Assembly (NCBI GenBank): GCA_011524855.1
Contig: WTJK01000053.1
Location: forward strand, 10,550-46,411
DNA from: Methanobacteriota archaeon
Lineage (GTDB): Archaea > Thermoplasmatota > Poseidoniia > Poseidoniales > Poseidoniaceae
Direction: 5' to 3'
DNA: 35,862 nucleotides
Position numbers and translations under genes: made by a program. Under the pieces are notes generated by a model. The model had not been told where the DNA came from and did not search any database. It saw nothing but the letters and a program-made list of their open reading frames with translations. Below, one piece after another: positions 1-35,862 of this stretch. Positions within the stretch are counted from its first letter, which is position 1. Each line of letters begins with the position of its first letter.

Positions 1-1
1 C

Positions 2-808
2 TGGAAGGAGGACGCGCTGAACCTCATCGCCCGCATGCCCCGCTTGATGGGCCTGCTGTTCCGTTACCGCGAAGGCCGCAGCACCGACATTCCAGAAGAC
101 GACTTGTCGCTGTCGATGGTGGAGCGCTTCGTGAACACACTGGCCTTCAAGGACGTGAACCGTGACCTCATGCGCCAGGTGCTCTCTGCCTACCTCGTGC
201 TCCACATGGACCATGGAGGTGGCAACCTCTCGACCTTCACGGGGAAGGCCATCGCTTCGGGCCACGCCACGGTGTATGCAGCCCTGGCTGGATCCATGAA
301 TGCGCTCTCAGGTCCCCTCCACGGAAGGGCCAACCAATCATGCTTGGAGTTCGTGCTTCGTGTCGGCACAAGCGACCCCGAGGAAGTGGAGGCGTTCGTC
401 CGAGCCGAACTGGCGGCCAAGCGACCGGTGTTCGGTTTCGGTCATGCCGTCTTGCGGGCCGAAGACCCACGAGCAACCGTTCAGTTCGCCCTTGGTGAGC
501 GGCTTTGCCCTGAGGATGAGAACTTCAAGATCATCCGAACCCTTCGGGAAGTGGCACCGCGTGTGCTGGCTGAAAACCCGAAGATTTCCAACCCCAACGC
601 CAACGTCGACATCGCCAGCGGCGCTTTGCTTCACCATGTTGGTTTCAAGGACCCCACGTATTACACCACCTTCTTCGGTTGGGCTCGTGTGGCCGGTATC
701 GGCGCACAAATCGTTGATGAGCGGTTGGTCCTCCGTGACGGCAAAGGGACGCCCATCTACCGCCCCAAGTACATTGCCGAGGCCCAGACCCTGCGTCACG
801 TTGCTTGA
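2..808 (+). CDS. gltA: Citrate synthase, mitochondrial-type, 3' part
   Basis: The frame is open from the left edge, so only the C-terminal 268 residues are visible and the start lies outside the window. Citrate synthase condenses acetyl-CoA with oxaloacetate to citrate (TCA cycle entry, cytoplasm). All three catalytic residues are seen: His in GPLHG (codon at 320-322), His in GFGHAVLR, and Asp in NVDIASG. The GHAVLR-x-x-DPR block and the YYTTFFGWARV segment near the C-terminus match the mitochondrial/type I subfamily better than the short archaeal type (family knowledge, not aligned here). No inserts or frameshifts are seen. The stop overlaps the 3' end of the convergent GDPD gene by 13 bases. 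Function is firm; the subfamily is a reading by eye. Confidence 0.93.
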   Translation, partial: WKEDALNLIARMPRLMGLLFRYREGRSTDIPEDDLSLSMVERFVNTLAFKDVNRDLMRQVLSAYLVLHMDHGGGNLSTFTGKAIASGHATVYAALAGSMNALSGPLHGRANQSCLEFVLRVGTSDPEEVEAFVRAELAAKRPVFGFGHAVLRAEDPRATVQFALGERLCPEDENFKIIRTLREVAPRVLAENPKISNPNANVDIASGALLHHVGFKDPTYYTTFFGWARVAGIGAQIVDERLVLRDGKGTPIYRPKYIAEAQTLRHVA

Positions 809-1971
809 CCGTTCAGCACGGGACGAGCGGTTTTTCCCGACCCACGATGCCCGATCAACCTCGGTGCAGCCACGGGTGGGGTGGCGCCGCTGAATCGGCT
901 CAACACGTCCTCGGTGGATTCGGTCCAATGCCACCGTTTCCGCCAACCCTCAACCAAGGTCCGCCGACGCTCGGCATCGGATTCAGCCCACGTTGGCGTT
1001 TCTCGGACCAGCGATGCCAGCACGGCACGGTGGTCGTCTTCACGTGCGGCCAACAACGTGGACCACTGGTCTTCTGTCAACGGGCGCGTCGCAGGCTGCG
1101 TCCACCGTGCGTTGCCACTCGGCAGCCACGTGAACTCGGGGTCTGCATGGTCGGTCAAGGCCGTCAGTCCTGCTCTGAGTAAACCGGTTTCCAAAGGTGG
1201 CCGAGCGGGCCACACGTAGGTCGGCATGCCCGCTCGAGCACGATGAAGTCGTTCCAACGCACGCCCCTGGAGGCCAACGCTTCGGCCCACGGGCAACCAC
1301 GCCGTGCTGGGCTGGAAGTATTCCACAGCACAGGGCAGCATCGTGCTTCCTTGGTGGAGGTGGCGTCGCCGAAGGCGTCGAAACGACGTGGTCACAAAGG
1401 AAGGCAGCACCTGCAGGCGTTGTTGCCTTCTCGAACCGTAGGGCGGGATGTAAGGGATCAATGCAGCCCACGGTCGCTTGGTTCCCGCACGTTTGGCGGA
1501 TGCTGGCATGTGCTTGTGAAAGGAATAGAACACGGCGTTCTCATGGGGGATGTCAAAGTCATCGAGCAAGGTTTCGGCCATGGTGATGGCTTTGGCAACG
1601 TGTTCAATGTGGGCTTGTTTGCCCAGAAGACCGCCACCCATGGGCGCCTTGGGATGAGGCCGCTTGATCTCAACCGTTCCCATTTTTCCAAGATTGGACC
1701 AGTGATTGAGAACCTCGGGGTGGGAAAGGAATCGTTCAAACCCGAGGAACCCGACGGCTTCGAGTTCGTCCAATGTCCACGCTTCCACCCAGGGTTCCCG
1801 GCCCTCAAGTTGGTGCTTCGGGATGGAGACATCCCGGTCGTGGTGAATGACCAGCTGCTGGTCTGCGGTGATTCGGAGGTCAAATTCCACACCGTCCATG
1901 TGCGTGATGGCGTGATGAAGGCTCTCAAGGGTGTTTTCAGGCGATTGACGCCACACCCCCTCTGCTTCCAT
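796..1971 (-). CDS. GDPD-family phosphodiesterase, apparently circularly permuted
   Basis: The 391-residue protein has glycerophosphodiester phosphodiesterase (TIM-barrel) motifs in an abnormal order. It starts at the segment that normally follows strand 1: PENTLESL (11-18), then E29-x-D31 (metal ligands), IHHD (42-45, catalytic His) and VEIK (100-103, metal ligand Glu). A late-barrel segment ending in ALTDHADPE (270-278) follows, then a helical charged stretch (about 298-360). The first-strand motif LIGHRGSGK, with the catalytic His-Arg (375-376), lies only 16 residues from the C-terminus. A stop codon two codons before the ATG rules out an in-frame N-terminal HRG. In GDPDs of the GDE1 type HRG precedes ENT, so this reads as a circular permutation cut in that loop. 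All catalytic residues are kept, so an active enzyme (glycerophosphodiester to alcohol plus glycerol phosphate) is plausible. Confidence 0.8.
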   Translation of the reverse strand: MEAEGVWRQSPENTLESLHHAITHMDGVEFDLRITADQQLVIHHDRDVSIPKHQLEGREPWVEAWTLDELEAVGFLGFERFLSHPEVLNHWSNLGKMGTVEIKRPHPKAPMGGGLLGKQAHIEHVAKAITMAETLLDDFDIPHENAVFYSFHKHMPASAKRAGTKRPWAALIPYIPPYGSRRQQRLQVLPSFVTTSFRRLRRRHLHQGSTMLPCAVEYFQPSTAWLPVGRSVGLQGRALERLHRARAGMPTYVWPARPPLETGLLRAGLTALTDHADPEFTWLPSGNARWTQPATRPLTEDQWSTLLAAREDDHRAVLASLVRETPTWAESDAERRRTLVEGWRKRWHWTESTEDVLSRFSGATPPVAAPRLIGHRGSGKTARPVLNGQAT

Positions 1972-1992
1972 GATTTACCGAGGTCGGTCTGC

Positions 1993-2001
1993 TCTCTAAG
2001 G
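1993..2001 (-). promoter_or_regulatory. Weak TATA-like box for the GDPD gene
   Basis: On the minus strand the box reads CTTAGAG, about 26 nt before the ATG at 1971. The spacing fits a leaderless archaeal promoter, but the box is a poor match. Confidence 0.28.
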
Positions 2002-2050
2002 TTGACCCCGGAAGGGAAACCCGACCGATGGAATCTTCATCGTCGGAGGG

Positions 2051-2057
2051 CATAAAT
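2051..2057 (+). promoter_or_regulatory. TATA-like box for the PAP2-tatC pair
   Basis: CATAAAT is centred about 27 nt before the ATG at 2081, the distance expected if the transcript starts at or next to the start codon. Confidence 0.5.
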
Positions 2058-2080
2058 CTGCATCGCCCTCGCCCAACATC

Positions 2081-3535
2081 ATGGACCCCTATGACATCAT
2101 GATGGGTCTCATCCTCGTTCTGACCCCGATCATCTGTTGGGTGTTCACGCGACATCAACCGGAACAGCGCGTGCCTTGGCGGGATTGGGCTGACGAAATC
2201 CATCGGAAGCGGTACTACCTTCATGCCATGGGCTACATCGTCATCATCCGTTGGAAGTCCTTGACGGACAAGCTCAACGAACCCATGAAGGTTCGAACAG
2301 GTCATTGGACGGAAGCGGTGTACGCGTTGGAAGGCGGAGCGACCAAGTGGGTGCAGGACACGTTCCGCAACGACATGCTCACGGAGTTCCTGAACTTCCA
2401 CTATCTCTTCATTTACTTGTTTTTGATTTACGTTACCACGGTGTACTTCGCTTTTTCAAACGACCGTGACATGACCGACAAGGTGACGCTGAATTACCTG
2501 TTGATTTACGCTGTTGCCGTCCCCTACTACCTGTTTTTCAACGTCGAAGTGACTTCTTCATGGATTCCAGGCATGGACGCACTGTTGTACCACGATGGAT
2601 GGTACACGGTGTTCTACGCCCTCCATGACCCGCTGGACAACGCTGTTCCAAGCCTGCACGTGGCGATTCCTTTCGGGATTCTCATGCTGAATTACCTCCA
2701 CGTGAAGGAACGCGGTGAGACCTTGCGTGAATGGCGGCACTGGCCATACCATTTGTTCGTGCTGTTGAACACCGTCCTGTTCGTGTTCACCATTCTGTAC
2801 TTGGGTATTCACTGGATCGTTGACATCCCCCTCGGCATGGTGGTGGGCAGCATCGGAGCGCTGTTCATTCACCATCTGCAACCACGCATGCGCAACGATC
2901 ACGGTCCAATGTTCAAGGGCGTTGACCGCACCAAAGTTCGTCGTCACGTGGTGGTGGAAGGCATCGTGGTGCTGGTGATGCTGACCCTGATGTTGATGGC
3001 CGTGAACGTTCAAGAAAACAACGTGGACGAGCGAATTTCTTACCGTTTGGGCGAAGGCGATTCAACCTTTGAAATCCTGCAAAAAGTCAATCCCGGGGAC
3101 TCGGTCACTTCCAACATCACGAACCTCAACATCGCAGGTGAATTGGAGGTGGTGGTGCTCATGGTGGAGGCCAGCGTCCCTGCCATGGAAAACGGAAGCA
3201 TCGACTGGTCCATCATGACCGAATTGGGCGACCATTACACCGTGGCGCCCCAAACCACGCTGAGCTTGGAGGTCACCTCACCCAAACTGTTCCACTACGT
3301 CGTCATGCATTATTCGGAAGGTCAAGACGCTGAAGCGGTCATGGAAGTCCGGGTGATCAACGATTACGGTGAAGACAAAATGGCGCAGGCGGTCCTGTTG
3401 AGCCTGCCCTCCCTCTGGATGACAGGGTTTGTTGTGTACCGCTTGTACCGTCTGAAGAAGGACGGTCGAAGTTGGATCGATTCCACCCCTTCTTATGTGT
3501 GGAACACCGAGGCCACCACTGAAGAAGAAGCGTGA
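2081..3535 (+). CDS. PAP2-superfamily membrane protein with C-terminal ectodomain
   Basis: This 484-residue multi-pass protein has TM segments near 5-22, 104-125, 136-154, 189-206, 225-242 and 246-263. PAP2-type motifs are PSLHVA (190-195, His193) and GIHWIVD (242-248, His244, Asp248). The classical first motif (K-x6-RP) is not evident, as in the Aur1/inositolphosphoceramide-synthase-like branch. A role in lipid phosphate hydrolysis or phospho-headgroup transfer at the membrane is inferred from the family; the substrate is unknown. After one more TM (about 294-311) a predicted beta-rich domain (about 315-435) faces one side and is closed by a last TM near 440-460. The tatC gene starts 4 nt after the stop, so the two are probably cotranscribed. 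Confidence 0.82.
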   Translation: MDPYDIMMGLILVLTPIICWVFTRHQPEQRVPWRDWADEIHRKRYYLHAMGYIVIIRWKSLTDKLNEPMKVRTGHWTEAVYALEGGATKWVQDTFRNDMLTEFLNFHYLFIYLFLIYVTTVYFAFSNDRDMTDKVTLNYLLIYAVAVPYYLFFNVEVTSSWIPGMDALLYHDGWYTVFYALHDPLDNAVPSLHVAIPFGILMLNYLHVKERGETLREWRHWPYHLFVLLNTVLFVFTILYLGIHWIVDIPLGMVVGSIGALFIHHLQPRMRNDHGPMFKGVDRTKVRRHVVVEGIVVLVMLTLMLMAVNVQENNVDERISYRLGEGDSTFEILQKVNPGDSVTSNITNLNIAGELEVVVLMVEASVPAMENGSIDWSIMTELGDHYTVAPQTTLSLEVTSPKLFHYVVMHYSEGQDAEAVMEVRVINDYGEDKMAQAVLLSLPSLWMTGFVVYRLYRLKKDGRSWIDSTPSYVWNTEATTEEEA

Positions 3536-3539
3536 ACCC

Positions 3540-4349
3540 ATGTTGTCCGGCGGCGCAGAGGATTCCATCAACCGATTGATGGCCTCGCCGGGCGGTGCCT
3601 TGCTGACCTCGCTACAACAAGCAGTTCAGCGGCATTTCAAGGTCTACGCAGCCCTGTTCTTGGTCGGCTTCGTAACGTCCTTCCCCCTCACGGCGACCGT
3701 GGTTGAATGGTTGATATCGGGCGACCGGTTACCCTCCGGTGTTGACATCATTGTGGTGTCACCGGTGGAGTTTCTCTTTCTCCAACTTCGGATGGCTGCC
3801 TCGTTTGGCCTGTTCCTCGTGGGTGTTGTGTTTGTCATGCATGTGGCGATTCGCGGACGACATCATGAGGCGGTTCAAGCTCGCATCGCTGAATTGAACC
3901 TCGTGCTTCCGAGGCCAGGTCCAACCACGGTCCTGACGGCGCTGAGCGTGGTCATCCTGGCGTTGGCAGGTGTTGCGTACGCTTGGGAGGGCTTGACGCC
4001 TCTCCTGTTGGCATACCTCACTGAAGACGCACAAGGCGTGGGGTTGTCCACTGAGTGGCGCTTGTCGGGCTATGTTGGGTTCATTCTCAGTTTGGTGCTG
4101 GCCTCCGTCATCGGGTTTCAAACGCCGGTCATCACCACGCTTGCCTTGCGGCTCCACATCGTTGAGCGAGGGGTGCTGCGAGGATTACGACGGCATGTGT
4201 GGTTCGCTGCGTTCGTCTTGGGAGCCTTGTTGTCACCGCCAGACCCGTTGTCGCTGTTTTTGGTGGCGTTGCCGGTCATCGTGCTGTTTGAGGCTGCGTT
4301 GGCTGTGGACGGTTGGATCAGGGATGAAACACCGAAAGCAGCGCCGTGA
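3540..4349 (+). CDS. tatC: Sec-independent protein translocase TatC
   Basis: This 269-residue polytopic protein is recognised as TatC by the block FQTP (193-196) followed by ER-x6-RR, then a segment with SPPDPLSLFLVALP and a closing LFE. That order matches the TM4 to TM6 region of the twin-arginine receptor, which binds Tat signal peptides and recruits TatA to export folded proteins. The SPVEFL stretch (74-79) fits the first periplasmic loop region. The ATG at 3540 was chosen over an ATG at 3495 because the latter lies inside the PAP2 gene. Gln194 stands where most TatC proteins have a conserved Glu (F-E-x-P). No tatA is in the window. The 3' end overlaps the convergent PHP gene by 32 bases. 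Confidence 0.82.
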   Translation: MLSGGAEDSINRLMASPGGALLTSLQQAVQRHFKVYAALFLVGFVTSFPLTATVVEWLISGDRLPSGVDIIVVSPVEFLFLQLRMAASFGLFLVGVVFVMHVAIRGRHHEAVQARIAELNLVLPRPGPTTVLTALSVVILALAGVAYAWEGLTPLLLAYLTEDAQGVGLSTEWRLSGYVGFILSLVLASVIGFQTPVITTLALRLHIVERGVLRGLRRHVWFAAFVLGALLSPPDPLSLFLVALPVIVLFEAALAVDGWIRDETPKAAP

Positions 4350-5202
4350 GGTTCACCGGCATGCGTCCGGGGGCGTGACCGTACCCATCGCCGTGGAAAT
4401 CCGATCCTACGGAAACGGCCAGGCCGGCTGATTGGGCGTGCTCCATCAATTCGTGCCGATACGCATCGGAATGGCTTCGGTGCACGGCCTCAACCGCATC
4501 AACACCTGCTGTCTTGAGCAGGTCCATCAGCACGGACGATGGAACGCCGTAGTAGCGCGGGTGTGCCAACGATGTGATGCCACCTGCTGCCTTGACCTGA
4601 GCGACGGTTTCGCTCAACGTTGGAAGGGCGTGCGGAACAAAAGCGGGCAGTCCATCGCCAATCCATTGCTCAAAAGCTTCTTGCTTGTTCGAAACGTACC
4701 CCAATTCAACCATGGTCGCTGCGAGGTGGGGGCGGCCGACGGATCCGGATGCTCGTGCGATGACCGCTTCGGCGTCCACCGGCATGCCGAGGTCCGTCAA
4801 GCGCTGACACATGGCTCGCATGCGGGGCTCACGTCCCTCCCGGTGCGGCGCCAACCAATCGAGGAAGGCGGTCACGGCTTCATCGGGCTGACCGACCACG
4901 TGACGGGGAAAGTACGCCAGCAGGTGCCACGATGCCGAGGGTCGTTCCTGTTCATGTCGGGCGAGTTCCTCCGTGCTGGCTGGGTGCTCCACACGGCACG
5001 TGATTTCCATGCCTGGGATGAAACGCAGGCGGCGGGAACGGGCTGCTTCCCAGGCTTCGGGCCAGCCCGAGGCCGTATCATGGTCGGTGAGGGCCCACAC
5101 TTTCACACCGCGTTCAGCCATCTTGTCGGCTACCTCGTTCACGTTGTGGGCACCGTCGCTGTGGGTTGAGTGGGAATGGAGGTCCACCGCTTCCGTCCAC
5201 AT
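4318..5202 (-). CDS. PHP-domain phosphoesterase (TrpH/RNase AM type)
   Basis: With the ATG at 5202 the protein has 294 residues. PHP metal motifs appear in order: DLHSHSTHSDG (7-17), ALTDHDT (37-43), IPGMEI (62-67), then SLAHPRYYG and VSVGSDFHGDGY near the C-terminus. The arrangement and length match the YciV/TrpH family, which dephosphorylates 3',5'-nucleoside bisphosphates and trims RNA 5' ends. It is cytoplasmic and would use a di- or trinuclear metal site. A TTG at 5232 overlapping the upstream stop would add ten residues; the ATG is preferred because it sits just before the first beta strand and follows a GGGGTGGG stretch. It is probably the last gene of the folD operon. The family is secure, the substrate inferred. 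Confidence 0.85.
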   Translation of the reverse strand: MWTEAVDLHSHSTHSDGAHNVNEVADKMAERGVKVWALTDHDTASGWPEAWEAARSRRLRFIPGMEITCRVEHPASTEELARHEQERPSASWHLLAYFPRHVVGQPDEAVTAFLDWLAPHREGREPRMRAMCQRLTDLGMPVDAEAVIARASGSVGRPHLAATMVELGYVSNKQEAFEQWIGDGLPAFVPHALPTLSETVAQVKAAGGITSLAHPRYYGVPSSVLMDLLKTAGVDAVEAVHRSHSDAYRHELMEHAQSAGLAVSVGSDFHGDGYGHAPGRMPVNLTALLSVFHP

Positions 5203-5228
5203 CGTTTGCACCCACCCCGTGTTGTCCT

Positions 5229-6218
5229 TCAAGCGTTTGTGAAGACCTCGTCAAGGTCAGGCAGGGCCGGCAGGTCCAACGGTGCATCGATGGAGGCCGT
5301 TGAGCCGGGTGAAGGAGGCGCTGGTGTGGGCGGCACCGCCGAGTCGGAATCAGCGAAAAGGTCGTCCAGGCTGGGCAGTTCAACGGCAGTGGACGGTTCG
5401 GGCTGTGGCGTGGTCGGAGAAACACCCTCCCTGGGAGTTGTTGTGAACAAACCGTCGATGGATGGCAGGTCCAAAGCCGGTGGTGCAGCATGCGAAAGGG
5501 TCGGTTGAGGCTGCGAATTGGTGGGCTGGTTGTTCACCGCAGAAACGGTCGCAGCGGAAGGAAGGGGTACGCTCGCCACCCCTTCCGTCACGAACACCCG
5601 GTTGGGCTCCAAGCCCGGAATGGTCGTCGGGTCGAGAAGGTCCTCTTGGGCCTGACCAGGCAACGGTACCGGTTGAACGACCAAGCGCTGAACGCTTTTC
5701 CCGTCCTCGGGCTGGGTGGGGTTGGCTGGCCGGATGGCGGCTTGGTACGTCAGCGAGGATGCAGACGCATCAGCGGTGCGGCCAACAGGTTGGGGTGTGG
5801 AGGCAGCGACCTCCGTGGCGAGACGAGGCGAGGGGGTGTCGCCAACACCCAAGGTCGCCATCGCATCGTTGATGTTGCCGCTTTGCGTTGTCGTCGTTCC
5901 AAGAATCGAGGTCAAGATCGAGGCCGTGGTTGGGCTGATGTTTTCTGATCCGGTTCGGCCAAGACCTACCGTGGTACGTCCGCCTTCGTTGGTCTGCGCG
6001 TGCCGTGGATTGAACTCCGGAACGTCACGCTCCCGATTGGCCAACCATCGAACCAACAGCATGACGGCCACGCCAGCCAGCAAACCGTGTTCTTCGACGC
6101 TGAGTCCTTCTGAACCGAACAACGTGAGGTTCAGGTTGATGGCCGTGACGAGCAGCCCGGATGCCGCCAACAACGTGGCCATCGCAGCCAGTCGGGGTGC
6201 CTTCGGGTCGTGTGCCAC
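5229..6218 (-). CDS. Membrane-anchored disordered protein with repeated short motifs
   Basis: No family was recognised. The 329-residue product has two TM helices (about 10-32 and 43-60), then about 265 residues rich in Pro, Thr, Ser, Ala and acidic residues with no obvious folded domain. Near the C-terminus a short acidic-hydrophobic motif occurs three times: LDLPSIDGLF (249-258), VELPSLDDLF (279-288) and LDLPALPDLDEVF (314-326), about 30-35 residues apart. This looks like a set of docking motifs for a partner on one side of the membrane; that is inference. The start is GTG at 6218, supported by a GAATATAA box 25 nt upstream. It lies between folD (28 nt) and the PHP gene. Confidence 0.7.
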   Translation of the reverse strand: MAHDPKAPRLAAMATLLAASGLLVTAINLNLTLFGSEGLSVEEHGLLAGVAVMLLVRWLANRERDVPEFNPRHAQTNEGGRTTVGLGRTGSENISPTTASILTSILGTTTTQSGNINDAMATLGVGDTPSPRLATEVAASTPQPVGRTADASASSLTYQAAIRPANPTQPEDGKSVQRLVVQPVPLPGQAQEDLLDPTTIPGLEPNRVFVTEGVASVPLPSAATVSAVNNQPTNSQPQPTLSHAAPPALDLPSIDGLFTTTPREGVSPTTPQPEPSTAVELPSLDDLFADSDSAVPPTPAPPSPGSTASIDAPLDLPALPDLDEVFTNA

Positions 6219-6240
6219 GAGGGAAACTGAGCGTCCATCG

Positions 6241-6248
6241 TTATATTC
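6241..6248 (-). promoter_or_regulatory. TATA-like box inside the folD operon
   Basis: On the minus strand the box reads GAATATAA, centred about 26 nt before the GTG at 6218. It overlaps the folD stop codon and would give the next gene its own leaderless transcript. Confidence 0.5.
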
Positions 6249-7134
6249 ATTCGCCCGGGAAGCCCGATTGTGTCTCGGCAGCGCGTACGGTGTTGCTCAT
6301 CAGCATCGCGATGGTCATGGGACCCACACCTCCGGGGACAGGGCTCAACCATGCCGCCACGTTGGCCGCTTCTGGGTCCACATCGCCCGCCAACCGCCAC
6401 CCACGTTCTCGGGTTTCATCATCAACACGGTTAATGCCCACGTCGACCACCACGGCGCCCGGCTTGAGCCATCCTGCCTTCACCATGGTTGGTCGGCCCA
6501 CGGCGGCGATCACAATGTCCGCTTCTTTGCACCGATCGGCGATGTTCTCGGTGCGGGAATGCACGATGGTCACGGTAGCGTCTGCCCCCTTGGCCGCCAA
6601 AAGCAAAGCGGCGGGCATGCCGACAATACGGGACCGGCCGAGGACCACGGCACGTTTTCCTTGAAGGTCCACTTTGGCCCATTCAAGCATTTTCATGACA
6701 CCGTGGGGCGTGCATGGAATCAGTCCATCGGTGCGTCCCTGCACCAGACGACCCAAGTTCACGGGATGGAACCCGTCCACGTCCTTCGACGGGTCGATGA
6801 GGTCGGTGATGCGTTCTTCGTCCATGTGAGAAGGCAACGGTGATTGAACCAAAATACCGTGAACGTCGGGGCGTTCGTTCAACGCTTCGACGTGGCCAAC
6901 AAGGTCGGCTTCGCTGGTGTCACTTGGGAGAGCGACATGCGTGGACCGGACGCCCAACCGTTCACATGCTCGGATTTTGGCGTTCACGTAAACGTGCGAT
7001 GCGGGGTCATCGCCAACGATGATCACAGCGAGGTGGGGTGTCACGTTCGCTTCGCTCAGATGAGCGATTCGTGAGGCAAGTTGACCTTCCACCTCTGCAG
7101 CGCATGCTTTTCCGTCCAGCACTTGGGCGCCCAT
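6247..7134 (-). CDS. folD: Bifunctional methylenetetrahydrofolate dehydrogenase/cyclohydrolase
   Basis: The 295-residue length is normal for FolD, which converts 5,10-methylene-THF to 10-formyl-THF with NAD(P)+ in two steps for purine and formyl group supply. Visible motifs are Y49-x3-K53 (catalytic Lys) in the HVYVNAKIRACERLG segment, QSPLP, KDVDGFHP, PCTPHGVMKML, the nucleotide-binding GRSRIVGMP, and the C-terminal signature PVPGGVGPMT. The protein is cytoplasmic. It lies 54 nt after a small membrane-protein gene and 28 nt before the next minus-strand gene, so it belongs to a minus-strand run of four genes. Nothing suggests loss of either activity. Confidence 0.96.
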   Translation of the reverse strand: MGAQVLDGKACAAEVEGQLASRIAHLSEANVTPHLAVIIVGDDPASHVYVNAKIRACERLGVRSTHVALPSDTSEADLVGHVEALNERPDVHGILVQSPLPSHMDEERITDLIDPSKDVDGFHPVNLGRLVQGRTDGLIPCTPHGVMKMLEWAKVDLQGKRAVVLGRSRIVGMPAALLLAAKGADATVTIVHSRTENIADRCKEADIVIAAVGRPTMVKAGWLKPGAVVVDVGINRVDDETRERGWRLAGDVDPEAANVAAWLSPVPGGVGPMTIAMLMSNTVRAAETQSGFPGE

Positions 7135-7188
7135 GTTTCCAACACCGTTCGGGAGGACCTTGAGGCTTCGCCTGCCTTCAACGCTGGC

Positions 7189-7419
7189 TCACAACGGGGT
7201 CTTGAAGCCCATGGCACGGATAACGCACCAACCTGCTCGTGCCTCGTAAATGGCGAACGCACCGCCTGCAACGGCAGCTGCAACAGCGTACCAGCCGAAG
7301 GGCACGGCAACCACGTCGAGTGCCAACAAGGCCGCTAGGCCAGCTGCACCTGCGAGGGTGGCGAGGCCACCGGCCATGCGTGCTGCTTTTCCGCGAGCGT
7401 CGATGTTGCATTCTGGCAT
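7189..7419 (-). CDS. Small two-TM membrane protein (DUF2892-like)
   Basis: The 76-residue protein has a short polar N-terminus (MPECNIDARGK), two hydrophobic helices (about 17-36 and 38-58) and a C-terminal tail with one Cys and RAMGFKTPL. Size, the R-x3-M-x-G-G entry to the first helix and the Cys-containing tail recall small DUF2892/YgaP-type membrane proteins, but the match is by eye and weak. A strong TATA-like box lies 25 nt upstream, so this is probably the first gene of the folD operon. Function unknown. Confidence 0.65.
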   Translation of the reverse strand: MPECNIDARGKAARMAGGLATLAGAAGLAALLALDVVAVPFGWYAVAAAVAGGAFAIYEARAGWCVIRAMGFKTPL

Positions 7420-7440
7420 AGGCTAAAACAATCGAGTTCG

Positions 7441-7448
7441 GTATATCA
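7441..7448 (-). promoter_or_regulatory. TATA box of the folD operon
   Basis: On the minus strand TGATATAC is centred about 25 nt before the ATG at 7419, in the gap between that gene and the tRNA gene. It is the clearest TATA-like box in the window and implies a leaderless message. Confidence 0.65.
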
Positions 7449-7465
7449 AGGCCTGTTTGTGGAGG

Positions 7466-7539
7466 AGCCAACGGAGGGACTCGAACCCCCGACCGTCTGA
7501 TTACAAATCAGACGCACTACCAGACTGTGCTACGTTGGC
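7466..7539 (-). tRNA. tRNA-Thr (anticodon UGU)
   Basis: A full cloverleaf reads on the minus strand. The acceptor stem GCCAACG pairs with CGTTGGC, the D-arm is GCAC/GTGC, the anticodon stem TCTGA/TCAGA holds the loop TTTGTAA with anticodon TGT, and the T-arm has the TTCGAGT loop. The discriminator is U73, as known for archaeal tRNA-Thr. There is no intron, and CCA is not encoded. Confidence 0.96.
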
Positions 7540-7596
7540 CGTGGTGATGCCTGCGGCCCTCCCCTCATCAAGTGAACGGCTGGTCAATCGTGAGCG

Positions 7597-8922
7597 ATGA
7601 GCAAATCAAAGAAGCAGAGCGACAAGGGCGATACCATGGACGAAGCGAGCGGTCTTCAGTTTCTGTCCTCGCACGGGCGAAGCCGAACCGGTAACGACGT
7701 CATCTTTGCCTGGTTGGCGCGCTACCAACACGCCGCGGCTGCCGGGGCCGATGCCGTGAACGGCACCGTGGGCGCTCTGCTGGAGGACGATGGGGCGTTG
7801 GCGATCAACGCCACGGTGGACGCTGCCCTTCGAGAAGCACCGGCGGTTGAATTCGCCGCCTATGCGCCGCTCAAAGGCTTGCCAGCATACCTCGACTTGG
7901 CCCCTTCCTTGGCCATGGGCGAACACCGTTCGGCGCTGGAAGACCTCGGTGTTCATCACATGTCCACGGCCACACCGGGAGGTTCGGGGGCGCTGTTCCT
8001 CGCTGCCTCCACCTTTGCAGAACGTGGCGATACCGTGTTGTTGCGCAGCCGCCACTGGGGGCCCTACCAGGGCTTTCTCCGAGGCGTAGGGCTCAAATCC
8101 GTCACGTACCCGCTCTTGCCCGAACACCCCAATCAAGCCACGCCGTTCCACGACGGTGTTGCTTTTGAGTCCGCGTTAGCGGAGATGGTCGAACAACAGT
8201 CCAAGGCGATGGTCTGGCTGAACGACCCAGCCCACAACCCGACGGGGTTGAGCCTCCCTGAAGCTTCTCGGGCCGCTTTGCTCCGTTCATTCATGGAGAG
8301 TGCGCTGCGTCACGAACACGTGGGCCACACGCTGGTGTTGGACGCCGCGTATCACCTCTATGCGGACGAACCTCACGGTTGGGCTTCCACGCTTCGTGAA
8401 GCCCTCGAAGAAGGGTGGCCATGGCCGGAAAACCTGCTCATCTGCGTGGCGTTGAGCATGTCAAAATCCCATACTGCCTACGGTTTGCGTGCCGGTGCCC
8501 TCGTGTGCTTGCACCCCGACCAAGCAGCACTTGAGACCCTCCGCGACATCATGGGCGTCACCGGAAGGGAAACGTGGTCGGCAGCCCCTCGCTTGGCGCA
8601 GTACACCTTGGCGCATCTTCACGGCGATGAGCGTGCCGGACAGGCGTGGGCCGATGAGCGCGACCGGCTTGCTGCGTTGCTGGACCAACGGCGCTCGGCG
8701 TTCGTTTCGGCCTGTGAGGCCCTTGACGTGCCGATCAACCCCACCCATGACGGGTTTTTCGCTTGGTACGAGTGCGACGACCCTGTGGCGGTTGCCGAGC
8801 ACTGCGCGAACCAGCATGTCTACTTGGTCCCGCTTTCGGGGGGTGTACGGATCGGTCTCTGTGCGATTCCCGAGGGTTCGATGAGGCGAGTGGCGGAAGC
8901 CTTGGCAGGTGCCCGGGGGTGA
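7597..8922 (+). CDS. PLP-dependent class I aminotransferase (aspartate/aromatic type)
   Basis: The 441-residue fold-type I aminotransferase moves an amino group between an amino acid and a 2-oxo acid. Motifs are NDPAHNPTG (209-217, Asn214 contacts PLP), LDAAYHLY (248-255, Asp249 and Tyr252), SMSKSHTAYGLRAG (287-300, Schiff-base Lys290) and the C-terminal VRIG, whose Arg binds the substrate carboxylate. The overall pattern resembles the AspC/TyrB group, but the substrate cannot be assigned. The first 13 residues (MSKSKKQSDKGDT) are Lys-rich, and the next ATG at 7636 is an alternative start. The gene is followed 4 nt later by the zinc-ribbon gene, whose Shine-Dalgarno (SD) site overlaps this stop codon. 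Confidence 0.88.
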   Translation: MSKSKKQSDKGDTMDEASGLQFLSSHGRSRTGNDVIFAWLARYQHAAAAGADAVNGTVGALLEDDGALAINATVDAALREAPAVEFAAYAPLKGLPAYLDLAPSLAMGEHRSALEDLGVHHMSTATPGGSGALFLAASTFAERGDTVLLRSRHWGPYQGFLRGVGLKSVTYPLLPEHPNQATPFHDGVAFESALAEMVEQQSKAMVWLNDPAHNPTGLSLPEASRAALLRSFMESALRHEHVGHTLVLDAAYHLYADEPHGWASTLREALEEGWPWPENLLICVALSMSKSHTAYGLRAGALVCLHPDQAALETLRDIMGVTGRETWSAAPRLAQYTLAHLHGDERAGQAWADERDRLAALLDQRRSAFVSACEALDVPINPTHDGFFAWYECDDPVAVAEHCANQHVYLVPLSGGVRIGLCAIPEGSMRRVAEALAGARG

Positions 8923-8926
8923 ACGG

Positions 8927-9307
8927 ATGGGTCAACGCATGACCAAGGAGAATTTTCTGATCTCTGGTTTGGTGTGCATCGTCTTTGGAGGCTTCCTCAC
9001 CGTGGGTGGCTTGTGGGCCATGGGATTCACCGTCGGTTTGTTTGGTGTGGTGTTCTTTTTGGTCGGGATGACGGTGAGCCGGCAGGGCTCGCTCAGCCCA
9101 GAAGAGGTCGCAGCTTGGTCGCCTGAACAAGCGCCCCTGCCCGACGCTGGCCGGTTCATGTACCGGGTTGACGTCACGCTCGATGACCCCGTCCGTTCCT
9201 CGATTCTTTGCGGACCTTGCGGACATCTTGAGGTCGTGAACGGGCCACGTCCTCCGACGTATCGCTGCGTAGCATGCGACCGACCGTTGTGGGACGAAGA
9301 AGAATGA
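8927..9307 (+). CDS. Small membrane protein with C-terminal zinc ribbon
   Basis: The 126-residue product has two TM helices near the N-terminus (about residues 10-29 and 33-50) and a soluble tail. The tail ends in a four-cysteine zinc ribbon: CGPC, a 15-residue loop, then CVAC. No named family was recognised. The ATG at 8927 was chosen because GGGGTGA (8916-8922) lies 4 nt before it and contains the stop codon of the aminotransferase gene; a GTG at 8909 and an ATG at 8939 are alternatives. The ribbon is probably cytoplasmic and may bind nucleic acid or protein (inference). Confidence 0.72.
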   Translation: MGQRMTKENFLISGLVCIVFGGFLTVGGLWAMGFTVGLFGVVFFLVGMTVSRQGSLSPEEVAAWSPEQAPLPDAGRFMYRVDVTLDDPVRSSILCGPCGHLEVVNGPRPPTYRCVACDRPLWDEEE

Positions 9308-9364
9308 ACGGTCTTTGTGCCTCCGCAACGGTGCCTTGAAAGCGACGAAACCGGTGGAGACACC

Positions 9365-10849
9365 ATGGTTGAGTTCAGCCTCCTCAATCCGGAGCGACGG
9401 ATGTTGCGGGCCATGCAGGCCGACAAGCGGGCTGCTTGGACGCTGAGCGATCTTCTGGCAGCTTGCGATTGGACCGACCAAGTCGTTGCGGTCGGTGCTG
9501 GTCACGGGCTTGAGAACCGAGGGTTGGTGACCGTTGAGACCACGGTGGTGGCCGAGGTGGTCCTGGATGCGTCGGGTCAAGACGCCGTGGACCACGGTCT
9601 GCTCGAAGCACGGTTGTGGTCGTGGATGCAAAGCGAAGACGAACCAACCATGAAGGGTCTTCAATCGGCATTTGAACGCCACGAAGCCGGTCCAGGCGTG
9701 GGTCTGTTGAAGCAACTCGGTGTGACCATCGAACAGGGGCGTCTGGTGGCCACCGATTCAATCCGCATCGATTCAACGTTGGCGGCTCGCACCGATTTTC
9801 TGGCCATGTTGCCGTGTGAATTGACCGACGAAGTCCGGCCGATGGTGGAGGCCTTCAAAGGTCGAAAAGGCTTCATTGCGGTGCTGGAGCGCACCGACCG
9901 ATCGTGGAGCATCACGGAGGAAGGCCGCAGCGTGACCGGTGAAGCGCTGGTTGAAACCACCGTCGTGACGGACATCACGCCGGAACTGCTGCAGGGCGAT
10001 GCGTGGCGAAACGCTGAATTTCGGGCCTTTGACGTCACGCTCGAGGCCTCCACACCGCGCACTGGACGAAGCCACCCCATGCAAGCGCTCATCGAACGCA
10101 TTCGAGCGGTGTTTCTTGAGATGGGCTTCTCCGAATTGGTCGACGATTACGTTCAGACTGCCGGATGGAACATGGATGCGTTGTTCATCCCCCAGGATCA
10201 CCCCGCACGAGAAATGCAGGACACCTTTTACCTTGACGAACCCGCCTCGCTTTCATTGGACGACGGCATGATGAGCCACTGGAAAGCCGTCCATGAACAC
10301 GGGGGCGACACGGGTTCACGCGGTTGGGGCGGGACGTTTTCCAAGGACATCGCTCAACGGGGCCTGCTTCGTACTCACACCACGGTGAACACCATTCAGT
10401 ACCTCGCTGAACACCCCACCGAGGCATGCCGCATGTTTTCGGTGGACCGCGTGTTCCGCAAGGAAGCGATCGACCGGACCCATCTTCCTGAATTCCACCA
10501 AATCGAAGGCATCATCATGGAGGAAGGGGCCAACTTGCAAATGCTCGTGACGACCTTGAAGACCTTCTATGCCAAAATGGGGTATCCCGAGGTCCGTGTC
10601 CGTCCGGCATACTTCCCCTACACGGAGCCGAGCCTCGAGATCGAAGTCCGTTGGCGTGGCAAGTGGTTGGAATTGGGGGGCGCGGGAATTTTCCGTCCGG
10701 AGGTCACCGAACCCTTGGGCATCACCGCACCGGTGTTGGCGTGGGGCATGGGCCTTGAACGACTGGCCATGCTGGTGCTGGGGCTTGACGACATCCGCCA
10801 ACTCTACATCTCCGATTTGGAATGGCTGCGAAATCAACCCATCTTGTGA
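9365..10849 (+). CDS. pheS: Phenylalanine--tRNA ligase alpha subunit
   Basis: The 494-residue length fits archaeal/eukaryal PheS, whose N-terminal part holds winged-helix-like tRNA-contacting domains (here about 1-230) before the class II catalytic core. Class II motifs are seen: FSVDRVFRKEAIDRTHLPEF (motif 2 region, binds ATP and Phe), the PAYFPYTEPSLE segment, and the GLERLAMLVLGLDDIRQLY motif 3 helix. With PheT it charges tRNA-Phe. The ATG at 9365 is preferred over one at 9317 because GGTGG lies upstream and the N-terminus then matches the family. No pheT is in the window; the next genes encode YbjQ-like proteins, so the pair appears to be split or pheT lies elsewhere. Confidence 0.95.
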   Translation: MVEFSLLNPERRMLRAMQADKRAAWTLSDLLAACDWTDQVVAVGAGHGLENRGLVTVETTVVAEVVLDASGQDAVDHGLLEARLWSWMQSEDEPTMKGLQSAFERHEAGPGVGLLKQLGVTIEQGRLVATDSIRIDSTLAARTDFLAMLPCELTDEVRPMVEAFKGRKGFIAVLERTDRSWSITEEGRSVTGEALVETTVVTDITPELLQGDAWRNAEFRAFDVTLEASTPRTGRSHPMQALIERIRAVFLEMGFSELVDDYVQTAGWNMDALFIPQDHPAREMQDTFYLDEPASLSLDDGMMSHWKAVHEHGGDTGSRGWGGTFSKDIAQRGLLRTHTTVNTIQYLAEHPTEACRMFSVDRVFRKEAIDRTHLPEFHQIEGIIMEEGANLQMLVTTLKTFYAKMGYPEVRVRPAYFPYTEPSLEIEVRWRGKWLELGGAGIFRPEVTEPLGITAPVLAWGMGLERLAMLVLGLDDIRQLYISDLEWLRNQPIL

Positions 10850-10864
10850 GGCGAATGAGGGAGG

Positions 10865-10872
10865 CTTTACAT
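10865..10872 (+). promoter_or_regulatory. TATA-like box for the first ybjQ-like gene
   Basis: CTTTACAT is centred about 27 nt before the ATG at 10895. This spacing supports that ATG over the internal one at 10922 and a leaderless transcript separate from pheS. Confidence 0.45.
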
Positions 10873-10894
10873 CAAGCGCCTTCGTGGTTGACCC

Positions 10895-11230
10895 ATGCAA
10901 CCACAACCCGTTGCGCTGTTGATGTCCAACGTTGAGACCATTCCCGGCAAGACCATCGTGAACTCGTTGGGCTTGGTGTCGGGGTCAACCGTTCGTGCCA
11001 AGCACCTTGGCAAAGACATCTTTGCTGGGTTGAAGAACTTGGTCGGTGGTGAACTCAAGGCTTACACCGAACTGCTCAACGAGTCGCGTAACGAAGCCCT
11101 CCAGCGCATGATGATGGAGGCGCATCAACGAGGCGCCAACGGCATCGTCAACGTCCGCTTTGCCACGTCCAGCGTGGCGGCAGGTGCCTCGGAGTTGTTC
11201 GTTTACGGCACGGCCGTGGTTGTTGAGTGA
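10895..11230 (+). CDS. YbjQ/UPF0145-family protein
   Basis: The 111-residue product matches the YbjQ (DUF74, 'heavy-metal-binding') family. It has an N-terminal ETIPGK strand, LGLVSGSTVRAKHLG in the middle, and ELLNESRNEALQRMMMEA followed by GANGIVNVRF, ending in a beta strand with YGTAVVVE. Family members form pentamers; their function is not settled. There is no signal peptide or TM. A related, membrane-anchored gene follows after 9 nt. The start at 10895 is backed by an upstream TATA-like box, although an ATG at 10922 would also give a family-length protein. Confidence 0.9.
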   Translation: MQPQPVALLMSNVETIPGKTIVNSLGLVSGSTVRAKHLGKDIFAGLKNLVGGELKAYTELLNESRNEALQRMMMEAHQRGANGIVNVRFATSSVAAGASELFVYGTAVVVE

Positions 11231-11239
11231 GGGTCGCCG

Positions 11240-11734
11240 ATGAACGAGGGCGTCGTCTTCGTCGTGTTCTACATCGTCATCCCCGTGGTGACGGGATTGG
11301 CGGTTCCCATGACGTCGTGGCTTCTTGGCCGTTGGTACCAGAACGGGTTGTTCAAAGCCCTCGAGGTCACCGAAGCCGCTCAAGGAAAGGGGTTCGGTGA
11401 TGCCCAGCTGGTGTCGTACCAAAAGAAACAGGAAACCATTGCAGCCGAGTACACGACGTTGCTGATGGCGAACATCGTGGTGGGCCCGTCATGGGGTCAG
11501 ATGTTTTTGATGTGGGTAAAATCCCTCTTCGGGGGCGCTTTACCGTCCTACGCATCGGTGTTGGATTACGGTCGCCGTGAGGCCATCCAACGGCTCAAGG
11601 TCCAAGCCAAGGAACGCGGTTGCACCAGCATCGTCAACATGCGGGTGGAAACCTCGGTCATCACGACGGCCAAAGGCAACGACAGCAAATCCTCGTCGGT
11701 CGAATTCCTGGCGTACGGCACCGGGTGCCGTTGA
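11240..11734 (+). CDS. Membrane-anchored YbjQ-like protein
   Basis: The 164-residue protein begins with one TM helix (about 5-29), a linker of some 40 residues (30-70) and a divergent YbjQ domain from about 72. The conserved pattern is retained: YGRREAIQRLKVQAKERG, then TSIVNMRVET and the closing YGTGC. The glycine-rich loop of the first strand pair is altered (VVGPSWGQMF). It follows the soluble paralogue by 9 nt, so the two may form a mixed oligomer tethered to the membrane (inference). The gene ends 3 nt before the convergent gene's stop codon. Confidence 0.82.
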   Translation: MNEGVVFVVFYIVIPVVTGLAVPMTSWLLGRWYQNGLFKALEVTEAAQGKGFGDAQLVSYQKKQETIAAEYTTLLMANIVVGPSWGQMFLMWVKSLFGGALPSYASVLDYGRREAIQRLKVQAKERGCTSIVNMRVETSVITTAKGNDSKSSSVEFLAYGTGCR

Positions 11735-11737
11735 CGC

Positions 11738-12154
11738 TCAGGACCATTCGTCGCGAAACCGATCTTGTCGGTCCCGGGATGCTTCGGTTTGGTGTTCGTC
11801 GTCCGGCTGGTGCTGGCCCACGTCGACTTCGGTCACGTGCTCTTCGCTGGGTTCGACGAACCGTCGGAATTTGTGGCGAAAAAAAGCCTCGAAGTCGTTG
11901 ATGTTCATGGAGGCATGGCCGTCGTTTGAGCGCCCCTCGTATCGTTCACGATCCCGACGGTAGCGATGACGCATCCTCCAATAGTCTCGGAACAAGCGAA
12001 GCATCAGTGAACGGTCGTTGGCGGGGTCACACCCCTCGGGCCACGGCATGCCCTCAACGGCGTGGGCAAAGGCGTTGAGTCCCTCAAGAAAGGCGATCAT
12101 GTCATCGTCAGGGTTGGGACCAGAGCCCGGTGCATCACCAGCTTCATGGTTCAT
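11738..12154 (-). CDS. Hypothetical protein, charged and helical
   Basis: The 138-residue product was not recognised. The N-terminus is acidic (MNHEAGDAPGSGPNPDDD), the middle is helical with DRSLMLRLFRDYWRMRHRYRRDRERY (about 47-72), and the C-terminal third is rich in His, Asp, Glu and Gln. There is no TM or signal. It is supported as a gene by filling the interval exactly (3 nt from the convergent ybjQ stop) and by a TATA-like GGTTTATCAC about 26 nt before its ATG. It is divergent from ribK. Confidence 0.55.
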   Translation of the reverse strand: MNHEAGDAPGSGPNPDDDMIAFLEGLNAFAHAVEGMPWPEGCDPANDRSLMLRLFRDYWRMRHRYRRDRERYEGRSNDGHASMNINDFEAFFRHKFRRFVEPSEEHVTEVDVGQHQPDDEHQTEASRDRQDRFRDEWS

Positions 12155-12176
12155 ACGGGCTGTGATGGTTGACCTG

Positions 12177-12186
12177 TGATAAACCT
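12177..12186 (-). promoter_or_regulatory. TATA-like box for the hypothetical gene
   Basis: On the minus strand GGTTTATCAC is centred about 27 nt before the ATG at 12154. It sits back to back with the ribK box. Confidence 0.5.
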
Positions 12187-12200
12187 TGGAAACGCACCCT

Positions 12201-12208
12201 CAATAAGG
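12201..12208 (+). promoter_or_regulatory. TATA-like box for ribK
   Basis: CAATAAGG is centred about 24 nt before the ATG at 12228. Confidence 0.4.
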
Positions 12209-12227
12209 GGAAGTTCAAGCCGAGGGT

Positions 12228-12692
12228 ATGAACCTCCACGGGACCGTCAGCAGCGGACTCGGTCGGGCTCACGTCTTCATGGCGCAGTTGCACTACCAGG
12301 AACAGTTCCGTGACATCCTTGGCCAAACGGCGTGGCCGGGAACGCTCAACGTGACGGTGAAGGCCGAGGACCTGCCGGGGTACATCGCCCTCCGTCAAAA
12401 AGCAGGCATTGACACCCTTGACGCCGAAGACAGCGACCGCGCAGCAGCTTCCGCGGTGGACGTGGACGCACATCCCTTGCACCGTGTGCGCGGTTTTCTA
12501 CGCGATGGTGTGTCGTTTGGAGGTGCGTCGGCATACACAGCGGTCATGCATTCGAACGGGTCCGAGGTACCTTGTGCGATCTTGATTCCTGACCTCACAC
12601 GCCACGTTGATGTGATCGAAATCATTGCCCCGGTCTTCCTCCGCGAGCACCTTGATCTCACCGACGGTGATTCGGTCACGATTTCATTGTGA
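12228..12692 (+). CDS. ribK: CTP-dependent riboflavin kinase (archaeal)
   Basis: RibK (DUF120 family) makes FMN from riboflavin using CTP, an archaea-specific step. The 154-residue product shows the family pattern: GTVSSGLGRAHVFM (5-18), the Y-x-EQF helix, the hallmark PGTLNVTV (37-44), then RGFLRDGVSFGG, a central PCAILIPDLTRH block and IEIIAPVFLREHLDL with a final DGDSVTISL. It is slightly longer than the Methanocaldococcus enzyme, with an Asp/Ala-rich insert around residues 64-82. It is divergent from an unknown gene and overlaps the convergent truA by 9 bases. Confidence 0.94.
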   Translation: MNLHGTVSSGLGRAHVFMAQLHYQEQFRDILGQTAWPGTLNVTVKAEDLPGYIALRQKAGIDTLDAEDSDRAAASAVDVDAHPLHRVRGFLRDGVSFGGASAYTAVMHSNGSEVPCAILIPDLTRHVDVIEIIAPVFLREHLDLTDGDSVTISL

Positions 12693-13601
12693 ATCTTTCC
12701 GAAAGACAAGGGGCAACTCGCCCAACGCAGCCCATTCGTTGTACAGCATCGCCTTCATTTCGTGCTGAGCGGCGTGTTGCCATCGTCCTTTTTTGGTGCG
12801 CTCAGCGGACCGTCCCACTGGCGGGGGCGTCAGGCTGGGTTCCGTTTGGTCGGCGGGCAAAGGTTCGTCCTCCCACGCCACCCCCCACAAGGTCAGCCAT
12901 TCGGGCGGTGCCACCCCGAAATCCACGGGGGCTTCCGGATGTTCGATCGCCTTTCGTACCTCATCGGGAGTCAGTTCGCCCAAGGACAACCGAAACAAGG
13001 CGTTGGCCACCCGGCGAACCTGATTCCAGAGGAACGCTTCCCCGACGATTTCGAACCCCATCAATCGGTCACCGTCCATCCATGGCGTGGCTGAAAGGAC
13101 GGTTCGCATTGGGTTCTTGCCCGGCTCCAAGCGTGCGAAGTTCGTGGCGTTGTACGTTCCAACAAACATCGCCAACCAGGAATTGAACGCATTGAGGTTC
13201 GGTGGTGACCAAAATTCCATTCCTTCCAATCGGTATCGGTAGGTGCGGTGAAGCGCCAGACGCGGGTTGTGGTCTGCGTCCACCTCCCTCACGGTGAGAA
13301 AAGCAATGTTGGGATCGAGTCGGTCGTCAATGGCGCGAATCATCTTACGCGGGGTCAAGGCATCCCACAACGTTCGCTCCAAATCGACGATGCCACCGTT
13401 GACGCGCACGTGGACACCAGCGTCCGTTCTGCTGGAGAGGACGAGCGGGTGGGGTCCCGATTGGTCGTTCAACCAACCCAGCGTTCGAAAGACACGGATC
13501 AGTTCGCCCTGAACCGTGATGACATCGGGTTGAATTTGGCTGCCATGAAAGGCGTCACCCAGGTAGCCGACGGTGAAAAACAACCGGACCGTTTCGCCCA
13601 A
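12684..13601 (-). CDS. truA: tRNA pseudouridine synthase A
   Basis: TruA isomerises uridines 38-40 of the tRNA anticodon stem. In this 305-residue protein the catalytic Asp60 lies in SSRTDAGVHV (57-65). RTYRYRL and the EAFLWNQVRRVANAL motif follow, and APPEWLTLWGV marks the end of the core. A C-terminal extension of about 60 residues (from about 250) is Pro- and charge-rich, then helical, and looks unlike a standard TruA ending. It lies 9 nt after the helical-repeat gene and is the last gene of a long minus-strand run. Cytoplasmic. Confidence 0.93.
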   Translation of the reverse strand: MGETVRLFFTVGYLGDAFHGSQIQPDVITVQGELIRVFRTLGWLNDQSGPHPLVLSSRTDAGVHVRVNGGIVDLERTLWDALTPRKMIRAIDDRLDPNIAFLTVREVDADHNPRLALHRTYRYRLEGMEFWSPPNLNAFNSWLAMFVGTYNATNFARLEPGKNPMRTVLSATPWMDGDRLMGFEIVGEAFLWNQVRRVANALFRLSLGELTPDEVRKAIEHPEAPVDFGVAPPEWLTLWGVAWEDEPLPADQTEPSLTPPPVGRSAERTKKGRWQHAAQHEMKAMLYNEWAALGELPLVFRKDSQ

Positions 13602-13610
13602 GGGGCTCCC

Positions 13611-14144
13611 TCATTCACTGGCGGAGAGGGTGGCGACAGCGTCCTCTGGGGTGTAGCCCAAGGCACCAACGGCCCATTCCAGGGCTTGCTTGAGCCACGG
13701 CTGAATCATGGGGTTTTGTCGGGAGGGGTCCATGACCTCGATGGCGTCCACCAAGTTGCGACTGGCGGTGAAGAGGACTTCGTCGACAGGGATGTCCTCG
13801 AGGGCCAAACGTCGGGCGTAGCGTTGGAACTCCTTCACGGCCACCGGGATGCGACGGCATTCCAGTGCGAAGGAGGCAAAATCAGCGATGTATTCCATGT
13901 TCTCCTCGTCAAGCTCCATGGCTTTCTTGTAGGCGTTCATGATCTTGCGGCCCGGGATAACGTCGTCCTGTTCCTCCATGTTCTTCATGTTGGCAAATTC
14001 AGCCCACATGTGGTGGAGTTCGGGAACGTCACCGTGGTCGCCAAGCTTCGCTTCAAGGTCGGCGAGGGCGCCGTCGAGGTCGCCGTTGCGGAACAGTTCA
14101 ATGGGTCCTTCCAAGAGTTGCTCAACCACGGTGTTCATCTCCAA
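13611..14144 (-). CDS. Hypothetical helical-repeat (TPR-like) protein
   Basis: The 177-residue product is predicted to be all-helical and acidic. Spacing of aromatic and alanine residues (for example the NAYKKAMELDEENMEYIADFA region, then CRRIPVAVKEFQRYARRLA) suggests two to three TPR-like helix pairs. There is no TM, signal peptide or catalytic motif. It is 64 nt downstream of the PH-domain membrane protein and 9 nt upstream of truA. A role as an adaptor for a neighbour is only a guess. Confidence 0.6.
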   Translation of the reverse strand: MEMNTVVEQLLEGPIELFRNGDLDGALADLEAKLGDHGDVPELHHMWAEFANMKNMEEQDDVIPGRKIMNAYKKAMELDEENMEYIADFASFALECRRIPVAVKEFQRYARRLALEDIPVDEVLFTASRNLVDAIEVMDPSRQNPMIQPWLKQALEWAVGALGYTPEDAVATLSASE

Positions 14145-14208
14145 ATGAAGCCACAGTGCACCGGCTTTTCAAGGCTCGCTTTGAGGTGCGAACGGGAGGG
14201 CAGGGGCA

Positions 14209-15309
14209 TCAAGCGCTGTCTTCGCTGGCCAAGCGCTCAGCAATGTCTTCGAGCAGGTTGGAGGATGAGTGCTTTCGGTGCATCTCGTTGAGCATCATCT
14301 TGACGTTCTCCCACTTGCGGATTTTGTAGAAGCAGTGCTTCGGGTCGTGGTCCACGGTGCGGGTGGTTCGTTGGTAGGAGATGACGGCAAAGAATTTCTT
14401 GAAGAACGAACGACTTGCTTTGGCCGCAGCACCCTCGTCATCGCCACCTGCTGCAGGGGCGGAGCCGACGCTGGTACTGACCGTTTCTTCGGTCAAACCG
14501 ATGCCAGAATCGGTCATGATGGTCAGCGTTGCATACCCCAACATCGTGCCCATGGGCGTCCGCTCAACCATCACTTCGGAAATGCGGTCGAACAGGATCC
14601 TCCGGTGGGAACGGGACAGCAAAAAGGCGTGCTGGAAGATGATGGCGTTGGAGGTCACGGCGTAGGAAAAACTGCGCTGGTACTTCCAAGTGGCGCCCCA
14701 GAACACCACGGCGAAGATCAACCCGAAGAGGAAGTAGTCGTAGGTGAAACCAATGACGCCATCGTAGGTGTCGTTGAACAGGCCGATGACCGGCGTCAAG
14801 ATGTCGTCCAGTTGAATGATGACCGGCATGAGGGTGGCCACCAACAAGGCGATGGTGACCCATCGTCCGGAGGTGGACACGTTCAGCATGCGGTTGAACC
14901 ACGTGATGATGCCCATGACCAAAACAAAGCCGATGGGGACCGTTTCGCTGTCCGTGAGCGAGATGAAGGTGCTGACGATTTTGATCAGGGTTGATGAATT
15001 GTCATCGGAAGAGACCCCGAAGGCGAACAGCATGTGGACCATGAGCACGACGAGCCCGAGAAAATAGAGCCCAAGGAAGGCCAGGGTGCTCGGGCGTGCC
15101 TCGCCGTTTTCGAGGATTTCTTCCCCGGTGATGAGGCGGTATTTTTTGCGCTGGGCTTCTGCTTTGGAGGCCATCGCTGCCTCATCGGTGGTTGTGGAGG
15201 TGCTGACGTCCGTCTTGGGTTCATCCTCCGTGGCGGTGGCCGCCTCGGCCTCGGTTTCATCGGGCACGTTGGCCTCGACTTCGGTGGATTCTGTTTCGCT
15301 CACGCTCAT
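14209..15309 (-). CDS. Membrane protein with C-terminal PH-like domain
   Basis: The 366-residue protein has an acidic, low-complexity N-terminus (1-45, Glu/Thr/Ala-rich), a basic patch KAEAQRKKYRL (49-59), four TM helices (about 75-97, 124-141, 150-168, 190-208), and a domain starting with FSYAVTSNAIIFQHAFLLSR. The last part resembles bacterial PH-like domains of the YdbS/DUF304 type: strand, turn, ILFDRISEVMVERTPMGTMLGYATLTI. A Gly/Ala/Glu linker interrupts it near 284-300, and a C-terminal helix closes it. It probably binds lipid or protein at the cytoplasmic face; the function is unknown. It has its own TATA-like box upstream. Confidence 0.65.
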   Translation of the reverse strand: MSVSETESTEVEANVPDETEAEAATATEDEPKTDVSTSTTTDEAAMASKAEAQRKKYRLITGEEILENGEARPSTLAFLGLYFLGLVVLMVHMLFAFGVSSDDNSSTLIKIVSTFISLTDSETVPIGFVLVMGIITWFNRMLNVSTSGRWVTIALLVATLMPVIIQLDDILTPVIGLFNDTYDGVIGFTYDYFLFGLIFAVVFWGATWKYQRSFSYAVTSNAIIFQHAFLLSRSHRRILFDRISEVMVERTPMGTMLGYATLTIMTDSGIGLTEETVSTSVGSAPAAGGDDEGAAAKASRSFFKKFFAVISYQRTTRTVDHDPKHCFYKIRKWENVKMMLNEMHRKHSSSNLLEDIAERLASEDSA

Positions 15310-15335
15310 CCCTCAAACACCACTGTCGTGTTGTG

Positions 15336-15343
15336 AATGAAAT
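15336..15343 (-). promoter_or_regulatory. TATA-like box for the PH-domain protein gene
   Basis: On the minus strand TATTTCAT is centred about 30 nt before the ATG at 15309, just after the upstream gene's stop. Confidence 0.35.
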
Positions 15344-15370
15344 ACCTTGCCCCGCCCAGCCACGCTCGGG

Positions 15371-16576
15371 TTAGAACAACACGCCCCATGCGTGCTCTGC
15401 GTTCCCTCGCACCCAACCGTAGGACGAGCGGGTACGGACGCCGAACTCATCGCGTATGCTCAACGCTTCAAGCTCCAACGGGTACTCGTTGTAGGTCAAG
15501 TGGGACCACAAACCGCCGGCGGTGGGTTGGTCGAAGTGCCAATGGGCCCGCTCCACGGCCCGAACCCGGAGTTTAATCTCGGTTCGTCCGTTCCACATAC
15601 GAACGTCAAACGTAGGGAGCGGTGAACCGGGGTCCTGTCCGTGCAGTCCTTCAAGTTGGGATGACGCTGTTTTCTGGACTTCAACCCGGGCGAAACGTTC
15701 GGTTCGTTCGTTCTTGAGGTCGTGGAACAAGCCGCCTTGGGACAGCGAAATGTGTTGAATGTCGCGTTTCTTCCACGAACGAGGTGTCCTTGAGGTCATG
15801 GTGGGCGCCACGTGCGGCACGAACCAATCAAGGTAGGAACCGTCCTCAAAATGAAGGACGCCCCAATACCAAGGAGGCGACGGCGCTTGGACGCACACCT
15901 TCTGGAAGTAGGCTGTCCCCGTCACGTCTCGATCGTCGATTCGGCCATGGACTCGGGTGCCGTGCACGCGCAGGATGTCGTACCCCATGTCGGCGGCGTA
16001 GGTGGCTGTGGAGGGGCGAGCCCTTGACATGAGCGGGTTCCAGGGTGTCAAGGTCAATGCCATCGAGGCGGGGGCACCCTCAGCGACGGCGTCCTTGTCG
16101 CCCGCCAAACGGATCCAGAACGAGGAGCGGTCGCTGGTCAACCCCATGGAGAGGTCTTCGGGGTGGACGGGGATCACCGCGCCTCCCCCCTCTCCCTTGG
16201 CCTCGTCACCGGGCCATGCAGGGTGTTGGTCGGTCAAAGCCACCATGTTGCAGGTCTGCTTGATGTAGGGTTCGTGCATGCGCTGCCCGTCAAACCACCA
16301 CGCACAGACCATGCCATCGATGAGCAAGGCACCGTCTTGGTCGGCACCGGGTCGAGTGGTGGGTCGCCAAGGCGTGCCGTTCACGTCGACGTGGTCGTTG
16401 TCTTTGGTCGACCAAAGCACCATCAATTGTTGGCCCGCCGGTGCACCGCTGGGATCGTCCAGCATGACCAGCCACCACCACCAGTCCCACGTCAGGTGAC
16501 GGATGGGAGGGCGCGTGGCCAGGGTCCACATGCCGGCGAAATCACCGTCGAACCGCTGCATCGTGTTGTTCTGCAT
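15371..16576 (-). CDS. AttH/CrtC-like (lipocalin-type) protein, putative
   Basis: The 401-residue product is rich in Trp and beta strands and has no TM helix or obvious signal peptide. The stretch DVTGTAYFQKVC...PPWYWGVLHFEDGSYLDWF and the N-terminal WDWWWWLVML/AWWFDG repeats recall the two-domain beta-barrel fold of AttH and carotenoid 1,2-hydratase (CrtC) proteins. That assignment is by eye and weak. It starts 9 nt after the stop of an ABC permease, so it is probably the fifth gene of that operon; AttH proteins are known to travel with ABC transporters. No carotenoid gene is nearby, so a lipid-binding or lipid-modifying envelope role is the better guess. It may equally be a lineage-specific protein. 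Confidence 0.5.
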   Translation of the reverse strand: MQNNTMQRFDGDFAGMWTLATRPPIRHLTWDWWWWLVMLDDPSGAPAGQQLMVLWSTKDNDHVDVNGTPWRPTTRPGADQDGALLIDGMVCAWWFDGQRMHEPYIKQTCNMVALTDQHPAWPGDEAKGEGGGAVIPVHPEDLSMGLTSDRSSFWIRLAGDKDAVAEGAPASMALTLTPWNPLMSRARPSTATYAADMGYDILRVHGTRVHGRIDDRDVTGTAYFQKVCVQAPSPPWYWGVLHFEDGSYLDWFVPHVAPTMTSRTPRSWKKRDIQHISLSQGGLFHDLKNERTERFARVEVQKTASSQLEGLHGQDPGSPLPTFDVRMWNGRTEIKLRVRAVERAHWHFDQPTAGGLWSHLTYNEYPLELEALSIRDEFGVRTRSSYGWVRGNAEHAWGVLF

Positions 16577-16585
16577 GCGACGGCC

Positions 16586-17878
16586 TCAATCAATTTCTTT
16601 GGCTTTGAACAGGGCACCGCCAAGGAACCAGCACCCGGCGGCCTGAAACAGCAGCACGCCCAGCGAGACGATCATGGTGGGCAGCGGTGCCAACCCCAAG
16701 CCGGTGTCAGAAGCAAAGATCCGTAAGGCTTCTGCCCCTTCGAGGGGACCGTTGCCACCGCCCCACATCCCAACGGCGATCAGCAGGCCGGTGTCGCTCC
16801 AGGCCATGGCGGCCCCGGCATCGACGACGTTCATGGCCCACCCGATGACGGAAAACCGGAGAATGGCTGCATCGGGTGCGCCCAACGTGGTGAGGATCAT
16901 CCCCAATTCCCAGGCTGCAAAGGGCAACGCCAGCACGATCCCGTGTTTCCACATGACGCCCAAGAGACAAAACAAGTTCGCATAGACGAGCACGGCAAAC
17001 AGCGCAGCCAAGAGCACCGATAACCACACGCCGAGGTCCTGCCAGCGGAAGATGGCGTCACCGGGACCAACAAAACCAGTGATCACGGCAACGAGGCCCA
17101 CCAAGCCGATCATGTACGGCCAAGCGATGCCGAGGAAACCCAAGATCCGATAGAGAAACACCTCGGTGCGAGCGATGGGTTTGGCGAGCATGAAGTGCAT
17201 CGTGCCCGAGGTCATCTCGTCACGAATGAGGCCGGTGGCCATGAAGAGTGGGATGAAAATGCCCAGCAAGAAAACGAATCCGAACTTACCGATGGCCAAC
17301 ACGAAGGCTCGATGGGAGGCTTCCTTGGCGTAGGCTTCGTCGTCGGGGTCTTCGTCAACGTTCCCATCGGTTTCGACCACGGTGTTCCCGAAAAGGCCTG
17401 TGGACACCGCAATGTCGCAAGGGATGCCGTTCCTGTTGTCGTCCTTTTGTGAGGCGGTGCGGTCCTCACGGTCGCAATCCCCGTCGTCATCCACCCCGTA
17501 ACTTCCTTCAGCAAGGCTGTCCCAGTCGAAGTCGTCTTCGTTGACCCACACCGAACGGTCGTCCGGGGCGACGGGCGGGTCCAGCAGCCCTGGGTGGTCG
17601 GTCGAATCGAAGATATCGGTCCCGTAGAGACGCTCTTGACCGTTCGGGTAGCCGTCCTGGTCAAAGTCCGAGGCATCCCCGTCGTTGTCAACGGCGTCGT
17701 AATCCCGAACCATGGCATCGACGTAGAACATGGTCAAGACGCCCATGGCGAGCATGGCGACGCCGAGCACCACCCATGTACTCAGTCGCTTGCGTTGTTG
17801 ACGCAGCGTGAACTCCGCGACCGCCATCGCCTTCCGGTCGAGGCTACGCCACACAGAATTCGGTCGCTCACGGCTCAT
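16586..17878 (-). CDS. ABC-2 type permease with Asp-rich Ca-binding-like ectodomain
   Basis: The 430-residue permease has TM1 at about 34-54, then an insert of about 135 residues, then TM2 (about 193-215) and five or so more helices. The core LIRDEMTSGTMHFMLAKPIART is the usual ABC-2 coupling region. The insert has thrombospondin type-3-like features: DNDGDASDFDQDGYPNGQER followed by LYGTD (64-88), then DDDGDCDRED (130-139) and DDNRNGIPCD (146-155), the last resembling excalibur loops. Cys135 and Cys154 could form a disulfide, which places the loop outside the cell. Calcium binding is inferred from the motifs. The start ATG overlaps the stop of the preceding ATPase gene (ATGA), so translation is probably coupled. 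Confidence 0.8.
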   Translation of the reverse strand: MSRERPNSVWRSLDRKAMAVAEFTLRQQRKRLSTWVVLGVAMLAMGVLTMFYVDAMVRDYDAVDNDGDASDFDQDGYPNGQERLYGTDIFDSTDHPGLLDPPVAPDDRSVWVNEDDFDWDSLAEGSYGVDDDGDCDREDRTASQKDDNRNGIPCDIAVSTGLFGNTVVETDGNVDEDPDDEAYAKEASHRAFVLAIGKFGFVFLLGIFIPLFMATGLIRDEMTSGTMHFMLAKPIARTEVFLYRILGFLGIAWPYMIGLVGLVAVITGFVGPGDAIFRWQDLGVWLSVLLAALFAVLVYANLFCLLGVMWKHGIVLALPFAAWELGMILTTLGAPDAAILRFSVIGWAMNVVDAGAAMAWSDTGLLIAVGMWGGGNGPLEGAEALRIFASDTGLGLAPLPTMIVSLGVLLFQAAGCWFLGGALFKAKEID

Positions 17879-18867
17879 CAGGCGCCACCTCCCGTGAGGT
17901 AGGTGAGCAACGATTCGAGGTCGTCATCCGGGTTGTCAATTTCCCTGACACGATGTTCGCCTCGCACGATGATTCCGGGGAGCTCTGCGTGAAGTGCTCC
18001 AAAATGGTAGGTTTGGATGAGCAACTCGTCCGAACTGGGGAAACTCAACCCGTACACAGCAGGGTGATCAAGGATGTCCTTGGCCAAGTGCTTCACATCG
18101 TCGCCCACCAAACGAATGGTGTGGGGGATCTGGTCCAAGCGGTCTCGGATGGCATGCAGGTTGCCCAACGCGACCAGCTTGCCGTGGTGCACAATGACGA
18201 TCTGCTCGGTGATGCGTTCAATCTCGGAGAGGATGTGGCTGCTCACCAGCACCGTCCTGCCGAGTTTGCCCAATTCGCGAATGACGTTCATGATGGTCGT
18301 CCGAGCCAGCGGATCGCATCCCTGCAGCGGCTCGTCGAGCACGATCAGGTCGGGGTCGTTGACCAGGGCGTGGGCAATTTTGGTTCGTTGTCGCATGCCT
18401 TTGGAAAATCGACCAATTTCCTTGTTGGCCACGTCGCTCAAGCCCACGAAATCCAGCACCCGCAGGGCCTCTTTCTCCGCTTGAGGCTTTGTCATGCCGT
18501 GCAAGCGGGCGAAGGTGGCCACGAACTCCAGTGCTGTCATCCAATCGTGCATCTTTTCGTGTTCGGGGACAAAGCCAACCCTTGCGTAAGGAGCGGGGTT
18601 TTTCCAAGGGTCCTCCCCAAAGATGCGGACCTCGCCCGCAGACGGTCGAACCTTGCCCATCAGCAACTTGAACAGCGTGGATTTTCCAGCGCCGTTCAGT
18701 CCCAAAATACCGGTGACGCCTCCTGAGAGGCCGAGGGTGATGTTGCTCAGGGCGTGAATGCGTCCATAGGACTTTGAAACGCCGTTGAGGTAGACGATGG
18801 GGGCCGTGGTATCGGGTGTCCAGTCGGAGGAGCCTTCACGCCCTTGTTGGCTCATGTCCGGCATCAT
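17878..18867 (-). CDS. ABC transporter ATPase (second of cassette)
   Basis: With the ATG at 18867 the protein has 329 residues. It carries Walker A GLNGAGKST (56-64), signature FSKGMRQ (154-160), Walker B LIVLDEP (174-180) and a switch His in SSH. It belongs to the ABC-2/multidrug-type ATPases, with a C-terminal domain of about 100 residues after the nucleotide-binding domain. The D-loop reads LQGCDPLA, a Cys replacing the usual Leu. The frame is open further upstream (to 19020) but that lies inside the permease gene; the chosen ATG makes an ATGA overlap with its stop. It pairs with the permease at 16586-17878. Confidence 0.9.
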   Translation of the reverse strand: MMPDMSQQGREGSSDWTPDTTAPIVYLNGVSKSYGRIHALSNITLGLSGGVTGILGLNGAGKSTLFKLLMGKVRPSAGEVRIFGEDPWKNPAPYARVGFVPEHEKMHDWMTALEFVATFARLHGMTKPQAEKEALRVLDFVGLSDVANKEIGRFSKGMRQRTKIAHALVNDPDLIVLDEPLQGCDPLARTTIMNVIRELGKLGRTVLVSSHILSEIERITEQIVIVHHGKLVALGNLHAIRDRLDQIPHTIRLVGDDVKHLAKDILDHPAVYGLSFPSSDELLIQTYHFGALHAELPGIIVRGEHRVREIDNPDDDLESLLTYLTGGGA

Positions 18868-19880
18868 TCTCGCGTCACCTCCATGGAAGCGACCCTCGTG
18901 GCGAGGACGTAGAGTGCTGTGGCGTTCATGGCGATCAGCGCCACAAGCGAATAGGTCCAGGGATATTGGGTGTAGGTGGGCTGTGTGCCCATGATGGTTT
19001 GACCCACGTGCGCCAAGCAATCGTAGGGTGAAAACAAGTAGAGCACTTCACGTTCAAACAAATTTTTCACGATGCTGGCCATCGTTTTGGTACCAAACAG
19101 GATGGCCAACAGACCAATCCCGGGGAAGAACCGACCCCGTGAGACGCTGGACAGGCTCAGGCCGATGCTGGTGTAGGTGAAGATGAGCAGCACCCCTGCC
19201 AGCAGCCCGGCAACAAACATGGGGAACACGTCGACCATCCATGCCCAACCGCGTCCGAAAGCAAGGATCTCGGTGAGGAAATACAGGCAGTAGGTCAGCA
19301 GCACCACGATGGCTTGAATGAGCGCCACCGCCAGAAATTTCATTCCTACGTAGTCAAAACGGGAAACGGGTCGGGAAAAATACAGGGCAGATGTACCGTG
19401 TTGGCGGTCTTCGGAGATGACGCCACCGACCAACAGCGCCGCGATGAGGGGGTAGTAGAGGGTGTTGCGCGGGAAAAATCCGAGCACGTGTCCGTACAGG
19501 TTGTCACGACTCACGCCGAAGATGGTGTGAAGTTCGGACTCCCCAAACAGGCTGGACACCAAGGTCAGGGCAGCGTCGCCCATGGCGGCGAGGAAGGTGA
19601 TGAGAATGAAAATTCGTGTCGGCATCGACCACGGCCGATGACCTTTGGAAAACACACCCAGCACGTGGTGCCGAAGAATGGCCCAATTTCGCATCCAGCG
19701 CGGGTTGAGCGTGCCGTTCCATGGGGTGTAGTGTTGTTCGAAGATTTCACCGCTTGCCGCCGCTTGGGCGGTTTGCGCCGAGGCTTCCGTCTCGTCTCCG
19801 TCGTTGGCTCCCCATGCCACGTCCATGCGTGCTTGGCCCTGCACGGGGGCCTCCGGGTTGCTTCGTTCGTTCTGGCTCAC
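18864..19880 (-). CDS. ABC-2 type permease (first of cassette)
   Basis: The 338-residue membrane protein starts with a disordered, acidic 50-residue cytoplasmic stretch, then about six TM helices. The SEDRQHGTSALYFSRPVSRFDYVGMK segment is the typical ABC-2 coupling-helix region. It starts with GTG at 19880, overlapping the stop of the upstream ATPase gene (GTGA), and ends in an ATGA overlap with the next ATPase. The substrate is unknown. Unlike its neighbour permease it has no large ectodomain. Confidence 0.87.
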   Translation of the reverse strand: MSQNERSNPEAPVQGQARMDVAWGANDGDETEASAQTAQAAASGEIFEQHYTPWNGTLNPRWMRNWAILRHHVLGVFSKGHRPWSMPTRIFILITFLAAMGDAALTLVSSLFGESELHTIFGVSRDNLYGHVLGFFPRNTLYYPLIAALLVGGVISEDRQHGTSALYFSRPVSRFDYVGMKFLAVALIQAIVVLLTYCLYFLTEILAFGRGWAWMVDVFPMFVAGLLAGVLLIFTYTSIGLSLSSVSRGRFFPGIGLLAILFGTKTMASIVKNLFEREVLYLFSPYDCLAHVGQTIMGTQPTYTQYPWTYSLVALIAMNATALYVLATRVASMEVTRE

Positions 19881-20893
19881 GAGCCGGCACCTCCCATGGT
19901 TCGGGGCGCGTCAACCTGGCGCGCTTCAACGGGGTTGTTGAGCAGATCGTCGCTGGATTTCACGGCATAACCAAGGTTGTCCATGATCGCAAGGAAGAGG
20001 TCTTCCAGCGAGGCCTCGTATTCGTGCATTTTCCGAACCTGTGCGCCCACCTCGCTGGCGGCTTGAAGGATGTGGGATGTGGTGTCCTCCTCCGTGTGCG
20101 CGATGCGCATCACCCTGCCTTCGCGCCGAACCCTGAACCCTCGATCCTTGAGGGTGGCTTCGAGCGGACTGGCACCGCCCCAGACGTGAATCTCGATCTC
20201 TCGGTCAATGGCTTTGAGGTCTTCAATCCGTCCTTGAGCGGCCAACTTCCCTTTGTGGAGCAAGACGATGTTGTCGCACACCCGTTCGACATCGTCCATC
20301 AGATGGCTCGCCATGAGCACGGAGCGCTGTCCGTCGTGAACCATCGTGTTGAGGGTGGAGATCATGAAGTCCCTCGTTTTCATGTCCAACCCGTTGGACG
20401 GCTCGTCAGCGATGATGAGGTCCGGGTCATGGATGATGGCGCAGGCCAGTTTGGTGGCTTGCTTCATCCCGGTGGAAAAACTGCTGATTTCGCGGTAGCG
20501 CTGTTCACCCATCCCAACGAATTGCAACGCTTCGTGCGCACGGTTCAGTGCGACCTTTGGGTTCATGCCCAACAATTCGCCGGAATAACGTACCTGGTGG
20601 ATGGCGTCCATGCTTGGATTGAGGGCGTCGTACTCCGGCATGTAGCCGATGCGTTGGCGAATGGCAGGGCCTTGCGTTTGGATGTCGTAACCCAGCACGC
20701 TGCCTTCGCCTGAGGTGGCTGCTATCAGGCCGAGGATGGTCTTGAGGAAGGTGGATTTGCCTGCGCCGTTTTGCCCGAGCAGACCGGTGGCGCCGCGTGG
20801 AACGGACAGGTTGAGGTTGTCCAGCGCCACGTGTGGGCCGTAGGATTTGGTGAGCCCCTTGGTGTGGATGATAAGGTCATCCGGGGCGGACAT
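19877..20893 (-). CDS. ABC transporter ATPase (first of cassette)
   Basis: The 338-residue ATPase has Walker A GQNGAGKST (40-48), signature FSTGMKQ (139-145), Walker B LIIADEP (159-165), D-loop SNGLD and switch His in ASH. After the nucleotide-binding domain (about 1-225) follows a C-terminal domain ending in a low-complexity tail. It begins the four-gene run ATPase-permease-ATPase-permease, each joined by a 4-nt overlap. The gene starts 41 nt after the tgtA stop, across an inverted repeat, with no clear TATA box, so readthrough from tgtA is possible. Confidence 0.92.
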   Translation of the reverse strand: MSAPDDLIIHTKGLTKSYGPHVALDNLNLSVPRGATGLLGQNGAGKSTFLKTILGLIAATSGEGSVLGYDIQTQGPAIRQRIGYMPEYDALNPSMDAIHQVRYSGELLGMNPKVALNRAHEALQFVGMGEQRYREISSFSTGMKQATKLACAIIHDPDLIIADEPSNGLDMKTRDFMISTLNTMVHDGQRSVLMASHLMDDVERVCDNIVLLHKGKLAAQGRIEDLKAIDREIEIHVWGGASPLEATLKDRGFRVRREGRVMRIAHTEEDTTSHILQAASEVGAQVRKMHEYEASLEDLFLAIMDNLGYAVKSSDDLLNNPVEARQVDAPRTMGGAGS

Positions 20894-20919
20894 CGTGGTT
20901 CACGGTGTCAGCGGCGCCC

Positions 20920-20939
20920 CATGAAGGCTTGCCTTCATG
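20920..20939. repeat. Perfect inverted repeat at the tgtA stop
   Basis: A 9-bp inverted repeat (CATGAAGGC, TT, GCCTTCATG) spans the tgtA stop codon, about 27 nt before the first ABC ATPase start. As RNA it would form a short hairpin; as DNA it could be an operator. No T-run follows, so it is not a classical terminator. Confidence 0.5.
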
Positions 20940-23181
20940 CCTCAGGGGACGTTTCACCAACGCCCCCACGTGTCTTCACGGCGATGCCTTTGGTGAAGGT
21001 TTTCGCGTCCGACGCCGTGCTTTGGGAAACACCGTGGCCGAGGAACGTCCCATCGGCGTTCACGATGAGGCATGCTTCGCCTGGGTTCAACCAAGCATCG
21101 CAGGCTTGAATGAAGCCGTGAAACACGTTTCTCCCCTTGCGCACAAACGGTTCGGCGTCCTCGTTGACCACCACCACCGCAGGCCCACGATGGGCGCTGG
21201 TCAGCCATTCGCTGGACGGCATGCTGGCAGGCAAGGGGTCGGTTCGTTGAGCGAACAGTGCCGCAGCTCCTGCCGTGGACAGGGACAGACCTCCGTCGCG
21301 CAGACGCGGACTGAACCGGTGGACCCCATCAGCCCCGTTGATGTTCTTGACCCGGCCCTCTCGATTCACCACAAACGTTGCGCCGTCCATCAGCGCAACC
21401 GCTGTTGAACGGTCGGTGTTGTGCATCACCATCAGCTTGGCGAGTCCTTGCTCATGGCGAATGGCGGCCATGGCCGTGGCTCGCTCATCGTCGCTCAACG
21501 GCAGGTGGACGGATGGCGTCTCGCCGTGCCCGAGATGGGCCAGGGCCTCAGCCAGCCGATGCTTCATGCCGTCGCCAACGAGGTTGACCGTGGCCCACGG
21601 CACGCCGACCAACCCCAATCGAGCCAGTTCGGTTTCGAGCCACGCCGGTTCGGGCTCGTGTTGGAGCACCCACGGCGGTGCATCCAGATGAGCGAACGGG
21701 TTGAGATCTTCGAGGGAGGTTGGGACGATGCCAAGCGGGGTGAGGATGAGCAATTCGATCTCTGGGTGGTGGTGTTTGAGCCAGGGCAGCACCTCAGACA
21801 ACCGCTCTCGGAAAGGCCCGCGAATGCCGTGGAACACCACGGCTTGTTGTGCACCGGTGGGGGGCTCCCAGCGATGGTGGAGTTGATGACGCGCCTTTTG
21901 GATGGAGGGGCGAACAAAGGTGTCGTCCCCACCCCATTGGACGCCGCCTTGCCGTGGGGTCTGCTGAGCCCACACCAGCCAATCCCACTCCTCTTCCCAT
22001 GTGCCACGCTCGCCTTCTCGGTCCTTGCCCGATTCACGCTCGGAGCGGATGCGTCTGAAATCGGTCGGAGCCCGTCCGGGGGGGGTGGTCAACCAAAGGA
22101 AGGCCTCGCGTAGCGCAGGATGCTGATGGCTTCGTTGCTCGGCAAGTTGCCAAATCTTTCCGTCGCGAACCGCCTGCTTGCATCGCGCCAACTCCGCCAA
22201 GGTGACTTCGAGGTTGAAGTGAGCGAGCAGGTTCTCTCGTTCAGGCGGAGCCATGGCACGAACCTCGGCGGGTGTGAGATGGGCGACGCAGGGCATGATG
22301 AGCGGCCAATCGACCATCTCGTCGATGCGCTCCGTCCCCCAAGGGGTGAGCAGGCGACCGTCCCGTGCAAACAACGCGTATGCAGCGGAGTCAAACAGGT
22401 CAGCACCCAAAGCGATGGACATCGGAAACAGCATCGGATGTCCACAGCCAAACATGTGAACGGGGCGATGCGGTGGGAGCTGAGCAAGCGTGGCCATCAT
22501 GATTTTGGCGTAGTCCTTGTAGCGTTGTTGTTCCATCACCGGAACAATACCGCCAACCGGGTGGACAGCGAAGTTGTGTTGGCCCATGACGGTGGCGGAC
22601 AGCTGTCGAAGGTCGTGGTGTACGCCGCCCTGAATCGGTCCGTTCAACATGGTATCACCTGCTGCGTTGAGGCTCGCTTCAGCACGCCGTTCCGTTTCCT
22701 CCACCGCCTCTTTGACCTCGTTGCGGGTCATGTCGGGTCGAGAGAACACGTCCAGCATGGTCGCGATGTCGACACCGATGGTCCGTTGAAAGGTCACAAT
22801 GTCTTCGACGCCGACTTCCACGTCGCCGTACACGTAGGACTGAAACGTACCTGAATCGGTCATGATCACGCCTGGGAAATTCAACAGGTCGTGAACGCCC
22901 TTTTCCGTCGCATGCGCCTTGAGTTCATCGTGCTTCCAAACGATGTAGGAGTTGGTGATGAGGGCTTGAATGCCGTACCGATCCCACATGACGCGAGGCT
23001 CGATCGTTCGAATGTTGGGGTTGACCACGGGCAACAACGCCGGGGTCTCGAGAACGCCGTGGTGCGTGTGAAGGCGTCCCAGCCGTGCTCGGCCGTCGCG
23101 TTGGGTGACTTCGAACCGGCCGTGGTCTTGAGGGCGGCAGGGTTTCGGGTCCGATCTGGTGCTGTCTTGCCAAGCCGCCAT
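20935..23181 (-). CDS. tgtA: Archaeosine tRNA-guanine transglycosylase with altered zinc site
   Basis: TgtA swaps guanine 15 of archaeal tRNA for preQ0, the first step to archaeosine. With the ATG at 23181 (purine-rich GAGGGAG upstream) the protein has 748 residues; a GTG at 23241 would add 20. Catalytic Asp109 is in MTDSGTFQSYVYG and Asp264 in ADLFDSAAYALFARDGR, both as in the family. Then come the C1-type region with LTPLGIVPTSLEDLNP and a C-terminal PUA domain (VNADGTFLGHGV, final GIAVKTRGG). The segment that normally reads C-x-C-x2-C before a TP-x-E helix reads PLIMPCVAHLTPAEV here, and the later zinc His (ALHNL) is AHFNL. All four usual zinc ligands therefore appear replaced. It is longer than the Pyrococcus enzyme because of a charged insert at about 365-430. 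Confidence 0.92.
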   Translation of the reverse strand: MAAWQDSTRSDPKPCRPQDHGRFEVTQRDGRARLGRLHTHHGVLETPALLPVVNPNIRTIEPRVMWDRYGIQALITNSYIVWKHDELKAHATEKGVHDLLNFPGVIMTDSGTFQSYVYGDVEVGVEDIVTFQRTIGVDIATMLDVFSRPDMTRNEVKEAVEETERRAEASLNAAGDTMLNGPIQGGVHHDLRQLSATVMGQHNFAVHPVGGIVPVMEQQRYKDYAKIMMATLAQLPPHRPVHMFGCGHPMLFPMSIALGADLFDSAAYALFARDGRLLTPWGTERIDEMVDWPLIMPCVAHLTPAEVRAMAPPERENLLAHFNLEVTLAELARCKQAVRDGKIWQLAEQRSHQHPALREAFLWLTTPPGRAPTDFRRIRSERESGKDREGERGTWEEEWDWLVWAQQTPRQGGVQWGGDDTFVRPSIQKARHQLHHRWEPPTGAQQAVVFHGIRGPFRERLSEVLPWLKHHHPEIELLILTPLGIVPTSLEDLNPFAHLDAPPWVLQHEPEPAWLETELARLGLVGVPWATVNLVGDGMKHRLAEALAHLGHGETPSVHLPLSDDERATAMAAIRHEQGLAKLMVMHNTDRSTAVALMDGATFVVNREGRVKNINGADGVHRFSPRLRDGGLSLSTAGAAALFAQRTDPLPASMPSSEWLTSAHRGPAVVVVNEDAEPFVRKGRNVFHGFIQACDAWLNPGEACLIVNADGTFLGHGVSQSTASDAKTFTKGIAVKTRGGVGETSPEA

Positions 23182-23237
23182 GCTTCTCCCTCGGCCCGTG
23201 GAATATGAAGACCTCGCCTTTCCGGGGGACTCACACT

Positions 23238-23696
23238 TCACTCGGGTGGATCAACGAACTCCACGGCACCGTGGGCCAGGATGAACTCTCGACCAAGGTC
23301 GTCAAACGTGTCCAAGAGACTTGTGGAAAACCGAACCCGTTCCACTTCAGGGTCGTTCTCAAGGTCCGTTTTCACACCTTCGAGCGTCCCGGGTGCGGCG
23401 CCACAGGAGAGACAGGCGCCGGTCAGATCAAGCACCAAATCAAGTCCCGACGTTCCCGTTGCCCACGCTGTCAGGGCCACCCCTCCGCCGTGCCCGTCCA
23501 AGGCGGCCCGAACAGGTCCCAGCCGCGCGAGCAGGGCTGGAACGGCATGCACCGTGTCCATGACCGAAGCGAGCGAGAGGTTGCGCAACCGTGTTTCCTC
23601 CTCGGGGTCCACGGTTTCGGCAATGCGTCGGTGGGCTTCGGCCTCCATGGCTGCTTTTGCCTCAGCAGCGTATTTGGCCACGAGGTCGTCGTCCAT
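23238..23696 (-). CDS. NifU C-terminal domain-like Fe-S scaffold protein
   Basis: The 152-residue product has an N-terminal helical segment (1-60) and a NifU-type C-terminal domain: LGPVRAALDGHGGGVAL (59-75), then LDLVLDLTGACLSCGAAPGT with Cys95 and Cys98 (C-x2-C), and TLEGVK followed by PEVERVRF. Domains of this type (Nfu) carry a 4Fe-4S cluster on the two cysteines and hand it to target proteins. The gene is divergent from the suf operon, which supports that role. Downstream, tgtA begins close by or with a GTGA overlap. Confidence 0.85.
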   Translation of the reverse strand: MDDDLVAKYAAEAKAAMEAEAHRRIAETVDPEEETRLRNLSLASVMDTVHAVPALLARLGPVRAALDGHGGGVALTAWATGTSGLDLVLDLTGACLSCGAAPGTLEGVKTDLENDPEVERVRFSTSLLDTFDDLGREFILAHGAVEFVDPPE

Positions 23697-23794
23697 ACGG
23701 TCGCCAGCACGCGGTGGGCTTCAAGCCTTGTTGCTTGGCCTTCGGTTCAACGTCGACCTGCAAAAAACGCCGCCTTGCTCGGCATTACATCCAT

Positions 23795-23801
23795 TGATAA
23801 A
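23795..23801 (+). promoter_or_regulatory. TATA-like box of the suf operon
   Basis: TGATAAA is centred about 23-29 nt before the candidate sufC start codons (23821, 23827). A GGGGAGG stretch at 23814-23820 could also act as a ribosome binding site for the ATG at 23827. Confidence 0.45.
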
Positions 23802-23826
23802 GGTGTGACGAGAGGGGAGGATGAGG

Positions 23827-24585
23827 ATGAACATGGCCGAGGAAATCCTGCGCGTTGAAAACCTCCACGTCAAGGTGGAGGACACCCCCATTCTGCACGG
23901 CCTTTCGCTGACGGTCAACCGCGGTGAGAAGCACGTCATCATGGGTCGGAACGGCGCTGGTAAATCGACGCTCGCCAGCGTCATCATGGGTCACCCCGCC
24001 TACGAAATCACGGAGGGTGAAGTGTTCTTCATGGGCCGCCCCCTTGACGAGCTCGACGTGTTCGAACGGGCCCGTGCCGGGATTTTCCTGTCCTTCCAGT
24101 ACCCCGCTGTCATCCCCGGCGTCCAAGTCGGAACGTTCCTCAAGAAGTCGGTCCAATCGGTCCGCCAAGAGGCGGTGAAGGCACGCGCATTCCGGCAGGA
24201 ACTCAACGCTGCCATGGACACCCTTGACATGCAAAAATCCGTGCTGTCCCGGTACGTGAACGATGGCTTCAGCGGTGGAGAAAAGAAGCGATTGGAAATT
24301 CTCCAAATGCTGCTGCTCAAGCCCAACCTGGCGCTTCTGGACGAAACGGATTCTGGCCTGGACATCGATGCCCTGCGCATCGTCGCCAAGGGCATCAACC
24401 AAATCGCACCGGACGCGGGTTGCCTCATCATTACCCACTACCAGCGCCTGCTCGACCATGTCAAACCCGATTTCGTTCACGTGATGATCGACGGTCAACT
24501 CGTGATGTCGGGCGGCCCAGAATTGGCCTTGAAACTCGAGGAGCAGGGCTACGACTGGCTCGATGCGACGGAGGTGGAGGCATGA
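23827..24585 (+). CDS. sufC: Fe-S cluster assembly ATPase SufC
   Basis: SufC is the ABC-type ATPase of the SufBCD scaffold. It has Walker [10 protein letters not shown] (40-48), the SufC-type FLSFQYP Q-loop, signature FSGGEKKR and Walker [13 protein letters not shown] with ITH as switch region, all typical of SufC. Three in-frame ATGs lie at 23821, 23827 and 23833; the middle one has the best spacing (6 nt) from GGGGAGG. About 252 residues is normal. The stop overlaps the sufB start (ATGA). First gene of a six-gene operon. Confidence 0.96.
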
Positions 24586-25988
24586 GTGACGAAGCCCGTG
24601 AGGCGGTTGGCGACTACCGTTTTGGATTCCACGACCCGGAAAACGCCACCATCCGCTTCGACAAAGGGCTGAGTGAGCAGGTTGTTCGAGACATCTCGGA
24701 GCTCAAAAACGAGCCCGAGTGGATGACGGAGATTCGGGTCAAGGCCTACCACCATTTCGTGGAGCGCGAAATGCCCGACTGGGGCAATTGCGGTGAATTG
24801 AACAACATCGATTTTGACAACGTGACGTATTTCCTTCGTTCCTCCGACGCCACCGAGCGGGATTGGGACGACGTCCCCGAAGACATCAAGCGAACCTTCG
24901 ACCGTCTCGGCATTCCGGAGGCTGAACAGAAGTACCTCGGTGGCGTTACGGCCCAATACGAGTCCGAGGCGGTTTACCACTCCATTCGCGAAGACCTCGA
25001 AGCTCAGGGGGTCCTTTTCCTTGACATGGACAGCGGCCTTCGTGAGCACCCTGAGATCATCAAGAAGCATTTCGGCACCGTCATCCCCTACAGCGACAAC
25101 AAGTTCTCCGCTCTCAACACGGCGGTGTGGTCCGGTGGTTCGTTCATCTACGTCCCGAAAGGCGTTCATGTGGAAATGCCGGTGCAGGCCTACTTCCGCA
25201 TCAACGCCCAAAACATGGGGCAGTTTGAACGCACCCTGATCATCGCCGACGAGGGGAGTTCCATTCACTACGTTGAAGGGTGCACCGCACCAACGTACTC
25301 CACCGACTCTCTGCATTCTGCCGTTGTCGAGCTCATCGCCATGAAGGGTGCAAAAATCCGCTATTCCACCATTCAGAACTGGTCGGCCAACGTGTACAAC
25401 CTCGTGACCAAGCGCGGTGTTGCCTACGAAGATGCCACGGTTGAATGGGTGGATGGCAACATCGGGTCGAAATTGACCATGAAGTACCCCGCAGTCCTCC
25501 TCAAAGGCGAGGGTGCCCACGCTGAGGTCATCTCCGTGGCGTACGCCGGGGCCGGTCAGCACCAGGATGCGGGTGCCAAGGTCCACCATCTCGCGCCCCG
25601 CACCACGTCCAACATTTTGTCAAAATCCATCTCGAAGAACGGCGGGCGATCTTCGTATCGGGGAATGCTTCAGGTGTCGCCAAAAGCCGACGGATGCCGC
25701 TCCAAAGTGGTCTGCGACGCGCTGATGCTTGACAGCGAATCCCGCTCCGACACCTATCCCACCATGGAGGTTGGCAATTCAACGGCGGACCTTGAACACG
25801 AAGCCAGTGTGTCCAAGGTGTCGGGAGACCAACTGTTCTACTTGATGAGCCGCGGCTTCTCCGAAGACGAGGCCATGGGTCTCATCGTCAACGGCTTCTT
25901 CGAGCCCTTTACCCGAGAACTCCCCATGGAATACGCCGTGGAACTCAACAAGCTGCTTGAACTGGAAATGGAGGGCTCCATCGGATGA
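24582..25988 (+). CDS. sufB: Fe-S cluster assembly scaffold SufB
   Basis: SufB is the scaffold on which the cluster is built from SufS-derived sulfur. The 468-residue product has the family pattern: N-terminal helix, [21 protein letters not shown], the right-handed parallel beta-helix, and the C-terminal [19 protein letters not shown] block shared with SufD. Cys378 in [11 protein letters not shown] corresponds to the essential Cys405 of E. coli SufB. The start ATG at 24582 overlaps the sufC stop (ATGA); the upstream frame extension lies inside sufC and was rejected. The stop overlaps sufD. Confidence 0.97.
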
Positions 25989-27025
25989 GTTACGCCGACC
26001 TCGCCGTCCCTTCCCGTGCCCTCCATCTCTGGCGATACACCCCGTGGGCGCGCATCCACCCCTCAACCGTGGACGACGTTCCTTCAGCCGATCCTGTCCG
26101 ATGGGAAGTTGGTGATGGCGGTGTGCTTGCTGAAGCTACGCCCCGTGCTCAGGGCAGCCCGGACATCGCTCGGACTTTTCTGGCCGAGAGCAACCCCTCC
26201 GTGTGGGCCCTCCGTTGCTCACCCGACGCGCCAACGGTGCATGTTCGTGCCGTGGCATCGGGTCACGTGGCCGTAGGGCACCTCCACATTGTAGCGGAAG
26301 GCGACGCCACGGTGGTGGTCCATCTCTCCGGCGAAGCCGATTGGGCCGGTCTCCACATCACTGCGGAGGTGAGCGACAACGTGCGTTTCGCCTACGGATT
26401 GGTCAACGAACTTTCGGTGAACAGCAAACTGCTGCGCTGCGAGGACTGGACCGTTGGCCGCGACGCCGATGTTCAACATGCCTCGCTGTCGATGGGCGGA
26501 TTCCGCTGTAAAAACGACCTGCGCACGCGATTCACCGCTCCTGGTTCCCGACTCACCCAAGCGGTGTCGGTGCACGGTCGTGGCGAGCGGCACGTTGACC
26601 ACCATCTCGAGATCCACCATGATGTTGGCCGCACCGACTCGTCCCTGACGGTCCACTCCGCATGCGACGACCGCAGCCATGCCATCGCCACCGGTCTGCT
26701 GACCATTGCCGAACAGGCCAACCATTGCGATGCCGGTCAGGTGTTCAAGAACCTCCTTCTCTCGGAAAAAGCCCGAGCGGAGGCCATCCCCGAGCTTGAG
26801 GTGTTGGCCGATGAGGTTGCTGCAGCCCACGGTGCGGCCAGCGCACCGCTCGACCCCAACCAAATGCACTACCTGATGAGTCGGGGTCTTGACGCCCAGG
26901 AATCAGCAGCGCTCATCGTTGAGGGTTTCATGCACGACGGTTTTTCCTCGCTGACCAACAGTGACCTGTTGGAGGCCTTGCGCACCCGACTGACGGTGCA
27001 CTTGGAATGCGAACTGAAGAGGTGA
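25985..27025 (+). CDS. sufD: Fe-S cluster assembly protein SufD
   Basis: The 346-residue SufB paralogue completes the SufBC2D complex. It has the same beta-helix pattern ([23 protein letters not shown]) and the C-terminal [19 protein letters not shown] block. His282 in AAAHGAASA matches the cluster-site His360 of E. coli SufD. The start ATG overlaps the sufB stop; sufS follows with a GAGGTGA ribosome binding site that contains the sufD stop. Confidence 0.94.
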
Positions 27026-27029
27026 TTCG

Positions 27030-28223
27030 GTGAGCCTTCGCGACCAGTTTCCGATTTTGCAGCGTGAGGTGAACGGCTACCCCTTGGTGTACCTTGACAA
27101 CGCTGCTACCACACAGAAACCCCAAGTCGTGTTGGACGCCATGAGCCACTACTACGCACATTCCAACGCCAACGTTCACCGAGCTGTCCACACCTTGGCC
27201 GGTGAGGCCACGGAGGGCTACGAGGCGTGCCGAACCAAATTGAAGCAGCGTTACAATGCGGAGCGCGTCATCATCACCAGCGGCACCACCGAAGCGATCA
27301 ACCTTGTTGCCCACGGATGGGGACGCGCCAACCTCCAGAAAGGGGATGCGGTTGTTCTGACGGAGATGGAACACCACTCCGACATTGTGCCGTGGCAAAT
27401 GCTTGCTGAAGAGCGGGGTGTTGAACTGCGGTACGTGCCCGTTCTTCCTGATTTTACCCTGGACATGGACGTGTTTTCTGCCTCACTGGAAGGGGCCAAA
27501 CTCGTATGCGTGGTTCACACCTCCAACGTGCTCGGCGTCCGCAATCCCCTCGAAGCAATCATTGAGCAATCCCACGCCGTCGGCGCACGGGTACTCATCG
27601 ATGCTGCCCAAGGCGTGCCCCACGCATCGATTGATTTCACCGAATTTGGTCCGGATTTCATGGCTTTTTCCGCCCACAAAATGTGCGGTCCAACCGGCAT
27701 CGGTGCCTTGCTGGTGACCCCTGCAGCCTTTGATGAGATGCAGCCGTTCATGGGCGGCGGCGACATGATCGAAACCGTGACGGTCGACGGGTCGACCTAC
27801 CAGACAAACGAGCACAAATTCGAAGCAGGCACCCCTCGGATTGCTGAAGCCATTGGCTGGTCGGCTGCGCTGGACTGGATGACGTCGTTTGACCTCGATG
27901 TTGAACACGCCCGACTGGTGGACATCGCCGGTTGGGTTGCCCAGCAGTTGCGTGAATTGGGCATGACCGTGTACGGTCGCCACGGACCGGATGACGCTGC
28001 TGTGGTCTCGTTCCTGCACCCCACCATCAACAGCGACGACATGGCACATTTGCTTGATGCACGAGGCTTTGCGGTGCGAACCGGCCACCACTGTGCCCAG
28101 CCGTTGCTTCAACGTCTTGGCATTTCGGGAACGGTTCGTGCTTCGTTTTACATTTACAACACCCGCGATGAAGCCGAAGCGTTCGTTGCGGAAATGAAAG
28201 ACATCGTGGAGACGTTCGCATGA
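27030..28223 (+). CDS. sufS: Cysteine desulfurase SufS
   Basis: The 397-residue type II cysteine desulfurase takes sulfur from cysteine as a persulfide. PLP Lys217 is in FSAHKMCGPTG, and the catalytic Cys355 lies in RTGHHCAQP; YLDNAATTQKP and EMEHHSDIVPW are also as in SufS. The gene starts with GTG at 27030, with SD GAGGTGA 4 nt before it. The stop overlaps the sufE start (ATGA). Confidence 0.97.
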   Translation: MSLRDQFPILQREVNGYPLVYLDNAATTQKPQVVLDAMSHYYAHSNANVHRAVHTLAGEATEGYEACRTKLKQRYNAERVIITSGTTEAINLVAHGWGRANLQKGDAVVLTEMEHHSDIVPWQMLAEERGVELRYVPVLPDFTLDMDVFSASLEGAKLVCVVHTSNVLGVRNPLEAIIEQSHAVGARVLIDAAQGVPHASIDFTEFGPDFMAFSAHKMCGPTGIGALLVTPAAFDEMQPFMGGGDMIETVTVDGSTYQTNEHKFEAGTPRIAEAIGWSAALDWMTSFDLDVEHARLVDIAGWVAQQLRELGMTVYGRHGPDDAAVVSFLHPTINSDDMAHLLDARGFAVRTGHHCAQPLLQRLGISGTVRASFYIYNTRDEAEAFVAEMKDIVETFA

Positions 28224-28639
28224 GTTTCTACCCTGCAGCCCTTCAGGAACTCATCGAGGAGTTTCAAGAGATCGACGACAAGCGTGAGCGGCTGGAATAT
28301 TTGTTCGAACTTGCCGACGAAGTCAACGAATTCCCCACCTCGCAGTGGAGCGATGTGACCCGTGTGCGTGGCTGTCAATCGGAGGCTCACGTTCACATTG
28401 AGGTCGATCAGGGACTGGTGCACTTTCAATCGGGGGCCGATGCCAAAATGGTGCAGGGCATGATGGGCATCCTCACCATTGCTCTGGAAGGGCTCGCTCC
28501 TGCCCAAGCCCTGATGATTCCGCCCGACTTCGCTGAGGCCATGGGTTTGCTCAACACGTTGACGCCGAGTCGCTCGAACGGTTTCCGAAACATGTTTGAC
28601 AAGGTGATGGCGGACATCCGCCTGCAGGTGGAGGGATGA
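28220..28639 (+). CDS. sufE: SufE sulfur acceptor
   Basis: SufE takes the persulfide from SufS and stimulates it. The 139-residue length is typical. The key Cys52 lies in TRVRGCQSEAHVH, matching the family RVxGCQS motif, preceded by the DKRERLEYLFELADE helix. It is coupled by ATGA overlaps to sufS and to the next gene. A SufE-SufS pair rather than SufU is of bacterial type. Confidence 0.95.
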   Translation: MSFYPAALQELIEEFQEIDDKRERLEYLFELADEVNEFPTSQWSDVTRVRGCQSEAHVHIEVDQGLVHFQSGADAKMVQGMMGILTIALEGLAPAQALMIPPDFAEAMGLLNTLTPSRSNGFRNMFDKVMADIRLQVEG

Positions 28640-28959
28640 CCATGGTGACCAAAGATGCGGTAATGGAACAACTCGACGAGGTCGAAGACCCTGAACTTGA
28701 ACTTTCCATTGTTGAATTGGGTCTTGTCTACGATGTTCGATTTGAGGACAAGGAGGAGGGCCTTCACGCTGAAGTTGACATGACGCTGACGTCACCCGGT
28801 TGTCCAGCAGCACCAGAAATCATGGCCGCCGCTCATCGTGCTGCCCTGATGACCGAAGGCCTCGAATCGGTTCACATCAACCTCGTCTGGGCCCCTCGTT
28901 GGGACCCCAAGGTCCACGCCAGCGAAGACGCTCGCATGGACATGGGCATCTGGGATTGA
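28636..28959 (+). CDS. sufT: DUF59/MIP18-family Fe-S protein (SufT-like)
   Basis: The 107-residue protein has the DUF59 pattern: EDPELELSIVELGLVYDV (17-34), MTLTSPGCPAAPEI with Cys56 (49-62), and LVWAPRWDPKVHASEDAR near the end. DUF59 proteins help mature Fe-S proteins, and SufT is the form found at the end of suf operons. The start ATG overlaps the sufE stop. Last gene of the operon; a TATA-like box for the next gene follows within 40 nt. Confidence 0.9.
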   Translation: MTMVTKDAVMEQLDEVEDPELELSIVELGLVYDVRFEDKEEGLHAEVDMTLTSPGCPAAPEIMAAAHRAALMTEGLESVHINLVWAPRWDPKVHASEDARMDMGIWD

Positions 28960-28995
28960 CCGTCCGGTAGCGCCTCTGCCACACGTTAAGCCACG

Positions 28996-29003
28996 GCTTT
29001 ATG
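28996..29003 (+). promoter_or_regulatory. TATA-like box for the pirin gene
   Basis: GCTTTATG is centred about 27 nt before the ATG at 29027, in the gap after the suf operon. Confidence 0.55.
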
Positions 29004-29026
29004 GCTGACCTCCTCCACTCATCACC

Positions 29027-29737
29027 ATGGCAATCCACGTCCACAAATCCGAAGCCCGAGGAAAAGCCAACCACGGCTGGCTGGACACCCGTCACTCGTT
29101 TTCGTTCGCTCGGTGGTACAACCCTGACCACATGGGCATTGGCCCGCTTCGGGTGCTCAACCAAGACGTCATCACGGGGGGTTCGGGTTTTCCCACGCAC
29201 GGTCACCGGGACATGGACATCGTGTCCATTGTCCTTCGAGGGGCGTTGGAACACAAGGACAGCGAGGGGAACGTTGCCGTCATCCGCCCGGGAGAAGTCC
29301 AACGCATGAGTGCCGGTACCGGTGTGACGCACAGCGAAATGAACCATTTCAAAGACCAAACCACTGAATTTCTCCAAATCTGGGTGATCCCCGACGAGCG
29401 AGGCATGGCGCCATCCTACGAACAGAAAGCCCTGAACCCCGAGGTGACGGAGGGCGAACCTTTGCCCGTGCTCGCCAGCCCCCGTGGTGCAAACGGAGGC
29501 ATCGGCCTGCACCAGGACGCTCACATGTTGGGCGGCAAGGCTGCGGCAGGGGTGTCCACGCGTTACACCCTCGAAGAAGGGCGTCTTGGTTACTTTCACA
29601 TGCCCAAAGGTGCGTGTTGGGTGAACGGCACGTTGCTGAATGAAGGAGACGGGATGTACATGGCGGGACCCGAGACGTTGGAGTTCACGGTGGAAAGCGA
29701 CGGCTACCTGCTCCTGTTCGATTTGACCGGCCAATAA
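29027..29737 (+). CDS. Pirin-family protein (YhhW-like, quercetin dioxygenase type)
   Basis: The 236-residue bicupin has the pirin metal ligands His58 and His60 in PTHGHRDMDIVS, and His102 and Glu104 in GVTHSEMN. The RHSFSFARWYNPDHMGIGPLRVLN start is typical of the YhhW/pirin group, some of which oxidise quercetin in vitro; the physiological role is not known. It has its own leaderless-type promoter and is monocistronic or heads the next gene. Confidence 0.93.
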   Translation: MAIHVHKSEARGKANHGWLDTRHSFSFARWYNPDHMGIGPLRVLNQDVITGGSGFPTHGHRDMDIVSIVLRGALEHKDSEGNVAVIRPGEVQRMSAGTGVTHSEMNHFKDQTTEFLQIWVIPDERGMAPSYEQKALNPEVTEGEPLPVLASPRGANGGIGLHQDAHMLGGKAAAGVSTRYTLEEGRLGYFHMPKGACWVNGTLLNEGDGMYMAGPETLEFTVESDGYLLLFDLTGQ

Positions 29738-29830
29738 TTCACCACGACCCCATCGTCCACGGCCGGTCAATCACATGCGAACGACCATCGGCCAAGAAGG
29801 GTGAAAAAGCCGAGTAGGGCTACCCTCTCC

Positions 29831-30469
29831 ATGAGCAGCCCCACGTCGTTTGAGGACTACCTGGTCATCGGCTGCATGCGATGCGACAAGGGCGGGACAG
29901 ATCGCTGTAAGGTGTTGCCATTCGTGAACGAACTCCGTCACCTTCGCTCCCTTCTTGCGGAAACCGATTTGGTTGAGGAAATGAAGTGGAGCGTCCCCGC
30001 CTACACCTTGAACGGGAAGAATGTCATCATGTTGGGGGCTTTTGTTCATCACGCCAGTTTATCGTTCTTCAAAGGGGCCATCGTGGACGACCCGAAAGGG
30101 CTTCTCGTCAGACCTGGCGAGAACACACAGGCCTCGCGTCAGCTCCGAATCACCTCGCTGGACCAGATTCTCGAACTCGAAACCGAAATTCGCGCACTGA
30201 TCGCCTCTGCCATTGACGTTGAGCGTCGCGGCCTGAAGGTGGAGCGGGTACGGCACGAGGCGGTGGCGTGCAAGGAGTTGCAAGCCAAGTTTGATGCTCA
30301 ACCAGCGTTCAAAGCGGCGTTCGAAGCACTCACGCCCGGTCGCCAGCGAGCGTACCACCTGCACTTCAACCAGGCCAAACAGGCCAAAACCCGTGTTGCT
30401 CGGATTGCCAAGTACGAGGCTGCCATCCTCGACGGAAAGGGGATGAACGATGTGTACAGGAAGAATTGA
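29831..30469 (+). CDS. YdeI/DUF1801-family protein
   Basis: The 212-residue protein matches the YdeI family: FVNELRHLRSLLAETDLVEEMKWSVPAYT, then SFFKGAIVDDPKGLL, SRQLRIT, and the ending LTPGRQRAYHLHFNQAKQAKTR with DGKGM. The function of the family is unknown; it is cytoplasmic. The ATG at 29831 fits the family N-terminus; GTGAAAAAG at 29801 is probably the TATA-like region 25 nt upstream rather than a start. The stop lies 14 nt from the convergent membrane gene. Confidence 0.85.
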   Translation: MSSPTSFEDYLVIGCMRCDKGGTDRCKVLPFVNELRHLRSLLAETDLVEEMKWSVPAYTLNGKNVIMLGAFVHHASLSFFKGAIVDDPKGLLVRPGENTQASRQLRITSLDQILELETEIRALIASAIDVERRGLKVERVRHEAVACKELQAKFDAQPAFKAAFEALTPGRQRAYHLHFNQAKQAKTRVARIAKYEAAILDGKGMNDVYRKN

Positions 30470-30483
30470 CCGTTGTTTCTTGG

Positions 30484-31083
30484 TCAAGCCTCGTCCTCGA
30501 AACGGGTCTCTCGGGCCCGTTCCATGGCTTCATCCGTGGTGAACCAGAAGGTGGGGGTCGGACCGAGGTCCTTGTCCCAGCGTTGAACCGCCCGTGCAAA
30601 CATCTCACCTTCGGTGTACGCTTCACACCACTTGAGGCACCAATCGGCTTGCGCCACCATGGCTTCATCATCCGGTGAGGTGCGCTTCAGGACCTCGGCC
30701 TGCAAGGCGATGGTCATGGTCCACAGCGGGGCCAAGGCATAGGTGACGTAGGGGTTGCGTTCCATGTCGACGCTCCTGAATTCGGTCCACAGGGAAAACA
30801 CTTGGTCGTAGAGAAAACCGATCGTCAAAACACCCAACATCACGGAGAAAAAAATGCCGACAAGAGCAAAGTACGTGCTCGAAACGCCGAGGATTTCACC
30901 TGAAAAGCACGCCCCTCCTGTACATTCGGAGGTGAACCGCCATTCGATCAGCGGCCACACCAGCAGGGTGATGGTGGTTCCCCACAAGAGCAGGCTGACA
31001 ATCGCCTGGGATTGTTGCATTCTCCAATATTGCCGCATGACCCATTTTTTGAAGAAAGTCGTTGGTTCAGGGCTTTCTGTCAT
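30484..31083 (-). CDS. Hypothetical two-TM membrane protein
   Basis: With the ATG at 31083 the product has 199 residues. It has a short basic N-terminal stretch (FFKKWVMRQYWRM), one TM (about 27-48), a short loop with two Cys (SECTGGACF), a second TM (about 66-90), then a soluble C-terminal half with YVTYALAPLWTM and many aromatic and acidic residues. No family was recognised. A longer frame to 31218 exists, but a TTTAATG box about 25 nt before 31083 supports the shorter start. Confidence 0.6.
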   Translation of the reverse strand: MTESPEPTTFFKKWVMRQYWRMQQSQAIVSLLLWGTTITLLVWPLIEWRFTSECTGGACFSGEILGVSSTYFALVGIFFSVMLGVLTIGFLYDQVFSLWTEFRSVDMERNPYVTYALAPLWTMTIALQAEVLKRTSPDDEAMVAQADWCLKWCEAYTEGEMFARAVQRWDKDLGPTPTFWFTTDEAMERARETRFEDEA

Positions 31084-31103
31084 GCTCCGAAGGCTGGCTT
31101 CAT

Positions 31104-31111
31104 CATTAAAG
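31104..31111 (-). promoter_or_regulatory. TATA-like box for the hypothetical membrane gene
   Basis: On the minus strand CTTTAATG is centred about 25 nt before the ATG at 31083. Confidence 0.45.
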
Positions 31112-31206
31112 AAGCAACCCCCCAAGGAGCAGGTTTGGCGTCCAAGCAAGGGATGGAGAGGTGCCTTCAGCGGGTTTGTGCGCTGATGCGACCTCCATTG
31201 GGAAAC

Positions 31207-31214
31207 GGTTAAAC
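31207..31214 (+). promoter_or_regulatory. Possible TATA box of a leadered glycosyltransferase transcript
   Basis: GGTTAAAC lies about 90-100 nt before the start, so the mRNA would have a leader of roughly 65-70 nt carrying the GGGGTGA ribosome site at 31296-31302. The rest of the 31084-31298 gap shows no gene. Confidence 0.35.
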
Positions 31215-31307
31215 ACACACGAACGGACCTTGAGACACCAACACCGGTGCTGTACGGGTGCGTTCACGCCCCATGCGTCACCGAACGACAAAGCAGGGGT
31301 GACGCCG

Positions 31308-32489
31308 TTGACCAAACGCCACATCCTGTTCATCCCATCATGGTACCCGAGTCCGGATGCGCCCCTGCTTGGGACCTATTTTCGGGAGCAGGCAGCGATG
31401 TTTGCCGAAGAGGGACACAAAGTCGGGGTGCTTCATGCGCGGTTCCACGACCTTCCCTCTGCAACCTGGTTGAAAGGGCCGAGTGAACCGATCACCATGG
31501 TTGAGGAAGACGGTCTCATCGTGGTTCGTGCAAGAAAACGCCTGTTTCAACCCGGGCCGCTCCACAGAATTCCACCTGTTTACCGGTCATCTGTTCGAGC
31601 TCGTGAGAAACTGGCGCTGCGGATGTACGATGCGTACAAAGCGGTGCACGGCGCCCCTGATATCATTCACGCCAAATCGGCGATGTGGGGGGCCATCCTC
31701 GCCAAAGCCATCGCAGAACGTGACAACATCCCCTACGTTGTCACCGTTGGCTCGAGCGTGTTTGCGAGGGGCATCGTTGGGCCTCGGGAACGAAAAACTG
31801 CAGCGTTGACACTGAGGTCCGCCAATCGTCTCTTGTCGGTGAGCACCACCTTGGCGGATGATTTGGAGCGCATACTGGGGATTCAAGCCTCAGCGTTCAT
31901 GACCGTTCCAAACATGATTGATTCGGAAAAGTTTCCCTACACCCCCTTGCCCGAAAACGAGATGTTCACGTTTGGGTACATGGCCAACCTGGTCGAAGAC
32001 AAGGGCCATCGGACCTTGCTCAACGCCTTCGTTGATGTCCCGAACGCCAAGCTGAGGCTGGCCGGTGACGGACCGCTTCGAGCCGAATTGGAGGCCATGA
32101 CCACACGACTGGGTTTGGACGGCCGGGTCGAATTCGTCGGTCCTGTGCCTCGAGAAAAAGCGTCGGGGTTCTTCCAAGCCATCGACGCCTTTGTTCACCC
32201 GAGCCGTTACGAAACGTTTGGCATTGTGCTGGTTGAAGCATTGTCAACGGGCCGACCTGTGATCGCTACCCGCTGTGGAGGTCCCAACGACATCGTTCGG
32301 GCGGAGGATGGCACCTTGGTCAACGTCGACGACGTCGACGGCCTCGCTGAAGCCATGCGCAGTTTCATCGGAAGGGTGTGGGACACGCAGGTCATGCGTG
32401 ACGGTGTCGAAGCAAGGTACACCAAGGAGGCTGTTCGCAACCGGTTGCTGGGTGTTTACGAGACCGTCCTTTCTCCACCTCGCCCTTGA
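31308..32489 (+). CDS. Glycosyltransferase family 4-type
   Basis: The GT-B fold enzyme has about 393 residues. FIPSWYPSPDAPLLGTYFREQ opens the N-terminal domain, and the second domain shows FGYMANLVEDKGH, LAGDGPLRAELE, VEFVGPV and HPSRYETFGIVLVEAL with the GT4 EX7E pair, then GGPNDIV. It transfers sugar from a nucleotide sugar to a glycan or lipid; the acceptor is unknown. The start is TTG at 31308, 5 nt after GGGGTGA; GTG at 31299 is the alternative. It clusters with FkbM and a second glycosyltransferase, which suggests surface glycan work. Confidence 0.9.
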   Translation: MTKRHILFIPSWYPSPDAPLLGTYFREQAAMFAEEGHKVGVLHARFHDLPSATWLKGPSEPITMVEEDGLIVVRARKRLFQPGPLHRIPPVYRSSVRAREKLALRMYDAYKAVHGAPDIIHAKSAMWGAILAKAIAERDNIPYVVTVGSSVFARGIVGPRERKTAALTLRSANRLLSVSTTLADDLERILGIQASAFMTVPNMIDSEKFPYTPLPENEMFTFGYMANLVEDKGHRTLLNAFVDVPNAKLRLAGDGPLRAELEAMTTRLGLDGRVEFVGPVPREKASGFFQAIDAFVHPSRYETFGIVLVEALSTGRPVIATRCGGPNDIVRAEDGTLVNVDDVDGLAEAMRSFIGRVWDTQVMRDGVEARYTKEAVRNRLLGVYETVLSPPRP

Positions 32490-32494
32490 AAGAG

Positions 32495-32502
32495 GGTTAA
32501 AG
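32495..32502 (+). promoter_or_regulatory. TATA-like box for the FkbM gene
   Basis: GGTTAAAG is centred about 27 nt before the ATG at 32525, just after the glycosyltransferase stop. Confidence 0.5.
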
Positions 32503-32524
32503 ACCGTGATTCGGTGGAGTGGGC

Positions 32525-33280
32525 ATGGCTCAGGACCGGGTGGTGACTGAATTCGTGTACGCCGATGAGCGCATCACCATGGAAGGTTACCACGCCGAGG
32601 ATTCCATTTTCAACCGAATTGCAGAGGACCAGACGTTTTACGAACACCCGTTGCTGGAGAAGGCTCGGTCGTTGGACCTCGAAGGCGTCTACATCGACAT
32701 TGGCGCCAACATCGGGAACCATTCGGTGTACTTTAGCCGCTTTTGCAACGCAACAAAAGTGTACAGCTTTGAGATCGATGAGGCCATTTTTGGCATCTTG
32801 AAAAACAACATGGAACACAATTGTGAACCCGGCACGTACCACCTTGCTGACATCGGCATTTTGGACAAAAAGGGATTCGTTGACCTGTCCGACACAAACC
32901 ACCTCAACGCAGGGATGACCAAAATCGTGAACGTTGAGGGAAGCCATCGCGAGGTCGACACGCTTGACAACGTGATGGAGGGCGTTGACAACATCGCCCT
33001 GATCAAGATGGACGTTGAAGGGTTTGAAGTGGACATCGTCCGCGGTGCGGAACACATCCTGGAGACCCAATCCCCCGTTATTTTTGCAGAATTGGCAACA
33101 AAAGCCGAACTCAAGGCCTTCAAGCAGGCCGTGGCCAAATTTGGTTACGACACGGACATGGTCAATTACGCTGCAACACCGACGTACTTGTTCCAAAAAG
33201 CATCGGTTCCGGTCGGCACCAAAGCCAAGCAATCCGCCAAACGCCTGTACTGGGGCGTCAAGGACAAACTGACCAAGTGA
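32525..33280 (+). CDS. FkbM-family methyltransferase
   Basis: The 251-residue SAM-dependent O-methyltransferase has the FkbM pattern: YIDIGANIGNHSVYFS (SAM-binding motif I), VYSFEID (acidic residue binding the ribose) and IKMDVEGFEVDIVRGAEHIL with VIFAEL further on. FkbM enzymes often methylate sugars in glycans. The ATG at 32525 is chosen from the TATA spacing; a GTG lies 6 nt upstream. It sits between two glycosyltransferases, so a sugar hydroxyl is a likely substrate (inference). Confidence 0.92.
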   Translation: MAQDRVVTEFVYADERITMEGYHAEDSIFNRIAEDQTFYEHPLLEKARSLDLEGVYIDIGANIGNHSVYFSRFCNATKVYSFEIDEAIFGILKNNMEHNCEPGTYHLADIGILDKKGFVDLSDTNHLNAGMTKIVNVEGSHREVDTLDNVMEGVDNIALIKMDVEGFEVDIVRGAEHILETQSPVIFAELATKAELKAFKQAVAKFGYDTDMVNYAATPTYLFQKASVPVGTKAKQSAKRLYWGVKDKLTK

Positions 33281-33331
33281 GCGCTGGTGCAGCCCGCAAC
33301 CTGCACCTCGCAACAGAGGAGATGCCAACGG

Positions 33332-34567
33332 TCAGGGGTTGTCCAAGAGGTCCTCAAGCCCGGTGCGGAACGCCGCCACCGAACGCCGGTGGTCGACCAT
33401 TTGTGTGTGCTCCCGAGCCAGGGTCCCGTAGTGTTCTCGGTTTTCGTACACCGTCCTGAGGGCGTCAATCACCGCCTCGGTATCGTGCCCGTCGTCCACG
33501 AGCACACCGCCTTGGCCAAGCGCTTCTTTTTGCGACCCCACATCAGAGGTCACGCTGGGCACCCCAAACAAACCGGCCTCGCCGATCACCCGGCCCCATG
33601 AGCCGGTCGTCTCAAACAGAATCAGGTGGACGTCGATGCTGGCAAAAAAGGTGGCAGCGTCAACGTGGCCCAGCACCCGTGCGTTCGGATGATGCGCCAG
33701 TTGTTGCGGGTACGCACTGCCACCGGCGATGTGTACCTCGGCCTCCGGCCACCGTTCACGCAACCTTGGCAGGATCTGCTGGTACATGCGCAACCCCTTC
33801 TCCGGCGTCACGACCATGATGCCGATCGTGGGCGGTGCGTCAGCAGCACGTTTGGCCTGTTCGCTGGCTCGCAGCGCCTTGACGTCCTCCATGCTCCCGA
33901 ACCGTCCACCAAAATCAATGGGGAGCGGCACGCTGTGGCCACGCTGAATGGAAAAGCGAGTGCGGATGTCGGCCAGCAATCCCTCACCGGCGGCACAGAC
34001 CAGCGCTGCGCCTTCCATCACCGGGCGGAACCGCTTCTCGAGTCGGAACACCGTGTCGTCACGAACGAACATGATGTACGGAATCCCACGGTCAGCAAAC
34101 GCTTTGGCCGCTCCGCAGGACCATTCGAGTTGCGTGAGGCCGATGGCACCATCATGGTTCTGACCGTCCAACCATGCGCCGACACGTGCGGCAAATTGAG
34201 GCCCGCGGCGGCCGAGATGTCGGTCATGGGCCCACTTTCTTCGCCGTTGCTCACCTTTGCGCTCCCGCAAACCCCATGCGACCTTTGACCAGAACCCTTC
34301 GATCGGCAGTTCGGTGGTCGTCAAGTCCACGTCGGGTCGCAGCAAGCCCATGCGCTCACCGCGGTCGCTGCTGGCAAAGGCGCTGACCGACCAAGCAGGG
34401 TGCGTCGGTGTGTCCGGGGCGGGGGTCATGGGGACGAACGTGGGTGCGGTCTCGAGGGTTGGGCCCGCGACCGACACGCCGTTGAGGAGGGCCGCCAACG
34501 ACCGCTCTGCTCCACCCCCCGGGGGGTCGAGGTCCCGCACAGCGGCGAAGAGTCGTCGGGTCCTCAT
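33332..34567 (-). CDS. Glycosyltransferase (GT-B, group 1-like)
   Basis: With the ATG at 34567 the protein has 411 residues. DLDPPGGGAERSL is the N-terminal G-rich start common in GT4 enzymes. The C-terminal half shows TIGIMVVTPEKGL, EVHIAGGS, ARVLGHVDAATFF and a nucleotide-sugar-binding region with GRVIGEAGLFGVPSVTSDVGSQKEAL. The substrate is unknown. An ATG at 34618 is an alternative, but a weak TATA-like CTCAAAGG (34589-34596) about 25 nt before 34567 favours the shorter form. Confidence 0.82.
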   Translation of the reverse strand: MRTRRLFAAVRDLDPPGGGAERSLAALLNGVSVAGPTLETAPTFVPMTPAPDTPTHPAWSVSAFASSDRGERMGLLRPDVDLTTTELPIEGFWSKVAWGLRERKGEQRRRKWAHDRHLGRRGPQFAARVGAWLDGQNHDGAIGLTQLEWSCGAAKAFADRGIPYIMFVRDDTVFRLEKRFRPVMEGAALVCAAGEGLLADIRTRFSIQRGHSVPLPIDFGGRFGSMEDVKALRASEQAKRAADAPPTIGIMVVTPEKGLRMYQQILPRLRERWPEAEVHIAGGSAYPQQLAHHPNARVLGHVDAATFFASIDVHLILFETTGSWGRVIGEAGLFGVPSVTSDVGSQKEALGQGGVLVDDGHDTEAVIDALRTVYENREHYGTLAREHTQMVDHRRSVAAFRTGLEDLLDNP

Positions 34568-34607
34568 GCCGTTGCCTTCGTTGTGACCCCTTTGAGCGTT
34601 GTGGGTT

Positions 34608-34627
34608 GCATGCTGCACAGTGCATGC
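34608..34627. repeat. Palindrome cluster upstream of the glycosyltransferase
   Basis: Two GCATGC hexamers (34608-34613 and 34622-34627) flank a TGCAC-A-GTGCA inverted repeat (34614-34624). It lies about 45-60 nt before the glycosyltransferase start and just after the DRG gene. It could be an operator; no regulator was identified. Confidence 0.35.
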
Positions 34628-34667
34628 GAACGCAAACAGTCAACGGTGTGCTCGTTGTTCAGGGCCA

Positions 34668-35783
34668 TCATCGCTTGACAACGATGGTGAGCACATCGCC
34701 GTCCTTGAGTTGGTGGTCCAGCCCCACACGCTGGTCGTTGAACTTCGCACTGGGGCCTCGAATCCGGGCGAACCGGAACTTGCGAACGAAGTCCCGGTGG
34801 AGCTTGATGCAAATGGTTTCCACCGTGGAATCGTCTTTGACGATGAGCGGCTCCTCCATGTCGGCTTCTTGGCCCTGGGGCTTGAGGTAAATCCGCATGA
34901 ACCCGAGGTTGTCGTAAATGAAATCCTTCAGTTCGTCCAGGCCGATGTCCTTGAACGCAGAGATGTTCATGATGGGCCATTCCTGGGGGAGGGCGGAGCG
35001 AGCACGAGCGATGTCATGCTCGGTGGCAATGTCGATTTTGTTGATGGCGATGACCGCTTTTTCGTACACCCGGTTGCCGGCGAGAGCGTCCACGATTTGC
35101 TCGGCGGTGGAATCTTCTCGAAGGGTGACGAGGGCCGAGGTAAAGCCAAACGTGCGGATGATGCCGGCGATTTCCTCGTCCGAAAGATGGGTTTGTTCCA
35201 CGGTGCTGCGAATTTCGATACCACCCCGTTCGGTCCGGTTGATGAAGACGGGGGGTTTGGTTTCGTTAAGACGCAGACCGGCGTTGTGCAGTTCGCGGTG
35301 AAGGACATTGAAGTGGCCGTCTTGGAACGGGTCCACGATGTAGAGCACCATGTCGGCGCTTCGAATCACGTTGAGGATTTCACGCCCCCGCCCCTTGCCT
35401 TCAGCGGCGCCTTTGATGAGTCCAGGCAGGTCAAGGATCTGGATTTTGGCACCTCGGTGTTCCATCACACCGGGAATGCAGGTCAGCGTTGTGAAGGCGT
35501 ACCCGCCCGCTTCGGAGTGAGCGTCCGTGACCTTTGAGATGAGGGTGGACTTTCCGACGGATGGAAACCCAACAAGCGCCACGGTGGCGTCGCCTGACTT
35601 GCGGACCTCGAAGCCCTTGCCCCCGCCGCTGGCCTTGGAATGGGCTGCCGTCTTCTCTTCCTTGAGCTTGAGTTGGGCAATTTTCGCCTTCAACTTCCCG
35701 ATGTGGGCGTTGGTGGCCTTGTTTTTCTGGGTCTTGTCGATCTCGGCGCGAATCAATTCGATTTGCTCCTTGATGGTCGCCAA
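34668..35783 (-). CDS. drg: DRG-family GTPase with TGS domain
   Basis: This Obg-superfamily GTPase is of the archaeal/eukaryal DRG type (Rbg1-like), linked to ribosomes and translation. With TTG at 35783 the protein has 371 residues, as expected. The N-terminal helix IKEQIELIRAEIDKTQKNKAT and the HIGKLKAKIAQLK segment are DRG hallmarks. G1 is GFPSVGKST (72-80), G3 DLPGL, G4 NKID, G5 SAF, and the C-terminal 75 residues form a TGS domain (PLIVKDDSTVETICIKLHRD). The frame is open to 35855, but SD GGGAGGG 6 nt before the TTG and family alignment favour TTG. Confidence 0.94.
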   Translation of the reverse strand: MATIKEQIELIRAEIDKTQKNKATNAHIGKLKAKIAQLKLKEEKTAAHSKASGGGKGFEVRKSGDATVALVGFPSVGKSTLISKVTDAHSEAGGYAFTTLTCIPGVMEHRGAKIQILDLPGLIKGAAEGKGRGREILNVIRSADMVLYIVDPFQDGHFNVLHRELHNAGLRLNETKPPVFINRTERGGIEIRSTVEQTHLSDEEIAGIIRTFGFTSALVTLREDSTAEQIVDALAGNRVYEKAVIAINKIDIATEHDIARARSALPQEWPIMNISAFKDIGLDELKDFIYDNLGFMRIYLKPQGQEADMEEPLIVKDDSTVETICIKLHRDFVRKFRFARIRGPSAKFNDQRVGLDHQLKDGDVLTIVVKR

Positions 35784-35789
35784 GCCAAA

Positions 35790-35796
35790 CCCTCCC
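35790..35796 (-). promoter_or_regulatory. Ribosome binding site deciding the drg start
   Basis: On the minus strand GGGAGGG ends 6 nt before the TTG at 35783, which selects TTG over the ATG at 35855. Confidence 0.6.
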
Positions 35797-35862
35797 GTTG
35801 TGCCGTTCAGCGGACCGTTCTTCAAGGCTCTTACGAAAGCCTCGCCTCGAATCAATCCTTTT

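Follow-up and report, generated by a model that had tools for sequence, protein, structure and literature searches.

A probable natural circular permutant of the GDPD barrel in Poseidoniales archaea

The window, by which we mean the whole stretch of 35,862 nucleotides analysed here, comes from contig WTJK01000053.1 of a Poseidoniaceae genome (GCA_011524855.1). Near its start, a reverse-strand gene encodes a protein with the motifs of GDPD enzymes in an unusual order. Three families of the class are called f1, f2 and f3 below; judging from titles and taxonomy, we take them to be Poseidoniaceae, Thalassarchaeaceae and MGIII, respectively. The features of the locus are the following, with residues numbered on the GDPD protein and the basis of each assignment in brackets.

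2-808, forward strand: citrate synthase gene (3' part), the convergent neighbour, overlapping the GDPD gene by 13 bases (Pfam PF00285)
796-1971, reverse strand: gene of the very probably circularly permuted GDPD, 391 residues (ORF, Pfam, relatives)
829-867, reverse strand: residues 369-381, C-terminal barrel strand β1 (372-375) with G374-H375-R376-G377 (profiles, AlphaFold2)
841-849, reverse strand: HRG, residues 375-377, outside the citrate synthase gene, which ends at 808
868-1143, reverse strand: residues 277-368, helical connection from β8 to β1 (AlphaFold2 helices; no match to the canonical profile)
1153-1164, reverse strand: strand β8, residues 270-273 (AlphaFold2; aligned with the canonical TD end)
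1210-1212, reverse strand: W254, end of β7 (251-254) (aligned with the canonical W of VxxWT)
1663-1671, reverse strand: E101-x-K103 on strand β3 (97-102) (invariant; aligned with the canonical E-x-K)
1837-1845, reverse strand: H43-H44-D45, H44 being the presumed second catalytic histidine (H44 in 68 of 68 alignment rows)
1879-1887, reverse strand: E29-x-D31 on strand β2 (27-34), presumed metal ligands (invariant in alignments A1 and A2; alignment to the canonical GDPD profile)
1930-1941, reverse strand: PENT, residues 11-14, now N-terminal, just ahead of helix α1 (15-24) (sequence, AlphaFold2 model)
2081-3535, forward strand: PAP2-like membrane protein, 484 residues, divergent from the GDPD gene and found beside it in many f1 genomes (PF01569 scores 26.3 bits, slightly under the cut-off of 27.2)

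Beyond the GDPD gene, the TatC ORF in its listed extent (3495-4349) overlaps the end of the PAP2-like ORF. The ORF at 5229-6218 encodes 329 residues rich in Pro, Ser and Thr; this product has hydrophobic stretches at its N-terminus and matches no Pfam family.

The ORF at 796-1971 contains no internal stop. The complete catalytic set of GDPDs (HR, ENT, E-x-D, the histidine of the insert and E-x-K) is present in it, though not in the usual linear order with HRG before ENT: ENT occupies residues 12-14 and HRG residues 375-377. Since we regard the usual order as part of what defines the canonical architecture, the protein is filed as a permuted variant and not as a canonical GDPD. A first-pass annotation had placed PENT at residues 11-14 and HRG at 375-377 of 391, with E-x-D, HHD and E-x-K between them in normal order and every catalytic residue kept, and in all of this it was correct. 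Residues E12, N13, E29, D31, H44, E101, K103, H375 and R376 are invariant in both alignments; the rows of A1 were picked by hand and those of A2 selected for the C-terminal motif, so that the count for HRG free of this selection is the one over all permuted frames read through to the C-terminus, 139 of 140.

Pfam recognizes the protein by a single match, PF03009, which scores 42.6 bits against a curated cut-off of 23.6, albeit over residues 9-74 only. This match spans profile positions 7-69 of 244, and the first six columns are thus missing at the N-terminus. It is also the only PF03009 match in the whole source genome (1.94 Mb, 83 contigs). The NCBIfam equivalogs of LpgD/UgpQ type stay below their cut-offs (NF053857, 24.4 against 450 bits; NF006989, 20.1 against 264 bits).

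The first-pass annotation had proposed a search for the same order in related genomes, and there it was found. Reading frames of at least 100 residues in 237 loci of Poseidoniales and other Thermoplasmatota (L001-L237), we obtained 154 unique homologous frames, the window's own included; they are the best matches of several searches and not a random sample. In 139 of them (136 complete and three without a 5' end) HRG lies within the last 20 residues. The other 15 comprise three frames cut by a contig end, one that stops early (L199) and 11 canonical GDPDs, three of which (L220, L221 and L223) fall outside the scripted motif and were assigned by eye. All 22 Poseidoniales genera sampled, 11 of f1 and 11 of f2, yielded one or more frames with HRG at the C-terminus. 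Protein matches occur in 28 of the 30 genomes of the genus and 157 of the 170 of the family, and a 20-row profile matches 272 of the 292 genomes of the order, with all 22 genera represented. The best 80 of 254 confirmed relatives are all titled Poseidoniales, Poseidoniaceae, Poseidonia or only Euryarchaeota/euryarchaeote.

The surroundings of the gene are shared as well. At these best 80 loci, citrate synthase is found in 78, about 3 kb away in nine of them, and the PAP2-like gene lies upstream in 77. Citrate synthase recurs at 33 of 40 further f1 loci, whose genomes overlap the 80-locus set, and at 24 of 25 f2 loci. Two f2 loci were tested for their divergent neighbour, and in both an Atg22-like transporter takes the place of the PAP2-like protein (L184:2726-4132 and L189:2684-4096). 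From the shared synteny we infer one permutation event, before the two Poseidoniales families separated. A tandem duplication that then lost its two ends would account for the order; no duplication intermediate occurs among the 154 frames read.

Among the frames read outside these two families, the enzyme is met in its usual form. In a search of the phylum (389 genomes), the full-length matches listed are all in the two Poseidoniales families, and those listed from the third family of the class and from other Thermoplasmatota are short and N-terminal. Frames read outside the order carry HRG or HKG before ENT or a variant of it (END, DNT), i.e. the usual sequence order. PF03009 matched 132 of 292 genomes. 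Among the matches listed, the start of the PF03009 match is at position 1 in proteins from outside the order, at 6-11 in Poseidoniales frames of 343-592 residues, except one at 2 (G105), and at 2-3 in the short f2 GDPDs, with one (G173) at 7. The G105 frame (L131) has no HRG at this N-terminal position.

Canonical members of the same enzyme family, with His-Arg before ENT or its variants, include the f3 GDPDs (L220, L221, L274-L277) and, in the f2 genus g19, a TM-anchored GDPD (L201, L207, L208). The six short f2 GDPDs read (L268-L273) also follow the canonical order; their frames have 193-236 residues, carry GHRLG(A/T)SG in place of HRG and match only about the first 120-155 of the 235 positions of the canonical model. 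In several cases, canonical f2 GDPDs share a genome with permuted ones. A search for viral relatives gave 12 pattern matches, none of them confirmed.

The frame L199 (genome G172, f2) is the sole one of its kind: with 348 residues, it ends before the HRG strand and is not cut by a contig end. No related HRG follows it downstream in any frame of that strand. The same genome also encodes one of the short canonical-order GDPDs (L268).

We compared the protein with a canonical HMM made from 22 unique frames; 26 of the 41 loci examined had passed a filter requiring HRG before ENT. Residues 5-119 align to model positions 10-111 with 50.3 bits, and a second piece, residues 371-380, to positions 4-13 with -2.7 bits, which alone is not significant. 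When the C-terminal 12-mer is set before PENT, the score rises by 17.0 bits, the best result of all 380 12-mers of the protein. The same move in 135 relatives gains 4.7-15.9 bits (median 13.3); for 2,700 shuffled 12-mers, the median gain is 1.8, the 95th percentile 6.1 and the maximum 15.0. The gain exceeds all 20 of the relative's own shuffles in 131 of the 135, and in 130 the best-scoring piece begins four residues before the G of GHRG.

Comparison of profiles gives the same picture. Residues 7-276 align to canonical columns 12-227 (E 2e-15) and, in a second alignment that is weak alone (probability 10%), residues 369-380 fall on the missing columns 2-13. The profile-profile score is 111.9 for the native order, 131.9 with the strand moved and 113.2 with a control piece; like the 12-mer test, this comparison omits the two short new tails. 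The canonical profile leaves over residues 277-368, the connection. Rotation of the whole sequence brings no gain against the canonical HMM for the window protein, as about 25 residues of the new termini then lie between HRG and PENT; for the 135 relatives, rotation adds a median of 1.6 bits, with a higher score in 124, against 0.1 for a shuffled piece.

An AlphaFold2 model computed from 72 sequences (pLDDT 89.6, pTM 0.89) predicts a (β/α)8 barrel of GDPD type, with strands 27-34, 97-102, 146-150, 168-170, 212-215, 251-254 and 270-273, completed by the C-terminal strand 372-375. Confidence is high at the latter, residues 371-380 averaging a pLDDT of 94; residues 1-4 and 387-391 fall below 50. 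Within the connection, helices are predicted at 300-308, 314-324, 333-347 and 353-359. Foldseek assigns the same fold: the 50 PDB matches listed are led by GDPDs and comprise 42 GDPD/GlpQ or similar proteins, five phospholipases D, one phage K protein and two glucanases, with target TM values up to 0.67; as the Foldseek alignment is sequential, the placement of β1 lies outside what such a match shows. When residues 1-365 alone are modelled, the fold persists (pLDDT 88.7), and β8 and β5 are both cut to two residues; because β5 shortens as well, the loss of residues 366-391 does not single out β8.

For covariation, we used 139 sequences (effective number 89). Out of 74,305 pairs, 271 (β8)-372 (β1) takes a rank between 1 and 4 in six settings of mean-field DCA, and only 1,436 by mutual information. 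On the tree, the two sites change on the same branch six times against 2.0-2.4 expected (P = 0.008), with a tree-based rank of about 2,300 of 51,604. This signal, strong by DCA, weak by mutual information and modest on the tree, is supporting evidence only. Altogether, models and covariation favour a C-terminal strand set beside β8, as a barrel would require. The first-pass annotation had taken the C-terminal strand for barrel strand 1 and put the cut between HRG and ENT: the cut is where it was predicted, and the strand assignment agrees both with the canonical columns onto which the C-terminal piece falls and with the predicted strand.

Several readings compete with a circular permutation. 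The window belongs to a draft genome in 83 contigs, 84% complete, and an assembly or frameshift artefact might be suspected at the locus; it can be set aside with near certainty, given that the order is common to independent genomes, including one assembled as a single 2.06-Mb contig (G064/L058; CM001443.1/L108), and that the neighbours are conserved. Misassembly, and the frameshift that the first-pass annotation had considered, are ruled out on these grounds. A wrong start codon is ruled out too: in five frames only six to nine in-frame residues precede EN(T/S), one of them (L059) starting MWQQAPENT, and N-termini as short as these mean that, for the family as a whole, no HRG is concealed ahead of a misplaced start. 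In a single genome (L021, again as L090), SHRG does occur in frame ahead of the probable start, which we count as coincidence since none of the other 138 frames has it. The ORF with HRG at its C-terminus is real.

It could also be that a former GDPD has lost β1 and that the C-terminal HRG serves another role, e.g. in a binding tail. The restriction of the Pfam match to residues 9-74, the insignificant score of the C-terminal piece alone and an activity deduced from sequence agree with such a loss, which we nevertheless consider very improbable: the catalytic Glu, Asp and His are invariant, and the columns on which the C-terminal piece scores are precisely those of canonical β1. Somewhat less remote, if still improbable, is a domain-swapped dimer in which the C-terminal strand would complete the barrel of a second subunit instead of its own. 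A domain-swapped TIM barrel is reported for pneumococcal TrpA (PMC7008512), and conservation and covariation are blind to docking in cis or in trans; against this, the position of the strand is confidently predicted in the AlphaFold2 model of the monomer. We conclude that the protein is very probably a natural circular permutant of GDPD, and the circular-permutation reading of the first-pass annotation is supported by the arrangement conserved throughout Poseidoniales, the profile mapping and the AlphaFold2 model.

The permuted chain starts with PENT and α1, continues with β2 to β8 in normal order and the helical connection 277-368, and ends with β1, which would close the barrel between β8 and β2. 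The β1-α1 loop of TIM barrels lies on the catalytic face. It is in this catalytic loop that the new termini are found, and consequently the catalytic His375-Arg376 is among the last parts of the chain to be made. Across the 139 frames, 5 to 16 residues follow HRG, and about 60 to 103 separate the TD of β8 from it. The form of genus g3, with 337-338 residues, lies at the short end of this range and also adjoins citrate synthase. In this short form (L035:755-1765, L036-L041, L043), the connection is about 40 residues shorter; at L035, both long and short forms are present.

The protein is probably an active metal-dependent GDPD, and we read its chemistry by analogy with LpgD of Staphylococcus aureus. 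In LpgD (PMC10404611), the 2-hydroxyl is activated by His51 together with the metal, and general acid and base catalysis falls to His93, a residue of the GDPD insert; Glu78 and His93 are 15 residues apart, as are Glu29 and His44 here. We presume that His375 corresponds to His51 and His44 to His93, where the identity of LpgD His51 with the HRG histidine, like the role of Glu101 as a metal ligand, is our own reading. Together with a divalent metal bound by Glu29, Asp31 and Glu101, His375 would then activate the attacking group. His44 would serve as general acid and general base, and the substrate, either a glycerophosphodiester or a lysophospholipid, would be converted to a glycerol phosphate and an alcohol. 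More speculatively, and we hold it unlikely, the opened β1-α1 loop may alter the active-site entrance in favour of a membrane-derived or lyso-type substrate, supplying glycerol phosphate, with the barrel and metal site forming only after the chain is complete, since the catalytic histidine sits on the last strand made.

This natural permutation of an enzyme, cut inside a catalytic loop, is common to all 22 genera of Poseidoniales sampled, in a protein of which Pfam covers only a sixth of the length. Its canonical relatives in the same class make it a defined case for comparing folding, active-site termini and the freedom of the connection. The permuted GDPD also bears on the handling of glycerol phosphate in Poseidoniales, reported to be without glycerol-1-phosphate dehydrogenase (PMC7852524); if the substrate reading is true, it would be a source of glycerol phosphate in these archaea.

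Circular permutation of TIM barrels is already known. GH70 enzymes, for instance, are permuted relative to GH13. For GDPDs, we found no report in the literature searched, where broader result lists were covered in part; there is no permuted GDPD in the part of PMC3482391 consulted, and neither GDPD nor phosphodiesterase occurs in the main text of CIRPIN (PMC12667903) as far as it was covered.

With GDPDs of family PF03009, such as TM1621 of Thermotoga maritima (PDB 1o1z, the best Foldseek match), Bacillus GlpQ (5t91) and S. aureus LpgD (8ghh), the protein shares the predicted barrel, PENT, E-x-D, the second histidine, E-x-K and a tryptophan near β7. Contrary to them, its β1 with HRG is C-terminal, its termini are at the catalytic face and about 90 extra residues lead from β8 to β1. 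Transaldolase, compared with class I aldolase (PMC2213659), and GH70 enzymes (PMC9732880) are natural TIM-barrel circular permutants, and the protein has in common with them a barrel that is kept while the order of its units is rotated. Those permutants belong to other families, however; here it is a GDPD that is rotated, by one strand, with the cut in the catalytic loop.
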